Shown: positions 1 to 64,000 of the stretch, one piece after another
Layout: every line of letters starts with the position of its first letter
How positions within the stretch are numbered: position 1 is the first letter of the stretch
IMG/VR virus record: IMGVR_UViG_3300037882_001264
Span: 38,810 to 102,809 of that record
Strand: one strand, 5' to 3'
DNA length: 64,000 bases
DNA from: a virus
Notes under the pieces: generated by a model
Databases searched by the model: none
What the model was told of the DNA's origin: nothing
What the model saw: the letters and a program-made list of their open reading frames with translations, nothing else
Made by a program: the position numbers and the translations under genes

Positions 1-1453
1 GCTCGCGAGGAGCGTCAGGGTGGTGGTCGTAGACGTTCTCGTAGTACTCGCGCGAGTAGGGCGCATCCTTCGGATCGTCACCGTCGTGCAGCACCTGGAT
101 CTTGTTCGACTTGCCCGGGTGGCCAGAGTCGCGCACTGAGTGGACCGTGCCAGCCTCGCCACGGAAGTCGATGACTCGATCGCCCACCTCGAACTTGGGC
201 GGGAGGTGGCCCATGCCAGCGGTGTGTGGGTTGACACAGAAGCCACAGTCAGGATCCGGGTCTTCCCACGAGTGCTGCTCATGGGCGCGCAACTGCTGCT
301 GCACCTTGGCCTTGGAGAGGTCGTCCATGTCGTCCCAGGCGTAGGCGACCTTCGCAGCGGTGGTGGAACTAGAGTCCCCAGAACTGTCGCTCGACTCGGA
401 TCCTTCCGAATCGGCGTCGCTGTCCACGTCGCTGTCGGTGAAGTCCGAGGGATCGTGTACCTGGTTGGCTACGTCGCTGGGACTTCCCGCGACCATCTGG
501 CTTCCGCAAAGAGGGCAACTCATACCTCCCCGGTAGTTGACGCCCCAGTACCTGCACCGCGAGCAGTGCGCACCGAGTTCGTCCTTCTCGTCCTGCTCCT
601 CCTTGGCCGAGTACTTCGTTGGGCCTGTGGGGTTGCTGTCGAGGAACTTGGCTTGCTCGGGGGATGCGTGCACGGCGTCATCGACGCGACTGGTGAGGTC
701 GTCAGCATTCAGCACTGCGTGAGACTTGGGATCGTGCTTCGCGAGCCAAGCGCTGTTGTCATGCTCCCAGAGGTGCCTGTCCTGGCGGACGTCCTCGCGT
801 CGATCGACCTTCTCGTTGACGTCGCGATGCACTACCTCGCCCGAGTCATCTCCGGCCTCGTGCATCGTGTGGTAGAGGTGGTGGCGCGCGACAGCCTCAC
901 TGGGGTAGTAGCCGAGGTAGTGGCCCTTCCAGGTAGCCATGTGGCCATCTGCGTGCTCGCCCGCAGGGGACGCTTGCAGTTCGGCTGCGTCAGCCTGACC
1001 CTCGTGCAGTTCACTCGGATCTAGCGGAGTCTTGATGGTGCGGGTCGAGTCGTACCAGGAGCGGATGTCTGCCTCGCTGGCTGCGACCTTCGAGCCGAGC
1101 CGGGTGTTCGGGGCGATGTCAGGCCGGTCCACGAGGATGGTCCCGAGTTCGGGGTAGTCATCGGCAGCGGTGTGGATCGAGGAGGCCTCAGCGACCTGCG
1201 CAGACGTCGAGGACACCGTCGAGATCTGGGTCTCGGTGTACTCGCCGCCACCCAGACCGCCGTCCAGGGCGACGTGGTAGACATCGCTGCCCGGGGAGAA
1301 GCCCGAGGAGATGGCCTCGATGGTCCCTGGGAAGCCGTCCAGCGTCATGACCTGCTGGCCCACGCTGTAGCCCCCAGATTCGCCTGGGGCGGCGCTGAAG
1401 GACTGGATGGCCGCAGTGTCGTGACGGCGAGCGTCGCGTCGTCCTAGCCCCAC
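1..1453 (-). CDS. Zinc-ribbon / SH3-like putative virion protein (3' end outside window)
   Basis: The frame is open from a GTG at 1453 to the window edge (484 codons), so the C-terminus is missing. GTG is chosen because GGAGG lies 5 nt upstream, the same spacing as at several neighbouring genes. Visible parts: an SH3/KOW-like stretch at residues 30-75 (GYSVGQQVMTLDGFPGTIEA), a zinc ribbon at about 297-316 (CSRC, then CPLCG), a Ser/Asp-rich acidic linker at 335-365, a further C-x2-C at 403-406, and a second SH3-like stretch at 421-458 (VGDRVIDFRGEAGTV). It follows the portal gene in the same direction, where head-assembly proteins usually lie. The same mix of zinc knuckles, acidic linkers and SH3-like barrels occurs in the proteins at 3.9, 7.4 and 12.3 kb. 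I do not recognise the family; head-associated is inferred from position. Confidence 0.7.
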   Translation of the reverse strand, partial: MGLGRRDARRHDTAAIQSFSAAPGESGGYSVGQQVMTLDGFPGTIEAISSGFSPGSDVYHVALDGGLGGGEYTETQISTVSSTSAQVAEASSIHTAADDYPELGTILVDRPDIAPNTRLGSKVAASEADIRSWYDSTRTIKTPLDPSELHEGQADAAELQASPAGEHADGHMATWKGHYLGYYPSEAVARHHLYHTMHEAGDDSGEVVHRDVNEKVDRREDVRQDRHLWEHDNSAWLAKHDPKSHAVLNADDLTSRVDDAVHASPEQAKFLDSNPTGPTKYSAKEEQDEKDELGAHCSRCRYWGVNYRGGMSCPLCGSQMVAGSPSDVANQVHDPSDFTDSDVDSDADSEGSESSDSSGDSSSTTAAKVAYAWDDMDDLSKAKVQQQLRAHEQHSWEDPDPDCGFCVNPHTAGMGHLPPKFEVGDRVIDFRGEAGTVHSVRDSGHPGKSNKIQVLHDGDDPKDAPYSREYYENVYDHHPDAPRE

Positions 1454-1470
1454 AGCAGCCTCCTGGTCGT

Positions 1471-1490
1471 TCCTCTACCCCTTCGGGGCC
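1471..1490 (-). promoter_or_regulatory. Start-associated element, copy A
   Basis: Minus-strand GGCCCCGAAGGGGTAGAGGA, ending 17 nt before the GTG of the gene that starts at 1453. CCCC-GAA-GGGG can form a tiny hairpin. Near-copies sit upstream of starts at 4606, 13361, 20981 and 62821. Confidence 0.55.
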
Positions 1491-1513
1491 CTGGCACCTG
1501 GCAAGACAGGCCC

Positions 1514-3634
1514 TCAGGCGTCTCCCAGGGGCACCTTGGGATCGAGAGCGAGGTGCTTGCGCATCCCGACATGCTTCGGGGTGGCGAAGGTTCCACGCGG
1601 GATGCCGTCGGGAATGGCCTCCTCCCGGATGACTTCCTGGTCCTCGTTGAGGATCGAGGTGGTCTTCAGTTCCGGCGGAGCCTCGTAGTGAGACTTGGCG
1701 ATGGTCCTCATGCGACCGGCCTGCTGGAACAGGGCTGCGGGCTTGGGCATGCTGGACCTCATCTCGTCCGAAGGAGCGATCTCCTCACCTGGCTGCTCAC
1801 CGAAGGGCTGCGTCTCCATGCCAGGCATGGGGGTGCCACCTTCCGGCGGAGTCATCATCATGTCCTCAGGCGTCGGCGCGAAGTTAGGCGTCGCAGGGTC
1901 GGGCGCAGTACCGAGCATCGGGAGCATCATCTGCTGGCCGCCCATGCCGGGCTCAGCCAGGATGACGGCACCGAAGTCTGCGGTGAGGTCGGGCGGAATC
2001 GGGAGCCCCTTGTCACGCAGGGACTCGAAGATGGCCTTACGAGTCTCCTGCTCGGCGACGGCTAGTTGCACCTGCTCATCCTTGGTTCGCTCCATCTCCT
2101 CGTCGAGATCGATGGGAGCGTTGACCAGGCGAGTCTTCATCGAGATCGGGACACCGGCTGCACGCAGGGCCTCGAAGAACTGGCGCTGCCCTTCGTCGTC
2201 GGAGAGGTTCATGGTCTTGAAGCGCAGTTCAGGGATGAGCAACTTGGGCTGCTCGACGATACGCTCCTCGCCGGTCTCCTCGTCGACTTCGAGGATCTCC
2301 TCCATGATGACGTAGCGCTTGCCGTCACGCACCTCGTAGTCGAAGTGCTCTTGTGCCTCGGCGACGATGAGTGCACGCTGACGGTAGTGGTTGGCGATCT
2401 CGTCCTGGTAGGTCGTGAGCAACTGGCTCACCAGGTCGCGGTTGAGTGCATCAGCCGCGTACGTCTCGCCAGAGGATGCGCCAGTGAGCATCGTGCGGCT
2501 CAGCCCGAAGGACTGGAGCATGCGGTCCTCAAGGCGCTCGAAGTCGGCGCCCATGTCGGGCATGTTCTCGCGGCCGAACACCGACTCCATCTGGATGCCG
2601 AAGTGGTGGACCAGCACGCGGAAGTCGGCGGCGAGAGCCTGGTCGAGCGCTTCCTCGAAGGAGGCCAAGTCATCGTCGTTAGGGATCCAGGGCACGTCGG
2701 TGCCGAGGTCTGTGGCACTGGCTCCGAGCCGGGCCAGGATGAGCGGGGTGTAGAGGCGGTCGGCGATGGCGTCCTGGGCGGCGTTGAGCATCTCCTCCTG
2801 CATGACAGCACGCATCGCACGCATGAGGATCGGGATGCCGCGCTTGTTGAACGTGTCGGCGGTGAACTTGATCTGCTGGAGCAGCACGTTGCTGACCGGC
2901 ATGAGCGCGCCGTCGGCTGCGTAGTGGATCAGTTCGGGGTAGGTGCTGACCAGGCGCTCATAGTCGTACGCCGGGGTGCGCTTGGTGATGACCTCGCGCA
3001 GCGTCTCGGGCAACTTGATGAAGAAGCGGGGCTCGCGAAGGAACGGGCTCCGCTCGACCTCGACGTCGTCGGGGTTGATCAGTTCGTCGTCTTCCCACAC
3101 ACCGAGGGCCTCGTTGAACGAGCCGAGCGGCCAGGCCTCACCGACGGTCCAGTACTCGCGGCCGATGTCGCGCAGGAACTTGTCGTAGTTCAGGCCCTCG
3201 GGGCTGAAGAAGAGATCGGTGTAGAAGTCGGTCAGTTGCTCGTCCTTGCAGACCAACTCGGAGCCGAGCAGCGGGTACTTCGAGTAGATGTCGACGCACG
3301 AGGCGATGATCGGGTGGGTCAGGTAGAGCAGTCGGCAGAAGGCGCGGATCTTCTTGATCTCATCGTGCTTCTCGACGTCGTAGGGGAGGTTGTTCTGCTT
3401 CCAGTAGAACATCGGGTCGCGAGGGCGACCAGTAGCAAACGAGAGGGACGAGCCACCGCCCCCAGCACCATTGGCGGCAGCGGTCTTGGCAGCGACCTTG
3501 CGGTTCCTGCGCATCTCGACGAGAGCGGGGTCGTCTTCTCCGGGCCCCTCGGCGCGACGGCCGAACGGCCCGCCCGTGCCCAACTTCGCGGCAATCTTGT
3601 CGAAGGCGCTGGCGCCCTCATTAGTGTCAGCCAC
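1514..3634 (-). CDS. Portal protein
   Basis: This 706-residue protein is the likely dodecameric portal through which DNA enters and leaves the head. The middle has portal-type segments: LLYLTHPIIASCVDIYSKYP near residue 110, a long helical stretch around DAIADRLYTPLILARLG, and the region LSRTMLTG followed by ETYAADALNRDLVSQLL, which resembles the clip/stem region of large-phage portals. The C-terminal third is Pro/Met/Gly-rich and probably flexible. Length is at the high end for portals but normal for large myoviruses. The start is a GTG preceded by AGGGAG, overlapping the upstream gene by 8 nt. It is separated from the large terminase by about 18 kb of accessory genes, which is unusual. No capsid or protease gene is visible downstream before the window ends. 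Confidence 0.8.
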   Translation of the reverse strand: MADTNEGASAFDKIAAKLGTGGPFGRRAEGPGEDDPALVEMRRNRKVAAKTAAANGAGGGGSSLSFATGRPRDPMFYWKQNNLPYDVEKHDEIKKIRAFCRLLYLTHPIIASCVDIYSKYPLLGSELVCKDEQLTDFYTDLFFSPEGLNYDKFLRDIGREYWTVGEAWPLGSFNEALGVWEDDELINPDDVEVERSPFLREPRFFIKLPETLREVITKRTPAYDYERLVSTYPELIHYAADGALMPVSNVLLQQIKFTADTFNKRGIPILMRAMRAVMQEEMLNAAQDAIADRLYTPLILARLGASATDLGTDVPWIPNDDDLASFEEALDQALAADFRVLVHHFGIQMESVFGRENMPDMGADFERLEDRMLQSFGLSRTMLTGASSGETYAADALNRDLVSQLLTTYQDEIANHYRQRALIVAEAQEHFDYEVRDGKRYVIMEEILEVDEETGEERIVEQPKLLIPELRFKTMNLSDDEGQRQFFEALRAAGVPISMKTRLVNAPIDLDEEMERTKDEQVQLAVAEQETRKAIFESLRDKGLPIPPDLTADFGAVILAEPGMGGQQMMLPMLGTAPDPATPNFAPTPEDMMMTPPEGGTPMPGMETQPFGEQPGEEIAPSDEMRSSMPKPAALFQQAGRMRTIAKSHYEAPPELKTTSILNEDQEVIREEAIPDGIPRGTFATPKHVGMRKHLALDPKVPLGDA

Positions 3635-3932
3635 GAGACATCTCCCTGCTTGCTACATGAAAGTCCCAGGCCCGCTGGCCTAGGGCGCGAATGAGATTGC
3701 CGTACATGCGACGCTCGGGCCACTCCATGCAGCCATCCGTTGCACTCATCCTTACCAGATACGCATTGAGGTTGTCAACACAAACTCCGCACAGGGTGAC
3801 CGTCTCCCCTGTGGGCCGGGCGAGAACTTCCACTGCATCCCCGAAGACGGCGCGCATGACGGCGATGTCGAGGCGGTACGGGTAGACCACCAGAGGGGTC
3901 GGGGAGTGGAACTTCGAGCCAAGACACTGCAC
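3627..3932 (-). CDS. Hypothetical protein, 101 aa
   Basis: A compact protein with one C-x2-C pair (LCGVCVDN) near the middle and no membrane segment. It starts with a GTG five bases after the stop of the gene above and ends 8 nt inside the portal gene, so it is translationally linked to both. It fills the gap between them and has the same codon style. No family recognised. Confidence 0.6.
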   Translation of the reverse strand: MQCLGSKFHSPTPLVVYPYRLDIAVMRAVFGDAVEVLARPTGETVTLCGVCVDNLNAYLVRMSATDGCMEWPERRMYGNLIRALGQRAWDFHVASREMSRG

Positions 3933-3937
3933 TGAGA

Positions 3938-4606
3938 TCAGCCCCGCGAGTCGCGTACTGCTGCCAGCGTTTCGGGTGCACGGTTGGCTGCCTTGAGGGC
4001 CAGGTAGCGCGCGTAGTTCTCCCGGTCCAGGATCGCGCCCGTCGAGGTCTTGAGGCTGGAGCCCTTGGCGAAGGGGTTGCCATCATCCTCAGCGGGCGGC
4101 CCCTCCTGCTCCGGGCCCTCTTCATCCTCATCCGGCAGGGCATCTGGATCCATCGGGTCGCCCTCGTCGAAGGGGACGGAGCCCATGGGGGCGCCACCCT
4201 GCTGCACGCCCTGGGCTGGGTCAGCGTCAGGGACGCCGGGCACGTTGACAGGCATGCCGTCCTGGGTCTGGGGCATGGCCGGGTAGGCGGGCTGCACACG
4301 GACGGTGAAGACGGCACCACAGAAGGCGCACTCTGCTCCACCGTCAGAGCGGGAGGTCAACTGGCCGGAGCCGCAGAAGGGGCAATGGAAGACTCGGAAC
4401 TGGTCGCCACTGTCGTGGGCGACCTTGTCAATCGGGGCCTTGCTCATGCCTTGCTCCATTCGCGATGCGGTCCATGGCTGGGCGGAGACGAGACCGCCTC
4501 GGGGCGTCTCGACGCATGCTGGGCATAGCATCTTGCCGCCGACTTGCTTGCGGGGAACGTACCTATCCATCGAGCGTCCGCAGTCGTGGCACTGACGGCT
4601 AGTCAT
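3938..4606 (-). CDS. Zinc-ribbon protein with acidic linker
   Basis: A 222-residue protein with two zinc-binding modules. The N-terminal one has CHDCGRSMDR and CPACVE about 20 residues apart; the second is a classical ribbon with CPFCGSGQL and CAFCGAVF. The middle is acidic and Pro-rich (about residues 125-165) and runs into GNPFAKGSSLKT, a phrase echoed in the 874-residue protein at 7.4-10 kb. The start is the ATG at 4606, with GGAGG 5 nt upstream; a GTG 6 nt earlier lies inside the ribosome binding site and is less likely. A start-associated element lies just upstream. Function unknown. Zinc ribbons can bind nucleic acid, but the location beside the portal favours a head-related role (inference). 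Confidence 0.75.
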   Translation of the reverse strand: MTSRQCHDCGRSMDRYVPRKQVGGKMLCPACVETPRGGLVSAQPWTASRMEQGMSKAPIDKVAHDSGDQFRVFHCPFCGSGQLTSRSDGGAECAFCGAVFTVRVQPAYPAMPQTQDGMPVNVPGVPDADPAQGVQQGGAPMGSVPFDEGDPMDPDALPDEDEEGPEQEGPPAEDDGNPFAKGSSLKTSTGAILDRENYARYLALKAANRAPETLAAVRDSRG

Positions 4607-4614
4607 AGGCACCT

Positions 4615-4635
4615 CCCTCTACCTCTTCGGGGGCC
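4615..4635 (-). promoter_or_regulatory. Start-associated element, copy B
   Basis: Minus-strand GGCCCCCGAAGAGGTAGAGG, running directly into the GGAGG that serves the ATG at 4606. Same core as copies at 1471, 13381, 20991 and 62830. Confidence 0.55.
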
Positions 4636-4657
4636 GTTTGAGGTGGCTCGACAGGGG

Positions 4658-5554
4658 CTAGTAGGCCGAGGCGGTGAGCCGGAGGACCGGGTCCAGGGGG
4701 ACCACAGCCAGCATCGCTAGCCGGTCCTCTAGGCCGAAGGAGGCCACGAGTCGGCCGTCCCACATGGTCAGTCCTGCCGCGAACTCGATGGTGGGGCGCT
4801 CGAAGTAGAACGGCGGGGTCGTGGACAAGGCGCCACGGTGCCTCCGAACGAAGCGGTTGACGTACTGCCTCTCGCCTCGATCGTAGTGGACCTCATGGAC
4901 CAGGGCGAGCCAGCCGTCGAGCATCCGGATCGCCTGAGACCCACCCCGGAGATCGGTGGTGGGGTCCAGGAGGCGGTACGGGATCCGGCCATCCTCGTAC
5001 AGTATCCCGTCCGCTGGGTCGTAGATGGCGAGCGGGGATGCCTTGTAGATGAACCGGCCGTCCTGCATCGGCATCCAGTTCTTCTCATGCACCAACTCTG
5101 GGGCTCGCGACGGCATGATCTCTCGCTCGACCGATCGCCAGTCCTCAAGGCGATCAACAGCGATGCGGCAGACACCGTCGGCACGGTGCTCGCGCAACGT
5201 CCCGGAGACCTGCCAGTACCCATCGTCATGCCAGATAAGGCGAGCGTCCTCCATGTTCCTGACGTCGCCGTAGAGCATGGGGCCACGCACCGCGCTCTGG
5301 TCGATCTCCTGCATCCCCGTGACCCGGAGGTCATCATCGAGGTGCGCGACCCAGTTGCGTGTGTCGATGTAGCCGGGGTACTCGTACTGCCCGCGCGTGA
5401 TGACGTAGTTCGAGGAGCGGACGATGCACTTGTACCCCTCGGTCGGGGAGTAGGCGATCGAGGGGTTGAACGAGGACCAACCAGGCCGCGCCGACATCGC
5501 GATGGGCCTGGTGGTGCACCAGCCGAAGAGTTCGGCGGCGGACTGCACTTCCAT
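4658..5554 (-). CDS. GH130/GH43-like five-bladed beta-propeller protein
   Basis: A 298-residue protein with the repeating pattern of a small beta-propeller of the GH43/GH130/GH68 kind: NPSIAYSP near residue 30, VRNMEDARLIW at 98-108 (acidic residues at a typical position), HEKNWMPM at 156-163, GGSQAIRML near 210 and a last blade around TIEFAAGLTMWDGRLVASFG. GH130 enzymes are mostly mannoside phosphorylases or hydrolases. Its ATG overlaps the stop of the glycosyltransferase gene by one base (TGATG), so the two are almost certainly co-expressed and act on the same glycan. It may trim or phosphorolyse sugars placed on virion proteins, or be a glycan-binding propeller without activity. Substrate cannot be read from sequence. 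Confidence 0.65.
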   Translation of the reverse strand: MEVQSAAELFGWCTTRPIAMSARPGWSSFNPSIAYSPTEGYKCIVRSSNYVITRGQYEYPGYIDTRNWVAHLDDDLRVTGMQEIDQSAVRGPMLYGDVRNMEDARLIWHDDGYWQVSGTLREHRADGVCRIAVDRLEDWRSVEREIMPSRAPELVHEKNWMPMQDGRFIYKASPLAIYDPADGILYEDGRIPYRLLDPTTDLRGGSQAIRMLDGWLALVHEVHYDRGERQYVNRFVRRHRGALSTTPPFYFERPTIEFAAGLTMWDGRLVASFGLEDRLAMLAVVPLDPVLRLTASAY

Positions 5555-6603
5555 CAGAAGGCCAGGTTGGCAGTCGCCTGGTCCCGCTTGTACTGGTCGA
5601 GCGACTCATCATTCGCGAGTTGGCGGAAGATCGAGCGGGCGGTCTCCTTGTCGTCGCCCCACCAGAGGGCCACGCCGACCTCCATGAGCATGTCGAACGA
5701 CTCGATGTCACGGTGCACGAAGAGGATGTCGGTGGAGGGCTCACGGGGCGCCTGGAGCGCGAGCACTTGGGCGGCGAGCCGGGCCTTACTCTGGTTGAGG
5801 ATCTTGATCGCCTCGGTGAAGGCCTCCGCACGCGACGGCCGGTACGACCAGGCGACCAGGTAGTCCCCAAGGGAGCCCGTCAGTTTGGCGATCTGGTAGT
5901 AGGCCCAGTAGATCTCCTGGTCCCAGTGGCCGATCTCCAGGTAGCGCCGGTAGGTGCGCAGAGAGTCCTCGTTGCGCCCCAGATCCTTGTAGGTCTGGGC
6001 GAGGTAGAACGCAGTGCGTGGGTCGTTCGGGTTCCTCTCGAACTCCCCCTCCAGCAGCGCCATGTCGCGAGTGAACTTCTCCGGCCGCGTGCCACCGTCG
6101 CCGTGGTGGTAGATGGTGAAGGTCGGGTGGTTCTCCGTCTTGTACGGCACTTCAGCCGACAGAAACTCGTGAGTGACTCCGTGGTAGCGCCACGGCAGGG
6201 CTGCACTGACCAGGTAGGGCATCCACCACTCGAAGCCCCCGCCGATCTTGACCATGTAGCAGTCGGAGGTCAGTTCGCCGAGGTCGCCCGACAACTCCAT
6301 GTCGGCATCGACCAGCAGGAAGTAGGCGTTGTCCGCGTCCCAATCGAAGTCCTCAACGACCTCCTGGAGTTCGTCGAGCAGCGCGTTGCGGTTGTGGGCG
6401 AAGTTCACCCACTCTTGATTCAGCAGCGCGTACTCGACCGTGCTGTCCGCCATGAGGTCGTGGACCTTGCGCTTGGTGTTGTCAGTCGAGCCGGTGTCGA
6501 TCACCACTAGGTAGTCGGCGTAGGGGAGGGCAGAGCGTAGGCAGCGCTCGATGACCTCGGATTCGTTCTTGACGATCATGCCGACAATGACCTTGGGCAT
6601 CAT
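5554..6603 (-). CDS. Family 2 glycosyltransferase with TPR-like C-terminus
   Basis: A 349-residue GT-A fold transferase. The N-terminus MPKVIVGMIVKNESEVIERC is the usual first strand and KNES motif of family GT2; VVIDTGSTDNT follows, and LLVDADME near residue 100 is the metal-binding DxD motif. Residues from about 185 onward (ALLEGEFERNPNDPRTAFYL, then DLGRNEDSLRTYRRYLEIG) look like tetratricopeptide repeats, an arrangement known for protein or peptide glycosyltransferases that recognise their acceptor through the TPR part. No transmembrane segment is seen, so it should act in the cytoplasm. With the propeller gene next to it and portal/head genes around it, glycosylation of virion proteins is a reasonable inference; modification of a host surface glycan precursor is the alternative. 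Confidence 0.85.
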   Translation of the reverse strand: MMPKVIVGMIVKNESEVIERCLRSALPYADYLVVIDTGSTDNTKRKVHDLMADSTVEYALLNQEWVNFAHNRNALLDELQEVVEDFDWDADNAYFLLVDADMELSGDLGELTSDCYMVKIGGGFEWWMPYLVSAALPWRYHGVTHEFLSAEVPYKTENHPTFTIYHHGDGGTRPEKFTRDMALLEGEFERNPNDPRTAFYLAQTYKDLGRNEDSLRTYRRYLEIGHWDQEIYWAYYQIAKLTGSLGDYLVAWSYRPSRAEAFTEAIKILNQSKARLAAQVLALQAPREPSTDILFVHRDIESFDMLMEVGVALWWGDDKETARSIFRQLANDESLDQYKRDQATANLAF

Positions 6604-6675
6604 GCGGTGGCTCTCTTCGTTAGGGGGCTACGAGGCCACGCTAGCAGAGCCAGTTGAAACGGTCCAGCCGGTGGG

Positions 6676-6906
6676 TCAGCCGCCCAGCGCAGTCAGCCGC
6701 TGCGAGATCGTGAGCCCGCTGTTGTTCACCGGCCGGGTAGGGTCGGCCACGGTACTGGGGGTACCCAGGAGGGCTGTCTGTGCGGCAGAGCCGAGTGCGG
6801 TCCACTCTGCCTCGGTGAGCGTCGCGGTCTGGCCAGCCTGGAACACGCCATTGCGGTAGAGCCACACGTTGGTCAGCCCGGCCTTGACGACTGCTTGCTT
6901 ACCCAT
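6676..6906 (-). CDS. Small putative structural protein, 76 aa
   Basis: A short Gly/Thr-rich protein with a beta-type stretch (LTNVWLYRNGVFQAGQTATL) followed by an acidic helix TEAEWTALG. Proteins of this style (N-terminal sandwich, then 'L[TS][DE]AEW') are frequent near head genes of actinophages and may decorate the capsid; this is by resemblance only. The start overlaps the end of the 162-residue gene by 8 nt. Confidence 0.6.
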   Translation of the reverse strand: MGKQAVVKAGLTNVWLYRNGVFQAGQTATLTEAEWTALGSAAQTALLGTPSTVADPTRPVNNSGLTISQRLTALGG

Positions 6907-7387
6907 CTTCGTTCACTCCAAACGCATCGCGGATCAGACAGGCTGAGGCGAAGCGGATGACCCGCTCGCCCTCTTCGTCATCGAGTTGGCTGAGCACCTC
7001 GCGAAAGGAGACGTCGTTGCGGACGCGGCTGGCGACCAGCGCAAGCGCATCCTCGGCGATGTCCTGGAACGCGGCCAGGTGGCCTGTGTCGGCCATGGCA
7101 TTGATGACCCCCGCCTCGCCAGCAGCGTCGTAGAGGTCGCGAGCGGCCACTGTCGAGATGCCAGACATCTCCAGCGAGTCATCGAGGTCGGAGTGCACCG
7201 TCATGACCGATCGTGCGGGAGCCAGGTCGTAGAGGGCCACAGGGACGATCTGACCGGCGAGCGTGCCGGTCTCCCAGGAGACGTGTGCTGAGCCCGATGC
7301 GAGCACGAGCAGGCGCCCATGGTCACCAAGGACCAGTCCCTCGTTGGCGGGACCGGTATAGGCGACCTTCTGGCCTTCCTTCAGCAT
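6899..7387 (-). CDS. Protein with N-terminal SH3/KOW-like barrel, 162 aa
   Basis: Residues 4-42 (EGQKVAYTGPANEGLVLGDH and following strands ending AHVSW) have the alternating hydrophobic pattern and Gly turns of a KOW/SH3-like barrel. The rest is mainly helical and acidic, ending near SACLIRDAFGVNEDG. It sits 9 nt after the end of the 874-residue gene and overlaps the next gene by 8 nt. Similar barrels occur in other proteins of this block (1.4, 12.3 kb). Function unknown. Confidence 0.65.
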   Translation of the reverse strand: MLKEGQKVAYTGPANEGLVLGDHGRLLVLASGSAHVSWETGTLAGQIVPVALYDLAPARSVMTVHSDLDDSLEMSGISTVAARDLYDAAGEAGVINAMADTGHLAAFQDIAEDALALVASRVRNDVSFREVLSQLDDEEGERVIRFASACLIRDAFGVNEDG

Positions 7388-7395
7388 CTGATCTC

Positions 7396-10020
7396 CTACT
7401 TCTTCGGGATCATCTTGTAGACGTCGACCATGGTCTCCGCGAAGTCCATGCCGTTCTTCAACTTCTGCTTGGGTGACCTACCCTCTTCACCCTCGCCCTT
7501 GGCGGGAGCAGTACCGGGGACGTGCATTGGGTTCTTCTTGACTTCGTCGATGACCTTCTTGGGGCCGTCTTCGATCGCCTTCTCAGTCAAGTGCGTGAGC
7601 GGGCCATCACCGCTGTGCTGCGGCGGCGCGAAGGATAGCGGGTTCCACTCAGCGACCACCGAGGGGAACCGGTCTACGGTCTCCCCCGCGAGCGCGAGTG
7701 CGGAGGTCACCGAGAGGCTCGGGTTCTCCTCGATCACACGGCTGGCCATCGCTGCGACAACCTGCTCGCGACGGCTGGCTTGCGTGCCGCTCGTGGGCTC
7801 GAAGTCGAGGTCGCTACCACCCTGCGCCTTGGGCGCGTTGCCGCCAGCGACAGCCGGGCCGCCCTCACGAGCCTCGGCCTTGGGCTGGGGGACGTTGGGG
7901 TTCTCGTTCTGCGCGACGACGTCGAAGGCACCCTCGGCGACCATCTTGCGGAGGGAGGCCAGCGCCTCGCCGCCAGTGGCATCCTCGACGGCCTTCTTGG
8001 GCTTCGGCTTGAGGCCAGACCCCTTGCACTTCGGGCAGGCCTTCGAGGCATCCCACGGGTGCGTTCCGCCACCCTTGCAGGCGCCGCAGTAAGGAGAGTC
8101 GTCGACAGCGCCGTTGTGGTGCTGCGGGCGCTTCTTCAGCCAGGCCTCCTGCTCGGGGGTCAGTTCACCGCGCAAGGGAACTCCGCCCTCCGGGAAGAGG
8201 TCCTTGGGGACGCCGCTCTTGGGGGCGCCAGGATGCGCCTGGCGGTCCCACTGCCACGAGGTGGGGTCGTCCTTCGGGTCGTAGGCGTTGGCAGCGAGAG
8301 CATCGAATGCGCCCTCGCGCACCATGGCACGGACCTGGTCGAGCGAGTAGGTCCGGTAGCGATCCATCGCGTCAGCGTGACGGTCGTAGGGGTCCGACTC
8401 GTGGGCGCGGTTCGAGCGCTCATCGTCCCCATAGGTCTCGCGATGCTCAGCATCAGAGTTCTCGGCCTCCTGCTGGCAGTCGTCACAGAGGTGGTGGCCA
8501 TAGGGGGCCTCGTCTCCGCAACCCTCGCACTCCCCAGCGGGGGGATTCGAGTGACCGTTCGCGACCTCGCTGGAGTACTGCGACATCTCGGCGTCGTTGA
8601 TCGCGGTCTTGCCAGCAGCAGAAGCCAGCCCGTGCTCGCTCGCCATCGACTTCTGGCAGTTGGTGCAGGTCTCGTTGCCGTAGGCGTTGGCGAAGCCGCA
8701 GGACTTGCACTCCTGGCGATCGTTGGCGGTCTTGACCGAGGACTCCTTCATCGGAGCACTCTTGTCCCACTGGGACTGCCGGTAGACGTCCCAGACGTCC
8801 TTGCCGTACGTCGAGATGGCCCAGGTCTTGTGGGCGTCGTAGTCGGCCTGAGTCGGCTGAGTGCTGCCGCCGTCGGGGTCCTTGCTGCGGATGTCGACGA
8901 GCGCGAAGCGACTCGACTCAGACTTCAGCGAGGCGTAGCGGTCGCTGTGGTCGGTGTGGTTGGCGCAGTACTCAGTGCCGGGCACCACGTCGTTCTCGCA
9001 GTACTCCGGGGGATTGATCGCAGTCGGGCCGTAACCCTCGCTGTGCACGATCGCATTGCACTGCGTGTCCTCATCGCCAGAGGCAGTCTTCGAGGAGGTC
9101 TTCAGGCTGACGGTTCCATCCCCACGACACGTCTGGCATCCAGTGTCGAACTTCCCGTCAGGCGAGACGACTCGACCGTGGCCGCTGCACTCAGGGCAGA
9201 TGCCCCGCTGCTCCGGCGGCGAGTAGGGCTTGCCGTTCTGGGTGAGCGTCTTGCCACTGGAGTCGAACGTCTCGTCGCCGTGGTAGCCGCTGTAACCGTA
9301 GGAGCCGTCGTCGTTGACCGTGACGTGCCGGGGCCCGTCCCAGAAGTTGTTCGGGTCGTGGACCAGCGTGTTCGGCTTGGTGGGGTGCCACACGACCGGG
9401 CCTGAACCGTGCTCGAAGCGAGCGTTGAGCGCGTCGGCATGCTCCTTCGGAGCGACCGTGTACTCGCTGCCCTCGGGGTCATCGATCGTGTGCGAGCGCC
9501 AGGTGTCGCCCCCAGCAGTTACCTGGCTACCCTCGAAAGGGAGGCGGCTCCCAGACTTGCCGAAGGGGTTGCCCGAGTCGTCGTCCGAGTCGTCGTCATC
9601 GTCATCCGAGTCATCGTCGCCCGAGTCATCCGAGTCCGAGTCATCGTCTTGATCGTCCGAACCGGAGTCGTCAGCATCGTCGCTGCTGTCGTCATCGCTG
9701 TCATCGGAGTCGTCGGAGTCCGAGTCGTCAGCGTCGCCATCCGAGTCGGTCTCCCACGGCTTTCCGCTGGCCTCCATGAGGAGCGCCCACTGCGAGCGGA
9801 GGTGGGCCTCGACGTCAGAAGGACCCACTCCAGCCGAGGCTGCGACCGTGCTGATGGCGTCCTCCGCCAGGGCAAGGCGATGCCCCAACTCGGCCTCGGT
9901 GCGAGCCAGCGCCACGTAGGGCATCAGGTCTCGCGAGGCCACGCGGGTGCTCGCCTGCGTACGGAGGGAAGCCTCTTCGTTGATGTCACGAGCGGCTTCG
10001 TCCCAGAGTGAGTACGTCAT
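7396..10020 (-). CDS. Large acidic multi-zinc-knuckle protein, 874 aa
   Basis: A modular protein without a recognisable overall family. N-terminal helical part (1-88); an almost pure Asp/Ser tract (about 92-149); the phrase GNPFGKSGSRLPFEGS (150-165); a beta-rich Gly/His part (170-270); a DnaJ-type zinc module with CPECSGHG at 275 and CQTCRGDG at 295; a Cys/His cluster at 321-354; a rubredoxin-like pair CKSCGF/CTNCQK (438-456); a second pair CEGCGD/CDDCQQ (498-515); and another DnaJ-type pair CGACKGGG/CPKCKGSG (645-669). MVREGAFDALAAN (566-578) recurs as MVAEGAFDVVAQN (693-705), so the zinc part may be duplicated. The C-terminus is basic. The start ATG is at 10020. DnaJ-type modules usually bind unfolded protein, so chaperone or scaffold work in head assembly is possible but unproven. 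Confidence 0.8.
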   Translation of the reverse strand: MTYSLWDEAARDINEEASLRTQASTRVASRDLMPYVALARTEAELGHRLALAEDAISTVAASAGVGPSDVEAHLRSQWALLMEASGKPWETDSDGDADDSDSDDSDDSDDDSSDDADDSGSDDQDDDSDSDDSGDDDSDDDDDDSDDDSGNPFGKSGSRLPFEGSQVTAGGDTWRSHTIDDPEGSEYTVAPKEHADALNARFEHGSGPVVWHPTKPNTLVHDPNNFWDGPRHVTVNDDGSYGYSGYHGDETFDSSGKTLTQNGKPYSPPEQRGICPECSGHGRVVSPDGKFDTGCQTCRGDGTVSLKTSSKTASGDEDTQCNAIVHSEGYGPTAINPPEYCENDVVPGTEYCANHTDHSDRYASLKSESSRFALVDIRSKDPDGGSTQPTQADYDAHKTWAISTYGKDVWDVYRQSQWDKSAPMKESSVKTANDRQECKSCGFANAYGNETCTNCQKSMASEHGLASAAGKTAINDAEMSQYSSEVANGHSNPPAGECEGCGDEAPYGHHLCDDCQQEAENSDAEHRETYGDDERSNRAHESDPYDRHADAMDRYRTYSLDQVRAMVREGAFDALAANAYDPKDDPTSWQWDRQAHPGAPKSGVPKDLFPEGGVPLRGELTPEQEAWLKKRPQHHNGAVDDSPYCGACKGGGTHPWDASKACPKCKGSGLKPKPKKAVEDATGGEALASLRKMVAEGAFDVVAQNENPNVPQPKAEAREGGPAVAGGNAPKAQGGSDLDFEPTSGTQASRREQVVAAMASRVIEENPSLSVTSALALAGETVDRFPSVVAEWNPLSFAPPQHSGDGPLTHLTEKAIEDGPKKVIDEVKKNPMHVPGTAPAKGEGEEGRSPKQKLKNGMDFAETMVDVYKMIPKK

Positions 10021-10029
10021 GTCGATCCT

Positions 10030-12282
10030 TCAGTTGCCGATGGCCGCGAGGCCAGCCTGGACGCGCTTGCGGAAAGCCAGCGTGCGGTCTGCACTCTGGA
10101 GGTTCCCCGAGTCGTCGATGGGGGCTTGCAGTTGCGATGTGCCAGTCGGCTCCGTGGGAACACCGGTCGGGACGACCGGGCTACCGAAGGGCTCGGTGCC
10201 GTTGTACGGGGCAGGTCCGCCAGGAGCAGCGGCGTCTGCCTGACCGGCCAGCGGGCCCGGACGACCGGGACCGTTGATCGGGGTCTCTCCAACCGGGGAG
10301 GCGGTGCCGGAGGGGTTGGAGATATCGAGGTCGGTTGAGGTTGCAGACTCAGTCCGGATATACGGACCCTCGACGACACCTCCTTGGCTAGCCACCACTT
10401 TGCCGGAGAATGAAGCATGCAGCGAGATGCGCTCGCTGAAGTCGGGGTACTTGGCCGCCTGCACGGCGTGCGCCTGGACCCAGGCCGACTGCGCCGGAGC
10501 GTTGTCGGAGATGCCTGCGTAAAGACCGGCCTCGAACTCAGCCGAACCCTTCTTCACCAGCGGCTTGCTGGCGTTCCACTTGCTGGCGAACCGGTAGGCC
10601 TTGCGGAAGTCCTCACCCTCGCGCGTGTCAGCGGTAACGAAGAGATCCGACACCTTAGTCAGCGCGGCGGTCTTGACGGAACCAGTCATCTGCGACTGGC
10701 CATTGTCGCCGCCGAGCGAGGAAGGCACGCTCTGCGGCTGGGCCGAGGAGACCTCGCCCATACCCTTGCCGTAGCCCTCGACGTAGCCAGCCGAGAAGGG
10801 CAGGCCAGCCGAGTTGTCGGCGTAGGTGGCAGCCTGCCCCGTCTTGGCATCAGCCAGACCGGCAGCGAAGCCAGCGGTGTACGAGCCACCCTGCTGCGGC
10901 TGCGGCGTGGTCGCCGGGGAGTTGGCGACACCAGGCTGGGGCACGGCGTGCGGAGCGTCCGATGCACCGAACATGTCGGCGGTCTTCTGCGTCTCGGCAC
11001 TACCGAACGAGCGGAAGGAACTGAAGCCGCTGTTGCCACGACCATCGTCGTAGCGACCGTCATCGGTTGCGTGCATGGTGTCGCCGTAGTCGATGCGACC
11101 ATCGCGCTTGGCGGCGACATCCTTGACGAACTTGGTGATGGTGTCGTGGTTGTCCTCGCCGAAGCGGTCGACGAGTTCGTCGTGCATCGCCGGGGGCACG
11201 TTGTGCTTGCGGTAGGCGGCCAACTGGGCACGCGACACGGTGCCGTAGGACTCGTGGAAGATCGGGGCAGCAGCGGCCTCAACCTCAAGCGAGGCCTCCT
11301 TCTTGTCCTCCTCATCGTCCCCACCGAGGACGCTGCCCGCAACCTCAGCCGCAAGCGGCAGGGCGCGGACGAGGAGCGGGAGGATGGCTTCCTTCTTGTC
11401 AGCCGTCACGGGGACGGCCTTGTTAGGGGAGCCTCCGGGAACGGCCTCCGGGTCAACCTCAGGGCCACCCAGCAGCCACGGGAAGGCCACCTCGCCAGGG
11501 AGCGGGGTGGGGCGCTCAGTCACGCCATCAGGTGCGGTAGTCTGCTCGATCTGATCCAGACCAGAGGCAGCCTGACGGCTCAGAAACTCGTCCATGTTGT
11601 AGAGGTAGCCCAGCGCGACGCTGCCTTCCTGGTGGTAGTCCTGGACCTCGCCCTGGCTCTGGCCACCGCCGCCCTGCACGATCTCCTGAAGGAGAGGATT
11701 GCGCTCGGAGGTCTCGGTGCCGACAACGCCCTGGTTGATCGGGTGGACCTCATCCGCGAAGTTGTCGAAGACCTCCGGGGGCACCGGGGTGGGCTTGTTC
11801 GTGACACCATCGGGCGCAACGGTCTGATCGATCTGGTCGAGACCAGAGGCCGCCTCACGGCGGTAGAGGAAGCCGACGTAGGAGAGGAAGTCGGCCTGGG
11901 CGTCGAGCGCGTCTGCGCCGTAGACACCGGCAGTGCGGCGGGCCATGCCCTCCGCCTGCGCACCGAACTCGTGGACGTCGGCCTTGACCTCGGGGGAGAC
12001 CCGGCCGTACCAGAGGGCCGCTTCAGCCATGATCGGCTGGTGGTACTCGACACGGTCCTCATCGGAGCCGAGCCAGTCCGTCGCAGCGGTGTGCGGGACG
12101 AAGGTCGGAACCGAGGCCATGGTGGGAGTGATCACCGCGTCAGCGAGGTCGATCGCCCGAGCGTCACGGGAGGCCTGCGCCTGCTTGCGGTCAAAGTCGT
12201 CCAGTGCTTCGACGAGCGACATCTGCTCGCTGAGGCTGGACGCCTTGTTGATGGCAGCGATGATCTCTGCACGAGTGTTCAC
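10030..12282 (-). CDS. Large Gly/Pro/Ala-rich repeat-containing protein, 750 aa
   Basis: The GTG at 12282 is chosen because GAGGAG lies 5 nt upstream and it overlaps the stop of the gene above (GTGA). Residues 141-169 and 236-264 are near-identical copies of a 29-residue unit containing AASGLDQI and QTxAPDGVT, then a Pro-rich tail. The N-terminus is helical (VNTRAEIIAAINKASSLSEQ). A central part around AMHDELVDRFGEDNHDTITK is helical and acidic. Two Gly/Ala segments (GGSYTAGFAAGLADAKTGQ and FEAGLYAGISDNA) look like packed small-residue helices. The last 130 residues are low-complexity Pro/Gly/Ser. No enzyme motif, no Cys. It lies between the zinc proteins and is co-directional with them. A structural or scaffolding role is inferred from context only. 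Confidence 0.75.
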   Translation of the reverse strand: MNTRAEIIAAINKASSLSEQMSLVEALDDFDRKQAQASRDARAIDLADAVITPTMASVPTFVPHTAATDWLGSDEDRVEYHQPIMAEAALWYGRVSPEVKADVHEFGAQAEGMARRTAGVYGADALDAQADFLSYVGFLYRREAASGLDQIDQTVAPDGVTNKPTPVPPEVFDNFADEVHPINQGVVGTETSERNPLLQEIVQGGGGQSQGEVQDYHQEGSVALGYLYNMDEFLSRQAASGLDQIEQTTAPDGVTERPTPLPGEVAFPWLLGGPEVDPEAVPGGSPNKAVPVTADKKEAILPLLVRALPLAAEVAGSVLGGDDEEDKKEASLEVEAAAAPIFHESYGTVSRAQLAAYRKHNVPPAMHDELVDRFGEDNHDTITKFVKDVAAKRDGRIDYGDTMHATDDGRYDDGRGNSGFSSFRSFGSAETQKTADMFGASDAPHAVPQPGVANSPATTPQPQQGGSYTAGFAAGLADAKTGQAATYADNSAGLPFSAGYVEGYGKGMGEVSSAQPQSVPSSLGGDNGQSQMTGSVKTAALTKVSDLFVTADTREGEDFRKAYRFASKWNASKPLVKKGSAEFEAGLYAGISDNAPAQSAWVQAHAVQAAKYPDFSERISLHASFSGKVVASQGGVVEGPYIRTESATSTDLDISNPSGTASPVGETPINGPGRPGPLAGQADAAAPGGPAPYNGTEPFGSPVVPTGVPTEPTGTSQLQAPIDDSGNLQSADRTLAFRKRVQAGLAAIGN
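11491..11577 (-). repeat. Coding repeat unit 2 of the 750-aa protein
   Basis: Encodes residues 236-264, with the core AASGLDQIEQTTAPDGVT. Its partner unit is at 11773-11862. Confidence 0.8.
11773..11862 (-). repeat. Coding repeat unit 1 of the 750-aa protein
   Basis: Encodes residues 141-169, with the core AASGLDQIDQTVAPDGVT. About 0.28 kb from unit 2; most differences are conservative. Confidence 0.8.
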
Positions 12283-13361
12283 TGGGTCTCCTCTGAGTCG
12301 AGCACATTCCGGGCTCGTTGGGCGATAGCGGATCCTTGCCGCCAATCGCGGGGCTGCAAACTGGTGAATACGCGCCTCGAACCTTGGTCCTGATCGAAGG
12401 CCTTGAGCGTTGTCGGTGATGTCGTCGCGTTCGACGCGCCACCCGTGGGGTCGACGGCAGAGCCTGCCCCCACGTTCTCAGCATAGCCACAGCGCACGCA
12501 GGAGTAGTGATCGCCCTGCCTACGGAGTGACCCGTGCGCCCCACATACAGGGCAGTTCGTCGACTGGGCCTGGTTACTTCCCCCAGGTCCATGCGGGTCG
12601 AACGGAAGTCGGTTGCTGTTCGCCCCAGGGGTCCCGTAGCCGGGGATCTCCTGCTGACGCTGGTTGTCAGGCACGACCTGGAACTGGCGGGTCCGGTCTT
12701 CGAGGTGCGTGCCCTGGTCGGTCTCGATGTAGACGTGCCGACCACTCGACTCGTGGTTGCGGACCTTCTTGACCTTCAGCGTCTGGCCCGTGGGGGTCCG
12801 GATGCTGTCGCCCGGGTTGAGGCGGTCGGCGCGCGTCTCGAACTGAGTTGCCTCAGCGGACAGGCTCGACTGCTTCTCGTGAAGGTCATCGTTGACAGTG
12901 TCGCAGGTGGGGACCCAGTCGTCCTTGTCCTCAGGCTTGTCCATTCCGCAGGCCGGGCAGTAGTCCAGGCTAGGACGCCAGTCGTGCGTGTTCTGGTTGG
13001 GGCCCGTGCGGGCAGAGCGCTTCTGGTCGAAGACCTCGTCGGGATCGTAGGTCTTGCGAGCGGGGGAGGGCGCCGAGGCGTACTGGTCGAACGGCGAGTC
13101 CTGGCTGTTCTCGTAGGCCTCTTGGCGGTCGCCGTCCACGCAGGTCGGGCACTTCGGCGAGCGGGTGTTCTTCGGGACAACCATCGGCGTGCCACAGCCG
13201 ACACACGAACCGCGCTCGGCCTTCTTGGTCATGCTGCGGCGGACCTTCTTCTGGTCCGTCGAGGGGTTACGGCGAATGCTGGAGGTGCTACCACGCATGG
13301 GCTCGCGCTGAGGCTTATCCTCAGCGGCCTGAGCCTTGCTCTTCGCACTCTCGTGCTGCAT
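12279..13361 (-). CDS. Triple zinc-ribbon protein with SH3-like insert, 360 aa
   Basis: The N-terminal 50 residues are basic and disordered. Zinc modules: CVGCGTPM with CPTCVDG (about 53-76), CPACGMDK with a later Cys (about 134-152), and a classical ribbon CPVCGAHG/CVRCGYAE (about 270-290). Between the second and third lies an SH3-like stretch (LNPGDSIRTPTGQTLKVKKV). SNRLPFDPHG near residue 250 echoes GSRLPFEGS of the 874-residue protein. ATG 13361 has GGAGG 5 nt upstream and a start-associated element 17 nt above it. The stop overlaps the next gene's GTG (GTGA). Nucleic-acid binding is possible for such ribbons, but nothing identifies the partner. Confidence 0.8.
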   Translation of the reverse strand: MQHESAKSKAQAAEDKPQREPMRGSTSSIRRNPSTDQKKVRRSMTKKAERGSCVGCGTPMVVPKNTRSPKCPTCVDGDRQEAYENSQDSPFDQYASAPSPARKTYDPDEVFDQKRSARTGPNQNTHDWRPSLDYCPACGMDKPEDKDDWVPTCDTVNDDLHEKQSSLSAEATQFETRADRLNPGDSIRTPTGQTLKVKKVRNHESSGRHVYIETDQGTHLEDRTRQFQVVPDNQRQQEIPGYGTPGANSNRLPFDPHGPGGSNQAQSTNCPVCGAHGSLRRQGDHYSCVRCGYAENVGAGSAVDPTGGASNATTSPTTLKAFDQDQGSRRVFTSLQPRDWRQGSAIAQRARNVLDSEETQ

Positions 13362-13557
13362 TCGACCCTCCAGAGTCCCGTCCTACCCCTTCGGGGGCAT
13401 CTACAACGGGGGGACAGGGGTCATCCAACAGAGAATCTCCGAGACCCTCCTCGATCGCCTCGCGCTCCGTCAGCGGCTCGCGAGGGTCGCGCCCCTTATG
13501 CGGCCCAGCCGCACCGCTAGAGCGGAGGCCCTGGACACGCTGCACGCGGTCACCCAT
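13321..13557 (-). CDS. Possible small protein, 78 aa
   Basis: An open frame beginning with ATG 8 nt inside the end of the 204-residue gene and ending 41 nt inside the 360-residue gene. It fills a 188-nt gap that would otherwise be empty in a densely packed operon. The first 50 residues look protein-like (REPLTEREAIEEGLGDSLLD). The tail runs through the start-associated element and the neighbour's start, and no clear ribosome binding site precedes it. It may be real, or the gap may be a regulatory leader. Confidence 0.4.
   Translation of the reverse strand: MGDRVQRVQGLRSSGAAGPHKGRDPREPLTEREAIEEGLGDSLLDDPCPPVVDAPEGVGRDSGGSNAARECEEQGSGR
13381..13398 (-). promoter_or_regulatory. Start-associated element, copy C
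   Basis: Minus-strand GCCCCCGAAGGGGTAGGA, 19 nt before the ATG at 13361. It lies inside the possible 78-residue frame. Confidence 0.55.
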
Positions 13558-14164
13558 GGGCGCGTAGATCGCTCACGGCCTGGGCGTAGCCAGCCTCGTA
13601 CCCCTCGGCGTAGGTGCGTGTGTCGCGACCTCCGTGGTCCTCGGTCTCCCGCCCCTCAAGGTGGTCCGGGTGCACGTAGATGCGACAGCCCGCTCGGCTC
13701 TGCGCGAGACGGTAGATCATGCCCGCCTTGTGGAGGCCACTGAGGACTCCGGACGACTGGCCGTGGTGCCACTCGGTCGACATGGAGAGGTCCTTCCACG
13801 TCATACCTCTGGCTCCAGCCTTGAGCAGGCGAGACAGGGTCTCTTCCTGACGCTCCGAGGTCTTCCCCGAGGAGTCGGCACTGTGGGCTCGATCCCGGCT
13901 CGTCACCGATCCGGACCAACCCGAGGTACCTGCGTACTCCAGGGCAGGTACCTGTGACTTGGGCGCGGGCGAAACCGTAACCCCTGCGGCGAGGACGATC
14001 TCCTCCATCAGAGCCTGGTTCCTCTTGTGGTCCTGGGGGCTCGGGATCGGGATCCCTTCCCAGAAGATAGAGAGGGGGTCGTTAGCGTGCATGCCGAATG
14101 GGTGCTCCGGCTTCGTGCAGAGCATCGAGGGGGTCTCGGGATTGGGTGCCCCACAGATGCCCAT
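13550..14164 (-). CDS. Putative winged-helix protein, 204 aa
   Basis: The N-terminus carries Cys/His residues (ICGAPN, LCTKPEHPFGMH) of a type often seen in small actinophage proteins. The C-terminal half (MTWKDLSMSTEWHHGQSSGV, then LSGLHKAGMIYRLAQSR and IYVHPDHL) has the spacing of a winged helix: recognition helix with SGVLSGLHKAG, then a wing ending in IYVHP. Such domains are typical DNA-binding elements in actinophage regulators. The end, ARTYAEGYEAGYAQAV-like, is helical. The start shares a base with the stop of the gene above. A regulatory or DNA-binding role is inferred. Confidence 0.65.
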   Translation of the reverse strand: MGICGAPNPETPSMLCTKPEHPFGMHANDPLSIFWEGIPIPSPQDHKRNQALMEEIVLAAGVTVSPAPKSQVPALEYAGTSGWSGSVTSRDRAHSADSSGKTSERQEETLSRLLKAGARGMTWKDLSMSTEWHHGQSSGVLSGLHKAGMIYRLAQSRAGCRIYVHPDHLEGRETEDHGGRDTRTYAEGYEAGYAQAVSDLRAHG

Positions 14165-14604
14165 CAGTCCACCTCGGGGAACCGAGGCGCCCCCTGGAGG
14201 TAGCCAGCGATCTTGGTCAGCGACTCGTAGTAGATCGAGTCCTCGGGCACCCCGACGAGGGCGGCACGGATCTCCATGATTACGGTGTCGATGCGCGACT
14301 CCAACTCACCGTGGTCGTTGACCAGGCCAGAGATCAGCATCGTCAACGGTGCGCCGCTCATCCCGTCATAGACCGGGACCTTGTCGAGCATGCCCCTGAT
14401 GACTGCGCGCTCGCGCCCCTCAGCGTCCAACTGCTGGCTCAGCGACTCGATCTTCAGCCGGAGGTCTGCTGCCTCGCTGTGGGCAGTGGTCGCCTGGCGT
14501 TGCAGCGCATCCTCGACAGCGTGCTGCTTGAGGACCGATTCCTCCCAGTAGCGGAGCATCGCCGTCACTCGACTGCGACGGATGAGGGGCCAACGGATGT
14601 TCAT
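14164..14604 (-). CDS. Coiled-coil protein, 146 aa
   Basis: ATG 14604 is preferred because it overlaps the stop of the gene above (ATGA); in-frame sequence further up is not protein-like. After a basic N-terminus (MNIRWPLIRRSRVTAML) there is a long heptad-type helix (about residues 18-75) with SEAADLRLKIESLSQQLDAE, then a globular part containing DKVPVYDGMSGAPLTMLISG. No enzyme motif. Function unknown. Confidence 0.65.
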   Translation of the reverse strand: MNIRWPLIRRSRVTAMLRYWEESVLKQHAVEDALQRQATTAHSEAADLRLKIESLSQQLDAEGRERAVIRGMLDKVPVYDGMSGAPLTMLISGLVNDHGELESRIDTVIMEIRAALVGVPEDSIYYESLTKIAGYLQGAPRFPEVD

Positions 14605-14858
14605 ACCCGGCCGCCCATCCGCTCGGCAGCAGACTTGCAGGGCGGGCATACCGGAAGCCCCTGGGGGTCTCGGGAGGGGATCCAGACATGGCCGCAGAGG
14701 GCCTCGACCTCATGGCCGAAGACCATCGCCTCGGTCACCCGGGTCTGTCCGGACTTGCCTCCGCTGGGGCCGACGATGTGCGAGCAGGCAGGGCGGTCCC
14801 CACTGCCCGTGGTGGTCTTCGTCATGACGTCGGTGTCATGTTCAAGGAGGAGGGTCAT
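14601..14858 (-). CDS. DUF3039-like small zinc protein, 85 aa
   Basis: The C-terminal half contains ALCGHVWIPSRDPQGLPVCP followed by PCK, closely matching the DUF3039 family of Actinobacteria (C-G-x-V-W-x-P-S-R-D-P, then CPxCK), whose role is unknown. The N-terminus has a further CSHIV. This is one of the clearer actinobacterial signatures in the window. It overlaps the next gene by ATGA. Confidence 0.75.
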   Translation of the reverse strand: MTLLLEHDTDVMTKTTTGSGDRPACSHIVGPSGGKSGQTRVTEAMVFGHEVEALCGHVWIPSRDPQGLPVCPPCKSAAERMGGRV

Positions 14859-14867
14859 GATGCCATC

Positions 14868-15149
14868 CTAGCGGGCCGCAGCCAGGTTGGCCAACCTGGC
14901 TGAGTCGTAGAGGGCAAGCGCAGGGCTCGTCATCCCTTCGCGCAGCACCTTGAGGTGGACGCGCTTGACGTTGCGACCGTGCTCGACCATGTGCTGGTCC
15001 CAGCGCTCGTCGGGGATGTCCATGGGGTTCGCGCACCGGCACTCAACAACGACCCAGAGGCCGCAGGTGCACTCGACGATCGTCTGTCCGTTCTGCGCCT
15101 CCGTCACGTCTACGTCGTGCCCTGGCACTTGGTTCTTCGGGGGTGTCAT
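14868..15149 (-). CDS. Hypothetical Cys-rich protein, 93 aa
   Basis: Contains VECTCGLWVVVECRCANP near residues 25-42 and then a His-rich helix (RWDQHMVEHGRNVKRVH). The Cys/His pattern suggests a single metal site. The ATG overlaps the stop of the gene above (ATGA). No family recognised. Confidence 0.65.
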   Translation of the reverse strand: MTPPKNQVPGHDVDVTEAQNGQTIVECTCGLWVVVECRCANPMDIPDERWDQHMVEHGRNVKRVHLKVLREGMTSPALALYDSARLANLAAAR

Positions 15150-15436
15150 GCGGCGTTCTCCTGGCTCTCTCGGGTCTTGGCGATGCGGTGGACGCGCTTG
15201 ACGCGATCCTCCTTGAACGAGCGGATCATCTTGTGGGGTTCGGGAGCCAGCGCGTCGATCCAGGTCGCACCGGTCTCATCGTTGGTGACCTTGCGGATGA
15301 AGAGCACCCTCCCCGGGATCCCCCGGACAGACAACTCTGTGCCTCGCGTGACGTTGCGCCCGTTGATCTGGATCTCGCCCTCGATGGAGCACCCCAGTGG
15401 CGCGAGGTCATACATGGTGACCTTCTGCTTTGCCAT
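15146..15436 (-). CDS. Hypothetical protein, 96 aa
   Basis: ATG 15436 follows the stop of the gene above by 2 nt, with GAGGAAG as ribosome binding site. The protein (MAKQKVTMYDLAPLGCSIEG at the start) is beta-rich in the middle (VRGIPGRVLFIRKVTND) and basic at the end (FKEDRVKRVHRIAKTRE). It resembles small proteins of unknown function common in actinophages. Nothing supports a specific role. Confidence 0.6.
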   Translation of the reverse strand: MAKQKVTMYDLAPLGCSIEGEIQINGRNVTRGTELSVRGIPGRVLFIRKVTNDETGATWIDALAPEPHKMIRSFKEDRVKRVHRIAKTRESQENAA

Positions 15437-15438
15437 GA

Positions 15439-16299
15439 TCACTTCCTCTTCTTCGCTCTGGCCTTGGCCTCTTCGATGACCTGTGCCTCGGTCTTGCCTT
15501 CCTTCCACGCGATGGCCGGAACCAGGGCGTCGATGACGGCCTGATTGCTCCTGCCGCCATACACAGCGCCCTCGTACTGGTCCGTCAGTAGCGTGCGCGC
15601 CGTGCGGAGAGTCTTGACTGTCTCTCTGCGGCGGTAGGCCTTGCCACGCGAGGCGACGTGCCAGTAGTCCTCGCCGTAGACACCCTCCTCGATGACGATA
15701 ACCAGCGGCTCTCCGTTGGGGGTGATGCCCTTGGCGACCTTGGCAGCCTGGCGCTCAGCCTTGGCAGCCTCGCGGGCCTCACGCTCAGCCTTACGGGCAG
15801 GCAGTTCGAGGCGGCCCGGGTTGTTCAGCACCTCAGCCGGGGCCGAGGGGTAGCAGATGGTGCAGGCATCCTGGCCAGCGAGGGCGACGATCTCGTCCTC
15901 GTCCATTCCAGAGACCTGGGGGAGCCAGCCGAAGCGGGTGGTCGCGAAGCAGGTGTTGCACTCCATCGACTTGTGGACGTGGCCACCAGTGTTGTCGACG
16001 AGCCACGCACGGGTCCAGCCACCCCGGCGGAGGAACTCCTCGGTGAAGGGCTGGGTCTCCTGCTGCTTGGCCGAGATCTCATCACGCAGCGCGTCGAGAG
16101 CGAGCGTGGAGCGCTCGACATCCTTCTGGCTGTACTGCGACCAGCGAACCTCGCCGCTCTCCAGTGCCGCCACCTGTCGCTCGATGTACGCGAGGTGCTT
16201 CAGGCTGCGGTCGAAGTTGAGGTTGAGTTCCCAGAGTTCGTCATAGATGCGGGCAAGTTCGGTGTCGATCTCGGCGGGGGTCTGAGTGGTGAGGTCCAT
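15439..16299 (-). CDS. Actinophage-type coiled-coil / Cys-His domain protein, 286 aa
   Basis: ATG 16299 is chosen because a clear promoter lies just upstream and GAGGAG precedes it; the frame above is not protein-like. A helical N-terminus (1-90) leads into a Cys/His domain (HVHKSMECNTCFATTRFGWL ... CTICYPSAP, about 115-165) of a kind frequent in actinobacterial phage and plasmid proteins, with H, C-x2-C and C-x2-C likely to bind zinc. A charged Ala/Lys/Arg helix follows (ARKAEREAREAAKAERQAAK), and the C-terminus is basic. It is the first gene of a unit with its own strong promoter, so early or high expression is likely. Function unknown. Confidence 0.75.
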   Translation of the reverse strand: MDLTTQTPAEIDTELARIYDELWELNLNFDRSLKHLAYIERQVAALESGEVRWSQYSQKDVERSTLALDALRDEISAKQQETQPFTEEFLRRGGWTRAWLVDNTGGHVHKSMECNTCFATTRFGWLPQVSGMDEDEIVALAGQDACTICYPSAPAEVLNNPGRLELPARKAEREAREAAKAERQAAKVAKGITPNGEPLVIVIEEGVYGEDYWHVASRGKAYRRRETVKTLRTARTLLTDQYEGAVYGGRSNQAVIDALVPAIAWKEGKTEAQVIEEAKARAKKRK

Positions 16300-16341
16300 C
16301 TTGGCGCTCCTCTGGCGGTAGGGGCTGGGCTGCTGAGTGAA

Positions 16342-16370
16342 ACAATACAGGAGCCTGGGGCTCAGGTCAA
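16342..16370 (-). promoter_or_regulatory. Sigma70-like promoter TTGACC-N17-TATTGT
   Basis: Minus strand: -35 TTGACC (16370-16365), 17-nt spacer, -10 TATTGT (16347-16342). It lies just past the stop at 16389 and about 43 nt above the ATG at 16299. The same hexamers, spacing and flanking bases (TACCGCCAGA after the -10) recur at 50833-50861. Confidence 0.8.
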
Positions 16371-16388
16371 GTACCTGAGCAGACTTTC

Positions 16389-16619
16389 TCAGGACTTCTC
16401 GACCACGCCCTTGGAGTCCACGACGATGTCGATCGAGCCCAACTTGGTCCGCCACTCCGGGTTCTCGGCCTCGTAGCGGTCGCGGATCTCTTCACTCATC
16501 CGGACGGAGAACGAGGCGCAGGGGCCCGGGTGTGTCAGGGGCAACTCGCAGTAGTACACCTGGTGCTCGCCACCGACGGGCTCGCGACAGGTCTTCTCGG
16601 GGTAGGCGGCCTTCTGCAT
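16389..16619 (-). CDS. Hypothetical Cys-rich protein, 76 aa
   Basis: The start MQKAAYPEKTCREPVGGEHQ leads into YYCELPLTHPGPCASF, a C...H...C pattern seen in many small actinophage proteins (C, then GHxGPH/CxS-type). A helical acidic segment and a short beta end follow. No partner or role is known. Confidence 0.65.
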   Translation of the reverse strand: MQKAAYPEKTCREPVGGEHQVYYCELPLTHPGPCASFSVRMSEEIRDRYEAENPEWRTKLGSIDIVVDSKGVVEKS

Positions 16620-16638
16620 GGGATCTCCGATCTTGGAT

Positions 16639-16896
16639 TCAGGACTGGTCTGAGGGGCGGCCGTTGTACTTCATGACGACCTCGATCGCCTTGTTCAGCA
16701 GTTCGGGCGAGTAGTGCGTAGCGACCAGTTCAGACCCGGCTGGCTCGCTGATGACGACCAGAACAGGTCGACCGTTGACGGGGGTGACGAACTCCGGCGC
16801 CGAGCAGTCGTACCAGATGTCGATCTGCCGGACTGCCATCTGGGCTTCGCGCGTCGAGTAGAAGTAGGCGTACAGGACCGGCTTGGTCTCCATCAT
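16639..16896 (-). CDS. Hypothetical protein, 85 aa
   Basis: MMETKPVLYAYFYSTREAQM begins a small alpha/beta protein with a central strand (GRPVLVVISEP) and a C-terminal helix (LLNKAIEVVMKYNG). The start overlaps the stop of the membrane-protein gene above (ATGA). Longer in-frame starts give non-protein-like sequence. Not recognised. Confidence 0.65.
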   Translation of the reverse strand: MMETKPVLYAYFYSTREAQMAVRQIDIWYDCSAPEFVTPVNGRPVLVVISEPAGSELVATHYSPELLNKAIEVVMKYNGRPSDQS

Positions 16897-17258
16897 CGGA
16901 ATCCCTGCTCCTTGGCATCTTGGCGCGACTCGAACCAGAGCGCGATGACGGCGGCCTGGACGACCAGAGCGATCTTCGGGGACTTTCGCCACAAGACCTG
17001 CCACATCGCCTGGGCGAACAGCAGGCCAGTCAGCGCCAACTGCAAGATCATGGTCCCCAGGGCGTCCTCGGAACGCTGGAACTCGTCGAGGCCAGGCGGA
17101 GGGTTGATCAGAGCAGGCACCATGATGAAGGCGATGAGGGCTGCGGCTGCCCAGCCACCGAACCACATCCAGTCGATCTCGCGCATGGGGCGGCGCCAAT
17201 CGGTGGACCAGTCGAAGGTGGCTTCGTCCGCTGTGTCTTGCTGGACGATGGTCTTCAC
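16893..17258 (-). CDS. Small membrane protein, 121 aa
   Basis: Three hydrophobic helices are visible: IDWMWFGGWAAAALIAFIMV (about 28-50), TMILQLALTGLLFAQAMWQV (about 69-90) and KIALVVQAAVIALWF (about 93-108). The N-terminus is soluble and acidic. It overlaps genes on both sides by about 4 nt. A holin-like or membrane-remodelling role cannot be excluded, but the convincing lysis pair is at 47.7-48.8 kb. Confidence 0.7.
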   Translation of the reverse strand: MKTIVQQDTADEATFDWSTDWRRPMREIDWMWFGGWAAAALIAFIMVPALINPPPGLDEFQRSEDALGTMILQLALTGLLFAQAMWQVLWRKSPKIALVVQAAVIALWFESRQDAKEQGFR

Positions 17259-17497
17259 AGCAGTACCTCTATCTCTTCATCGGCTAGGTGTGATACTGAG
17301 TAGTCTTGGTCATTCGCCACGTATCGTAGCATCACGAGGGCGTCGTGTCCAGTCTTCCCTTGCTGGGTGCGCACATGGGTGATGTAGCCACGCCCCTCCT
17401 GGACGCGGATCACGCGACCGCGCTCAAGGTTTGAGGCGGGCAGGGTCCATGCAACGGGCTCGGGCTCTTCCTCGGGAGTCAGCGGAGCCTCAGACAT
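17255..17497 (-). CDS. Hypothetical protein, 80 aa
   Basis: ATG 17497 overlaps the last codons of the polyprotein gene by 8 nt and is preferred over an upstream start that would overlap by about 100 nt. The protein is acidic at the start (SEAPLTPEEEPEP) and beta-rich afterwards (LERGRVIRVQEGRGYITHV, ALVMLRYV). It may be a small barrel. The longer start would add a basic hydrophobic N-terminus (RKILLAAALGSLAYAYV), that is, a membrane anchor; the start choice is therefore not certain. Confidence 0.6.
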   Translation of the reverse strand: MSEAPLTPEEEPEPVAWTLPASNLERGRVIRVQEGRGYITHVRTQQGKTGHDALVMLRYVANDQDYSVSHLADEEIEVLL

Positions 17498-20400
17498 TGC
17501 GACCCTCACGTATGCGTAGGCGAGCGAGCCGAGGGCTGCTGCGAGGAGGATCTTCCTTGCCCTCACTGAGTACCTCATCAGACGCAAAGATGTGGGACGG
17601 GTGGATGTCGCTGGGCCAGTAGTCCTCGCCCAGGTTGCCCCGGTAGGGGGTCTCAGCGTGCTCCATGTGCTGTGCGGCTGGGTTGTTGACGCTACCCCTC
17701 ACGACGCGCACCGGTACATGGCTGACGCCCTCCTCGTGAGCAGCCTGGACTCGGTGGTTGCCTTCGCCGAGGTAGGCATGGTGGGTCTTCGGATCGAAGA
17801 TTACCATGGCCGGATCCTTGAACCCCTCGCCGTTGCGGAGGGACTCGCGGTAGTGCTCTACGCCGGAGCGCTCAGTCTCGTTGCCGTGCATCTTGCGCAG
17901 CGCGTCGGTGCTGACATAGCCGATGACAGATCGGTCCTCGCCCTGACCGCCCATGCCGCTGTCACGGTAGTGGTTCATGTTCGGGTGCAGCGTCGTGGGG
18001 TCGACCTTCGAGGCGATCTTCTGACCGTGCTGGTCGCGCTTGATGAACATCCCCTCCTCGTCGAAGTCTTCATCCTTGGGCTCGGCCAGGGTCTGCTTGA
18101 CGTCGTCGAACTCGTTGTGACCGAAGCCCCGGTCGCCAGTCATGTACCCCTTCCAGCGATTGTAGTGCTGGGTGTGCTGCTCGGGTGTCATGTCGCGGAC
18201 GTCAGGACCGTCGTAGTGGTAGCCCTCGCCGAAGTGATGGCGCGGGGGCTGATCCCAGCCGTCCCGCTCGATCGGCTTTCCAGAGTCAAACTCGCTGCCG
18301 TGGTGGCTCTCGATGCGGCCATGCTCACCGAATGCCTCGCGCTCGTGCGCGTCGAGGGGGATGACTCGATGCACCTTCACCTTGTCGAAGTGCTCGGCGG
18401 GTATGAACTTCTCTCCGCCCCATCGCTCGTCGGTAGCGACTCCCTTGGGGGAGTGGATCTCTGCCACGTATGGGCGAACGTAGCCCTGCGTTCCAGTCCA
18501 GTCGCTAGGGCGCTCAGCCGTGTAGAGGCCCTTGTGCTCGCGAGGACGGATGGACAATGCGTTGTCCTCCGGCTGGTGGTCCGGGTTCAGCGCGAAGTGG
18601 GGGTTATCAGTAAGGTGGTAGGTCACCTCGTGATCCTGAGACGACGTCTTCTGGTCGGGGAAGCGAGCATCGACCAACTGCTGCCACAGCCCCGCCTGGT
18701 CGAGGTACTTCTCGACGGCGTTGCGGTAGTCGAACACACCCTGGCCATGCGGGCCGAATGCCCCCGAGCGCGAGGAGTGGATGTGCTCCCAGATGCGCTT
18801 GGCACGGTTCGAGCGCGCTGGCTCCGGGAGGGCGAGCGCACCCTTGACCTGCTGCGCGACGCCCTCGAAGTAGTACCACTCCGTCGGCGAGAACTTGTGG
18901 CCCTTCGGCTCGCTGACGGGGCGCACGGCCCACTCGTCGTCGGAGAGGTTGTACGCGGCGTAGGGCTTGATCACGCGGATGTCGTAGGAGTTCGGGTTGA
19001 CGTAGAAGGTGCTCGACCAGGGGCCGACACGCACCTTGCCACCCTCGGGGTCGCCAGCCCATTCCCACTCGGGGACTTCGCTGGAGGGCACGTTGAGGTA
19101 GACACCTTCGAGGTTGCAGTGCTCACGCAGTTCAGCGTTGAGGTGAGCCGACACCATCTTGGGGCTCATGCCAGCGAACTGCGGATTGGCCTCGACCAGC
19201 CCCTTGTACTCGACGCCGATCAGTGTGTCGAGGTCATCGTTGAGCCGGTACTTCGGGTCGACTTCGCGATCGGCTGCATGAGCCTGGATGGCGTTCTTGT
19301 CAGCCCACCACTCGGAGATGCTGGAGCCAGCGATGTAGACCTTGCTCCAGGTGCGCCAGTTGGAGTAGCGACCGTCCCACCATGCAGCCAGTCGCCCCAT
19401 GGCGTAGTCGCGGACCTCGGGGCGGATCCTGTCGCCGTCGAACAGGCGCGGGTCAAGGCTACCGTTCGTCGGGGCGAAGAGGCGGTCGGTCGGTTGCCAG
19501 GTGTCGAGGACGTGAGACTCGCGAAGAAGCGCCTGCTTTATCGTCTTCCATGGGGTGTGCTTGACCTCCTTGCGGAGCGCGGGCATGTCGGGTAGATCAG
19601 CGATGTCCCACCAGGCCACGACCTCAATGTCATCACCCTTGGGGTCATCGGGATTGCGGACGTGACGGTCTTCGTGGTCGGGATTGAGGTCGATGTCATC
19701 CTCGGTGGGGATCGTCAGGACAAACCCCTGGTAGATCCCGTTCGGGCTGACCCAGTTCGCCGTGACCTCAGCGTCGCTGGGGATCTTCAGCCCGGTCTCC
19801 TCGGAGAACTCACGGCGTGCAGCGGCGAGGGGGTCCTCACCCTCATCGATATGACCTCCGGGGAACTCCCAGGTGCCACGAGCCGGGTCCGACTCGTCCT
19901 CGTTGGAGCGCTGGATTAGCAGGATGCGACCGGAGTCCTTGGCCTTGAGGCACAGCCCCGCAACCTCGATGCTCTTCGCCTCAGCAAAGTGCTGGAGGAT
20001 CGACACCGGCTGGAAGTCCTTCTTGCGGAGCCGAGGCCTTGCCTTGGTAGCGTCCTCGTATGCGACTTCGTGCTGGTCCCAGTCGTGCGGCTCGTACACG
20101 TCGCTGCCGTCAGAAACACTCTTGACGAATCCCCTGCCATCGCGGGTGAGGTCGTCAGAGTGCATTGGCAGGGTGTCGACGTGACCGGCGTCGTGCAGTT
20201 GCTGGGCGTGCTCCAGCATCTTGCGCGCGACACCCTTGCCGTCGTACCCCCGGCCCACCTGCACCCAGGTGATCTCACCGGGCTTGTACTGGCGGCTGCC
20301 GTCCTTGCCGACCCACGAGAGGCTCCCGACAGGAGCACCGCGATCTGGCAGCCGGGCGTGGATAACGTGCTTCTCCCCACCGAGGGTGGGCTGCTTCTCG

Positions 20401-20981
20401 TAGTGGAGTTTCAGACCATCGAGCGAGTAGTCATCGCCGAATCCACCAAAGTGCTGGAGAACCCCGAGAGTGTAGTCATGCTTGGTCCCCTTGGGGTCGG
20501 CCACCTCATCGTGGAACGCCCCGGGGTCCTTTCCGGACTCTTCGCCGTCCTCCCAGTTGCTGTCATCCCACCCTCTGGTGTTCATCCAGGTCCGACCGTC
20601 CTCAGACAACTCAGGAGAGTGGATGGGAAACGAATCGGCCTGGCCACTGGTGTAACGCTCCTTGGCGTGTTCCATCATGGCGCTGGCAATGCCCTTGCGA
20701 CGATGGTCCTCATGAACCCACACATTGGAGATCTCACCCGGGTAGTGCCCATCGGACTCCGAGTACCTCTCCGATTCGCGAGGAGCCCAGGTCATGCTGC
20801 CCACGAGCCCACCCGAGGATGGGCTGTGAGCCTCAACAGCATGGTGGGGAGTTATGTAGTGGGGCGTTCCGTCACCCTTCCTGCGCCCCGGGAAGAAGCG
20901 GAACTTCAAGTCTGAGGGCAGATCTCCGCTGGAGCCGCCAAAGTGCTGAAGCAGGGAGGCACCATCGGGCTGCTGGCTCAC
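17490..20981 (-). CDS. Multi-enzyme polyprotein: GNAT-GNAT-Nudix-NTase-like-ART-like-ParB-like
   Basis: 1163 residues from the GTG at 20981 (GGAGG 5 nt upstream). Segments: GNAT-like 1 (about 20-150, acetyl-CoA loop HRRKGIASAMMEHA at 93-106); GNAT-like 2 (about 180-290, YDGKGVARKMLEHA); a complete Nudix hydrolase (about 335-490) with the box at 376-398 (G-x5-E-x7-RE-x2-EE-x-G, all key residues present); a nucleotidyltransferase-like region (about 500-780, VYIAGSSISEWW then DDLDTLIGV); a region beginning VTYHLTDNPHFAL (786 on) that may be ADP-ribosyltransferase-like, low certainty; and a ParB/sulfiredoxin-like segment near 1015-1100 (YLGEGNHRVQAA). The phrase LQHF occurs just before each of the first three domains (11-14, 175-178, 329-332). 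It lies between terminase and portal behind its own promoter and long leader. Packaging into the head is inferred by analogy with T4 Alt. Confidence 0.85.
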   Translation of the reverse strand: MSQQPDGASLLQHFGGSSGDLPSDLKFRFFPGRRKGDGTPHYITPHHAVEAHSPSSGGLVGSMTWAPRESERYSESDGHYPGEISNVWVHEDHRRKGIASAMMEHAKERYTSGQADSFPIHSPELSEDGRTWMNTRGWDDSNWEDGEESGKDPGAFHDEVADPKGTKHDYTLGVLQHFGGFGDDYSLDGLKLHYEKQPTLGGEKHVIHARLPDRGAPVGSLSWVGKDGSRQYKPGEITWVQVGRGYDGKGVARKMLEHAQQLHDAGHVDTLPMHSDDLTRDGRGFVKSVSDGSDVYEPHDWDQHEVAYEDATKARPRLRKKDFQPVSILQHFAEAKSIEVAGLCLKAKDSGRILLIQRSNEDESDPARGTWEFPGGHIDEGEDPLAAARREFSEETGLKIPSDAEVTANWVSPNGIYQGFVLTIPTEDDIDLNPDHEDRHVRNPDDPKGDDIEVVAWWDIADLPDMPALRKEVKHTPWKTIKQALLRESHVLDTWQPTDRLFAPTNGSLDPRLFDGDRIRPEVRDYAMGRLAAWWDGRYSNWRTWSKVYIAGSSISEWWADKNAIQAHAADREVDPKYRLNDDLDTLIGVEYKGLVEANPQFAGMSPKMVSAHLNAELREHCNLEGVYLNVPSSEVPEWEWAGDPEGGKVRVGPWSSTFYVNPNSYDIRVIKPYAAYNLSDDEWAVRPVSEPKGHKFSPTEWYYFEGVAQQVKGALALPEPARSNRAKRIWEHIHSSRSGAFGPHGQGVFDYRNAVEKYLDQAGLWQQLVDARFPDQKTSSQDHEVTYHLTDNPHFALNPDHQPEDNALSIRPREHKGLYTAERPSDWTGTQGYVRPYVAEIHSPKGVATDERWGGEKFIPAEHFDKVKVHRVIPLDAHEREAFGEHGRIESHHGSEFDSGKPIERDGWDQPPRHHFGEGYHYDGPDVRDMTPEQHTQHYNRWKGYMTGDRGFGHNEFDDVKQTLAEPKDEDFDEEGMFIKRDQHGQKIASKVDPTTLHPNMNHYRDSGMGGQGEDRSVIGYVSTDALRKMHGNETERSGVEHYRESLRNGEGFKDPAMVIFDPKTHHAYLGEGNHRVQAAHEEGVSHVPVRVVRGSVNNPAAQHMEHAETPYRGNLGEDYWPSDIHPSHIFASDEVLSEGKEDPPRSSPRLARLRIREGRNV

Positions 20982-20990
20982 GGTCACCTC

Positions 20991-21010
20991 CACACCCTTT
21001 CGGGGCCCCC
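20991..21010 (-). promoter_or_regulatory. Start-associated element, copy D
   Basis: Minus-strand GGGGGCCCCGAAAGGGTGTG, leading into GGAGG and the GTG at 20981. A variant of the shared core. Confidence 0.5.
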
Positions 21011-21034
21011 ACGCTGAGAGCGACAGCAATGACT

Positions 21035-21075
21035 GAGGGGCCCCTCCCGGAACTCAGTCCAGGTCGGGGCCCCTC
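21035..21075 (-). other. GC-rich inverted repeat in polyprotein leader
   Basis: GAGGGGCCCC (21035-21044) and GGGGCCCCTC (21066-21075) form a perfect 10-bp stem. A competing 7-bp stem GACTGAG/CTCAGTC (21031-21037 with 21054-21060) overlaps it. Only one of the two can form at a time. Confidence 0.7.
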
Positions 21076-21133
21076 TGCGTGCCGATCCTGCCACAGCAAC
21101 CCGCCAGAGACGCTGGGCGGACCTTGCACGCTT

Positions 21134-21150
21134 GGAGGGGGTTACCCTCC
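21134..21150 (-). other. Hairpin GGAGGG/CCCTCC in polyprotein leader
   Basis: 6-bp perfect stem with a 5-nt loop, directly downstream of the -10 box at 21160. It would sit at the 5' end of the polyprotein mRNA. Confidence 0.6.
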
Positions 21151-21159
21151 GTCGGCCAT

Positions 21160-21189
21160 AGTATGGCACAACCGACCCAAGTGGTGCAA
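21160..21189 (-). promoter_or_regulatory. Promoter TTGCAC-N18-CATACT
   Basis: Minus strand: -35 TTGCAC (21189-21184), 18-nt spacer, -10 CATACT (21165-21160). It leaves an mRNA leader of about 170 nt before the GTG at 20981. The -35 sits in the loop of the hairpin at 21172-21199. Confidence 0.6.
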
Positions 21190-21199
21190 CCCGGGTCGG
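21172..21199 (-). terminator. Hairpin directly after the large terminase stop
   Basis: CCGACCC/GGGTCGG, 7-bp perfect stem with a 14-nt loop, starting at the base after the stop codon at 21200. Followed by TTGTG, not a strong U-tract. It may be a terminator or an operator, because the -35 box lies in its loop. Confidence 0.55.
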
Positions 21200-23239
21200 C
21201 TAGAAGCGGTGCCTCTTAGCGCCCCTGCGCTGCGGGGCCCAGTCGGGCCGATCGGGGTCTCCTCGACGAGCGCCGTTCCCGAAGTTCGAGAGCGCATCGC
21301 CCGGGTCTTCGCGCATGCCCGGGAAGGGGTCCGCTCCGCCCTGGAGCGCGCCACGCGGGCGGAAGTTCGACAGGTCCGCGTGCATGAAGTTGTTGACCTG
21401 CTCGCCGATGAGGACGTGAATGACTTCCATCATGCAGTCGGCGATGTCCTTGGACTGCACCGGCCCAGCGGAGGGGTGGTCGACCCGGCCGTTCTTCATC
21501 TGGAGGAACCGCAGTTCGAGGTCGGCGCGCTCGTTGTATGGGGCGTGCACGAGCCCGAGGTTGATCGCGGCCTTGGCGCTCTCCTTGACGGTCCAGTCGT
21601 ACTGGCGGGTCGTGGTCTTCTCGAAGACGGTGACACGCTTGGGCATCGAGGTGTTGCGGATGCGCTTCTGCAACTTCTGCACCGACGCCGGGGAGTTGTA
21701 CTGGTCGTAGGTGAACTCCTCTGGGTAGAACTTCGTGATGACGTTCTCCCAGATCCAGTCGTCGACCTGCTCGTAGTCGATGATGCCGTCCGGGTAGTCG
21801 GCGGGATCGAAGTGCCGGACCAGGTCGAAGACGCAGTGCAGTCGCCCTGCCTCATCAGTCTCAGTGTGGGCAACGGCGAGGCCGTACTTGTCGTTCACCT
21901 TCGAGGGGTCAGCGTGCCCCTTGTAGGCGTACATGAGGAGCCCGCCGGTCTGGGTCGTGATGGCAGGAGGACCGTACTGCTGCGGGCGCTCCGTCCACGG
22001 TGCGAAGATGCCCGCGACCTTCTCGCTGTTGAGATAGGCATCGATCGCTGTAGCAAAGCGCGACTCGCGCTCGACGGCGAAGGTCTCGGGGTTGGCTCGC
22101 TTGAGCCTCTCCATCGACTCGTCGTAGGTCTGGATCGCGCCCTTGAGTGGCTCGAAGGTCGGGGGCATGCTCTCGCGGTACTCGCCCAGGTCGCCGTCGA
22201 ACTCCGGCGGGAAGAGGGGGATCTGGTCAGCCTTCTCCCAGTCCTTGTAGATGTCCCATGAGGCCAACTGGAACATGGCGATCTCGGGGTACAGCGCAGT
22301 GCCGTGCTCGTTCAGTTCGAGGGAGTGCTGGTAGTTCTCGTAGAACTGGCCCATCATCTGCCAGGGGCTCGACGGCTCGACGATGAAGGCGTCCTTGCCG
22401 AACTGGTCGAGGGCCGGAGTGGCGGCCTGGTAGACCTCTTCAGCAGAGCGGTTGGCGCCAGAGGCCACAACGTGAGCCATCTCGTCGTAGGCCTGCATGA
22501 ACGACGTCGGACCACGACCGGCCATCAGGGTCGACTCCTTCGGCACGATGCCGAAGGATGCCATGTCCTGCTCAGCGTTGATGCCCTTGCGTTCCATCTC
22601 CTTCATTCGGACCCAGTCCGAGGGGGCGTAGATCGTCAGGCTCTCGCCGAGCAAGCGCGAGATGTAGGGAGCGAAGCACGTCGATCCGGAGATGACGTTG
22701 ACGAGGTCCTGCCACACCTGAGCCTTGGCCTGCTCGCGCTTACCGGCGAACACCATGGCCATCAACTTCTTGTCGCGGTCGACACCGTAGTAGGCCTGCG
22801 GGCCTCCGGGGCGCGACATGTAGTTCCAGAGCACGTAGGACATCATGAGAGCGGTCATGTGCCCCTTACCGGCACGTCGACCCATGACCAGCAGCACCTC
22901 GCGGAACCACGGGTAGCCCCGCGCCTTGAGGTAGCGCATGCGTTCGAGGATGTCTCCTGCGACGCCGTTATAGTTGGTCTGGCGGAACGACTCCTGCCAC
23001 TCGGCCACGACCGCGTAGTCGTAGTCGGTGAAGAGGTCTTCCCGGAGGAAGACGATCTTCATCAGCGTGGCCTGGCGCGGGTAGAGGCTAGGTCGGTTCA
23101 GATACTCCGGACTGACGATCCATGTGATCGGGTCGGGCACCTCGATGATGGAGCCGGATACGATCCGGTGCATGTCCTGGGGCGCGATCCCCTTGAGACC
23201 ATCAGGAAGGATCAGGCCGCCGCGACTGGCGAATGCCAT
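21200..23239 (-). CDS. Terminase large subunit (TerL)
   Basis: 679-residue DNA packaging motor. The ATPase half has the Walker A-type loop VMGRRAGKGHMTA (about 118-130) and a Walker B strand ending in QAYDE near residue 253. The nuclease half has DKYGLAVAHTETD (first acidic residue) and YDQYNSPASVQKLQ, a signature common in phage terminases, then DIADCMMEVIHV for the last acidic site. The C-terminal 45 residues are Gly/Arg/Pro-rich and probably contact the portal. Length is slightly above average. It begins 3 nt after the small Cys protein gene and ends at a hairpin. The small subunit candidate lies two genes upstream. Confidence 0.9.
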   Translation of the reverse strand: MAFASRGGLILPDGLKGIAPQDMHRIVSGSIIEVPDPITWIVSPEYLNRPSLYPRQATLMKIVFLREDLFTDYDYAVVAEWQESFRQTNYNGVAGDILERMRYLKARGYPWFREVLLVMGRRAGKGHMTALMMSYVLWNYMSRPGGPQAYYGVDRDKKLMAMVFAGKREQAKAQVWQDLVNVISGSTCFAPYISRLLGESLTIYAPSDWVRMKEMERKGINAEQDMASFGIVPKESTLMAGRGPTSFMQAYDEMAHVVASGANRSAEEVYQAATPALDQFGKDAFIVEPSSPWQMMGQFYENYQHSLELNEHGTALYPEIAMFQLASWDIYKDWEKADQIPLFPPEFDGDLGEYRESMPPTFEPLKGAIQTYDESMERLKRANPETFAVERESRFATAIDAYLNSEKVAGIFAPWTERPQQYGPPAITTQTGGLLMYAYKGHADPSKVNDKYGLAVAHTETDEAGRLHCVFDLVRHFDPADYPDGIIDYEQVDDWIWENVITKFYPEEFTYDQYNSPASVQKLQKRIRNTSMPKRVTVFEKTTTRQYDWTVKESAKAAINLGLVHAPYNERADLELRFLQMKNGRVDHPSAGPVQSKDIADCMMEVIHVLIGEQVNNFMHADLSNFRPRGALQGGADPFPGMREDPGDALSNFGNGARRGDPDRPDWAPQRRGAKRHRF

Positions 23240-23242
23240 TGG

Positions 23243-23494
23243 CTAGATACCGTCCTCGGAATGGGCCATCTCTTCGAGCATGAGCCCGATTGCGGAAGGG
23301 GACGCCGTCGCGTTCGGGACTCGATGGCCGCATACCTGGAACCGGACGACGGCCTGGATCCCGAGGAACTCACCCCGGTCAGTGACGACGGCCTCCAGGC
23401 TGGTGGCAATCTCGTTGTAGTCGGCCACGCAGACCGGACACTTGACCTGACGCGGGACTCGCATGAGTACCGCAGTGCCCGGCTCGAACGTCAT
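23243..23494 (-). CDS. Hypothetical Cys-containing protein, 83 aa
   Basis: Contains KCPVCVADY near residue 19 and VCGHRVP near 55, which could form one zinc site. The rest is a small mixed fold. It is squeezed between the 140-residue gene and terminase (8 and 3 nt gaps). No known family. Confidence 0.65.
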   Translation of the reverse strand: MTFEPGTAVLMRVPRQVKCPVCVADYNEIATSLEAVVTDRGEFLGIQAVVRFQVCGHRVPNATASPSAIGLMLEEMAHSEDGI

Positions 23495-23502
23495 GGATCC
23501 CC

Positions 23503-23925
23503 CTAGTGGCTGTGCCCCTGAGCACGAGCCTCCAGAGCACGGATGTCTTCCGCGCTCGTCTTGATGACTCCGCCCTCGTCGAGGCCGAGCAGGTTGTTCG
23601 TAACCTCGTGGACCTGCTGGTCCCGGTCGAACGTGAAGCCTGAATCTGCGCGGTCCTTGATGACGATCTCGGGGATGATGACATCCTTGACGTTCGTGTC
23701 GTACCAGACGACGTCAACGATGAAGCCGATCGCGTGGAAGCGGTCTTTGATCTCACGCTGGAAGGAGTCGTAGTCCTGGGGGGACTGGGCCTTGTCCTGG
23801 AAGTACTTGAGCAGCCCCTCGATCGACTCGATCTCGGAGTCGTAGATGTCGAGGGTCTTGGTCAGATCGCTCTGGGGCGCAGCAGACCCGTAGGTGCTGG
23901 GTTGCCCGATGATCGGAACGCTCAC
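23503..23925 (-). CDS. Hypothetical protein, 140 aa
   Basis: Starts MSVPIIGQPSTYGSAAPQSD, then a helix (IESIEGLLKYFQDKAQ), a beta part (VDVVWYDTNVKDVIIPEIVI) and an acidic His-rich tail. The position just before terminase is where head-completion or small packaging proteins are sometimes found. No motif supports a specific function. Confidence 0.6.
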   Translation of the reverse strand: MSVPIIGQPSTYGSAAPQSDLTKTLDIYDSEIESIEGLLKYFQDKAQSPQDYDSFQREIKDRFHAIGFIVDVVWYDTNVKDVIIPEIVIKDRADSGFTFDRDQQVHEVTNNLLGLDEGGVIKTSAEDIRALEARAQGHSH

Positions 23926-23974
23926 TGTGTTGCCGCCGTTCGGTAGTAGTTCTGGAACAAGGGTAATGCAGGGG

Positions 23975-24003
23975 TTGACTTCTCCGCATTCAGGGTGTAT
24001 TGC
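23975..24003 (+). promoter_or_regulatory. Candidate plus-strand promoter TTGACT-N17-TATTGC
   Basis: A good sigma70-like match in the 81-nt gap, pointing against all genes. If active it would make RNA antisense to the gene at 24007-24705. May be chance. Confidence 0.3.
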
Positions 24004-24018
24004 GGGCTATTCCGCAAT
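23999..24018 (-). terminator. Small hairpin at the end of the 232-aa gene
   Basis: ATTGCGG/CCGCAAT, 7-bp perfect stem with a 6-nt loop that contains the stop codon at 24007. No U-tract. It overlaps the -10 box of the plus-strand promoter candidate. Confidence 0.45.
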
Positions 24019-24705
24019 CTCTAGCGGGGTCTCCTGGATGACTACAGCCTGCCGCCGGGCCGACTCAGCGTAGAGCGCCTTGAGGATCGGGTGCTGCTCG
24101 ATGGCCTTGCCGTACTCCTCACGCAGGTGCAGCGGGATGAACTGCTGGGCCAAGGTCAGGTGCACCAGCATGACGTCGCGCCAGACCTGCTCGTCGATGC
24201 CGCCACCAGTGGCTTGCTCGAACTGGTGGAGCAGCGCGGCTGCCCGAAGGACGTCGGGGATGTCCGGCTCAAGGTCTCCGGACTGGAGGCGCTCGAACCC
24301 ACGCTGGACGATCAACTGTGCGACGAGGACCTTGTCTGCCTCAGCACCGACAGCGGCCTCGATGTCGACACCGAGGTCCTCCTGCCGACGCTCGATGACG
24401 GCACGCTGGACTGCCGCGCTCGCACCGCTGTGGCCAGACTTCGCGTGGGTGGCGATGCTGCGAACGCTCGGGTGGTCCCACTCATCGCCGTTCGGCTGGT
24501 GGGTGGGCAGGTCGGCCAGGATGCCGGTGTAGGACCTGCCGCCCAGGAGGGCAGCCTCGATCTCCATGCGGAAGGGGCTCTGGCAGACATCGCATGTGGC
24601 GACGGCCTTGCCGTTGTAGATCCGGTTGCCGACCTTGAACCCGACCGCCGCCTGAGGGACGACCTCGGCAGGGAGCGAATCGTCGTCTGTTGCCATGACG
24701 GTCAT
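24007..24705 (-). CDS. Zinc/HTH protein, candidate terminase small subunit
   Basis: 232 residues. ATCDVCQSPFRMEIEAALLG (about 35-54), then a helix and HPSVRSIATHAKSGH, follows a pattern common in phage and actinobacterial proteins: C-x2-C, acidic helix, helix-turn-helix ending R-x-H-x4-H. The remainder is helical (ADKVLVAQLIVQRGFERLQS; VWRDVMLVHLTLAQQFIPLH) and could oligomerise. A DNA-binding N-terminus plus helical core, two genes before TerL, fits a small terminase. A transcription factor is the alternative. A second in-frame ATG four codons in could also be the start. Confidence 0.55.
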   Translation of the reverse strand: MTVMATDDDSLPAEVVPQAAVGFKVGNRIYNGKAVATCDVCQSPFRMEIEAALLGGRSYTGILADLPTHQPNGDEWDHPSVRSIATHAKSGHSGASAAVQRAVIERRQEDLGVDIEAAVGAEADKVLVAQLIVQRGFERLQSGDLEPDIPDVLRAAALLHQFEQATGGGIDEQVWRDVMLVHLTLAQQFIPLHLREEYGKAIEQHPILKALYAESARRQAVVIQETPLEIAE

Positions 24706-24706
24706 C

Positions 24707-25036
24707 TCAGGTGGGGTCCCAGGGGTCTAGGCCCGCAGCCCGCCCTCTGGTGTAGTCGACAGCAGTGCTCCGCTTGCCGCCCCCAGGAACCCCGTCCACG
24801 CTGTTCAGGTGAGGGGAGGTGCGGTTGATCTCGCGGTGGTACATGCCCTGGCGGATGGAGGAGTCCGGCGAGCCGCTGGCCGGGTAGACCTCGCGGGAGC
24901 GTCGGTTCTGCTCCTTCCACGGGGTCAGGATGTCGCTCTTGGCGGCCTGACTGGTCACTCCTTCGAGCGACTCCCGGATGAGCCTGTCGGCCTCTGCCTC
25001 AAGTTGGGGGTGGACCCCCGATCGCACGTATCCCAT
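24707..25036 (-). CDS. Hypothetical protein, 109 aa
   Basis: Helical N-terminus (HPQLEAEADRLIRESLEGVT), then a Ser/Arg/Pro-rich tail likely to be disordered, ending TRGRAAGLDPWDPT. Overlaps the stop of the sigma-like gene by one base. Not recognised. Confidence 0.6.
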   Translation of the reverse strand: MGYVRSGVHPQLEAEADRLIRESLEGVTSQAAKSDILTPWKEQNRRSREVYPASGSPDSSIRQGMYHREINRTSPHLNSVDGVPGGGKRSTAVDYTRGRAAGLDPWDPT

Positions 25037-25386
25037 CAGACGGCCTGCTCGATTCTGTCGTCGTAGCGCTCCAGCATCCCAGAGTCGATCATGAAGCAGA
25101 GTCGCTTCAGGCCGTCTGTGGCATACATGGCGACTGGGTTGGTACTGGAGACACCCATCCTCTCGGCGACGGCCTTCTCACGGATGTTCTCGTAGAGGAA
25201 GAGTTCGATCGCTTCGCGCTGCCTCGGGGCTAGCCGGGTCCGGCAACTGTAGATGTACTGGATGTCGAACAGGCTGTACTCCATCCCGTCCGGTGCGGTG
25301 ATGGTGTCGTCTACCTCACGCGCTGCGTAAAGAGACTCCCACGACTGGAGATTACGGATGAGTTCCCTGAGGACGCTAACAACCAT
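25036..25386 (-). CDS. Sigma-70 region-4-like HTH protein, 116 aa
   Basis: The C-terminal half (RLAPRQREAIELFLYENIRE, then KAVAERMGVSSTNPVAMYAT and DGLKRL) matches the region 4 helix-turn-helix of sigma-70-like factors: L-x-x-R-Q-R-E-x-I, then the HTH contacting the -35 element. The N-terminal half does not show a convincing region 2, so the protein is short for a true sigma factor. It may redirect host RNA polymerase as an anti-sigma or activator, or bind DNA on its own. Its mRNA leader is strongly structured, suggesting controlled expression. Next gene downstream starts at its stop (TGATG). Confidence 0.65.
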   Translation of the reverse strand: MVVSVLRELIRNLQSWESLYAAREVDDTITAPDGMEYSLFDIQYIYSCRTRLAPRQREAIELFLYENIREKAVAERMGVSSTNPVAMYATDGLKRLCFMIDSGMLERYDDRIEQAV

Positions 25387-25388
25387 AG

Positions 25389-25454
25389 GTGACTGGAGAC
25401 CCTTCTCGGCTCACGCCCGATTGGTCCTGTCTAGGACCCGATCTTTCCAGTCAC
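25389..25454 (-). promoter_or_regulatory. Structured RNA leader before the sigma-like gene
   Basis: A 9-bp perfect outer stem GTGACTGGA/TCCAGTCAC (25389-25397 with 25446-25454) encloses a second hairpin GGTCCT/AGGACC (25423-25428 with 25433-25438). The start codon (25386-25384) follows 2 nt after the outer stem, so the structure could control translation. Confidence 0.6.
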
Positions 25455-25469
25455 AATGTACCCCATCAC

Positions 25470-25498
25470 TTGACAGATCGCCCAAGAGGGGGTAATGG
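25470..25498 (+). promoter_or_regulatory. Candidate plus-strand promoter TTGACA-N17-TAATGG
   Basis: Consensus -35 and a fair -10 at ideal spacing, pointing into the 3' end of the gene at 25500-26162 (antisense). May be chance. Confidence 0.3.
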
Positions 25499-25499
25499 G

Positions 25500-26162
25500 T
25501 CAGACGAGCGTGTCCTTCAGGCGCTGCCCGAGCAACTCGCAGGAGCCCACGATGGAGTCCGCCCGGCGACTCAGGAGGCTCAGGAAGATCGCGAAGTAGC
25601 GCTCGTCAGTCGAGTGCAGGCGGCCCGCCTGGGTGCGGTCCTCGACGGTCTTCTTGGCCGACTCGTCGTAGCCGATGGCCATGGCCTCTTCCCACTGAGC
25701 CTTGGCGAACATGGCCTCGCCCCAAAGGTCGGCGGCTGTCTGCTTCCACTCGAACAGGTTCGTCGTGATGCGGAAGAGGAAGTCCTCTTTCTCTCGCTCG
25801 GTCAGCACAGAGAAGTCCTCGACGTACCCACCCGTTGGGTGCCGCGCCCAGATGGGGAACCCGTAGCGGTCGACCTGGATGACGCCATCGCTGTCGGTGA
25901 CCTTGACGCGGACCACGTCGTAGATGTCGTTCATCAGAATGAAGGCGTCAGGGAAGAGGTGCAGGATCCTGCCGTCGACCACAGTGCGCAGTTGGCGGAT
26001 CTGTCCACTGTCGGAGGGGGTCCACTCGGTGCGCATCCGGGAGAAGGCGGGGGTGCGGAACTCCTTCGTACGGTCAGGAGTGATGTCGACCTCCATGGTG
26101 CTGTCTGCACCCTCCGTTGCTTCACGTACAGCGGCCTCGGCCTCGCGGGTGTGCTCAGACAT
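25500..26162 (-). CDS. Hypothetical protein, 220 aa
   Basis: An acidic, Thr/Glu-rich N-terminus (1-50) precedes a globular part with DGRILHLFPDAFILMNDIYD and VIQVDRYGFPIWARHPTGGY, then a long helical region (LTEREKEDFLFRITTNLFEW ... WEEAMAIGYDESAKK). No catalytic motif stands out. It follows the RuvC-like gene with an 8-nt overlap and lies directly before the regulatory gap in front of the sigma-like gene. Proteins of this look occur next to replication genes in actinophages; role unknown. Confidence 0.65.
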   Translation of the reverse strand: MSEHTREAEAAVREATEGADSTMEVDITPDRTKEFRTPAFSRMRTEWTPSDSGQIRQLRTVVDGRILHLFPDAFILMNDIYDVVRVKVTDSDGVIQVDRYGFPIWARHPTGGYVEDFSVLTEREKEDFLFRITTNLFEWKQTAADLWGEAMFAKAQWEEAMAIGYDESAKKTVEDRTQAGRLHSTDERYFAIFLSLLSRRADSIVGSCELLGQRLKDTLV

Positions 26163-26691
26163 CAGTCACTCCTCGTTCATCGATGATGTAGGTGTAGCCG
26201 AGCATGGCCGCGTCGGCGGTGTGCTCGTTCCAGGGCTTCAGTCCGTCCTCGGGGAGGAATGCGCTGACCGCTGCTTTGACCTCTGCCTTGGTTGCCTTCG
26301 GCCCGCCAGTCAAGACCTTCTTCGCATGCTGATTAGCGATGAGCACGGGCGGCTTCATCCCAAGGTCGGCGACCACAGTCTGAAGCACATAGCCAGCGAT
26401 CAGTGAGGATTCGGTTCGGTGGCCGTACGCTGCGGGCATCTCGTGCACGACACGAGTGATCGACTTGTAGCCGATCTCGCGGAGGAAGAAGTGGCGCAGG
26501 CTGGTGCGGAGAGCCTCTGCCCGAGCGTAGGTTGCGGCGAAGCCCTTCAGCCCGTCCTCTGGACGCTTGATCAGCCAGGTCTTGAGGATCGATGGGTCTC
26601 CCCCATCCTCGGCGAGAAGAGCCACCCCCGTATTCCCCAGCGTCTGGTCGAAAGCCAGGATGTACCGCGTCTGGCGGAAGTCTTCTTTCAC
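26155..26691 (-). CDS. RuvC-like Holliday junction resolvase, 178 aa
   Basis: The GTG at 26691 overlaps the stop of the nuclease gene above (GTGA); the frame further up is not protein-like. RuvC/RNase H-fold acidic residues are at the right places: ILAFDQTLGNTGVAL (first Asp, with G-x-x-x-T/A), RVVHEMPAA (Glu), and NEHTADAAMLGY near the C-terminus (last Asp with preceding H). KATKAEVKAAV corresponds to the lysine-rich helix. Length is typical. It should cut four-way junctions formed during recombination or resolve concatemers before packaging. Neighbours RecA and two nucleases support a recombination module. Confidence 0.75.
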   Translation of the reverse strand: MKEDFRQTRYILAFDQTLGNTGVALLAEDGGDPSILKTWLIKRPEDGLKGFAATYARAEALRTSLRHFFLREIGYKSITRVVHEMPAAYGHRTESSLIAGYVLQTVVADLGMKPPVLIANQHAKKVLTGGPKATKAEVKAAVSAFLPEDGLKPWNEHTADAAMLGYTYIIDERGVTDV

Positions 26692-27536
26692 GAGATCTTC
26701 TTGATGAGGCAGTTGGTTGCGCCGCACTCGCGAGCCATCTTGCCGCGTGGCTTGCAGCCGTCGCAGGGCTCCTGAGGTACGACCCCTGCGGCGACGTGGT
26801 CGCGGACGCTCTTGTACTTGCGCTCGATTCCCATCGAGTACTCGATGTCGAAGGGGACGTGGAACTCGCGCATCTCCCACGGAGTGCCGACACCCTGGAA
26901 CAGCACGATGAAGTCGCGCAGCCCCGTCATCCGCATGTACTCCTGGTTCTGCGCGTAGTAGTAGGGCCACTTCGCCCTGTAGGCATCGGTGTCGAGGTCG
27001 TCCACCGTGCGCAGGGACGTCATGACGGAGGTCTTGTACTCGAAGCCGGTCTGCTCCTTGATGCGCGGGTGCACGAGGCCGTCCATGTGGCCACGGGACT
27101 TCAGGACCGGGTCGATGGCACCGTGCTCGGGGCACTTGCCCTTCCCCTTGCCGTGGGGGCGCTTGCAGTTGATGCAGTTGCCCTGCGGCCGGATGAGCAG
27201 ATCAGCGTCGAGCATCACGGTCTCCATGAAGTCGTGCATCATGGTGCCCATGGTCATCGAGATGCGGGACTCGACCGAGAAGGGCTCGGGGTTCCAGTTC
27301 TCGGGCTCCGTGAGGTAGTAGTACAACTGGCGCTCACCCATGGTGGGGTGCGTCGAGGGGTGGAACCATCCGTCGATGTGGCTCGCGTCCTGCTTGGCGT
27401 TGCTGCCACGGACGCGAGTGGTGAACTCAGGCCAGGTGCCCCCGTTCAACTTCGCTCGGACGAGCGGCTTGAGCAGCAGGTCTTTGCCTGCGCCCTCCGC
27501 GACCCGGCGGAAGTTCGGCGTCATCTTGGTCGTCAT
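26688..27536 (-). CDS. Cas4/RecB-like PD-(D/E)XK exonuclease, 282 aa
   Basis: Core motifs: MMHDFME (helix with H), KSRGHMDGLV (Asp of PD), GFEYKTS (E-x-K) and YAQNQEYMRM (Q-x3-Y of motif IV as in RecB/Cas4). The C-terminus has four cysteines (CDGCKPRGKMARECGATNC) that suit a Cas4-type iron-sulfur cluster, but no partner Cys is obvious near the N-terminus. A second Cys/His cluster (CINCKRP ... CPEH) sits as an insertion before the Asp motif. Likely resects DNA ends for RecA-mediated recombination. No CRISPR genes are nearby. Confidence 0.8.
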   Translation of the reverse strand: MTTKMTPNFRRVAEGAGKDLLLKPLVRAKLNGGTWPEFTTRVRGSNAKQDASHIDGWFHPSTHPTMGERQLYYYLTEPENWNPEPFSVESRISMTMGTMMHDFMETVMLDADLLIRPQGNCINCKRPHGKGKGKCPEHGAIDPVLKSRGHMDGLVHPRIKEQTGFEYKTSVMTSLRTVDDLDTDAYRAKWPYYYAQNQEYMRMTGLRDFIVLFQGVGTPWEMREFHVPFDIEYSMGIERKYKSVRDHVAAGVVPQEPCDGCKPRGKMARECGATNCLIKKIS

Positions 27537-27895
27537 CAGTTCCCCGTCGTGTTGCGATTGGCGGCTTCGAGGATCTCCGCGAAGTCATGTGCGTCGACCA
27601 CCACGAGGTCTCTGGTGACCTCTAGGCGCTCGTTGTCGTACCAGCGAAGCGCGAGCATGGGGCGCTCGCCATGAGCCTGCTCGCGGGCCTTGTCCCACAT
27701 AGCGAGGGAGACACCCACAGACTTGCCCAGCGTGCTCTTGCCGTCCCACGCGAAGGCGTAGGTGACCTGCTTGCTGCTCTGGCGTCCATCCATGGGGTTG
27801 TGCCACTGGTTGCCCGAGCCGCGCGTCTGCCTGCCACCGAGGAGCGCCACGAGGAAGTCCTCATGGGCGTCGCCCATCTTCTTGTTGAGGCTCAC
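27536..27895 (-). CDS. PD-(D/E)XK-like small nuclease or resolvase, 119 aa
   Basis: GDAHEDFLVALLGGRQTRGS (Glu helix then strand) with QWHNPMDGR and AFAWDGKSTLGKSVGVSLAM has the spacing of a compact endonuclease: acidic residue at the end of a helix, then D-(x)-(E/S)-x-K-type motif W-D-G-K-S, then a helix with MWDKAREQA, and a strand PMLALRW. Such proteins often act as archaeal-type Holliday junction resolvases or VRR-type nucleases. The catalytic Asp/Glu assignment is not certain. It sits between RecA-side genes and the Cas4-like nuclease. Confidence 0.5.
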   Translation of the reverse strand: MSLNKKMGDAHEDFLVALLGGRQTRGSGNQWHNPMDGRQSSKQVTYAFAWDGKSTLGKSVGVSLAMWDKAREQAHGERPMLALRWYDNERLEVTRDLVVVDAHDFAEILEAANRNTTGN

Positions 27896-28227
27896 TCGGT
27901 TGCCACGTTCTCCCGCACGCCGTCCTCACAGAAGACGATCGTGGTGGTCCCGGTCGGCCAGAAGAGCACGGTGTCTCCGTCAGCGAGTGGGCGCTGGTGG
28001 CAATCGCAGGAGCGGGTGTACCCGTTCTTCGGCCGGAAGGTCAGGAACCGAGGGAGGTCGTCGGGATCGGTCGGCAGTGCATCTTGGCTGACCTGCTCCG
28101 ACGTCATGACCGCGACCTCCTTGCGCTTGCGGAAGGCGTGGTAGGCAGACCTGGCGATGATCAGGGCGCCGATGAGCGCCACGGCGATCGTGAGGCCGAC
28201 CACCACACCCACGAGCAGTTCATTCAT
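27892..28227 (-). CDS. Membrane-anchored Cys-containing protein, 111 aa
   Basis: ATG 28227 overlaps the recA stop by 8 nt. A single hydrophobic segment (LLVGVVVGLTIAVALIGALI, residues 4-25) anchors a soluble domain containing SCDCHQRPLADGDTVLFW and IVFCEDG. The Cys/His arrangement suggests a small metal site. Topology and function are unknown. Its place directly after recA may reflect co-transcription only. Confidence 0.6.
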   Translation of the reverse strand: MNELLVGVVVGLTIAVALIGALIIARSAYHAFRKRKEVAVMTSEQVSQDALPTDPDDLPRFLTFRPKNGYTRSCDCHQRPLADGDTVLFWPTGTTTIVFCEDGVRENVATE

Positions 28228-29320
28228 CGTTGTCAGCCTCCTCGAACTCCGTTTCGACATCCGTGATCACGTCGTGCGAGACGGATGCAACAGCCGCGTC
28301 TCGTACTGCAAACATTTCGTCGCGGTTCTCGCGGAAGTACGCCTTCACTGCGTCGCCGCCCTGGAAGCGCTCGCCGTTCGGCAACGTGTACCAGGCTCCC
28401 GCTCGCGCGATGACCTCGGTCAACTTGCCGATCTCGAAGGCCTCGTCAGCGACGTCGATCCCGATCGGGCCGTACTGCTCGGTGGCCTGATTGATGATCC
28501 AGAACGTGCCTGAGCGCCCCTGAGCGGAGACCTTGGATCGGCTCACCTTGGTCTTGGCCTGAACGCCGACGATCTCCTCGTTGTCGCCAGAGCCAACCTT
28601 CAGTGGGGGCTCCCCGGTACGGCGGACGTCGATCTTCATCGAGGTAGCGTACTTGAGCGCCTTCGGCCCAGCGGAGACGTCTGCCCCGGGGTTCGCGAGG
28701 TTCGCGCGGTACTGGTTGATGAGGATGACGGCCACGTTCTCGGCCCGAGCCACGGCAGCGCACTTCTTGACCATGCGGGTGATGACCTGGGCGTTACGCC
28801 CCATGACCTGCTCTTCAGCCTCCTTGTTGAAGGCCTGCTTCGACTCCATGCCGCCGATCGAGTCGACAACGATCTCGGAGAAGAGCCCCGTCCGCATCAT
28901 CTGGCTCAACTGGTCCGAGACGTCCTCGGCGTTGTCAGGGTAGACGTGCATGAACCGATCATCACTGGTGTCCAGCCCGAGCGCCGCAGCCCACCCCCAG
29001 TCAAAGGTCTGCTCCATGTCGATATAGCCGACGGCCTCGTCCGGGTACTTGCGCTGCGCCTCCACCATCGAGCAGATGGAGAGGGTCGTCTTGCCAGCGC
29101 CCTCGACTCCAGCGACCTCAGTGATGCGGCCCCGGACAAACCCACCGACCTTCGTAGCGAGGTCGAGGGAGAGCGAGCCGGTGGAGATGACCTCGTAGGG
29201 CTTCACGCTGTCACGCCGAGTCACCCGGCCCTCGCCGAACTTCTTGGTCATGTCGGCACGCAGCGCGGCCAACGAGGTCGGCTTCTTGTAGACGGCGGGC
29301 TTCTTTGCAACTCTAGCCAT
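28220..29320 (-). CDS. recA: RecA recombinase
   Basis: 366 residues, close to bacterial RecA length. It polymerises on single-stranded DNA and drives strand exchange in recombination and repair. Visible landmarks: the Walker A GVEGAGKTT, GYIDMEQTFD (catalytic Glu region), EIVVDSIGGM (Walker B), VILINQYRANLANPG (L2 region), and KVSRSKVSAQGRSGTFWI in the core C-terminal part. An acidic C-terminal tail (TEFEEADNDE) is present. The L1 region is AFNKEAEEQVMGRNAQVITR. ATG 29320 is used, with GGAG 8 nt upstream and overlapping the DnaE stop by 8 nt; longer in-frame sequence lies inside dnaE. Confidence 0.92.
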   Translation of the reverse strand: MARVAKKPAVYKKPTSLAALRADMTKKFGEGRVTRRDSVKPYEVISTGSLSLDLATKVGGFVRGRITEVAGVEGAGKTTLSICSMVEAQRKYPDEAVGYIDMEQTFDWGWAAALGLDTSDDRFMHVYPDNAEDVSDQLSQMMRTGLFSEIVVDSIGGMESKQAFNKEAEEQVMGRNAQVITRMVKKCAAVARAENVAVILINQYRANLANPGADVSAGPKALKYATSMKIDVRRTGEPPLKVGSGDNEEIVGVQAKTKVSRSKVSAQGRSGTFWIINQATEQYGPIGIDVADEAFEIGKLTEVIARAGAWYTLPNGERFQGGDAVKAYFRENRDEMFAVRDAAVASVSHDVITDVETEFEEADNDE

Positions 29321-32300
29321 TGAGGCTACTCCTGTTCTCAGCAGTGACTGGCATGGCAGCCAGCATGTTCGCGCCACGGGAGTTCTTCTCGATCTCCATG
29401 ACGTACAACTCTCCCGGGCGCATGGTGTCCCGGAACTTCACCCACTTCTTGTTGAAGATGACGAAGTCGATGGTCTCCCCTTCGGTCTCGATCGTGCAGA
29501 AGGCCATCTCCTGACCGGAGTTGGTCACCTTGGCCGAGACCCTGGTGACGATGCCACCGATGACGAACGACCCAGCCTCAGCGACCGCAGCCCGCTCCGC
29601 CTCTTCGCGCAACAGCGTGCGGTGCTGATCCTCGAACTCCTCGAACGGGCTGACGGTGAGGTAGACACCGAGCATGGACTGCTCGATCTCCATGACCTCA
29701 GCATCGCTGTATCGATCGTCCGAGTCAAGCCTGCGGGGCTCGGGGGCGGTGTAGTTGCGGCATGCCTTCGTGCACTTCTTCGGCGGGGCCTTCTTCTTCA
29801 GGGTCTTGCCGTTGCGCGGGTTGATCGGCGCGGGCTCGGCATCCCAGTCGAAGTGGCAGGGGAGGTCGTGCTTGTTGTTGAAGGCCGGATCCTTGAAGAT
29901 GCACTGGGTCGCGACCCCGCTCTTCTCCTCCGCCAGCCGCAGAACGAGCGCCTTACGGTTCGGCACCAGGCCATCGAAGGCCCCGATCTTCGCGAGCAGC
30001 GCGACCACGCCAGAGTTGACGGCGGAGGTCTTGCGCTCCAGGAAGTCCTCCCACGAGGTGAAGGGCTGCTGAGCGATGATCGCGTTGACGGCAGAGTCAC
30101 CCACGCCCTTGACCGAGGTGAGCCCGTAGCGGACCTCTCCATCGCCCGGGGTGAAGCCAGCCTGCGAACGGTTGATGTCCGGCGGGAGGATCGCGATTCC
30201 CATGCGACGGGCCTCGCTGACGAACTCGGGGATGCGCCCCTTGTCGACCGTCGAGAGGATCGCGTTCATGAACTCGACCGGGTAGTTGATCTTGAACCAG
30301 CCGCACCAGTACATGATCATCGCGTAGCCCCAGGCGTGCGCCCGGTTGAACGAGTACTTGGCGAACTCGGCCATCTGCGCCCAGAGGGCGGCGGCGTCAC
30401 GCTCTGCCATGCCACGCTCGACTGCGGACTGGACGAACTCTCGGCCTGCGGCCTCGACCTTCTCGACCTGCTTCTTGCCGAGGATCTTGCGAACCTCGTC
30501 GGCCTTGGTCGAGTCGTAGCCACCGAGCACCATGCAGGTAGCCATGATGTCTTCCTGGTACAGCAGGGTGCCGAAGGTCTTGCCCAGGAACTCCTCCAGG
30601 CGCGGGTCGGGGAAGGACACGGCCTCGGCCCCGCTACGTCGCGCGAGGTAGATGTTATCCAGGCCGGACAGGCGCGGGCCAGGACGCACGATGGTGATGA
30701 GGTCTGCACCCTCGCTGAGGCTCAGTGGCCTCATGCGCTTGGACATGCGCGTGCCGGTGGGGGTCTCGATCTGGAAGAGCCCCTTCGTGTGGCCCAGCCC
30801 GATCTCCTTCCACACCTCCTCGTCGGCGTACATCGAAGCATCCCACGAGTCGGGATCGATGATCTCGCCGGTCTTCGCCTGGATGAGGTCGATCGTGTCC
30901 TGGAGCGTGTCGAGGTTGCGGATCGTCAGGAGGTCGAACTTGACGTAGCCCAACTTCTCCAGCGTGGCCAGGTCGAACTCGGCGATCATCTGACCGTCCT
31001 CGCCACGGCGCAAGGGGAGGCTCTCGTAGAGGTTCTCGTCCGGCGAGATGACGACACCGGCAGCGTGCCTGCCGTAAGACTTCAGGCGGCCGACCAACTG
31101 GTCTGCCATCTCGAAGAGTTCTGGGTACTTGTCCCGGTAGGGCTGGAGCGTCTCGCCGTGCTCGTCCCACAGGCTCTCCCAGGGGAGGCCCAGACCTGCC
31201 GTGCTGGCCTCTGCCTCCTTGACGAACTTCGAGAAGGCCTCGATGTCGGGGTAGTAGTCCAGCGGGAGTCGACTGCTGATGGCGCGAGCAACGTCCTTGA
31301 CGACACCCTTCGTCTTCAGCCGCGTGTGCGTGCCGACCCGGACGACGTGCTCAGGGCCGTAGCGCTGCTCGATGTAGTGGGTGATCCACTCGCGCTTGGT
31401 CGAGGGGAAGTCGACGTCGAAGTCCGGAAGACTCGTGCGCCCCTCGGTCAGGAAGCGCTCGAAGAGGAGGTCTGCCTCCACCGGGTCGATGCCAGTGATG
31501 CCCGCGAGGTAGGCAACGAGCGACCCGCCACCAGAGCCACGGCCGGGACCGACCAGGATGCCCTCGGCGCGCGCTGCACCAACGTAGTCGGCAACCATGA
31601 GGAAGTAGCCACAGAACTTCTTGTCCCGCAGCATCTTGAACTCACGCTCGAAGCGAGCGATGGCTGTGGCCTGGTCGTAGTTCTTGCCGGTGGTCTTGCG
31701 CTCCCAGTTCGAGAGGCAGAGTTCGAGCAGGCGGTCAGCGTCACGCTCATACCCGCCGGAGCGAGAGAAGATCGGCATGACAGTCTTGCCCTGGAGTCGC
31801 GCCGTGCACCGGTTCGCGATCACGGCAGTGTTGCTCACGGCGGCATCCACGATATCAGCACCGAGGTAGGCGAGGTTGGCCCGCACCTCCTCTTCGCTCT
31901 GGATGTAGAGGTCGAGATCCTCGGCGAATAGGTCGCCCTCATCCTGGACGTCGCTGTTGGTCTGGCAGGCGATCCAGACCTTGTGCGCGTCGGTGAAGGC
32001 CTTCGTCGGGTAGTGCGAGTCGACCACCGCGACGAGGGGCAACTGGTAGTCGCTGGACATCTTGATCAGCGCCTCGTTGACCTTGCGCTGCTTGTCGAGC
32101 CCATTGGTGTGGATCTCAAGGAAGAGGTTGTCAGCGCCGAAGATCTCCAGCAACTTGCCGAGGTTGGCCTGGGCCTGAATGGGGTTGTCCTTGACAATCT
32201 CGTCAGCGACAGGGCCACGGAGGCAGCCAGTAGAGGCGATGACGCCCTCACTGTGACGACGCAGCGTGTCCCAGTCCATGCGCGGCTTGTAGTAGAAGCC

Positions 32301-33059
32301 GTCGCGCTGAGACTCAGTGGTCATCGCCCAGATGTTCCTGAGCCCGGTCTCGTTCTCGGCCCACAGCACGAGGTGGTAGTAGCCGTTCTTGAGGTACTGG
32401 ACCGTAGCCGTGTGCTCAGCCAGCGCGGCCTCGTACTCCTCTTTCGTCTCGAAGTCCGATGAGTTGGGGCTTTCTCCGGGGCGCGCGATCCGATCGTTGA
32501 CCAGGTATGCCTCGATGCCGAAGATCGGCTTGATCCCGGCAGCGTCTGCGGCGATCTGAAAGTCAGGGTGACCGGCACAGGTGCCGTGGTCGGTGATGGC
32601 CACAGCCTGCTGCCCGTGCCGCGACACCTCGGTCATGATCTCGTCGACATTCGAGAGACCATCGAGCGGGCTGTACTCAGCGTGGGTGTGGAGGTGGACG
32701 AAGCCGCTCACGGGGCCCTCAGGCGCCTCCTGCGCCTCCTGGGGGGTGCTGTCGAAGAGTTCTGGGTAGGAGGGGAAGTGGCCAAAGGCCTTCCACTCAG
32801 AGTCCGCGAGGCTGTAGCCAAAGGAGGTCTCAGTGCGTCGCTCCATGAAGCGCTCAGCGAGGATCGCTGCGAAGGTTCGCCCATCGTGGGCCACGATTGC
32901 AGCGGCGCCAGATCCGTAGGCCTGAGCCCAGACGTTCGGGGTAGGGGCTACCGGCTCCCAGAGGAGCAGCCAGCGCATGCCGTCGTCATCCTGCACGAGC
33001 ATGGGGCGCTTCTCGTCCTCGGGGTCACCGTAGAACGCGACAGTGTTGACCTCGGCCAT
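29313..33059 (-). CDS. dnaE: DNA polymerase III alpha subunit (C-family)
   Basis: 1248 residues, the phage replicative polymerase. N-terminal 115 residues are an unusual extension. The PHP domain follows (FVHLHTHAEYSPLDGLS, AITDHGTCAGHPDF). The catalytic palm has GRGSGGGSLVAYLAGITGID, then PDFDVDFPS (two Asp) and a third region GRHAAGVVISP. The fingers contain KLGYVKFDLLTIRNLDTL. The helix-hairpin-helix region has YGLTSVKGVGDSAV. A Cys insertion (about 1090-1130, CTKACRNY) is probably a metal site. An OB-fold (FVIGGIVTRVSAKV) ends the protein. No separate epsilon exonuclease or sliding clamp gene is visible in the window, so proofreading would rest on the PHP part or a gene elsewhere. Confidence 0.92.
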   Translation of the reverse strand: MAEVNTVAFYGDPEDEKRPMLVQDDDGMRWLLLWEPVAPTPNVWAQAYGSGAAAIVAHDGRTFAAILAERFMERRTETSFGYSLADSEWKAFGHFPSYPELFDSTPQEAQEAPEGPVSGFVHLHTHAEYSPLDGLSNVDEIMTEVSRHGQQAVAITDHGTCAGHPDFQIAADAAGIKPIFGIEAYLVNDRIARPGESPNSSDFETKEEYEAALAEHTATVQYLKNGYYHLVLWAENETGLRNIWAMTTESQRDGFYYKPRMDWDTLRRHSEGVIASTGCLRGPVADEIVKDNPIQAQANLGKLLEIFGADNLFLEIHTNGLDKQRKVNEALIKMSSDYQLPLVAVVDSHYPTKAFTDAHKVWIACQTNSDVQDEGDLFAEDLDLYIQSEEEVRANLAYLGADIVDAAVSNTAVIANRCTARLQGKTVMPIFSRSGGYERDADRLLELCLSNWERKTTGKNYDQATAIARFEREFKMLRDKKFCGYFLMVADYVGAARAEGILVGPGRGSGGGSLVAYLAGITGIDPVEADLLFERFLTEGRTSLPDFDVDFPSTKREWITHYIEQRYGPEHVVRVGTHTRLKTKGVVKDVARAISSRLPLDYYPDIEAFSKFVKEAEASTAGLGLPWESLWDEHGETLQPYRDKYPELFEMADQLVGRLKSYGRHAAGVVISPDENLYESLPLRRGEDGQMIAEFDLATLEKLGYVKFDLLTIRNLDTLQDTIDLIQAKTGEIIDPDSWDASMYADEEVWKEIGLGHTKGLFQIETPTGTRMSKRMRPLSLSEGADLITIVRPGPRLSGLDNIYLARRSGAEAVSFPDPRLEEFLGKTFGTLLYQEDIMATCMVLGGYDSTKADEVRKILGKKQVEKVEAAGREFVQSAVERGMAERDAAALWAQMAEFAKYSFNRAHAWGYAMIMYWCGWFKINYPVEFMNAILSTVDKGRIPEFVSEARRMGIAILPPDINRSQAGFTPGDGEVRYGLTSVKGVGDSAVNAIIAQQPFTSWEDFLERKTSAVNSGVVALLAKIGAFDGLVPNRKALVLRLAEEKSGVATQCIFKDPAFNNKHDLPCHFDWDAEPAPINPRNGKTLKKKAPPKKCTKACRNYTAPEPRRLDSDDRYSDAEVMEIEQSMLGVYLTVSPFEEFEDQHRTLLREEAERAAVAEAGSFVIGGIVTRVSAKVTNSGQEMAFCTIETEGETIDFVIFNKKWVKFRDTMRPGELYVMEIEKNSRGANMLAAMPVTAENRSSLNG

Positions 33060-33104
33060 GATCTCACTTCTCTTCAGGGGGCTTCATCAGTGGTGGTGCT
33101 AGGT

Positions 33105-33141
33105 GGTCGCCCGACCGGGTATCTAATCCGGCCGGGCGACC
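33105..33141 (-). terminator. Hairpin terminator after the candidate SSB gene
   Basis: GGTCGCCCG (33105-33113) and CGGGCGACC (33133-33141) form a 9-bp stem, continued by an inner CCGG/CCGG. It begins 6 nt after the stop at 33147. No U-tract; it may act as partial terminator or mRNA 3' stabiliser, because no promoter is visible before dnaE. Confidence 0.65.
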
Positions 33142-33146
33142 TTCGA

Positions 33147-34163
33147 TCAGTCGTCGAGCGCGCCGACGCCAACCGGGACCTTGGCTGCCTCAGCCGGAGC
33201 GGAGGGCTGGTCGCTGTACCCCTGGAGGCGACTACGCATCGCCTTGAGGGCATCCTCGTCGACATCGTTCGACGGGGCTGCGGCCTGCTGTGCCACCGGA
33301 GCCGCCGTGGACGCAGCCTGGGTCGCAGGCTTGTTGTCCGCAGCGGACGCGAGACTCGGGTCGAAGAAGCGACCGTAGTACTCGTCCGAGGCGCGATCCA
33401 TGAGGATCTTCTCCAGGTCGAGGTTCTGTGCCTTCACGGCCTCCTCGTACCGAGCCCAACCCTGGCTACCAGGACGCAACTTGGTCTGCTCCTGGGGCAG
33501 GAAGGAGTACGAGGTGTCCTTGAGGACGCCCTTGCGACGGACCAGGAAGTCGTAGTCCCGGATGTCGCCCGCGATGTCCAGAGACAGAGTCTCCAGGGGC
33601 TCGAAGAAGGTCGAGTAGGCCTGGTTGATCACAACGATCGCGATCTCCTGGGTCACCTCGCCCGTGGGCTTGCCGTCCTCGCCGCGAACCTCGACCTCAC
33701 GGAGAGCGTCGGTGAGGCCAACGACCTTACCTTCCATCTCCGGGCCGCCGAGTTCCGGGGAACCGTCGCCGATGACCTGCTCACGAAGAACACCGAGCAT
33801 CCAGACGCGCGGCTTGGCCTTGGTGGGCTTGCCGTAGGAGTCGGTGTTCTCACTGGCGTGATCGCAGTTGTAGCACGAGTGGAAGATGCCGCTGAAGGCT
33901 TCATCGTTCCGACAGATGCTCGGCATGCTCTTCGGCCAGTTGCCGGTGTAGTCGGCGGGCTTGTTGACGGTCGGGACGCCCATGTGCTGCTTGACGTTGA
34001 TCCAACCCTCGGGGCCCTCGGTCGAGGCGAGGGGGCGCAGGAAGCACCGCTCACCGTCGTCGAGGGAGAAGTAGTGCGTCTTGGCGAACTTGCTACCGCC
34101 AGCAGCCTCTGCTGCGGCTTGTGAGGCCTTGGCCCCACGGGCGAAACCTGATGGTGCGGTCAT
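33147..34163 (-). CDS. Candidate single-stranded DNA-binding protein, 338 aa
   Basis: The protein has a basic start (GFARGAKASQAAA), a core with SICRNDEAFSGIFHSCYNCD (Cys/His zinc-like cluster), aromatic strands (DYDFLVRRKGVLKDTSYSFL), an Ala/Pro-rich linker and a very acidic-tipped C-terminus ending GVGALDD. Zinc in the core plus a flexible linker and acidic end is the plan of T4 gp32-type SSB proteins, and the gene lies between primase/J-protein and the DNA polymerase. That makes SSB likely, but sequence identity to a known SSB is not something I can claim. It is followed by a hairpin. Confidence 0.55.
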   Translation of the reverse strand: MTAPSGFARGAKASQAAAEAAGGSKFAKTHYFSLDDGERCFLRPLASTEGPEGWINVKQHMGVPTVNKPADYTGNWPKSMPSICRNDEAFSGIFHSCYNCDHASENTDSYGKPTKAKPRVWMLGVLREQVIGDGSPELGGPEMEGKVVGLTDALREVEVRGEDGKPTGEVTQEIAIVVINQAYSTFFEPLETLSLDIAGDIRDYDFLVRRKGVLKDTSYSFLPQEQTKLRPGSQGWARYEEAVKAQNLDLEKILMDRASDEYYGRFFDPSLASAADNKPATQAASTAAPVAQQAAAPSNDVDEDALKAMRSRLQGYSDQPSAPAEAAKVPVGVGALDD

Positions 34164-34177
34164 TGCCGTAACCTCTT

Positions 34178-35080
34178 TCAGGAGGAGTCAGTTCCCAGAG
34201 CCGCTCGGCTCAGTTGGGACAGTGCTGCGAGGGCGTGGGCCTGGGTAGGCTTGACCCTCTCGTTCAGGAACGCTACGTGAGCATCCCCGACCGTCGTGAC
34301 GGACCAGTCCGGTACGTCACTGCCTCCACGATACCCGACGGCGAACCGTAGAACAACCCGGCCCGCGACGGCTTCTCGGTGGAGAAGTTCTTGCCACTCT
34401 TGAAGGCGATCCTCCTCGGGAGAGATGGAGCGCCAGAGGTAGTACGAGTACTCCCACGGGTCAGCGTACCCCGCCGGTTCCTCGGTTCCATACTGACTGG
34501 TGGGGTCCTCGTTGTCAACCCGATCGTCAGTTTCCTCGTCCTCGATCTTGAGACCCATCTCGTCGAGCACCTCGCGGGCGGTGACCTTCTCGCCCTCCGC
34601 GTTGCGTCGATCTGCTTCGCGCTGGGCCGCACGCTTGAAGCCGTCCTGCACGTAGCGGTCCATGTAGGGCTGACCGAGCGGGGTGCAGTCGTACTCGCGG
34701 CGAGTCTCTGCGTTGAGCAACTGCCCCATGATGTAGGTGAGGCGATCGGAGGAGTGGCCGTCCAGCCGCTGGAACGCCAGGCGCAACTCCTTGCGCGTCG
34801 CGTTGGTCGGTACACCCAGGTCGCGGTAGTAGCCGTTGACATCCCAGATGACCTCGGGGACCCTGGCCAGCGAGGTGCAGGTCGACACGGTGTCAGGGCC
34901 CATGCCGAACCGGACGGGCTTGAGCGTGCTCGACAGCGAGAGGATGTGAGACTCGTGCTGGTGGCTGGGCGCGTCGTTGATGACAACTGCACCACGGGGC
35001 AGCACTGGACCGCCCCCATCGAAGAAGGGCTCATAGTCAGCGATGAAGTCACTGAGGTCTAGGTCGGGGGCAAAGCCCAC
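34178..35080 (-). CDS. J-domain-like protein, 300 aa
   Basis: VNGYYRDLGVPTNATRKELR, then LAFQRLDGH, followed by LLNAETRREYD, has the order of a J domain (YYxxLGV...A....LR.A) and the closing R-x-x-YD. The HPD tripeptide that activates Hsp70 is replaced here (LDGHSSD), so it may not act as a classical co-chaperone. The N-terminus is a soluble alpha/beta region, and the C-terminal half (DEEERLQEW-type helices) is unrelated. GTG 35080 with GGAGG 7 nt upstream. Phages use J proteins in replication-complex remodelling; here it lies between primase and SSB candidate. Function inferred. Confidence 0.65.
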   Translation of the reverse strand: MGFAPDLDLSDFIADYEPFFDGGGPVLPRGAVVINDAPSHQHESHILSLSSTLKPVRFGMGPDTVSTCTSLARVPEVIWDVNGYYRDLGVPTNATRKELRLAFQRLDGHSSDRLTYIMGQLLNAETRREYDCTPLGQPYMDRYVQDGFKRAAQREADRRNAEGEKVTAREVLDEMGLKIEDEETDDRVDNEDPTSQYGTEEPAGYADPWEYSYYLWRSISPEEDRLQEWQELLHREAVAGRVVLRFAVGYRGGSDVPDWSVTTVGDAHVAFLNERVKPTQAHALAALSQLSRAALGTDSS

Positions 35081-35082
35081 GG

Positions 35083-35229
35083 TCAGGCCTCCTGCTCTTC
35101 TTCGCGGTTCTCTGCGTCGAGAGCCTGCTGGTCGGCCTGTGTCCAGGCGACAGTCGCAGTCTTCGCCGTGGACTCAGTCTCCCCTTCGGTGCCGAGGATC
35201 TCCCCGACGCCATGCTTGCGGAACGCCAC
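35083..35229 (-). CDS. Small protein, 48 aa
   Basis: GTG 35229 is preceded by GAGGAGG and lies 1 nt after the primase stop; the frame (starting VAFRKHGVGEILGTEGETE) ends at 35083, directly before the J-like gene. Charged and probably helical (WTQADQQALDAENREEEQEA). No family. Well supported by ribosome binding site and packing. Confidence 0.7.
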   Translation of the reverse strand: MAFRKHGVGEILGTEGETESTAKTATVAWTQADQQALDAENREEEQEA

Positions 35230-35230
35230 G

Positions 35231-36340
35231 CTAGTTCACCTCCTCACAGTCACCATCGTGTGCTGCTGCCCCACAACCGTAGCAGAGCAGCCTCTTGGGC
35301 GGTGACCAGATAGGGAACGGGACTGCATTCTCGACCAGGTGGAGCGCGGTGGCGTCGCTCACGTCAGCGGGATCTGCGGCCCAGGGGCTCTCCACGACGC
35401 GCACGTTGGTGTAGGGCATGAGGCGCTCTCCGGCGCCCGGGATGTGCTGCTTGCCCTCGCCCAGACCGAGCATGGCGTTCCAGCCAGCCTCGTCGTTGTC
35501 GAGCCAGAAGATGACCTCGTCGTACCCCTTGAGGATCTCGAACTGACCGTCTGCGATGCCAGCACCGAACGTACCGCCCATCTCGGGGATGCAGTGGTAC
35601 TTGCTCAGCACACTCATTGGGGACTCGACCACGACGATGCGCCGACGGTCCTTGGGCTGGTTGTAGATGACGCGGTCGGCAGGGAAGTCTGGGCTGTTCT
35701 TGTACTTGACGGTGCCGTCATCCATGAGTCGCCGCGACTGCCAGCCAACCAGTTTGCCCTTCCAGATGACGGGGATGATGATCCGCTCGCTGGTGGGTTC
35801 CTCCTTGCCCATGAAGTACTCAGGGGCGTAGCCGATGTTGAAGTGCTTGTACGTCTCGACCGGGATCCCGCGACCGCCCTCGGAGACTGGGTCAGTCATG
35901 TAGGGGTGGATCACGCGCCACGGAGTCAGGACGTCCATCGAGTAGTTCGGGATCGCCTTGACCTCTGCGGGAGGCGTCGCGTAGAGGGCGTCGAAGAAGC
36001 GCAGCAGGTTCGCCAACTCCATGACGTGACCGTCGGTGCCGGTCTCCTTGCTGAGCCACTTGCGAGCCTCGTTCTGCCCCTCGCCACGAAGTTCAGCGAT
36101 GAACCAGAGGAGTCCACCCCGTGCCCCACAGCCCAGGCAGCGGAACGTCAACTTGCGGTAGTTGAGCGCCGCTGTCGGGTTGCGCGCTTGGTCCTGGTGA
36201 TTGCCGAAGGGGCACGGGATGATCAACTCGTGGCGCAGCGAGACGACCTGTGAGATGTCGATGCTGAACTCGTCCAGCAGCGACTTGCACAGGTTCTCCT
36301 TCTCGCTGTCCGGGAGCATCGCCGGAGCGAAGGTGCTCAT
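35231..36340 (-). CDS. dnaG: DnaG-type DNA primase
   Basis: 369 residues, shorter than bacterial DnaG (about 600). An N-terminal zinc-binding module (CPFGNHQDQA ... FRCLGCGARG) is followed by the RNA polymerase core with a TOPRIM part: RRIVVVESPMSVL (Glu) and DEVIFWLDNDEAGWNAM (Asp-x-Asp). The C-terminal helicase-binding region is absent or very short; instead the end carries an additional Cys/His knuckle (LLCYGCGAAAHDGDCEE). It should make primers for DnaE. The DnaB-like helicase is encoded two genes upstream. The following small gene begins 1 nt after its stop. Confidence 0.85.
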   Translation of the reverse strand: MSTFAPAMLPDSEKENLCKSLLDEFSIDISQVVSLRHELIIPCPFGNHQDQARNPTAALNYRKLTFRCLGCGARGGLLWFIAELRGEGQNEARKWLSKETGTDGHVMELANLLRFFDALYATPPAEVKAIPNYSMDVLTPWRVIHPYMTDPVSEGGRGIPVETYKHFNIGYAPEYFMGKEEPTSERIIIPVIWKGKLVGWQSRRLMDDGTVKYKNSPDFPADRVIYNQPKDRRRIVVVESPMSVLSKYHCIPEMGGTFGAGIADGQFEILKGYDEVIFWLDNDEAGWNAMLGLGEGKQHIPGAGERLMPYTNVRVVESPWAADPADVSDATALHLVENAVPFPIWSPPKRLLCYGCGAAAHDGDCEEVN

Positions 36341-36513
36341 CCGGCGTCCATGCGGGACTTGCCCCAGTCGTAGTCGTGCACATCGTCAGCATCGAGGATG
36401 TCGTTCGATGCGTAGATGTCCGGGATCCCCGTGTCGTCCTTCTCGCAGGAGACACAGAGCCCTAGGTCGCCGACCCGGCAGACCCTGCCACAGTTCTCGC
36501 AGTTCTCCCTCAT
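36337..36513 (-). CDS. Small zinc-finger protein, 58 aa
   Basis: ATG 36513 overlaps the RNR stop (ATGA). RENCENCGRVCRVGDLGLCV followed by SCEKD gives three Cys pairs, likely one or two zinc ions. Acidic tail (DILDADDVHDYDWG). May be an accessory of the nucleotide or replication enzymes. No family. Confidence 0.65.
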   Translation of the reverse strand: MRENCENCGRVCRVGDLGLCVSCEKDDTGIPDIYASNDILDADDVHDYDWGKSRMDAG

Positions 36514-38831
36514 ACCTCGCACGACCCCGCAAAGCACGCCAACTCGTGGGTGGCAGTGGTCATGTCCTCCAACTCGTACCGGTAGATGCGAGAGAAGTCG
36601 ATCGAGGGGAACGCAGCCACGCGGCTGTTGTACTCGTCCTCCGTGATCTCGGTGTAGGGCAACTGCTCGTACTGGGCATCGTCGAGGGGGAGGAACGACA
36701 GACCACCGACCTGCTCACGGTGCTCCCAGACCCACTTGATGATGTCGAGCAACTCGTCCGGGGCGTAGGAGACGGTGCAGGACGGGTTGTGCTCCGTCCA
36801 GTTCTCCTTGGCCATGAGCCAGTACTCCAGTTGCGCGATGGCGTTCATGTCACGCCGGAGGATAGCCCCCTCGGGCGACTTCATCGGGAAGGGGATCACC
36901 CAGGTGCGGCAGTCGTCCACGGTCTGCCCGTTCTCGGGGTTCATCGGGACACCCTGCTCGCGCAGCGCACGGGCTACCGGGGAGGTCGCTGCGACGCGCA
37001 TGTTGCGAACCAGAAAGGCCGAGTGGCGAGCGTGGATCCCGTTCGCGACGTCGAGGAACTGCGAGGAGTTGCCGCCCGGCTTGTCGGTGGTCACGGCAGC
37101 CGAGGGGTTGATCTTCAGCAGCGCGGCGGTCGCCTCGTTGACCTCAACCGCGTAGGCCTTCATCAACTTCATGACCTCGGGGTCGCGGATCACGGGGCAG
37201 TCCTGCTGGCCGGTGATGTCGACACCGAGCAGGCGCTCCTCGATCGCGTTCTGGACCCACTCGTCACGCATGCCGGGGAAGTTCGTCGCGAGGCTCTGGA
37301 TCGTGCCGATGATCGCGGCGATCTCGACCTTCTCCTTGAGCGTCTCGATGGTGTCATCGACACGGCCGACAGCGATCGAGAGGTTGCACAGGCCGTAGGG
37401 GCGCAGGTTGATCTCGCCACACGGGTTCGTGCCGAAGCGGGCCTTCTTGCGGCGCGAGGGGCGGTTGCGGACGGCGTTCTCTCGCGAGAAGATGCCGGGC
37501 TCACCACGCTGCCCCTTGTCCATGTCCAGCATCTGCTGGATGAGGTCCTGCTGCGTCAGGTCCTCGGGCCAGACGGCCGAGTTGTTCGCGTTCCAGCGCA
37601 CTGGGTTCTGGTCGAGTGCGATGCCCGTCTTGCACTCGCGCATCTCGCGGTCGTCCCAGTCGAACAGGGCGATCATGGCAGTGCGACGGACGCCACCCTG
37701 GACGGCAGCATCGCCGACGTGGCACATGATGTCGTGGGCGTCGATGGGGCGCAGGAAGGTGCCCTGGCGCTTGAGGATGATGCCACGGATGGCGCCGAGC
37801 ATCGCGCGCAAGGGATCGGGCCCAGAGGCGCGGCCACCCTTGCGACGCAGCGGCAGACCCGCCCGACGGATGCCGTCATAGCCGAAGGTGATGTCCTCAC
37901 CGGACATCCACTTGGACAGGCCCAGGCGGAGGGCCTCGACCCACCCCTCAGTCGAGTCCTCGATGTCGAGGTGCTCGACGACCTGGCGCTTCTTCTGGCG
38001 ACGGACCCGAGAGAACTGGTCGACGTAATCCGACTCGACCGAGTAGCCCACGCCGCAGCCGGACATCGAGAGCAGCATCGCCTCGCAGAACGCCTCAGTG
38101 TCGCTGACGGGGAGGTAGGAGCAGTTGTAGATCGCGAGGCTGTTCTCGCGCGCATAGTCACCCGCTGTGGCGAGGAGGCGCATCGAGGGCATGGCTCGCA
38201 TGCCGAGGATCGCATCGTGGATCCGGTCGAAGGTGCTGTCGGGGAGCGAGCCCTCTGCACCGTCGGCCAACTCCTTGAGGAAGTCGACCGTCCTGTCGAC
38301 CGTCTCGATCCAGGTCTCACGGCGACCGAGTTCGTAGGAGTAGCGGGAGTACTTGTCGAAGAAGGTGAACTGCTGCGCATCGGTGGGGAAGTGGAGCGCC
38401 GCCTCGTCGAACGCGGCCTTCACGTCATCAGGGACCGGGCGCAACTTGCGCTCCTGCGCGTGCTGCTCGCGGTAGAGGATGAAGCGCCGAGCAGCCTCGA
38501 ACTCGCCGCTCGACTGGAGCGCGTACTCGACAGCATCCTGCACAGCCTCGATGCTCGGCGTGCTGCCATTGGCGAAGCGCGCGGAGACAGCGAACGCTGC
38601 CTGGACGGCGATGTCATCTGCGCCAACCGTCGGCGTGGACTCGCACTCGGCGTAACAGCGCAAGACTGCGCCCTCGATGCGTGTGACGTCGAACGGAGCC
38701 AGACGGCCATCCCTCTTCTGCACCTGCTCAGGTACCGAGAGCCCAGCCTTCTCGATCTGCCACGCCACCTTGCTCTTGTTGACCACGGTTGTACTTCCCC
38801 TCTTGGTTGATGCGACGGTAGTGCTGGTCAC
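36510..38831 (-). CDS. nrdJ: Ribonucleotide reductase, class II (B12-dependent) type
   Basis: 773 residues from the GTG at 38831 that overlaps the helicase stop (GTGA); a GTG about 60 nt further in (RBS AGAGGGGAAG) is an alternative. An ATP-cone opens the protein (QVQKRDGRLAPFDVTRIEG). The catalytic barrel has NCSYLPVSDTE, AMLLSMSGCGVGYSVESD, and FGTNPCGEINLRPYGLCNLS, with the active-site Cys in the NPCGEI loop. The C-terminus ends CFAGSCEV, the redox Cys pair. No class I small subunit or class III activase gene is visible, which fits a B12-dependent class II enzyme. It makes deoxynucleotides, with ThyX and dNMP kinase as partners. Confidence 0.85.
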   Translation of the reverse strand: MTSTTVASTKRGSTTVVNKSKVAWQIEKAGLSVPEQVQKRDGRLAPFDVTRIEGAVLRCYAECESTPTVGADDIAVQAAFAVSARFANGSTPSIEAVQDAVEYALQSSGEFEAARRFILYREQHAQERKLRPVPDDVKAAFDEAALHFPTDAQQFTFFDKYSRYSYELGRRETWIETVDRTVDFLKELADGAEGSLPDSTFDRIHDAILGMRAMPSMRLLATAGDYARENSLAIYNCSYLPVSDTEAFCEAMLLSMSGCGVGYSVESDYVDQFSRVRRQKKRQVVEHLDIEDSTEGWVEALRLGLSKWMSGEDITFGYDGIRRAGLPLRRKGGRASGPDPLRAMLGAIRGIILKRQGTFLRPIDAHDIMCHVGDAAVQGGVRRTAMIALFDWDDREMRECKTGIALDQNPVRWNANNSAVWPEDLTQQDLIQQMLDMDKGQRGEPGIFSRENAVRNRPSRRKKARFGTNPCGEINLRPYGLCNLSIAVGRVDDTIETLKEKVEIAAIIGTIQSLATNFPGMRDEWVQNAIEERLLGVDITGQQDCPVIRDPEVMKLMKAYAVEVNEATAALLKINPSAAVTTDKPGGNSSQFLDVANGIHARHSAFLVRNMRVAATSPVARALREQGVPMNPENGQTVDDCRTWVIPFPMKSPEGAILRRDMNAIAQLEYWLMAKENWTEHNPSCTVSYAPDELLDIIKWVWEHREQVGGLSFLPLDDAQYEQLPYTEITEDEYNSRVAAFPSIDFSRIYRYELEDMTTATHELACFAGSCEV

Positions 38832-40132
38832 CTGACCTCGACCTCTCTCATTGCGTTGATATGGCCACTGGCCGGGCGCCAGTCCATGTCCCACGACTTC
38901 AGATCTTCACGGCGAGCCGCAAGGACCTGGAGCGTGGCTTGATTCGCCTCCCGCTGGAGGTGACTCTGGTACAGGCCGAAGACCCAGTCGGCAGTGCGCT
39001 CGACGTCGGACCCCTCAGCCAGCATGTACATCTCCAGGTAGCCGGTCTTCTCGGCTGCCTTCATGCCCTCGCGGTTGACCTGGTGAGCGAGCATGCAGGG
39101 CATCTGCTCGCGACCACTGGAGATGTTGATCTTGAAGCCCTGCATGAGGTCGCGGACGATCTCGTAGCGGGGCTTGTTGCGCGGGTTGGGGTGCTGGACG
39201 AACGTCAACTGGTCGACGAACAGCGAGTCCGCCCCGAGCATCTGAGCCTGCCGGTAGATCTGGTCCGGCGTGCGCATCGAGTCCTGGGGGCTGATGATGT
39301 GGAGCCGGTCCTTCAACTTCGGCAACTCATCCTCGCGGTACCACTCCATGCGCTGCTTCTCGTCATCGGTCAGCAGACCACGCTGCCAGGCGCGGCCATC
39401 GATGCCCAGCGCGAAGCAGATGATGCGGCCGACTGTCATCTCGACGCTGTTTTCCAGCGTGAAGAGGACTGCGCGGCGACCCTGCTGCGCGTTGCGGAGC
39501 GCGAGCGCGTCCAGGAAGAACGACTTACCCGTCTTCGGGCCAGCGGCCAGGACAGCGAGTTCGCCGTCGTGGATGCCGTAGGTGTGGTTGTCGATCAGCG
39601 GCATCTCGAAGGTCATACCGCGCTTGCTCAGGCCTGCTGACTCACGACCGTTGTAGTCAGCCAGCGCCTGGTCGAACCCGCTGACGAACTCCTCGGTCTG
39701 TCGGCGTGGCTGCAAGCCCGATGCGATGTCGAAGAGCGTGCCCATCTGCTCAGTGAGAGCGTTCAGGCGATCCGGGGGCGCGGCCGAGGCCATCGCCATG
39801 CCAGCGTCGCGCTGCCACTGCTGGAACGTGTAGTGCACGTACTGGCTCTTGAGGTGGTCAACCGCCCAGGAGATGGTGTCGACCTGCTCGCTCTCGTCGG
39901 GCAGGTCGATCTTGGCGTCCTCCAGGGCAACGCCCCAGACGTCCACCAGCGCCTCGCGCGAGGGGGCGTGCGTCCGGCCAGACTCGAAGTAGCGGTTGAT
40001 CGCCCACTCGACGACGGGGCGGATCTCCTCAGTGGGAATGCACTCGGGCGGAAGACCTTCCTTGACCAGCGTCTCGATGTCGTCGGTCTCGGTGAGGGCG
40101 GCGAGCAGTGAGATCTCTGCGGGGCTGCTCAT
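38828..40132 (-). CDS. dnaB: DnaB-like replicative helicase
   Basis: 434 residues. The N-terminal helical domain (1-110) and linker lead into the RecA-like motor with Walker A LAAGPKTGKSFFLDAL, an arginine-containing helix (RRAVLFTLENSVEM with the catalytic Glu), Walker B LFVDQLTFV and CMLAHQVNREG (motif H4). These match hexameric DnaB-family helicases that unwind the fork. Adjacent to a DnaC-like loader (overlapping by 4 nt), primase and polymerase; together they form a replisome operon. Confidence 0.88.
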   Translation of the reverse strand: MSSPAEISLLAALTETDDIETLVKEGLPPECIPTEEIRPVVEWAINRYFESGRTHAPSREALVDVWGVALEDAKIDLPDESEQVDTISWAVDHLKSQYVHYTFQQWQRDAGMAMASAAPPDRLNALTEQMGTLFDIASGLQPRRQTEEFVSGFDQALADYNGRESAGLSKRGMTFEMPLIDNHTYGIHDGELAVLAAGPKTGKSFFLDALALRNAQQGRRAVLFTLENSVEMTVGRIICFALGIDGRAWQRGLLTDDEKQRMEWYREDELPKLKDRLHIISPQDSMRTPDQIYRQAQMLGADSLFVDQLTFVQHPNPRNKPRYEIVRDLMQGFKINISSGREQMPCMLAHQVNREGMKAAEKTGYLEMYMLAEGSDVERTADWVFGLYQSHLQREANQATLQVLAARREDLKSWDMDWRPASGHINAMREVEVR

Positions 40133-40965
40133 CCGAGCACCACCGGTCGGGTGATGCCCTGCCGGTACTCCTGCCGGGTCCGCTCGCCGAGGTCGGTGTT
40201 GCGGAAGTCAGCACCGAAGAGGCGGATGAACTCCGAGCCGCCCACGAGGCGCGAGAAGATCGGACCTCCGTACCCGTCCTTGAGCCGCTCGGGCGTGAGG
40301 TTCGTGGTGATGATGGTGGGCAGGGATGCGTTGATCCGCGCCTGGATGACGACGTCGACACTGTCCATCACAGCGCCGCTGCGATTCTTGTGCTCACGGC
40401 CGACGTCGTCGATGACCAGCACCTGGGTGGTCATCGCAGTACGGTGGAACCAGTCGCGCTCGTCCTTGCTGCTCCATCCTGCGGCGAAGTCGTCGAGGAA
40501 CGAGGTGAAGGTGAAGAAGTGGCCGGTGTAGCCGAGGGAGAGGATACGCTTGAGAATCAACAGGGCGAGCAGAGTCTTCCCCACGCCCGTGTCTCCGTAG
40601 AGCACGAGCCCGCGCCCCGAGGTGACGTTGAAGGGGACGTCGTCGATGTAGTCAGCGATCTGCTGCATGACCGAGACATCTACGTGCGTCACGTCGCCCC
40701 ACGAGAGGCGCTGCCCTTCCCAGTTGATCCCGGCGTTTAGCAGCCAGAGGTGCATGACCATCTGGTCGATGCACGAGCAGTCGAACTCGGCGATCTCGCG
40801 ACTCGCGGTGTAGCCGAGGAACCACCCCTTGCCGGTGCAGACACGGCAGGGCTGCGACTTAGTGCACCAGAGGCTCGTGTCACGAGTCTTGAGGCGTTCG
40901 AGTTCGGTGTTGCTGATCAAGCGCACCGCTGGGTTCAGCGGCTGCATCTTGAGGCGGGTCATCAT
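40129..40965 (-). CDS. DnaC/DnaA-like AAA+ helicase loader
   Basis: 278 residues. A zinc-type N-terminus (CRVCTGKGWFL ... FDCSCIDQ) precedes an AAA+ ATPase: Walker A YGDTGVGKTLLA, Walker B VLVIDDVGRE, and a sensor-like TIITTNLT. The short C-terminus fits DnaC/DnaI loaders. It should deliver the DnaB-like helicase to the origin or fork. The ATG (or the next ATG) follows AGGAGC. It overlaps dnaB by 4 nt. Confidence 0.8.
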   Translation of the reverse strand: MMTRLKMQPLNPAVRLISNTELERLKTRDTSLWCTKSQPCRVCTGKGWFLGYTASREIAEFDCSCIDQMVMHLWLLNAGINWEGQRLSWGDVTHVDVSVMQQIADYIDDVPFNVTSGRGLVLYGDTGVGKTLLALLILKRILSLGYTGHFFTFTSFLDDFAAGWSSKDERDWFHRTAMTTQVLVIDDVGREHKNRSGAVMDSVDVVIQARINASLPTIITTNLTPERLKDGYGGPIFSRLVGGSEFIRLFGADFRNTDLGERTRQEYRQGITRPVVLG

Positions 40966-41001
40966 GCTCCTGTCAGAGTCAGTGGGTGTCTTGGTCGTTG
41001 T

Positions 41002-41406
41002 CTACCAGCGTCCAGCGATGACCTCGCTGAAGTAGGGATCGCTGTTCTTGCAGAAGCGGTTCACGGTCACGGGCTTACCCTGCCAGTTCCCGTCGTAGAT
41101 GTCAAACACCGTCGTCGCGATACGGTGAGCATCACTGCCCCAGCGACCGAAGAACGACTTGAAGATGCCGGACTCCTTGATGACGTTGCGGTCCTGCACG
41201 CCGTGGCGCTGCTCGATCTCGAAGACGACGTAGTCGCGCAGATCGGACCAGGTCCAGGTGGACGGATCCTTGCTGAGGTACCCCGTGCGACGCGATGCGA
41301 CAGGGGTCGAGCGGGGCGCTTCGTTGATGACGACAGCGGCTCCGACTTGCTCACCATTGATGATGACCGGCTTGCCGGGAACGATCACGATGTCGTCAAG
41401 TAGCAC
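41002..41406 (-). CDS. Hypothetical protein, 134 aa
   Basis: GTG 41406 is chosen because AAGGAG precedes it; the start above it lies in the leader hairpin. The protein (VLLDDIVIVPGKPVIINGEQ at the start) has a globular N-terminal barrel, a Tyr/Trp-rich middle (DPSTWTWSDLRDYVVFEIEQ) and ends DPYFSEVIAGRW. It is first in the replication operon behind the promoter at 41512-41540, so it may be a replication or regulatory protein. No homologue recognised. Confidence 0.6.
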   Translation of the reverse strand: MLLDDIVIVPGKPVIINGEQVGAAVVINEAPRSTPVASRRTGYLSKDPSTWTWSDLRDYVVFEIEQRHGVQDRNVIKESGIFKSFFGRWGSDAHRIATTVFDIYDGNWQGKPVTVNRFCKNSDPYFSEVIAGRW

Positions 41407-41463
41407 TGGATGCTCCTTCTCTGGGTAGGTCAATGGTAGCGCTCGCAGGGTGATCTTGAGCCA

Positions 41464-41486
41464 CCCCCTCAGCACTGTCGAGGGGG
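41464..41486 (-). other. Leader hairpin of the replication operon
   Basis: CCCCCTC/GAGGGGG, 7-bp stem with a 9-nt loop, between the promoter at 41512-41540 and the GTG at 41406. It may be an attenuator or terminator. Confidence 0.55.
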
Positions 41487-41511
41487 GTCTTGGAGCATCT
41501 TCTGGGGCCCT

Positions 41512-41540
41512 AGGTTAGTGCCCGGAGCCGCAGGAATCAA
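41512..41540 (-). promoter_or_regulatory. Promoter TTGATT-N17-TAACCT
   Basis: -35 TTGATT (41540-41535), 17-nt spacer, -10 TAACCT (41517-41512). The core GGCTCCGGGCACTAACCTA is closely related to a core at 53420-53440, suggesting two co-regulated promoters. Confidence 0.6.
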
Positions 41541-41549
41541 GCCGAAGGG

Positions 41550-42161
41550 TCAGTACCAGCCCTTGCCCTGGAAGGCCGACCAAGCGCCGCACGGCGTGCC
41601 ATAACGGCTCTTGATGTACTTGAGCCCCCACTTGATCTGCGTCTTGTAGTTGGTGCGCCAGTCAGCACCGGCAGACGCCATCTTCGATCCTGGCAACGCC
41701 TGCGGGATGCCGTAGGCCCGACCATTGGACGTCATGGAGCCGGTAGCCGTGGTGCGCCAGTTGGACTCTCGGTCCCACAACTTGACCAGGCAGCCGAACT
41801 GCGATGCGGGGACGAGGGACTTGGCGTAGGCCTGCGCGACGCCCTTAGGTGCCGGTGAGCCAACGGAGGCTGAGGAGCGCTGCCTCTTGCGCTCGACCTT
41901 CTTGGCTGCGGCTGCCTCACGCTTGGCCTTGGCAGCAGCGGCCTGGCGAGCCTTGACCTTGGCGAGGCGCTCGGCGCGCTCCTTGGCTGCGCGATCGGCT
42001 GCACGAGATGCTCGCTCCAGCAGCGAGTCACTGACGCGAGCATCGATGATGGCCTGCTGGGCAGACGTGGGTGCAGACGGCACTGTCGTGGTGACCGGTG
42101 TGGCCAGCAGTGCGGGTAGAACGAACAGCGGAGTCGCTGCGAACATATGGATGCGCTTCAT
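41550..42161 (-). CDS. Secreted lytic transglycosylase (SLT-like), 203 aa
   Basis: A Sec-type signal peptide opens the protein (MKRIHMFAATPLFVLPALLA, likely cut around residue 30). A charged Ala/Lys/Arg coiled region (about 45-100) follows. The C-terminal domain has LVKLWDRESNWRTTATGSMT (catalytic Glu), RAYGIPQALPGSKMASAG and QIKWGLKYIKSRYGTPCGAW, the pattern of actinobacterial secreted lysozyme-like transglycosylases. Outside the cell such enzymes cut peptidoglycan glycan strands. It is isolated from the endolysin/holin pair and lies at the edge of the replication operon; ATG with GAGAGG upstream. Host-derived origin is likely. Confidence 0.8.
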   Translation of the reverse strand: MKRIHMFAATPLFVLPALLATPVTTTVPSAPTSAQQAIIDARVSDSLLERASRAADRAAKERAERLAKVKARQAAAAKAKREAAAAKKVERKRQRSSASVGSPAPKGVAQAYAKSLVPASQFGCLVKLWDRESNWRTTATGSMTSNGRAYGIPQALPGSKMASAGADWRTNYKTQIKWGLKYIKSRYGTPCGAWSAFQGKGWY

Positions 42162-42236
42162 CCCGGGGTCCTCTCGTTGCGCAAACGTGGCGGCGTTGCA
42201 TGGCGAGCCTCGACCCTGGATGAGCCGAACTCAGAT

Positions 42237-43145
42237 TCAGTTATCCGTCAAGTGTACCCCATCGCTCCACAGAGATCCAGCGTAGACCTTCGATAGGACT
42301 GACTTCATGTTGAAAGTCAGGAGGAACTGGACAAGTTCCTCTTGCAGCGCAGACCCCAACTTAGTGGGATCAAACGGGGGCGGCGGGGGCAGAATGAGGC
42401 CGTCTACGGGGACCCTCAGATCGACCAGCCGCAGGTTGGTGTTGACCCGCGCCATGTGGGGAGTGACGCGCTCGTCCTCGATGCGCTCAAGCGAGCCCCC
42501 AGCAGCATGGAGGATCTTCACAGCCTTCTTCGGGCCGATCCCCTTGATGCCGATGACGTTGTCGCCAGCGTCGCCCATGAGCGCCATGACGTGCGGGATC
42601 CACTCGACCGGGCATCCGAAGTGCTCGGCTACGCGCTCTTCGTTCCAGCGGTCTGTGGGGGCCCCGTAGGATGACAGCCGCACCTGCTCGGTGCCATCGG
42701 TGAGCAGTTGCATGAAGTCCTTGTCGCTCGACAGGATGACGACGTCAGCCTTCCTGCGATAGAGCCACCAGTACCCGGCGATGATGTCGTCGCCCTCGAA
42801 GCCACGACGCTGGATCTGCATCAGCCCTGCCGTCGCGCAGAAGGCCTGCGCCATGTTGAAGGCGTCGCTCTTGCGATCGTTGTACTCCTGAGCGGCCTCA
42901 CCGTCGACCACGGCCGGACGGTTCGCCTTGTACTCGGGATCGACGCCCTGGCGCCATCGGAAGCCGGGTCCATCCCACGCGATGATGACGTGAGTCGGCT
43001 TCTCCTCGCGGATGTGCCCCGAGAGCGTGTTGATGAAGACGAGGAGCGCCCCCGTGTCCATGCCCTGGTGCGACATGGGGGAGCGCTCCGTCGCCATCAG
43101 CGCGCGGATGAGGAGGTTGCTGCCGTCGACCAGCAGGAGCCTCAT
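42237..43145 (-). CDS. 5'-3' exonuclease (FEN/T5-like)
   Basis: 302 residues from ATG 43145 (overlaps the stop of the gene above, ATGA). MRLLLVDGSNLLIRALMA and THVIIAWDGPGFRWRQ are motifs of the N-terminal FEN domain; RRGFEGDDIIAGYWWLYRRK and VVILSSDKDFMQLLTD give four more acidic residues; MGDAGDNVIGIKGIGPKKAV is the helix-3-turn DNA-binding motif. The protein ends after a Pro-rich loop. It removes RNA primers and 5' flaps in replication, and no Pol I polymerase domain is attached. Confidence 0.85.
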   Translation of the reverse strand: MRLLLVDGSNLLIRALMATERSPMSHQGMDTGALLVFINTLSGHIREEKPTHVIIAWDGPGFRWRQGVDPEYKANRPAVVDGEAAQEYNDRKSDAFNMAQAFCATAGLMQIQRRGFEGDDIIAGYWWLYRRKADVVILSSDKDFMQLLTDGTEQVRLSSYGAPTDRWNEERVAEHFGCPVEWIPHVMALMGDAGDNVIGIKGIGPKKAVKILHAAGGSLERIEDERVTPHMARVNTNLRLVDLRVPVDGLILPPPPPFDPTKLGSALQEELVQFLLTFNMKSVLSKVYAGSLWSDGVHLTDN

Positions 43146-44056
43146 GCGTTGTCCGGCGTCAGTAGGTACCACGAGTCCTCCATCCGGTAGCCACCGAAAC
43201 TCGCAGCAGCCGCATTGCAGTCCAGCCCGGTGACCAGGACCGCATGCCGGTCCCCTTGGCCGTTGGGCGGGAGGAGCATGCCGTCCTCGTACCGGTAGTG
43301 AAGGTGCCCATGGAAGACCCTCGCGGGCTCCAGGGCCTCGATCACGCGCTGGATGCGATCCTGGTTGGGGAAGCATTCGCTGAAGTCCTTGCGGTTCCAG
43401 CGAGGCTGAGACCGACGGGGCTTGTCATGGCAGAGCAGGACGTCGATCGGCTCGCCGTCGAGCGCCTCGGCGACCTCCTCCTCCGTGATCTCCTCTTCTG
43501 GCCACCAGAGCAGGGGCTTGCCGCTGAGGACTCGGACTGACCTAGCGGAAAGCCGAGCCACTGCGTCCTTGCCAGCCTGCTCCCGGCCAGCGAACTCAGC
43601 GCGAGCGGAGGCGCGAGCCTTGGCCTCGCCCCGCAGGCGAGGAGCCTTATCGATCGAGTACGCGCCGCCGAGCGCCATGAAGCGCTTGCCCCACCACTCC
43701 CATCGATGGGCGCGGGGGGCGTGGTACAGGCGGTTCCTCATGGCGACGAAGCCGTTCGAGGTCCGGGGCACCAGTGCGCTCTCGATGTACCGCTCGCGCA
43801 GCATGTCGTGAGCCTCGTGGTTTCCGTCCAGCCAGTAGACGTCGAGGTCGTACTGCTCGGCCAGATCCTCACAGCGGTCTAGGAAGGCACCCTTGTCCAT
43901 GTGCTCCCAGTAGCCAAAGTCGCCCAGCACGAAGATGGCCTGCGCTCCATTGCGCACAGCCGTCTGCATGAGGTACTCGATGTGCACAACGTCCCCGTGC
44001 GTATCCCCACAGAGTAGGACGGAACGCGGCTCGATCACCTGGACAGTCTCAATCAT
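43142..44056 (-). CDS. Calcineurin-like metallophosphoesterase, 304 aa
   Basis: All diagnostic loops are visible: LLCGDTHGDVVHI (D-x-H), FVLGDFGYWE (GD), YWLDGNHEAHD (GNHE), LLCHDKP (H) and VFHGHLHYRYED (GH-x-H). The family hydrolyses phosphate esters; the substrate is not evident. The gene is between dNMP kinase and exonuclease, so nucleic-acid or nucleotide substrates are plausible. Start is clear and overlaps the neighbour by 4 nt. Confidence 0.85.
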   Translation of the reverse strand: MIETVQVIEPRSVLLCGDTHGDVVHIEYLMQTAVRNGAQAIFVLGDFGYWEHMDKGAFLDRCEDLAEQYDLDVYWLDGNHEAHDMLRERYIESALVPRTSNGFVAMRNRLYHAPRAHRWEWWGKRFMALGGAYSIDKAPRLRGEAKARASARAEFAGREQAGKDAVARLSARSVRVLSGKPLLWWPEEEITEEEVAEALDGEPIDVLLCHDKPRRSQPRWNRKDFSECFPNQDRIQRVIEALEPARVFHGHLHYRYEDGMLLPPNGQGDRHAVLVTGLDCNAAAASFGGYRMEDSWYLLTPDNA

Positions 44057-44065
44057 CTGCTCATC

Positions 44066-44689
44066 CTACCGGATCGCCGAAGATGTGGCAACCGCCGACA
44101 ACTCGCCGCGCGCACGGGTCAAGACGAAGTCCCCTGCCCACTTGCTCAGCATGACGCCCTTGTCCTCCCAGGCAGCCAGGGTGCTGTCGTTGTCGAGAAT
44201 GAGGTCGAACGACTCGTCGGGCAGCCCCCGGTCGGAGACGTGGTCGTTGATCGGGCCCACGCCGGGGCGCTTGACCTTGACCAGGACGCCCTTGCGCCCC
44301 TCGATCGCAGCAACCTCGTTGTCGAAGCGCATGTCGGTGACGACGTACTTGCCCTTGGGGTCGTAGTCCTTGAGTGCAGCGTCGACCCAGATGTCCTCGT
44401 AGAACAACTGGCGACCGACCTCGGTGCCCATCACCTGGAGCAGACGACGGATCTCCTCGTACTCGACCTTGGCTCGATCCCAGCCGATGCTGTCGACGAG
44501 CGACTGCACGCGCGTGATGACGATGCCTCGCTCGACGTCGATGTTGGCCGTGACGATTGGGTTGAGTCGGTAGACCGCCTCGCGGAGGATGTCAGCGAAG
44601 GCGATGCGGGTGTAGCCGAAGTCCTCGACCAGGATCTTGGCAAGGGAGTCCTTGCCAGACTGGGCGAAGCCGTGAAGGCCGATGATCAT
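44066..44689 (-). CDS. Deoxynucleoside monophosphate kinase
   Basis: 207 residues. P-loop GLHGFAQSGKDSLAKIL at the start; the lid/NMP region IAFADILREAVYRLNP; RRLLQVMGTEVGRQLFYEDI matches phage dNMP kinases (RxxLQxxGTExxR); then KYVVTDMRFDNEV with the conserved D-x-R-F-x-N-E. It phosphorylates dNMPs to dNDPs in the cytoplasm to feed phage DNA synthesis. A short gene precedes it (46 aa), sharing ATG/TGA bases. Confidence 0.85.
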   Translation of the reverse strand: MIIGLHGFAQSGKDSLAKILVEDFGYTRIAFADILREAVYRLNPIVTANIDVERGIVITRVQSLVDSIGWDRAKVEYEEIRRLLQVMGTEVGRQLFYEDIWVDAALKDYDPKGKYVVTDMRFDNEVAAIEGRKGVLVKVKRPGVGPINDHVSDRGLPDESFDLILDNDSTLAAWEDKGVMLSKWAGDFVLTRARGELSAVATSSAIR

Positions 44690-44826
44690 GCGCTCTCCTC
44701 CGTCACGACGATGTCGGCGCCGACCTCGGTGTTGACGAGTTCGTCCTCATAGAAGTTCTCAAGATCGCTCTCGATCTGCCTCCATGCAGATCGAGGCATA
44801 CGGATCGTGACCTGCGGCTCGCTCAT
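44686..44826 (-). CDS. Small protein, 46 aa
   Basis: ATG 44826 overlaps the stop of the gene above (ATGA) and has GGAGG upstream; the frame (MSEPQVTIRMPRSAWRQIES at the start) ends inside the ATG of dNMP kinase. Acidic C-terminus. A perfect inverted repeat lies in its coding part (44770-44795). Not recognised; supported by tight packing. Confidence 0.7.
   Translation of the reverse strand: MSEPQVTIRMPRSAWRQIESDLENFYEDELVNTEVGADIVVTEESA
44770..44795. repeat. Perfect inverted repeat CTCGATCTGC/GCAGATCGAG
   Basis: 10-bp arms with a 6-nt loop inside the 46-residue gene. Could be an operator or RNA hairpin, or chance. Confidence 0.6.
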
Positions 44827-45074
44827 GCGGTTCCTCCTGCGGTGTAGTCGTTGACTTCTTCATCGCCGCCCCACTTGGCTCCCCCTCGAACGTGACGCCC
44901 TGGGTGGCCGACAGAGCGAGCGCAGCGGAGCCCATCGTAGACATCCGGGCATCGCTGAGCATCGGTGAGAGACGGCTGTGGCTTGCTGTACGGCTGCCCC
45001 AGGGTGTCAGGGTCGAGACCCATCGACTCCATGTGGCGCCGGTTGATGTCCGCCTGGGTCAGGCGCTCGGTCAT
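44823..45074 (-). CDS. Actinophage-type small Cys/His protein, 83 aa
   Basis: RCPDVYDGLRCARSVGHPGR, then HVRGGAKWGGDEEV, matches a common small-phage pattern C-x4-G-x-x-C-x4-GH-x-G-x-H...W, usually of unknown role. Start overlaps the thyX stop (ATGA). Helical N-terminus (LTQADINRRHMESMG). Confidence 0.7.
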   Translation of the reverse strand: MTERLTQADINRRHMESMGLDPDTLGQPYSKPQPSLTDAQRCPDVYDGLRCARSVGHPGRHVRGGAKWGGDEEVNDYTAGGTA

Positions 45075-45772
45075 GGCGCGACTCTCCCGTTGGCGACGAA
45101 GGAGGCGTACGTCAACGGCATGGCCTCCTTGAAGAACGCCTCGTACTGCTCGGCGACGATCTCGATCTCGCGCTGGGGGAACGAGGGGAAGGTGCTGTTC
45201 TCGTCCTTGGTGCGCAGCGAGAGGAACGACATCAGTGAGCGTGCATTGCAGGTGACGAAACAGGTCGAGTAGATGTTGACCGGCAGCACCATGCGGGCAA
45301 CCTCGCGAGCGATCTCGTCCTCAAGCGAGTGCTCATAGACGTCGTAAGCCAGCCGGTTGGCGCGCTTCATGTTCGCGACCAATGTCTTGTACTGGGTATC
45401 GCTGCCAGGGAGGAAGATGTAGTGGCCCGGTTTGCCGGTCTGCACGAGGTTGCGCTCGGGAGAAGGGACGTAGAAGACCGGGTCCAACTGCTTGTAGCGG
45501 CCCGACTCCTCGTTGTACGAGAAGCCGATACGGTGGCGGTGGTGCTCACGCCAGACGAAGATCGGAGCGGTGACACGGAAGGTGAACATGTTGTGCTCGA
45601 AGGGCGTCCCGTGCCTCCCCCGCATGAGGAAGTCGATCAGGCGAGCGCTTTCCTCGGCCTCAGCCTCTGCACCAACGGTGGACACTCGGGCTGACTGCAC
45701 GACGTCTGCGTCTCTTGCGTTGGACGAGATCAGCGTCACGGGGATCTCGCTGGTGAAGGTCAGGTCTGTCAT
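45071..45772 (-). CDS. thyX: Flavin-dependent thymidylate synthase ThyX
   Basis: 233 residues. The ThyX motif R-H-R-x4-S-x-N-E-x-S-x-R-Y is seen in HHRHRIGFSYNEESGRY. RHGTPFEHNMFTFRVTAPIF precedes it and ARMVLPVNIYSTCFVTCNAR supplies the later substrate-binding part. It converts dUMP to dTMP with FAD and methylene-tetrahydrofolate. Together with RNR and dNMP kinase it supplies dTTP precursors. Ends overlapping the next gene. Confidence 0.92.
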   Translation of the reverse strand: MTDLTFTSEIPVTLISSNARDADVVQSARVSTVGAEAEAEESARLIDFLMRGRHGTPFEHNMFTFRVTAPIFVWREHHRHRIGFSYNEESGRYKQLDPVFYVPSPERNLVQTGKPGHYIFLPGSDTQYKTLVANMKRANRLAYDVYEHSLEDEIAREVARMVLPVNIYSTCFVTCNARSLMSFLSLRTKDENSTFPSFPQREIEIVAEQYEAFFKEAMPLTYASFVANGRVAP

Positions 45773-46044
45773 GAGGGCTGCCCCTTCTGGTTGACGAGGA
45801 TCGTGACGAGGGCCGAGGAGGGCAGGAAGAGTGCACCCACGCCGTAGAACATGACGTAGTGCTTGCCACGCTCGGCGGTGTCGATCTTCTTGACCGTGAC
45901 GTCATCGATCGTGTTGAACGGGCCTAGGTTGTTGCCCGACACGAGTCGGTCGCCTGGCTCCAGTTCTCCAATCGAGACGACCTCAGTCGCCCGATCTCTG
46001 CTCGGAGAGAGCACGGGGATCTCGTCAGTACTGGCTTGGGTCAT
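45769..46044 (-). CDS. SH3-like hypothetical protein, 91 aa
   Basis: ELEPGDRLVSGNNLGPFNTI and following strands (VKKIDTAERGKHYVMFYGVG) give a small beta-barrel. It overlaps both neighbours (4 and 20 nt). Not identified. Confidence 0.6.
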   Translation of the reverse strand: MTQASTDEIPVLSPSRDRATEVVSIGELEPGDRLVSGNNLGPFNTIDDVTVKKIDTAERGKHYVMFYGVGALFLPSSALVTILVNQKGQPS

Positions 46045-46387
46045 CGCTGGATGTTCCTTCCTGGGTGAGTTCGTTCAACTTGGATGCGAGGGCAAACCCC
46101 TCGACGAATGATGCCAGCGCTGCGGACGCGGCGAGGTCCAGGATGTCAGCGAGCGACGAGTCGTCGTTGATCTCGCCTCCTGGGCGCTGGAGGAGTTGGG
46201 CGACGGTCTCAGCGACCTGATGGCTCGCATAGGCGATCAGCGACCCTGCACTGACCCCAGAGAAGGTCGAGTGGGCCTCGGGCGAGAGTTCGACGTCCAC
46301 CTGGAGCGCAGCGACCGCGAGCCTCGCGATCTCCTCGGGGGAGACGTTCTCGAAGATCGGGAGGTCGGGGAAGTCGGTGTCGGTCAC
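46025..46387 (-). CDS. Hypothetical helical protein, 120 aa
   Basis: Almost entirely helical: SPEEIARLAVAALQVDVELS, GSLIAYASHQVAETVAQLLQ and ILDLAASAALASFVEGFALA. Not hydrophobic enough for membrane helices. Overlaps both neighbours (4 and 20 nt). Role unknown. Confidence 0.6.
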   Translation of the reverse strand: MTDTDFPDLPIFENVSPEEIARLAVAALQVDVELSPEAHSTFSGVSAGSLIAYASHQVAETVAQLLQRPGGEINDDSSLADILDLAASAALASFVEGFALASKLNELTQEGTSSDDPSQY

Positions 46388-46788
46388 AGCGGGACTCCGT
46401 ACTGGTAAGCGACAGCACGCACGATGGCTACCGTGCGCTGAAGGTGTATCCCAGAGATGGAGCCTGCCTGGGCTAGTGCGTGTGCCACACGCTCGATGTC
46501 AGCGAGATTGAAGACGGGACTTCCGTGTCCGTCCAGCGGCAGCGGGTCCATCAGGCCCCCGTCGAGGGGGAGACGTCCATGCTCGTCGGACAGGTCGTTC
46601 ATCCGGTTGCGGAGCCAGAAACTCTTCCAGCCGAAGAAGCACTTGGCGACCTCTGCCCGGCTAAAGACCGGGAAGTGATCGCCCTGGGCCGTGGTCGGCA
46701 GGGACTCGTAGCGGATCCAGTAGGGGCGCGCGATGTCACCCCCACCGTCCACGACGACGATGGGGGTGACGTTGGCTCCGCGCGTCAC
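46384..46788 (-). CDS. MerR/HTH-like DNA-binding protein, 134 aa
   Basis: GTG 46788 overlaps the stop of the gene above (GTGA); further in-frame sequence is not protein-like. DHFPVFSRAEVAKCFFGWKS, then FWLRNRM, is a MerR-type helix-turn-helix, and the C-terminal part (FNLADIERVAHALAQAG, VAIVRAVAYQYGV) matches a region seen in many actinophage HTH proteins. It may regulate phage promoters or act at the origin. First functional gene after the 249-residue protein in the operon behind the promoter at 47575-47603. Confidence 0.65.
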   Translation of the reverse strand: MTRGANVTPIVVVDGGGDIARPYWIRYESLPTTAQGDHFPVFSRAEVAKCFFGWKSFWLRNRMNDLSDEHGRLPLDGGLMDPLPLDGHGSPVFNLADIERVAHALAQAGSISGIHLQRTVAIVRAVAYQYGVPL

Positions 46789-47534
46789 TTCGCCTTGCGA
46801 ACCGTGAGCGAGGTGTTCGCTCCGGTCTTCTGCGTGATGCGCTTGATGATGCTCAGGCGCTCCGGCTTCGCGAGGATCGCCTTGCTGGCCTTCGCCTCGT
46901 CGAACACGCGCTTCTCGACGGTCAGGGCCAGGTAGTCCTCGCGGCTGATCTCGTCGTTCTTGAAGAGGACGTCCAACTCGCCGCCGGAGAGGGTGGTCTT
47001 GCCCGAGGTGTACTCGATGCTCCACTCCTCGTTCGCCCCCTCGACAGGGATGCGAGTGGGGTTCTGGGGGGCGCAGAGGATGTAGTGGCCGCTCAGGTCG
47101 CGCGGGGTGGCCTCGACGACGATCTCGCCATCAGGGCCGTAGACGGGCTTCGCAACGGCAAGGCCGGAGGCCTCGGCCTCGACGTCGGCGTGGTTCCGGA
47201 TGGCTTCCTTGATGCCAGCCTCACGCTTGCTGAGGGTCTCCAGCACGACCTTGAGGTTCTCACGCTCGATGTAGAGCGCGGCGATCTCGGCCTGGGTGAG
47301 CGCCTTGCGCTCGGTCGGCTGCACCGCTCCGAACTCGTCGGGCAGGGCGGCGAGGGCGGCCTTGAACTTGTCGGTCAGGACCAGCGGCTTGGGCACTGCC
47401 GGAAACTCCTGGGGAGCGGGGGCAGGCTCGATGTCCTCAGCGAGGATCTTGGCGACAGAGGAGAGGCTCGTGCCCTCAGCGAGGCTGATCTGGGCCTTGC
47501 GCAGGCTCTGGTCCTGGACGGCGAGTTCGGTCAT
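46785..47534 (-). CDS. Hypothetical protein, 249 aa
   Basis: Acidic, mostly helical: SLSSVAKILAEDIEPAPAPQ, a long helix with ERENLKVVLETLSKREAGIK and a C-terminal alpha/beta part (GHYILCAPQNPTRIPVEG, TSGKTTLSGGELDVLF). No catalytic motif. First gene behind the promoter at 47575-47603. Proteins of this style, with a coiled helix preceding a small domain, are common in actinophages; function unknown. Confidence 0.65.
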   Translation of the reverse strand: MTELAVQDQSLRKAQISLAEGTSLSSVAKILAEDIEPAPAPQEFPAVPKPLVLTDKFKAALAALPDEFGAVQPTERKALTQAEIAALYIERENLKVVLETLSKREAGIKEAIRNHADVEAEASGLAVAKPVYGPDGEIVVEATPRDLSGHYILCAPQNPTRIPVEGANEEWSIEYTSGKTTLSGGELDVLFKNDEISREDYLALTVEKRVFDEAKASKAILAKPERLSIIKRITQKTGANTSLTVRKAK

Positions 47535-47574
47535 GGCGGGCTCCTAGTGGTATCTCGTGGATCGGTACGGCATC

Positions 47575-47603
47575 AGCATACACGTCAGCGGCCCCCGGCG
47601 CAA
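47575..47603 (-). promoter_or_regulatory. Promoter TTGCGC-N17-TATGCT
   Basis: -35 TTGCGC (47603-47598), 17-nt spacer, -10 TATGCT (47580-47575). It comes right after the terminator hairpin at 47616-47657 and about 41 nt before the ATG at 47534. GTGTATGCTG is shared with the promoter at 53658. Confidence 0.7.
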
Positions 47604-47615
47604 CCCCTAAACGTG

Positions 47616-47657
47616 ACGAATCCCTGGACCCTCGTGAGAAGGAGCCCAGGGATTCGT
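47616..47657 (-). terminator. Terminator hairpin after the endolysin gene
   Basis: ACGAATCCCTGG/CCAGGGATTCGT, 12-bp perfect stem, 18-nt loop, 9 nt after the endolysin stop. No strong U-tract. It is followed by a promoter, marking a transcription-unit boundary. Confidence 0.75.
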
Positions 47658-47665
47658 GTCAGTGG

Positions 47666-48385
47666 TCAGACTCGCCAGCGAGCCTTGACTGCCGGGAACT
47701 TCTTGAGCGAGCCGTAGGTCCTCGGGCCCACGATGCCATCTGCCGGACCCAGGGAGTCCAGGTAGCGACGCTGGTGCGCCTTCACATCGGCGACATCGGT
47801 CCTGGTCATCGTGCCAGTGATCGGGTTGCCGAACGCGGCCTGGACGACCTTGACGTGGTTGCCCTTCGACCCCACGCGGAAACCCTTGCTGCCAGGGTAG
47901 GCCGGGTAGGCACGCCTGATCCTGGGCTTCGGCTTCGGCTTGGCCTTACTCGCCTTGTACTTCTCCCAGGTGGTCATGGGGACCTTCAGGAATGCCTGCG
48001 GGTCCCTCTTGTTGCTGCGCAGTCCATTGCGCCCACGTCGCGCAGAGGTGACCTGCCGACTCGCCACGCCGGGCAAGTCAGGGGCGCCTGCGGCGATGCC
48101 GTGGATGTGGTGCTGGAAGCCGTCCGCAGGGGTCCTCCACCACGCGGCGAAACCGACCTGGCGCATCGCCTTGACGACGCGCAGGATCTGCGTGCGGGTG
48201 AGCCCAGCGAGGGACAGATCGACTGCTCCGCCACCTGTGTGGGTCCCCGCCGAGAACTTGCCTCCGCTATATGAACCTTGAACAGGCCGGAGACGTACGC
48301 CCGAGAGGCGCTCGACCTCCTTGAGCATCTCGATGGTGCGCAGGTCGAAGATCTTCCCGCGCCAGCGCGCCCTCTTGGTAGCCAC
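47666..48385 (-). CDS. Endolysin: M15-type peptidase with peptidoglycan-binding domain
   Basis: 239 residues without a signal peptide. The N-terminal catalytic part carries SAGTHTGGGAVDLSLAG (metal His and Asp) and GFQHHIHGIA (second His), as in VanY/D-Ala-D-Ala or L-Ala-D-Glu peptidases of family M15. The basic Pro/Lys linker (KPKPKPRIRRAYPAYPG) joins a peptidoglycan-binding repeat: VGSKGNHVKVVQAAFGNPIT and ADGIVGPRTYGSLKKFP. It should cut the peptide part of the host wall once the holin opens the membrane. Next to the holin-like gene (2-nt gap). Confidence 0.85.
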   Translation of the reverse strand: MATKRARWRGKIFDLRTIEMLKEVERLSGVRLRPVQGSYSGGKFSAGTHTGGGAVDLSLAGLTRTQILRVVKAMRQVGFAAWWRTPADGFQHHIHGIAAGAPDLPGVASRQVTSARRGRNGLRSNKRDPQAFLKVPMTTWEKYKASKAKPKPKPRIRRAYPAYPGSKGFRVGSKGNHVKVVQAAFGNPITGTMTRTDVADVKAHQRRYLDSLGPADGIVGPRTYGSLKKFPAVKARWRV

Positions 48386-48387
48386 GG

Positions 48388-48804
48388 TCAGTCCAGGGTG
48401 AGGTCGACGGGCTCGTCAACCGCATCGTCGGCGACAGGGATGACTTCGTCGTTGTCGGCGTCCGGCAGGTCGATCGGGTCGACGTCCTCGACGACCGGCT
48501 CCGGCCCGTCGGGCTCCTGGATGTTACCGGCATTGTCGACGTTGGGGTCAGCCTCGACAGCCACACGACCGAAGGAGTCGTTGTTCTTGTCGAGCCAGGC
48601 GATGAGGGATCGGCCAGCCGTGGTGATGATCGTTGCAGCCGCTGCCACAGACGCGAGCAGGGCCTTCTTGTCGTCGGGCACGATGCCGAGCGCGGTCACT
48701 GTGGCCACCAGACCGGTCACGCCAATAGCCAGCGCAACGAGGGTGGTGACGGTCGAGCGGACCAGCGCCGCAGTGTCGTGAACGATCGTAGTGACTGTAG
48801 CCAT
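48388..48804 (-). CDS. Holin-like membrane protein, 138 aa
   Basis: Two hydrophobic helices (STVTTLVALAIGVTGLVATV and ALLASVAAAATIITTAGRSL) separated by a short charged turn, then a long soluble acidic tail (about 75-138). Small size, two membrane helices and direct linkage to the endolysin are the usual holin criteria. GGAGG lies 6 nt before ATG 48804. A strong hairpin is just upstream. Confidence 0.75.
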   Translation of the reverse strand: MATVTTIVHDTAALVRSTVTTLVALAIGVTGLVATVTALGIVPDDKKALLASVAAAATIITTAGRSLIAWLDKNNDSFGRVAVEADPNVDNAGNIQEPDGPEPVVEDVDPIDLPDADNDEVIPVADDAVDEPVDLTLD

Positions 48805-48817
48805 CTATGGCCTCCAT

Positions 48818-48852
48818 GCGAAGGGGTGGGGATCTTCTCTCCACCCCTTCGC
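48818..48852 (-). terminator. Terminator hairpin before the lysis genes
   Basis: GCGAAGGGGTGG/CCACCCCTTCGC, 12-bp perfect stem with an 11-nt loop, 39 nt after the helicase stop. A smaller hairpin ACCCC/GGGGT lies at about 48865-48881. One arm resembles the start-associated core (CGAAGGGGTGGAGA). Confidence 0.7.
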
Positions 48853-48891
48853 AGGGAAACTCACCCCGATGACAGGGGTCAGTTGAAACGG

Positions 48892-50799
48892 TCAGGCGGC
48901 GAAGAACTCCTTCGCCTCCGAGACGCTGGAGATCTTCGGGGCGCCCGGCAGGGTCTTGACGATGCCCCGGCCGTAGCCCGTGCTGGCCAGGCGGCTGTCG
49001 AGGATCGCGACGACACCCTGGTCCTTCTGGGTGCGGATCAGGCGGCCGAAGCCCTGGATCAGGGTCAGGCTCATCGAGGGGATGGCCATCTTCGAGAAGG
49101 CGTTGCCACCCTCGCGCTCGATCTGCTGGCTCCGGGCCTCGAAGACCGGCTCGGTCGGGACCGGGAAGGGCATCTTGTCGATGATCACCAGGCGGCAGGT
49201 CTCGCCAGCGAAGTCGACACCCGTGAAGAACGACTTGAGCGCGAAGAGCACCGAGTGGGTGTCAGCCTGGAAGGCCGCAGCCAGGTCCTTGTTCGAGCCC
49301 TGACCCTGCATGAGGACGGTGTGGCCGCGCTCCTCCAGGATCTCTGCGAGGCTGTCGTGAGCGTCCTGCATCGCCGAGCGCGAGGTGAACAGCAGGAGGG
49401 CGCCACCGCCAGCAGCGTCGACCAGACCGATTGTGGTCTGCATGACGTACTGCTGCCAGGCCGAGCGAGCCTTCGGGTTCGGGGTCTGCGCGGTCGGGAT
49501 GAACAGGCGAGCCTGGCTGCTGTAGTCGAAGGGCGAGCCGACGTCGAGCACAGTCGGCGCCTCCAGGCCGAGGCGGTCCTTGATGAACGAGAAATCCGAG
49601 CCAACCGAGAGGGTGGCCGAGACCAGGATGACCGTCTTGGTCCAGAGGTTCTCCTGGAGGAAGGGGCCGACGCGGAGCGGGGCTGTCTTGATGACCAACT
49701 GGCTCACGCCGCGCAGGTTCTTCTCCGACTCGACCCAGCGGACGCTGACGTCGCTGCCATCGCTCAGCAGGCGACGGACGCGCCACGCCATGTTCGAGGC
49801 ACGGCTCGCGAGTTGCGCACGACGGGCAGCGACCTTGCGATCGGAGTCACCGCGCGGGTCGATCTTCGCGACCTTGGCGCCCAGTTCGAGCAGAAGGTTC
49901 GCCAGCACGCTCCAGACGTCCGACTCGTCCTCGGCAGCGACGGAGTTGAAGCGGCCCTCGCGGAGCGACGACCAGGCGTTCTCGATGGCCTCGTTCACCG
50001 GAGCGGTGGCGATCAGGTCGCCGTAGGTGCCGGAGAAGTTGCTGACCTCCTTGACGAACTTCTCGAAGCCACCCTTGCGGAAGGTGTCGCTGAGGGCGTT
50101 GGTGGCGATCTCCTCGGTCTCGTGCGCCTCATCGATGACGACGACGTCGTACTCGCCGAGCATCTGGGCTGCACCCTCGCTGCGCTCCGAGACGACCAGG
50201 TCGGTCATGAGCATCGCGGTGTTCGTGATGACGACCTGAGCCTCGCGACCCTTGGCCTTGGCGATCTCGGCGAAGCAGATGTCACCGAAGGGGCACTCGC
50301 GCTTGCCGGGGCACTCATTCGACGAGGAGGCGACGTTCGAGAACTCCTGCTTGGTGACCGGGGTCTTGAAGTGCTCGCGGTCACCATCGTGGCCGGGCTC
50401 CATGACCTCGTCGCGCAGGGCCTGGATCTGGGGGACGAACTTCTCGTCAGCGTTCGCAGCCTTGGCGTGGCAGAAGTAGTTGCTGCGGCCCTTGACCAGC
50501 GCCCAGGTGAACGGGACGCCCAGGTTCTCGGCGAGGAAGGGGATGTCCTTCTCGGCGTACTGCTCCATGAGGGCGATCGTCGCGGTGGCGACGACAACGC
50601 GCTCACCGGAGAGGATGACGGGGATCAGCGAGCCGAGGCTCTTGCCAACACCACAGCCAGCCTGGAGGAGGCCCTGGCCACCCTCGGCGAGGACAGTCTC
50701 GACAGCCTGCGCGAGGCGCTGCTGCTGGGGGCGGCTCTCGTAGCCGGGAAGGGCCTTAGCGAGGACTTCCTCGGCCTGGGCGAAGGTCTTGATGCTCAC
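48892..50799 (-). CDS. DinG/XPD-type iron-sulfur helicase
   Basis: 635 residues from the GTG at 50799 (RBS GAGGAG; promoter 34 nt up). Superfamily 2 motifs: Q-like start RPQQQRLAQAVE, Walker A QAGCGVGKSLGSL, DEAH box VVVIDEAHETEE, motif III-like VILVSATLSVGSD, motif IV-V (GGGALLLFTSRSAMQ; FFTGVDFAGETC) and motif VI LIQGFGRLIRTQ. Between motifs Ia and II sit four Cys residues (FCHAKA ... NECPGKRECPFGDICF) that should hold a 4Fe-4S cluster as in DinG/XPD. A 5'-3' helicase for repair or unwinding of R-loops and recombination intermediates. Followed by two hairpins. Confidence 0.85.
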   Translation of the reverse strand: MSIKTFAQAEEVLAKALPGYESRPQQQRLAQAVETVLAEGGQGLLQAGCGVGKSLGSLIPVILSGERVVVATATIALMEQYAEKDIPFLAENLGVPFTWALVKGRSNYFCHAKAANADEKFVPQIQALRDEVMEPGHDGDREHFKTPVTKQEFSNVASSSNECPGKRECPFGDICFAEIAKAKGREAQVVITNTAMLMTDLVVSERSEGAAQMLGEYDVVVIDEAHETEEIATNALSDTFRKGGFEKFVKEVSNFSGTYGDLIATAPVNEAIENAWSSLREGRFNSVAAEDESDVWSVLANLLLELGAKVAKIDPRGDSDRKVAARRAQLASRASNMAWRVRRLLSDGSDVSVRWVESEKNLRGVSQLVIKTAPLRVGPFLQENLWTKTVILVSATLSVGSDFSFIKDRLGLEAPTVLDVGSPFDYSSQARLFIPTAQTPNPKARSAWQQYVMQTTIGLVDAAGGGALLLFTSRSAMQDAHDSLAEILEERGHTVLMQGQGSNKDLAAAFQADTHSVLFALKSFFTGVDFAGETCRLVIIDKMPFPVPTEPVFEARSQQIEREGGNAFSKMAIPSMSLTLIQGFGRLIRTQKDQGVVAILDSRLASTGYGRGIVKTLPGAPKISSVSEAKEFFAA

Positions 50800-50832
50800 T
50801 TGATCTCCTCGTGGTGTCTGGCGGTAGAGGCA

Positions 50833-50861
50833 ACAATACACGAGTCCGGCGCTGGGGTCAA
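50833..50861 (-). promoter_or_regulatory. Sigma70-like promoter TTGACC-N17-TATTGT
   Basis: -35 TTGACC (50861-50856), 17-nt spacer, -10 TATTGT (50838-50833); same hexamers and very similar flanks as 16342-16370. The -35 overlaps the stop of the nucleotidase gene above. Confidence 0.8.
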
Positions 50862-51487
50862 GTGCTGAGCAGGTGCAACTTCCGAGATCTTTCCAGCCAG
50901 ACCTCACGCTCGGCTCGGATGTCCGCAGCCTCACGACCGGCGACCATGCGGGCGAACTGCCCGATATCGTCGACTCTGAAGAAGTTGCCCGGGACCTCCC
51001 GGTTCCATCCGCGCGTGACGAGGAACGGAACGCTCTCCGAGGACTCCAGGCTCTTGTAGTGCTTGACCTGGTCCTCGACGTACGCATCGGTCCTGACGAT
51101 GGTCTTGTCCGAGGAGAAGGTCAGGGAGTCGAAGGGGAAGTTGTGCAGGGTGAGCCAGTCAGAGGTGAACCCGATGGCAGCGCGAGGGCGGGACGTCACG
51201 ATGTGGATCTGGTGTCCGAGCGAGTGGAGCATCCTCGCCCAAGATGCAGCCTCGTCGAGCATCTCGCCGCTGTAGGCGAACCCCTGCTCGGTGGCCTCAT
51301 CGTGGACCTGGTCGAAGTCCTCATCGGTCAGGCCCCAGGGCTTGTAGAAGCCGAAGGAGCCCACCTCAGTCCCGACAATCTCAGCGGGGGTGCCGGGGTG
51401 CTCGATCGCGCGGAGGTAGCGATGGATGCCACCGACGAAGCAGTGGGCGACTCCATCGAGGTCAATGCCAATACGAGCGAGGCTCAT
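50858..51487 (-). CDS. HAD-family 5'(3')-deoxyribonucleotidase-like protein
   Basis: 209 residues. HAD motif I is ARIGIDLDGVAHCFVGG (Asp nucleophile and Asp +2), motif II is HIVTSRPRAA (Thr/Ser), Lys motif SSDKTIVRTDAYV and motif IV with DAYVEDQVKHYK. This is the order of NT5C-type deoxyribonucleotidases that remove phosphate from dNMPs. It may adjust dNMP pools or degrade modified/host nucleotides. Overlaps the next gene by ATGA. Confidence 0.75.
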   Translation of the reverse strand: MSLARIGIDLDGVAHCFVGGIHRYLRAIEHPGTPAEIVGTEVGSFGFYKPWGLTDEDFDQVHDEATEQGFAYSGEMLDEAASWARMLHSLGHQIHIVTSRPRAAIGFTSDWLTLHNFPFDSLTFSSDKTIVRTDAYVEDQVKHYKSLESSESVPFLVTRGWNREVPGNFFRVDDIGQFARMVAGREAADIRAEREVWLERSRKLHLLST

Positions 51488-52017
51488 AGACTCACGTACC
51501 TTGCTGGCTCACGAACGCCGGTAGAGGAATAGGCGGCAGCCTGCACTGCCAGGGTGACGCGCTGCTTGGGGGTCAAGTCGAAGCCTTCGCTGGTAAAGAG
51601 CGAGCCCATGGCTGCGTTGAAGCCAGAGCCAACTGCGGTGTACGCGACCTGGGGCTCGAACACGCTGTAGTCGTCACCGTAGACAAAGATGCGACCGTGG
51701 ACCGCAACGAGCAGATCGGTGTCCTCGTCCATCTTCTCATCAGTGGAGCCGCCTGGGCTTTCATTCAGCAGCCCAGCGATCGTGGTGGCGAACTGGGTAG
51801 CCATGAACCGTTCGAGATTGGTGGTCGGAGGTGTCGGGAGGCTGGAGTGGTGAAGGACATTGATCACGCGCATGCTGGTGCACGCGCCGATGAGGTAATC
51901 ACCGTTGATCGCGACCTTCGGTGTAGAGATGATCACTGACTGACCGTCGCCACTCATCTCGGAGTCGTAGGCCGCGTGCACCACCCCCTCGTCCGCCAGC
52001 ATCGCGATGCAGGTCAT
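51484..52017 (-). CDS. Proteasome/HslV-like Ntn hydrolase, 177 aa
   Basis: ATG 52017 shares a base with the stop above (TAATG); in-frame sequence above is not protein-like. After Met, the sequence is TCIAMLADEGVVHAAYDSEM, so Thr 2 would be exposed as the N-terminal nucleophile after Met removal, as in HslV and proteasome beta subunits. VAINGDYLIGACTSMRVIN, RIFVYGDDYSVFE and QVAYTAVGSGFNAAMGSLFT are beta-sandwich strands of the same fold (with GSG...A.G). Such proteins are self-compartmentalised peptidases; it may need an ATPase (host ClpX/Mpa or none). A phage-encoded form could degrade host or phage proteins. Activity is inferred. Confidence 0.7.
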   Translation of the reverse strand: MTCIAMLADEGVVHAAYDSEMSGDGQSVIISTPKVAINGDYLIGACTSMRVINVLHHSSLPTPPTTNLERFMATQFATTIAGLLNESPGGSTDEKMDEDTDLLVAVHGRIFVYGDDYSVFEPQVAYTAVGSGFNAAMGSLFTSEGFDLTPKQRVTLAVQAAAYSSTGVREPARYVSL

Positions 52018-53387
52018 TAGAGCATGACCGCCTCTGACCAGCCGAAGCGGAAGCCCTGGCCGACGAGCGCGGTGATGATGCCATGACGCGAGCGCTGGCC
52101 GAAGCCTGCGGCGAAGTAGTCCGAGCCGCCATCGAGCGACGGGGTCTGCATGATCGTCGTGCCGCTGACGTCCTTGATGAAGCCGGTGTGGCGGTGGCCC
52201 ATGAAGGCGATCTGGATCCGGATGTTCTGCTCGAAGAGGATGTCGCCGCGCTGGGCGAGGAACCACTTCTCGATGGTGCCCTTGCCGTCAGCCTTGTGGC
52301 CGTGGGTCAAGGCGCACTGGGTGCCGGAGAGGTCGAAGTGGGTCCACCACTCGTCGTGCGGGATGAACCACTCGATCTGGTCGAAGAGCGGGGACTCCTG
52401 GAGGACGTCGTGGACCTGCTCGGCGATCATCAGGTCGTAGTTGTCGGACTCGGAGGTGTAGGGCGACTGGCCGATGACCTGGCGGATCTCGCCGTGGTTC
52501 GAGAGGGTGTAGGCCTTCTTGATCGGGAGGCCGAACTCGGAGAAGGCCTTGGTCCGCTCGACGTCGAGGGTACGAGCCAGTTGCATCTGCGAGCGGAGCG
52601 TGGTGCTGGTGCGCCCCTGGCTGGGGTAGTGGCCGAAGATGTTCTCGATCACGTCGCCGCATGCGATGTCGGCGATGGCCTCGATGTTGTGGCCGCGCTT
52701 CTGAAGGACCTTGAGCCGGTCAAGGCTCTGCTGGAGTGCATCTTCCGTCCGGCCGATGAAGCCCTCCAGTGAACCTCCGGCGGACTTGCCGATCTGCTCA
52801 TCGCCCTGCTGGTGGACGTAGGTGACGGGATCGCCCAGGCCGCTACCGGCGGTGCGTGCCACCAGCGGCTTGATCTTCCACTTCTGCACCCGTTCGATCT
52901 CGGCGCTGATGTCCGCGACGATCGCGTTGTCCTGCGGGGTGATGCGGCGGAACTTCGCCTTGTAGGACCAGAGCCAGGTCTTGTTGATGCTGCCCTCGGG
53001 CGTCCCCTTGCCCATGTTCCAGCGGGTGATCTTGACCGAGTCGTCCTGGACCTCGAAGTCCTCGGGCGGGAGGCCGAAGAACTCCAGGAGCGGCGCCCAA
53101 CCCTCACCGGCCTTGATCTCGCAGGGGATCTCGCCCTTGCCGATGGACAGTTCGCCAGAGTCGCCTTCGATCGAGATGTAGGTGTCGTCCGGCGCCGCTG
53201 TCGCTGACTCGGTCTCGGCGAGCGCAACCCCATTGGCCTGACGCCAACGTCGGACTGATGACTCCGAGGTAGTGAAGATCGGCCGGATCATGTCCAGCGC
53301 GTCGATGTGAGAGACCCGCCCGTCCTTGAGGACCGAGCGGATTGATGCTTCGGCGGCGGCGGCTTCCACGAGGTTCTTGTACGTCAT
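52017..53387 (-). CDS. Calcineurin-like metallophosphoesterase with HTH N-terminus, 456 aa
   Basis: ATG 53387 (GAGG upstream). The N-terminal 60 residues include SESSVRRWRQANGVA, an HTH-like element. The core has IADIACGDVIENIFGHY, AYTLSNHGEIRQVIG (N-H-G/E), QCALTHGHKADG and IQIAFMGHRHTGFIKDVSGT (GH-x-H), consistent with a divergent calcineurin-fold phosphoesterase. A beta domain lies between HTH and enzyme. It may act on nucleic acid. Nearest gene downstream (Ntn hydrolase) overlaps by one base. Confidence 0.7.
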   Translation of the reverse strand: MTYKNLVEAAAAEASIRSVLKDGRVSHIDALDMIRPIFTTSESSVRRWRQANGVALAETESATAAPDDTYISIEGDSGELSIGKGEIPCEIKAGEGWAPLLEFFGLPPEDFEVQDDSVKITRWNMGKGTPEGSINKTWLWSYKAKFRRITPQDNAIVADISAEIERVQKWKIKPLVARTAGSGLGDPVTYVHQQGDEQIGKSAGGSLEGFIGRTEDALQQSLDRLKVLQKRGHNIEAIADIACGDVIENIFGHYPSQGRTSTTLRSQMQLARTLDVERTKAFSEFGLPIKKAYTLSNHGEIRQVIGQSPYTSESDNYDLMIAEQVHDVLQESPLFDQIEWFIPHDEWWTHFDLSGTQCALTHGHKADGKGTIEKWFLAQRGDILFEQNIRIQIAFMGHRHTGFIKDVSGTTIMQTPSLDGGSDYFAAGFGQRSRHGIITALVGQGFRFGWSEAVML

Positions 53388-53421
53388 TCGGGCAAGCCTC
53401 TCATCGGCGGTCTGGTACCCC

Positions 53422-53452
53422 AGGTTAGCACCAGGAGCCACAGCCGTGTCAA
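53422..53452 (-). promoter_or_regulatory. Promoter TTGACA with TAACCT/GCTAAC -10
   Basis: -35 TTGACA (53452-53447). -10 either TAACCT at 19-nt or GCTAAC at 17-nt spacing. The core GGCTCCTGGTGCTAACCT is closely related to the promoter at 41512. It reads toward the phosphoesterase gene that starts at 53387. Confidence 0.6.
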
Positions 53453-53543
53453 CCCGTCGGCGTCCGTCGGCGTCTATCGGCTGCTAGCGGTGGTCCCCCA
53501 TCAATGACATCAACAACCATTGATTCTATGGACTAGGTTTATA

Positions 53544-53560
53544 GGGCGCGTCGCGCGCCC
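53544..53560. repeat. Palindrome GGGCGCG-TCG-CGCGCCC
   Basis: 7-bp perfect arms with a 3-nt loop in the non-coding region, next to an AT-rich stretch. Confidence 0.7.
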
Positions 53561-53570
53561 ACCGCTAAGG

Positions 53571-53583
53571 CGAGCGAAGCGAG
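53571..53583. repeat. Direct repeat CGAGCGAAGCGAG, copy 1
   Basis: Identical 13-mer at 53609-53621 (38 nt apart). Confidence 0.75.
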
Positions 53584-53608
53584 CATTAGCCCATGCTCTT
53601 CAAGACAC

Positions 53609-53621
53609 CGAGCGAAGCGAG
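53609..53621. repeat. Direct repeat CGAGCGAAGCGAG, copy 2
   Basis: Second copy of the 13-mer; followed by GGGGTCTTT, which with upstream AAGAC gives an imperfect terminator-like hairpin. Confidence 0.7.
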
Positions 53622-53643
53622 GGGTCTTTACCCCCCTACCCCC

Positions 53644-53678
53644 CACGCTGGGACGCCAGCATACACATGCCCAGCGTG
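53644..53678 (-). promoter_or_regulatory. Inverted repeat around a -10 box (candidate operator)
   Basis: CACGCTGGG (53644-53652) and CCCAGCGTG (53670-53678), 9-bp perfect arms flanking the -10 TATGCT (53663-53658) of the promoter whose -35 TTGACA is at 53688-53683 (19-nt spacing; TGTATG gives 17). Confidence 0.55.
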
Positions 53679-53688
53679 AGGGTGTCAA
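53658..53688 (-). promoter_or_regulatory. Promoter TTGACA-N19-TATGCT
   Basis: Just past the stop of the gene at 53695. Shares GTGTATGCTG with the promoter at 47575. No gene starts before 53387, so the leader would be about 260 nt. Confidence 0.55.
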
Positions 53689-53694
53689 CCCGGG

Positions 53695-54054
53695 TCAGGG
53701 AAGGATCAGTCCAGAGGCCGACCCGTTGCTGCTGGCCTGCTCGGATTGAGCCGACAGGTATTCGCTCCTCGACTTACGGATACCTTCGACCATGCCCCTG
53801 GTCATCTCGGCGATGGCATCGTCGGTGACGCCGAGGTCGAGGATCGTGCTGAGCCCTTGCGAGCGCTCGCCGAGGACGACTCCAGGCATCGTGACGACAG
53901 CGATGATCGCTGGCATGAACTGGCCCGGCGTGTTGCCAGGGAGCATCATGATCGAGACGCCGAAGTCTGCGTCCTCACCTGGCGCACATACGGCCAGGGT
54001 GGACTCCATGACGTCGGAGATTCGCGTGATGAGGTTGGGGTTCTTGCTGGTCAT
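53695..54054 (-). CDS. Hypothetical protein, 119 aa
   Basis: A small alpha/beta protein with SIMMLPGNTPGQFMPAIIAV and a C-terminal helix (VTDDAIAEMTRGMVEGIRKS), ending in a Ser/Gly-rich tail. The start overlaps the helicase stop (ATGA). The family is common in actinophages as an uncharacterised gene; no role known. Confidence 0.6.
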   Translation of the reverse strand: MTSKNPNLITRISDVMESTLAVCAPGEDADFGVSIMMLPGNTPGQFMPAIIAVVTMPGVVLGERSQGLSTILDLGVTDDAIAEMTRGMVEGIRKSRSEYLSAQSEQASSNGSASGLILP

Positions 54055-55658
54055 GACGACCTCTTTCGGTTGCGGTGGGTACGGGCGATTCGGAGTGCTG
54101 CCTTGCGTTCCTCGGCAGTCATGAAGTTCTCTCCGGCATCCTCGTCTCCAAGGAGGATGTCGGTCTGCTCGTTGCGGTCGATCATCTTGATGCCGATCGA
54201 CTCCTCGACAGTGCCATCGAGGAAGAAGGTCATGCAGGTCACCGACTCAGCAATCGAGTCGATTCTGTGAACCCGGTCGAGCCTCTGCGTTCGGTTGGCG
54301 TACGATAGCGCCGATTCGTACTCGACAACATAGGTCCCCTCAGGGAGGTTGATTCCTCGTGCCCCCGCGTCAGAAGTGAGGAACACACATGGGTCTGGAT
54401 CCGAGCGGAACGACTTACGCGACTCGGTCTGTGCCGCCATGGTCATCTGGCCGTGGTTCAGGTAGACCTTGAAGCCGCTCTCGGTGAGCCGCTTCTGGAT
54501 CACTCGCAAGACCGACTGGCCGAAGAAGGTGAAGACGACAGCCTTGGCGCCCTGCCCCTTGACAACCATGTCGAGGTAGTGCAGGAGTTCCTCTTCCTTC
54601 GCCGAAGAGCACGCCCGCAGGGCATCGGCGCCGATCTCCTCCACGACCATCTTGGCCAGTTTGGAGCCCTCGGGGTTCTCACTGCCGTAGATGAGGCTGG
54701 ACGGGGCACCAGCGACCTGTCGGAGCAAGGTCCATAGGCCGGGCACCGGATCCTCCTGGCCGTCCTGGAGGGCCTCCAGTGTCTCGTAGAGGTTGCGCTG
54801 ATCGTCAGCCATCTGGATGTGCATGGCCTCTTCGACGCGCTTGGGAAACTGGTCGATGATGTCGGGGTCAGACTTGCGCTTGCGGATGATCGCCTTCTGG
54901 CAGATCGCGGCGAAGTCGAGAATGCGCGTGGGGTGGTAGGTGGGCCGGTTGTAGAGGTCCCGGCTCTGGACGTAGACACGCTCGAACTCGGCGACCGTCG
55001 GCATGAGGTCGGGCCGGACGATCCGCATCTGGTTGAAGGCGTCCTCGTAGTCCCGCTCCAGCGGCGTGGCGGTCAGACCCCAAGCCCGGATCTCCGTCGG
55101 GTGGACCTTGCGGAGTTCCTTCAGCGTGCGCTGGTGGGCCTTGTAGATACCCGAACTGCGCTTCCGGAGTTTGACCGGGATCTCGTCGTAGAAGATGGCC
55201 ACGCGCAGGGGGCGGATGATCTCAAGGAGCGGGCCGTCTTTCACGGAGGTGCCCCTGCCGCCAGGAGTACGCACGAAACGCGCCAGGTCGGCCTTAGCCG
55301 TCTCGTAGGTCGTCACGAGCACCTGGGGAACCCCCTTGCGCTCCAGGCGCTGCATGCGCCCGCTCCCATGGTGTACACGAGTGTCCAGCCTGGTGTACTC
55401 CTGGAAGTCGTCCTTCCACTCCCCGACCTTGCCCTTCTCTGCCACGAGCAGCACCAGGTCAGTCTGATCGTCCTCGAACAGTACGGTGGCCAGGCGCATG
55501 GCTGCGTGGCTCTTTCCCGTGCCCGTGTCCCAAACGAGCAGGCCGGAACCCATGACGTACATCCGCGCGATGCCGTCGACTTGGAACGGGTAGAGGCCCC
55601 GGGGCGAGTGGTAGAGCGCACCCTCAGGCCAGCCGTCCTCGGGGAGGGGGCTTGACAT
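54051..55658 (-). CDS. SNF2/DEAD-type helicase-ATPase, 535 aa
   Basis: ATG 55658 is used; a TTG 9 nt upstream is an alternative. Superfamily 2 motifs: LYPFQVDGIARM (Q-like), Walker A LVWDTGTGKSHAAM, motif Ia LVTTYETAK, Walker B IFYDEIPVK, motif III WGLTATPLERDYED, a C-terminal lobe with AVVFTFFGQSVLRVIQ, GARGINLPEGTYVVEYE (motif V) and RTQRLDRVHRID (motif VI). The pattern fits SNF2-like translocases. In phages such proteins often serve replication or recombination remodelling. It lies after the tail genes. Confidence 0.85.
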   Translation of the reverse strand: MSSPLPEDGWPEGALYHSPRGLYPFQVDGIARMYVMGSGLLVWDTGTGKSHAAMRLATVLFEDDQTDLVLLVAEKGKVGEWKDDFQEYTRLDTRVHHGSGRMQRLERKGVPQVLVTTYETAKADLARFVRTPGGRGTSVKDGPLLEIIRPLRVAIFYDEIPVKLRKRSSGIYKAHQRTLKELRKVHPTEIRAWGLTATPLERDYEDAFNQMRIVRPDLMPTVAEFERVYVQSRDLYNRPTYHPTRILDFAAICQKAIIRKRKSDPDIIDQFPKRVEEAMHIQMADDQRNLYETLEALQDGQEDPVPGLWTLLRQVAGAPSSLIYGSENPEGSKLAKMVVEEIGADALRACSSAKEEELLHYLDMVVKGQGAKAVVFTFFGQSVLRVIQKRLTESGFKVYLNHGQMTMAAQTESRKSFRSDPDPCVFLTSDAGARGINLPEGTYVVEYESALSYANRTQRLDRVHRIDSIAESVTCMTFFLDGTVEESIGIKMIDRNEQTDILLGDEDAGENFMTAEERKAALRIARTHRNRKRSS

Positions 55659-55702
55659 GTAGGCCAATCTATCCTATAAGGGCAGGTTGGTCCAACTCGG
55701 GA

Positions 55703-58700
55703 TTACTCCTCGATGCCAGGGGCGTCGGGCACCTCGGGCAGTTCTGCAAACTGGGCTGTCGCCTGACCGCTCTTCTCGCCGATCCACCAATCCTGGGGAA
55801 CGGGCTCGTCCCACAGCATGAACCACGGGTCGTTCTGGACGGGCGGCATCATCTCGTATGCAGAGTCGACCGGCCCCTGGATCTGGACAGACTCGCGGAA
55901 GGGGACTCCGAACGGAAGGCCCGCATACCAGGGGCGCATGACCAGGCCACTCACCGACACGTTCGGCCGGGTGCCGGTGACTCGCCACACGAGGCCGTTG
56001 GTCGCGGGCTCGCTCTCCGCGAAGGTCAGGACACCGGACGGGTTGTTCCGAATGTCACCGGCTCGCTGGAACGTGTCCCCGCCATCGTTCGAGAACTCCC
56101 ACTGGATGGGGTCGACGAAGACGGAGATGTTGTCGACCCACCAGCGGTCGCGAGCGTACTCGTTCTGAGTGACTCGGACCCCCATCGATCCGACGTACGG
56201 GGAAAGCGAGTTCTCGATGTCGTTCCACGACATGCTGCCGTCAGCGAGGGAGTCCCACAGGATAGTTCCCGTGTCTCCATCGGGGATGATGTCGGAGCCG
56301 GAGGTCACCTCGCCCCAGGTCTCCCCCTCGTTGACTCCGCCATCGCCGACTCGGTAGGCGACGTACCACTCGGTGAGTTCTCCCGCGTTTGGCGTGATGC
56401 TCGAAGCAGCAAGGACGAGTGTCGGGTCCTCAGACGAGAAGATCTCAACCACCAGCGGGTGGTCCAGGGGCTCGTCGGTGTAGAGCCGCACTGCCGCGTA
56501 GACGTCCTCACCCGGCTCGGCCATGAACGGGCGTGCAGACTGGATCCCGCCGAAGTCGACGAGGTCAGGGTCTTCGGCCAGCGCCTGCCATGACGGGAGG
56601 CTCGGGTCGGGGTCTGAGTCCTCCAGCGCATCCCACGAGAGGTAGCGGGCCTCCAAGGAGTTCCAGTCGCTGCTCTGCCCGCCTCGGACAACCAGCATGG
56701 AATCGCCGAGGATGCTGCTGTAGTCGCTCACGAGTGCTACGCCCGAGTCGCCGTAGCCGATCCACTCACCTTCGGGCTCGTCGAAGTTCGGGTCTGTGAG
56801 GATCTGGACCGGCGGGGTCTGAACCGTAGCAAACTGGAGTCCCGTCACCGCGTCGGTGGACTGGAACACTGTGCTGGTCGAGACCCGGACGTTGGTGTTG
56901 TCCTTGGTCGTGAGCCTCTCGCCGAGTTCGTCGAAGACCCAGTCGTTGGCCCCGCTCTCGATCCGCTCATCATCGAGGAAGTTCTCCACGTACCGCGCAG
57001 TGTTGCTGTCCTCGCGGTAGTCGCACCGAATCATGCGCAGGCTCTTCAGCCCGACGAAGTAGGCGATGCGCTGAGCGAACTGGACCTTGAGGGATGTGTA
57101 CTGGTGACGCCCCCGCTGGACGAAGCGCGGCTTCGCGGTGACACCCCACGGGGTGAAGTTGAAGTAGCCACCCGCAGCACGAAGGCGAGAGGAGATGTCC
57201 GGGTCGGATGAGTAGATGACCTCGGTCGGCGCATACGGGCTCTGCGGCCTGGCGTTCTGAGTCTGGTAGAAGACGCGGTAGGAGTCAGGGAACACACCCT
57301 CTGGCGAGATCTGCTGCGAGACGACGATGCCAGATCCGCCTGCGTGACCAGAGAGCCGGGGCAAGAAGATCCTGCTCTGCGCCCTAGTCATTGAGCGTGG
57401 GAAGATCTTGACGTCGCGCCAGATAGAGCCGACGGCCTCGTAGGGCTCTGGCGTCAGGTCACTGAACTCGAACTTGAAGTAGGTTGCGCGAACCGGGTCG
57501 AACTCCAGGTAGCCCCGGCGCAGCGCGAAGTCGCGGTTGATGGGAGTCCACTCGATGTCGAACGCAGGGTCACCTCGGCCGCCAAGGAACCCGAACGGCT
57601 CGGCGTCCGGACCATCGAGCGTGGTGAACGTCGGGCTGTACCGGAGGACGGCATTGCGCTCGTAGCCAGAGAAGTCCTGGTAGTAGCCAGAGCCATCGAC
57701 GAAGACCGCCGGATCAGCATTGAACACGCTGGCCGCGTTGAGGTCTGTCGGCTCCTCGTGGATGGCCATGCGCACCAGTTGCCACGGTGCCTCAACACCC
57801 TCATCGCCACCGCCGAGGATGGTCTGGGTTCCGAGGTAGTCGTTCCTGCCGGTCTGGATGAGGCCACCATCGTTGATGACCATCCCGAGGTTCGTCTTGT
57901 CGCTGTAGAGCGAGACGTTGATGACGTCGCCCTGCTCGAACTCCAGCAGGTTGCGGGCCTCGTTGCCGCTTACGACTCCACCCGTCAGGATGAAGCCGCG
58001 CCCCTCACCATCTTCCGACCCAGCCTGCCACGAGAAGACCCCGGAGAGGAAGGACAAGATGGGGACCCGCGTGTCGAACTCCTGGCTCGAAGAAGAGAAC
58101 CCCATGCGGAGGCTCATGTGCACCACGTAGGGGAGGTCGGTGTTGATCTGGGGGATGGTGTTCTTGATGAAGAATGCTGCGGGTCCGCTGAAGGTGAGCC
58201 CCGTGTCGGCCTTAGTCGGGCCGGTCCCCAGGTCCCCACACTCGCTGTTGCTGAGCGGGACGCTCCCGGAAACGAAGTCGCCGTCGATCACGTCGTTGGT
58301 GTAGTAGAGGTTCAGCGAAGGTCCCGAGTAAAGCGGGTCGATGAAGAACCTGTCGATGACCTGACCGCGACCCTCGGGACCTCTGGCATCGACATACAGA
58401 TTGACGACGGCGCTGTTGATCGGCTGCGGCCCGCTGCGCCACGCCCGCCCGCCAGTGATGAGTGTGGACGCGCGAATCTCACGCAGGAAGTACTCAGTCG
58501 AGGATCCCAGCGAGTCACGGCCTCGCAAGAACGGCTCGTGCTCGACGATGGACCCGCCCCGGAGCGGCATGCGCGGGACATCCTCCTTGCCAGCCACAGC
58601 GTAGCCAGCGCTGAAGCCCTTGACTCCGAGCGAGTAGGGGAGCGGCGCACCAGTGAGACTACGGGGCGCGAGGCCCTCGGAGCGAACAAGGATCAGGCGC

Positions 58701-59164
58701 ACGTTCTTCGCAGTGAAGGGGGCCAGACCGATGCGGTGTGGAGCCCAGTGGCCAGCACCGTAGTGCTGGGGGTGGCCGCCACGCTCTGTCGCGGCAGGGT
58801 TGATGACCTCGGGGATGGAGTTCGAGATTACGACGCTGGCCTTCTGCGTACGGCTCCCCGGGCGCGTGCAGTACTCCCACTTGCCCGATGCCGGGTTCAG
58901 CCACTGCACGTAGCACAGGTGGGGGAACTTCGCGAGAGCCACGTCGATGTAGTTGATCCGCTGGGGAGAGTCGAAGACGACCTCATAGACCTCGCGGATC
59001 GGAGAGGCTTGCGGGCGGCTCGGTGTAGACCAGAAGTCCTTACCCTGCTCCACCCGGTTGACTCGCTGGCTCGAAGCCAGGGCATCGCCCAGTTCCTTGA
59101 TGGGCGATCCACCCGCGTAGATAGGCGAGGTAACTCGACCAGGGTAGTTGTCCGTTTCAGGCAT
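55703..59164 (-). CDS. Large tail/baseplate structural protein, 1153 aa
   Basis: ATG 59164 shares a base with the stop above (TAATG). Mostly beta: an F5/8-like N-terminal stretch (VFDSPQRINYIDVALAKFPH), several repeats of Trp/Asp-rich strands, and a region around TWGEVTSGSDIIPDGDTGTI (about residues 945-985) that is also present in the 463-residue neighbour. Further parts (GTQTILGGGDEGVEAPWQLV; FYQTQNARPQSPYAPTEV) resemble carbohydrate-binding or jelly-roll folds. No enzyme motif. Its place directly after baseplate genes fits a baseplate-associated fibre or receptor-binding component. Confidence 0.7.
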   Translation of the reverse strand: MPETDNYPGRVTSPIYAGGSPIKELGDALASSQRVNRVEQGKDFWSTPSRPQASPIREVYEVVFDSPQRINYIDVALAKFPHLCYVQWLNPASGKWEYCTRPGSRTQKASVVISNSIPEVINPAATERGGHPQHYGAGHWAPHRIGLAPFTAKNVRLILVRSEGLAPRSLTGAPLPYSLGVKGFSAGYAVAGKEDVPRMPLRGGSIVEHEPFLRGRDSLGSSTEYFLREIRASTLITGGRAWRSGPQPINSAVVNLYVDARGPEGRGQVIDRFFIDPLYSGPSLNLYYTNDVIDGDFVSGSVPLSNSECGDLGTGPTKADTGLTFSGPAAFFIKNTIPQINTDLPYVVHMSLRMGFSSSSQEFDTRVPILSFLSGVFSWQAGSEDGEGRGFILTGGVVSGNEARNLLEFEQGDVINVSLYSDKTNLGMVINDGGLIQTGRNDYLGTQTILGGGDEGVEAPWQLVRMAIHEEPTDLNAASVFNADPAVFVDGSGYYQDFSGYERNAVLRYSPTFTTLDGPDAEPFGFLGGRGDPAFDIEWTPINRDFALRRGYLEFDPVRATYFKFEFSDLTPEPYEAVGSIWRDVKIFPRSMTRAQSRIFLPRLSGHAGGSGIVVSQQISPEGVFPDSYRVFYQTQNARPQSPYAPTEVIYSSDPDISSRLRAAGGYFNFTPWGVTAKPRFVQRGRHQYTSLKVQFAQRIAYFVGLKSLRMIRCDYREDSNTARYVENFLDDERIESGANDWVFDELGERLTTKDNTNVRVSTSTVFQSTDAVTGLQFATVQTPPVQILTDPNFDEPEGEWIGYGDSGVALVSDYSSILGDSMLVVRGGQSSDWNSLEARYLSWDALEDSDPDPSLPSWQALAEDPDLVDFGGIQSARPFMAEPGEDVYAAVRLYTDEPLDHPLVVEIFSSEDPTLVLAASSITPNAGELTEWYVAYRVGDGGVNEGETWGEVTSGSDIIPDGDTGTILWDSLADGSMSWNDIENSLSPYVGSMGVRVTQNEYARDRWWVDNISVFVDPIQWEFSNDGGDTFQRAGDIRNNPSGVLTFAESEPATNGLVWRVTGTRPNVSVSGLVMRPWYAGLPFGVPFRESVQIQGPVDSAYEMMPPVQNDPWFMLWDEPVPQDWWIGEKSGQATAQFAELPEVPDAPGIEE

Positions 59165-60555
59165 TACGCATACACCCACTCAACGTATTGCGGAGACGTG
59201 GCTGAGGCTGAGTACGGGTGGGCTGTGAGCGAGTTGTCCTCAGACAGGAGCGCAGCGCTCGCAGCACTCGGGTCAAGGATCCCGCGTCGAGGAATGAACT
59301 CCTCCCGGGTGCCGTCTCCGAGGATCATGTCTTCCCAGTTGGTAGGCTCAGAGAGCACGCCATCCTCGATAGAGTCTGGCGCCGCGTCATCAAGGCCAGA
59401 TAGCGTGTACCCATTGGCCCCGACGATGTTGCCCGCATGCGAGACTCGGTACCCCACTGCACCCGACATCGGGGGCACACTTTCGAGCGACATGCCGTTG
59501 ACGGGGAACGAGATGCCGAGGTCCGAAGCACCAGACTCCGGGTACATCACCCTGGCAGAGAACCTGCCGACGTTGCGCCGAAGGACACGCTTGCCGACCT
59601 CCCAGAAGTTGCTGTCCGAGGAGACAGCGCGCATCGGCGCGTCGATGTGGAAGGCCACACCTCGATCATCGATCGTGAGGAGCGATCCCGCAGGCTTCAA
59701 CTTGCCGAGCACCTGGGTCAGGCTGCGCCGGTCTGCCTCACGGATGCTCCCGTCGAAGTCATCTGAGTAGTTCTTGATCGGACGCACGATGAACTCAGCA
59801 GCGGTGTTGGTCTCCGACCGGCCGAGAACGACACTACCCTCAAGGCCAGACCAGGATTCTCCGCTCACCTCATCCCAGAGGACCGAGCCGTCGTCTCCAT
59901 CGGGCGGGTTGTCGGGGTCTGATGTCGTCTCGGCCCAGGTGTTGTTGATCGCTGGGGTGAACCCATCGGAGCCGAGGAAGCGCCAGATCTCGTAGACCTC
60001 ACAGGGGGCACCCACAACAGCCTCTGCTGCCATCTGCATGCCGGGCACAGTTCCGCCCAGGGGGATGGCTCGTGCGAGCGCCTCGATGCGATTGCGATAG
60101 CCAGCGTCGAGCGCACGGATGGCCTCCCACTCGTCAACTGTCGCAAGCCCAGCCTGCGGGTTGAAGGGGAGTTGCTCTTGCTGCTGTCGCCCCTCACCGA
60201 AGATTGCCCCGTAGAGGCCGTCGAGGTCGTAGAAGTGGCTGCCAGCCATCGTGGAGGCGAGCCGGACGATCGTGTTGCGCTTGGCGAGTTGGCCAGCGCC
60301 GGAGTCACCGATCAGCGCCCGCATGAATCGCATGAGGTGGCTCTCGGAGCGGAGGTCATACAGGTCGGGCGGGAAGTTGCGAACGGCGTCCTGAGTGATC
60401 AGCGGAGGGTTCAGAAGTCCGGTGCCCCGGTCTAGCCCCTCGACCTCTGGCCCTTCAGGGACAGTCTGTAGCGGGAGGATACCGACACTGGCTTGAGCGT
60501 CGGTCTCGAAGAATCCGCCCTCGGTAGTGAACGGGTCAGTGCTCTCGAAAGGCAC
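59164..60555 (-). CDS. Baseplate/tail protein, 463 aa
   Basis: GTG 60555, just after the J gene (2-nt gap). The N-terminal half contains LMRFMRALIGDSGAGQLAKR and THFYDLDGLYGAIF-like strands and has the position of P2 gpI-type proteins that follow J. The module NTWAETTSDPDNPPDGDDGS, then VLWDEVSG (about 205-242), recurs in the 1153-residue protein. The C-terminus is beta and ends PQYVEWVYA. Presumably links baseplate and fibre. Confidence 0.65.
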   Translation of the reverse strand: MPFESTDPFTTEGGFFETDAQASVGILPLQTVPEGPEVEGLDRGTGLLNPPLITQDAVRNFPPDLYDLRSESHLMRFMRALIGDSGAGQLAKRNTIVRLASTMAGSHFYDLDGLYGAIFGEGRQQQEQLPFNPQAGLATVDEWEAIRALDAGYRNRIEALARAIPLGGTVPGMQMAAEAVVGAPCEVYEIWRFLGSDGFTPAINNTWAETTSDPDNPPDGDDGSVLWDEVSGESWSGLEGSVVLGRSETNTAAEFIVRPIKNYSDDFDGSIREADRRSLTQVLGKLKPAGSLLTIDDRGVAFHIDAPMRAVSSDSNFWEVGKRVLRRNVGRFSARVMYPESGASDLGISFPVNGMSLESVPPMSGAVGYRVSHAGNIVGANGYTLSGLDDAAPDSIEDGVLSEPTNWEDMILGDGTREEFIPRRGILDPSAASAALLSEDNSLTAHPYSASATSPQYVEWVYA

Positions 60556-60557
60556 GG

Positions 60558-62393
60558 CTACCCCCCGAAGGTGTTCTGAGCGCGGACATCCTTGTAGACG
60601 AACTCAAGGACCGGATTGTGGTTGTCGCTCAGCGTGACATCCTGCGGTCGTCCGATGCTCGTGACGTAGGTCTGGGTCACACCGCCACCCTCAACCAACT
60701 GGATGCCGATCTGATAGTCGTTCTTCAGCGAGTTGTTGTACGCAGGCACATCCGCCCCCTCCAGGAAGCGAACAGCGTCAACGCCGGACACGTTGGACAC
60801 AGCGCGGAGCACGTCGGACACCTGGATCACTGACCCCATCCCTCGCTGCACGAGGTAGGTCGAGATCGCGGTGTCGATCGCGGTGTTCACGTCATTCTGG
60901 GTTCGTGTCCCGTCGTACATCACCGCGAGATTGAAGCGCAGCGCGCGATCGACACCCTGGTGCACGAGTGCATCGATGCCGACGAGGCGCCAGCGGTCAA
61001 CCTCGACCTGGACGGAGGCAGGCACCTCGTTGTAGATGTAGTCATCGTTGAGGCCGATGGTCACCGTGTTGCCCGTCAAGGGCGCGGCGTAACCAGCCGC
61101 ATCGTCGAGCATCTCTAGGCCGAACAGCGAGACGGGGGTAAGACCGTTGACAGTGGTGTCGTGCACGATCCGGTATGCGTCAGTGACGATGCCAGGGGCG
61201 GCAGTGACACCCCGTCGACCGTAAGTGAGTGCGCCCCAGGTGATCGCCTCGGGCACCGAGATGATGGGGCCGAATGCGAGCGGGACGAAGATGTTCCCTG
61301 ACGTAGGGGGCGTTCCGTCGACCCCCTTGAAGTTCGCCACGTTGTAGGGACTACCCGGGGTCGTGTTGAAGGTCGGCATCGAGGACTTCCACACGAGCGT
61401 CTGTGCGGCGCTCTTGGGGCGAGTGCCCGCGACCCAGATGTCGACCTTGCTCGCGATCCCTGCTGCCGGGTTGTTGCGGCTCGCCTGGGAGACGTACTCG
61501 AAGTCGAGATCAATGATCGAGCCAGGAGGCATTCGCGTGGCAGAGATGGCGCTGAGCGAGGGGTACGGAGTCGCGGCGTTCCAGGTGTAGTCCAGGCCCT
61601 TGGAGGCTACGTCTCCAGCAGCGAGATCCGGCCCCACGAACACACCGCTCGCGAAGACGTACGAAGCATCGGGAACCTGGCTCACCGCAGTGTTGTCATC
61701 CTCGACCTGGAGACGCTCGCGACGACGCTTCGACGAGCCAAGGACAGTCGCTGAGGTGCAGTTGGCGTCGGCCAGCGCGATGCCTCGGTACATCTGCTCG
61801 GTTCCCGCCAGCGAGCGGAAGACCGTGGACTTCCAGCGTGCGCGCAGTTCGGTGTCTGACTCGGGGTTAGTGCCGCCAGTGAGGGGCAGTGGGTTCGTCA
61901 CGCCAGTCACATTGATGACGGGGCTGATCAAGAGCACCAGGGATCCCGCAGCAAGGTTACCATCGACCCCGGGGCTCACAGCCTGGATGGGGATCGAGAT
62001 GGAGTTCTGGCCCGGAGCCATGCTCGCCGTCACGATCGTAACCGCAACGATCGCCGGAGATCCCAGCGTAGAGATCTCGGTGCCTGCGGGGATCGTCACT
62101 GTGACGTCACTGGCCCCCAACCGCTGGAAGGTGATCGCGCCCGACGCCCTCTTCGGGGTCAGGCGAGCGATGCCGAACAGTTGCGTGAACGCATCAAGAT
62201 CTGACCCGGCCTTCGAGTCGATGTCGTACTGGTACGAGGTCATGTGCTGGTCGACGTAGGCATTGGCGACGGTGTACGCGACTGCGTCGATGATCTTGCG
62301 AGTCGAGGTGCCCACCGAGGTGTCGAGTTCAGGGTCCGTCACCCGGAGGGTGTTGATGATCTGGTCGGCGACCTCAGAGAGAGTTGCAGCCAT
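60558..62393 (-). CDS. Baseplate J-like protein
   Basis: 611 residues, family of P2 gpJ/Mu gp47 wedge proteins. N-terminal part with AATLSEVADQIINTLRVTDP and SKAGSDLDAFTQLFGIARLT; the diagnostic motif VTVTIPAGTEISTLG; then PGVDGNLAAGSLVLL, NPLPLTGGTNPESDTELRAR and SLAGTEQMYRGIALA; the C-terminal region with VDVVRFLEGADVPAYNNSLK-like strands. Together with the gp25-like gene this marks a contractile-tail baseplate. ATG overlaps the gp25-like stop (TAATG). Confidence 0.9.
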   Translation of the reverse strand: MAATLSEVADQIINTLRVTDPELDTSVGTSTRKIIDAVAYTVANAYVDQHMTSYQYDIDSKAGSDLDAFTQLFGIARLTPKRASGAITFQRLGASDVTVTIPAGTEISTLGSPAIVAVTIVTASMAPGQNSISIPIQAVSPGVDGNLAAGSLVLLISPVINVTGVTNPLPLTGGTNPESDTELRARWKSTVFRSLAGTEQMYRGIALADANCTSATVLGSSKRRRERLQVEDDNTAVSQVPDASYVFASGVFVGPDLAAGDVASKGLDYTWNAATPYPSLSAISATRMPPGSIIDLDFEYVSQASRNNPAAGIASKVDIWVAGTRPKSAAQTLVWKSSMPTFNTTPGSPYNVANFKGVDGTPPTSGNIFVPLAFGPIISVPEAITWGALTYGRRGVTAAPGIVTDAYRIVHDTTVNGLTPVSLFGLEMLDDAAGYAAPLTGNTVTIGLNDDYIYNEVPASVQVEVDRWRLVGIDALVHQGVDRALRFNLAVMYDGTRTQNDVNTAIDTAISTYLVQRGMGSVIQVSDVLRAVSNVSGVDAVRFLEGADVPAYNNSLKNDYQIGIQLVEGGGVTQTYVTSIGRPQDVTLSDNHNPVLEFVYKDVRAQNTFGG

Positions 62394-62821
62394 TAGAGGG
62401 TCACCGTCCGAGTGATGGGGAGTGTGCGACCGGCTTGGGTCGTGAGGTTCATGGACACCTTGATCGAGTCGAGAGAGACAACAGCGTTCACGTCGCTGAC
62501 CCCGGTGACGATGTCGGCCGTCATGAACGAGGACCGAGCCTGCTGGAGGCTGTCCTCCCTCAGGATCCGGTTCTGGTTGGTGATGTACTGCTGGACGACC
62601 CGGTTGACCTCAGACTTGACCTGGAAGATCGTCTCGTCATCGATCGGCTGCCCGAGGTACTGCACCACGACCGAGCCCCACTCGGGGTGGAAAGGGTCCG
62701 CGCCCAACTCCTCGCCCAGAGCCAAGGCCAGGTCCTGCTGGATCCGGGGGCCGCCAGTGACAGTCCTGTGCCCGCCGGGACCGGCGACGAGGTCTCCAGA
62801 GACCAGTGCGAGCGACTTCAT
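62393..62821 (-). CDS. Baseplate protein, gp25/gpW-like, 142 aa
   Basis: The N-terminal half contains the family pattern DPFHPEWGSVVVQYLGQPID with a preceding QDLALALGEELG helix, matching T4 gp25 and P2 gpW baseplate wedge proteins; the second half is beta (VSLDSIKVSMNLTTQAGR). ATG 62821 with GGAGG upstream and a start-associated element. Lies directly before the J gene as is usual. Confidence 0.8.
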   Translation of the reverse strand: MKSLALVSGDLVAGPGGHRTVTGGPRIQQDLALALGEELGADPFHPEWGSVVVQYLGQPIDDETIFQVKSEVNRVVQQYITNQNRILREDSLQQARSSFMTADIVTGVSDVNAVVSLDSIKVSMNLTTQAGRTLPITRTVTL

Positions 62822-62829
62822 GACTACCT

Positions 62830-62845
62830 CCTACCCCTTCATGGG
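62830..62845 (-). promoter_or_regulatory. Start-associated element, copy E
   Basis: Minus-strand CCCATGAAGGGGTAGG, running into GGAGG before the ATG at 62821. A weaker variant of the same core. Confidence 0.45.
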
Positions 62846-62865
62846 CGGTGCGGGGGAGGGCGACA

Positions 62866-62895
62866 GGGCTACCGTTTCAAGCGTTTGTAGAGCCC
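62866..62895 (-). terminator. Weak hairpin after the tail fibre gene
   Basis: GGGCT/AGCCC with AC/GT continuing after a 2-nt bulge. Short; no U-tract. Confidence 0.35.
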
Positions 62896-62906
62896 CGACC
62901 GCAGGC

Positions 62907-64000
62907 TCACGCTGGCAGTGAGTCGACCTTGACCCATGCCTTGAAGTTGCGGAACTGCGTCGTGCCCCCGAAGACGCCAAAGCCCGCGTAGCGCGCATTC
63001 GGCAGGATGGTATCGGTGTCACCCCAGTGGGCCGTCCGCAGCGTGCCGTCGATGTAGCCAAGGATTCGATTGCCGAGAACGACCAGGCGCAACTTGTGCC
63101 AACCGCTAGACAAGGCAGTAATGCTCTGTGCGCCGTAACTAGCCACGCCGTCGCGCTCGACGCGACACGAGGAGTTGCCGTCAATCCGGAACGAAAGACC
63201 AGCGCCACCAGCGGCCGAGTCAGTAAGCATGACTTGCCGGATCTTGGAGTCTGCGGCCACATCAACCTCACACTCAATGATGACCGCGAAGAATGGCTCT
63301 GTCAGTGGCGTATCCGCAGCGGCACGACACCACGATCCGTTGAGTTCGACTTGGCCGGATGTGATGGCCCAAGACCCGCCGTTTCGTGTCAGGCCAGTCA
63401 ATGTGGTGAGCGGGATGTCGACAGCAAGGCCCCACTCTTGCGACGCATCGCTGGCGGTCTGGGCGATCATGCGGATTTTGCGTGCCGCAGTGATGTTCCG
63501 CGTAGAGCCGTTGTTGTGGTATATACCGACCTTGATATACCAGCCTGCTGTCAAGTGTATCGGCACGGAGTGCGATGTTGCCCCGTTGTCGACTACGCGG
63601 TATCGGTTGAAACCCGCGAGCCCCTGGCTCACATTCGACGCATTGAACACCTCGAAGAAGATGATGCGAGTGTGCTCAGAGACGTACTCAACAAGATCGA
63701 ACTCAGCCTGGACTATGTGCCACCCTGTCGTGACGGCGTACACCCGATCGTTGTTCGCGCCAGACCACATTCCAGGCGTTGAGCCTGCGCGAGTGGTTGA
63801 TCCCTGTAAGTAGACCCACGCATCGCCAGGACCCCCAGGGTAGTTCTCGCTCGGGAACGACTGAGTCGCGGTGGCCTGCACTTCGACCTGCGCCCCGACC
63901 CCTCCGCCCCCTCCTCCAGGCCCCGTGGGGCCTGTTGCACCGTCTAGCCCAGGCGCACCAGGCAACCCCGTGGGCCCGACAGCAGCCGCTCCTGTGGGCC
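62907..64000 (-). CDS. Tail fibre protein with collagen-like and LamG-like parts (5' end outside window)
   Basis: The frame is open to the window edge, so the N-terminus is missing. The first visible part (within about 40 codons) is Gly-x-y collagen-like (GAPGLDGATGPTGP), typical of fibre shafts, followed by a Gly-rich hinge. The remainder is beta-sandwich. The last 110 residues (IRQVMLTDSAAGGAGLSFRI; SSGWHKLRLVVLGNRILGYI; YAGFGVFGGTTQFRNFKAWV) have the order of a LamG/concanavalin-like carbohydrate-binding domain. It is the probable receptor-contacting fibre; sugar specificity unknown. Confidence 0.8.
   Translation of the reverse strand, partial: PTGAAAVGPTGLPGAPGLDGATGPTGPGGGGGGVGAQVEVQATATQSFPSENYPGGPGDAWVYLQGSTTRAGSTPGMWSGANNDRVYAVTTGWHIVQAEFDLVEYVSEHTRIIFFEVFNASNVSQGLAGFNRYRVVDNGATSHSVPIHLTAGWYIKVGIYHNNGSTRNITAARKIRMIAQTASDASQEWGLAVDIPLTTLTGLTRNGGSWAITSGQVELNGSWCRAAADTPLTEPFFAVIIECEVDVAADSKIRQVMLTDSAAGGAGLSFRIDGNSSCRVERDGVASYGAQSITALSSGWHKLRLVVLGNRILGYIDGTLRTAHWGDTDTILPNARYAGFGVFGGTTQFRNFKAWVKVDSLPA

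Follow-up and report, generated by a model that had tools for sequence, protein, structure and literature searches.

A proteasome-type Ntn hydrolase gene of the PHROG 1040/AAH-like kind in a probable actinophage: a candidate ring peptidase acting without ATP

Fuchs et al. described 22 new proteasome homologs in 2021, PPH and AAH among them (PMC8665760). AAH occurs in phages, alphaproteobacteria and actinobacteria, although no actinobacterial phage carrying it could be found at that time (PMC8665760). PPH, with about 140 amino acids and no helix H2, is present in phages and hosts (PMC8665760). BPH is made without a propeptide and forms a heptameric double ring, for which neither genome searches nor pull-downs revealed an unfoldase; the pull-downs recovered no ATPase at all, HslU included (PMC5777263). 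The pore loop of BPH is long and acidic, HslV having instead a short linker with basic residues (PMC5777263), and Fuchs et al. linked this acidic loop to the absence of an unfoldase (PMC5777263; PMC8665760). For the new homologs, likewise, they detected no AAA+ interactor that co-occurs with them (PMC8665760). When purified, BPH showed no activity on any of the standard substrates offered to it, peptides as well as casein (PMC5777263). The superfamily also holds the split-ring Anbu and connectase, a monomeric ligase in which H1 and H2 are missing and a helical insertion lies between the early strands (PMC8665760).

The DNA analysed here (the window) is a stretch of 64,000 nucleotides, positions 38,810 to 102,809 of the 102.8-kb IMG/VR record IMGVR_UViG_3300037882_001264. 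It carries a gene of a familiar type, represented in many phages and on some bacterial plasmids. The gene lies inside a co-oriented run, in which a conserved block reads, in order of transcription:

54051-55667, minus strand: SNF2-type helicase, first gene of the block
53695-54054, minus strand: 119-aa protein with no assigned function, found in the same place in the related loci L016/L017
52017-53441, minus strand: 474-aa MRE11/exonuclease-type phosphoesterase (phrog_284)
51484-52017, minus strand: proteasome-type Ntn hydrolase, 177 aa (MTCIAMLADEG...), without propeptide; PHROG 1040, AAH-like
50858-51487, minus strand: 209-aa NT5C 5'-nucleotidase

The Ntn hydrolase frame is intact, running from ATG to TGA over 177 codons, and Thr2 follows Met1 directly. 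The first-pass annotation had its coordinates exactly right; the strand, which it left out, is the minus strand, and a plus-strand reading was rejected since that frame contains stops. The G+C content at codon positions 1, 2 and 3 is 58, 47 and 76%, as is usual for a protein-coding frame where the DNA is rich in G+C. On its upstream side the gene meets the MRE11-type gene in the sequence TAATG, the TAA stop sharing one base with the Ntn ATG, and this overlap suggests that translation of the two is coupled. On the downstream side the junction is ATGA, the Ntn TGA overlapping the NT5C ATG. Homologs of the upstream gene in mycobacteriophages are annotated as MRE11, exonuclease or metallophosphatase.

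The same five genes stand in the same order in L016/L017, with identities of 64% (SNF2), 41% (119-aa protein), 55% (MRE11-type), 50% (Ntn) and 44% (NT5C). Since the block is shared despite a G+C content of 43% in L016/L017 versus 64% in the window, it must be old. In L016, too, the last base of the MRE11-type gene is the first of the Ntn gene. A more distant MRE11-type phosphoesterase, 27% identical to that of the window, lies directly upstream of the Ntn gene in L078 (L078:2483-4549), and in tblastn searches such a neighbour was found only in L016/L017 and L078. A general association of the family with metallophosphoesterases was considered and rejected; a motif scan of neighbouring genes found none but carries no weight, being crude enough to miss the window's own. 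A universal gene context was also rejected, the neighbourhoods of the family being heterogeneous.

Elsewhere the window holds a block for replication and nucleotide metabolism, which shares its strand with the lysis and tail genes:

36510-38894: ribonucleotide reductase
38828-40132: DnaB-like helicase
40129-40965: DnaC-like loader
45071-45772: ThyX

Two further frames are unusual. One (7396-10020, minus strand) encodes a protein of 874 aa that matches no PHROG and resembles zinc-ribbon/DnaJ cysteine repeats only weakly. The other (17490-21029, minus strand), a frame of 1179 aa, encodes an unusual multidomain protein that contains a NUDIX-like stretch in its interior and weakly matches acetyltransferases and portal proteins.

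The catalytic residues and the pore loop of the Ntn hydrolase are encoded as follows:

52012-52014, minus strand: codon of Thr2, Thr1 after removal of Met, the residue predicted to act as nucleophile (of 106 aligned proteins, 105 have Thr here and 1 has Ser)
51964-51966, minus strand: codon of Asp18, proteasome Asp17 (Asp in 105/106)
51916-51918, minus strand: codon of Lys34, proteasome Lys33 (invariant, 106/106)
51718-51759, minus strand: H2-S7 pore loop, residues 87-100, SPGGSTDEKMDEDT, 14 residues, net charge -4

Once Met is removed, T1, D17 and K33 (T2, D18 and K34 in Met numbering) stand at canonical spacing. Thr or Ser at position 1 is kept jointly with Asp17 and Lys33 in all but one of the 106 proteins. 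The sole failure is L063:4001-4519, where Glu takes the place of Asp17; Glu at this position is also a feature of the archaeal proteasome. The oxyanion-hole glycine (proteasome Gly47) corresponds, in our own mapping of the profile alignment, to Gly44 of the window protein, with Gly in 99 and Ala in 7 of the 106. Arg50, kept in 104/106, aligns by our own count with proteasome residue 53, which contributes to the shape of the S1 pocket. A preference for acidic P1 residues due to Arg50 may be envisaged as a speculation. Residue 36, near the S1 pocket, is Ala in the clade of the window protein versus Phe in the family consensus. The median dN/dS is 0.09 over 103 pairs of close relatives, which share lineages and are therefore non-independent; this is an indication of purifying selection that would hold for the family rather than for the window gene itself.

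An AlphaFold2 model of the single chain, built on a 106-row alignment, has a mean pLDDT of 94.6 and a pTM of 0.90, and its order of strands and helices is that of a proteasome β subunit, including H1 (residues 49-57) and H2 (68-86). The pore loop is its least confident part. Compared with the PDB by Foldseek, the model matches BPH best (5ovs, E=4e-13, TM 0.80), followed by HslV and then by proteasome subunits, Mycobacterium tuberculosis PrcB appearing at rank 50 with 18% identity. A PDB search with the window sequence alone gave no match, while the family profile recovered HslV and also BPH, the latter along positions 2-176 with E=5.7e-11. The first-pass proposal of a proteasome/HslV-like Ntn hydrolase with Thr2 as nucleophile is thus borne out by the model, by the order of the Foldseek matches and by the retained triad; neither a missing Lys or Asp nor a different fold was encountered. 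Together with the family matches, this agreement lies far outside what chance would produce.

The protein matches phrog_1040, "peptidase HslV family", over residues 1-169 (E=1.6e-17), and PHROG 1040 is present in hundreds of viral contigs. By tblastn, proteins 25-35% identical to it are encoded in 23 phage records, with hosts that include Vibrio, Psychrobacter, Moorella, Geobacillus, Xanthomonas, Tenacibaculum, Ochrobactrum and Microbacterium, among others. With one sub-alignment as query, IMG/VR yielded no fewer than 548 relatives. A related-locus search with the single protein as query returned nothing, and small alignments as query did return relatives. Similarly, the Pfam Proteasome model (PF00227) fails on the window protein itself, though at E<=0.1 it picks up 35 of the 106 relatives. 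A scan of genome contigs gave three weak relatives only; the bacterial distribution of the family was drawn from a plasmid collection, in which relatives occur in Rhizobium/Sinorhizobium, Paraburkholderia, Streptomyces and Bacillus. Several AAH-like genes, those of L180, L181, L183, L184 and other plasmid matches, reside on large plasmids, either of Streptomyces or of nodule-associated Rhizobium/Sinorhizobium, and in L181 and L183 the gene adjoins transposases.

The nearest relatives of the window protein are those of L016/L017 and L018, at 50% identity. In the tree, the window protein, L016 and L018 form a clade with support 100/98, which lies outside the branch with the rhizobial and Streptomyces proteins; between L018 and the rhizobial members, identity is about 34-38%. 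BPH (two sequences) and E. coli HslV sit on separate long branches. Because many inner forks of this tree, which covered viral and plasmid relatives, BPH and HslV, are unsupported, the window protein would at most be called divergent AAH-like.

The host is likely to be an actinobacterium, as the first-pass annotation had supposed. Portal protein matches lie nearly all in phages of Mycobacterium, Gordonia and Rhodococcus, and the MRE11-type gene matches actinophages. A WhiB gene, a possible host marker, was searched for in the window record and none was found. WhiB does lie directly upstream of the homolog in L018 and directly after the homolog of actinophage DSL-LC01 (host assignment in PMC10611076).

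The absence of an ATPase partner, at first noted for the neighbourhood of the gene, extends to the whole 102.8-kb record. No AAA_2 domain (HslU/ClpX type) is matched there, and the single AAA match, at 40129-40965 of the window, was rejected as an unfoldase partner, being a DnaC-like helicase loader beside DnaB. The HslV model TIGR03692 has no match in the record, nor was an hslU partner found. Possibly the record is incomplete, in which case an unfoldase gene could lie outside it.

We propose, with a probability of roughly 0.6, that the gene encodes a functional phage-borne BPH-like ring peptidase of the proteasome β/HslV superfamily that acts without ATP. The host methionine aminopeptidase, for which Met-Thr is a good substrate, would remove Met1 and, because there is no propeptide, would expose Thr1 at once. 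Thr1, assisted by Lys33 and Asp17, would then attack peptide bonds in the interior of a homo-oligomeric ring. Entry would be governed by the long acidic pore loop, not by an ATP-driven unfoldase, and in the infected cell the enzyme would presumably cleave peptides or proteins that have lost their fold beforehand. Ring assembly, activity and ATP independence of the window protein are what we infer from this likeness. What favours the proposal is the combination of a Thr directly after Met with an acidic loop of 14 residues, as in BPH; the net charge of this loop, -4, exceeds in acidity the family mean of -1.4. The suggestion that the protein may act alone is thereby favoured, the more so as the record has no unfoldase match. 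Two cautions follow from known members of the superfamily. As purified BPH is inert, activity of the window protein cannot be assumed, and since connectase shares the superfamily, the fold does not guarantee a peptidase role. The Ala at residue 36 of the window clade and the possible incompleteness of the record also weigh against the proposal.

An unlikely alternative is that substrates reach the enzyme, as they do in HslV, through an AAA+ unfoldase of the host that resembles HslU, ClpX or Mpa. HslV is indeed among the nearest solved relatives, and the phage appears to bring no unfoldase of its own. However, the pore loop is long and acidic as in BPH, rather than the short linker with basic residues of HslV, and the hosts of the family are very diverse. 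To our knowledge, most actinobacteria lack HslVU, which, together with the unlike pore loop, weakens the earlier idea that host HslU is used. The BPH pull-downs (PMC5777263) and the co-occurrence analysis of Fuchs et al. (PMC8665760) likewise speak against a delivering ATPase.

Less probable still is a peptidase of head assembly or packaging that trims virion proteins. It draws on about nine independent phage or prophage-like relatives in which the Ntn gene directly adjoins the large terminase and/or portal gene, and on the record of the window, which has no S78 prohead protease or ClpP-type match. Large phages may, however, use maturation proteases of other types. Moreover, the window gene has a helicase, an exonuclease and a nucleotidase for neighbours and lies outside the head module, most relatives are located elsewhere than beside terminase or portal, and several of the head-module copies are accompanied by an S78 protease of their own. 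In this plain tally, the terminase- or portal-adjacent relatives are L020, L028, L033, L037, L049, L050, L057, L088, L089 and L171, some with an S78 prohead protease next to them.

The protein could also be a monomeric specific enzyme, a ligase or amidase after the fashion of connectase, rather than a self-compartmentalised protease. The superfamily offers precedents in connectase and in split-ring Anbu (PMC8665760), and the oligomeric state of this family is itself inferred only. Nevertheless, the model has the H1 and H2 that connectase lacks, is free of a helical insertion between the early strands, and has the overall build of ring-forming BPH and HslV. We rate a connectase-like enzyme as unlikely, much like a head peptidase.

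Equally unlikely is a more specific variant, in which the clade of the window, L016 and L018 would be a distinct actinophage-specific homolog, its expression coupled to the MRE11-type nuclease and the 5'-nucleotidase, that removes a particular host or phage protein without ATP, for example a factor of nucleotide metabolism or defence. If true, the clade would represent a phage-made, unfoldase-free system of targeted degradation.

Least likely of all is that the protein interferes with the 20S proteasome of the host, or with its HslV, through co-assembly with host β subunits or capture of Mpa or HslU. In favour of this reading, PrcB has the same fold, the host is likely to be an actinobacterium, and a Pup-proteasome is present in many actinobacteria. 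Against it, the resemblance to PrcB is low and BPH is closer; the family-wide constraint on catalytic residues suits an enzyme better than a decoy; and the family also occurs in phages that infect Vibrio, Psychrobacter, Geobacillus, Moorella, Xanthomonas and Tenacibaculum, hosts for which no 20S proteasome is known. The earlier suggestion that the protein could compete with the host proteasome or poison it finds little support.

Phage proteasome homologs are common. Searches of the available literature for a tested function of such proteins found none, and we know of no phage-borne proteasome homolog, PHROG 1040 members included, that has been functionally tested. With relatives at 50% identity, a conserved and coupled operon and a probable actinophage as its carrier, the window gene is a compact and tractable test case. 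AAH-like genes are present in at least two deposited actinophage genomes (DSL-LC01 and the cultured Microbacterium phage Pumpernickel, where it is gene 135) and probably in the window too, which bears on the 2021 statement that no actinophage with AAH could be found.

How, then, does the window protein compare with the known systems? It is not a PPH, having 177 amino acids and an H2 at residues 68-86. With HslV (ClpQ) it shares the fold, Thr1 after Met, a similar length and the label "peptidase HslV family", but the pore loop of HslV is short and basic and that of the window protein longer and acidic. Members of PHROG 1040, such as those of Moorella phage MTATph1, Geobacillus virus E3 and Vibrio phage henriette 12B8, are full-length and have the same catalytic residues, whereas gene neighbourhoods vary from phage to phage. 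AAH is a compact group-I homolog related to HslV and BPH, and the plasmid relatives of the window family in Rhizobium/Sinorhizobium and Streptomyces fit its distribution. BPH (5ovs, 5ovt, 5ovu) is the best structural match and resembles the window protein in the lack of a propeptide, in the set of Thr1, Asp17 and Lys, in the long acidic H2-S7 pore loop and in having no known unfoldase. It differs in being a cellular gene, on a separate branch of the tree and with 15-21% identity, and its heptameric double ring has been demonstrated, whereas the window protein is known from its sequence and a single-chain model. In build, the window protein is closest to BPH and the AAH group.
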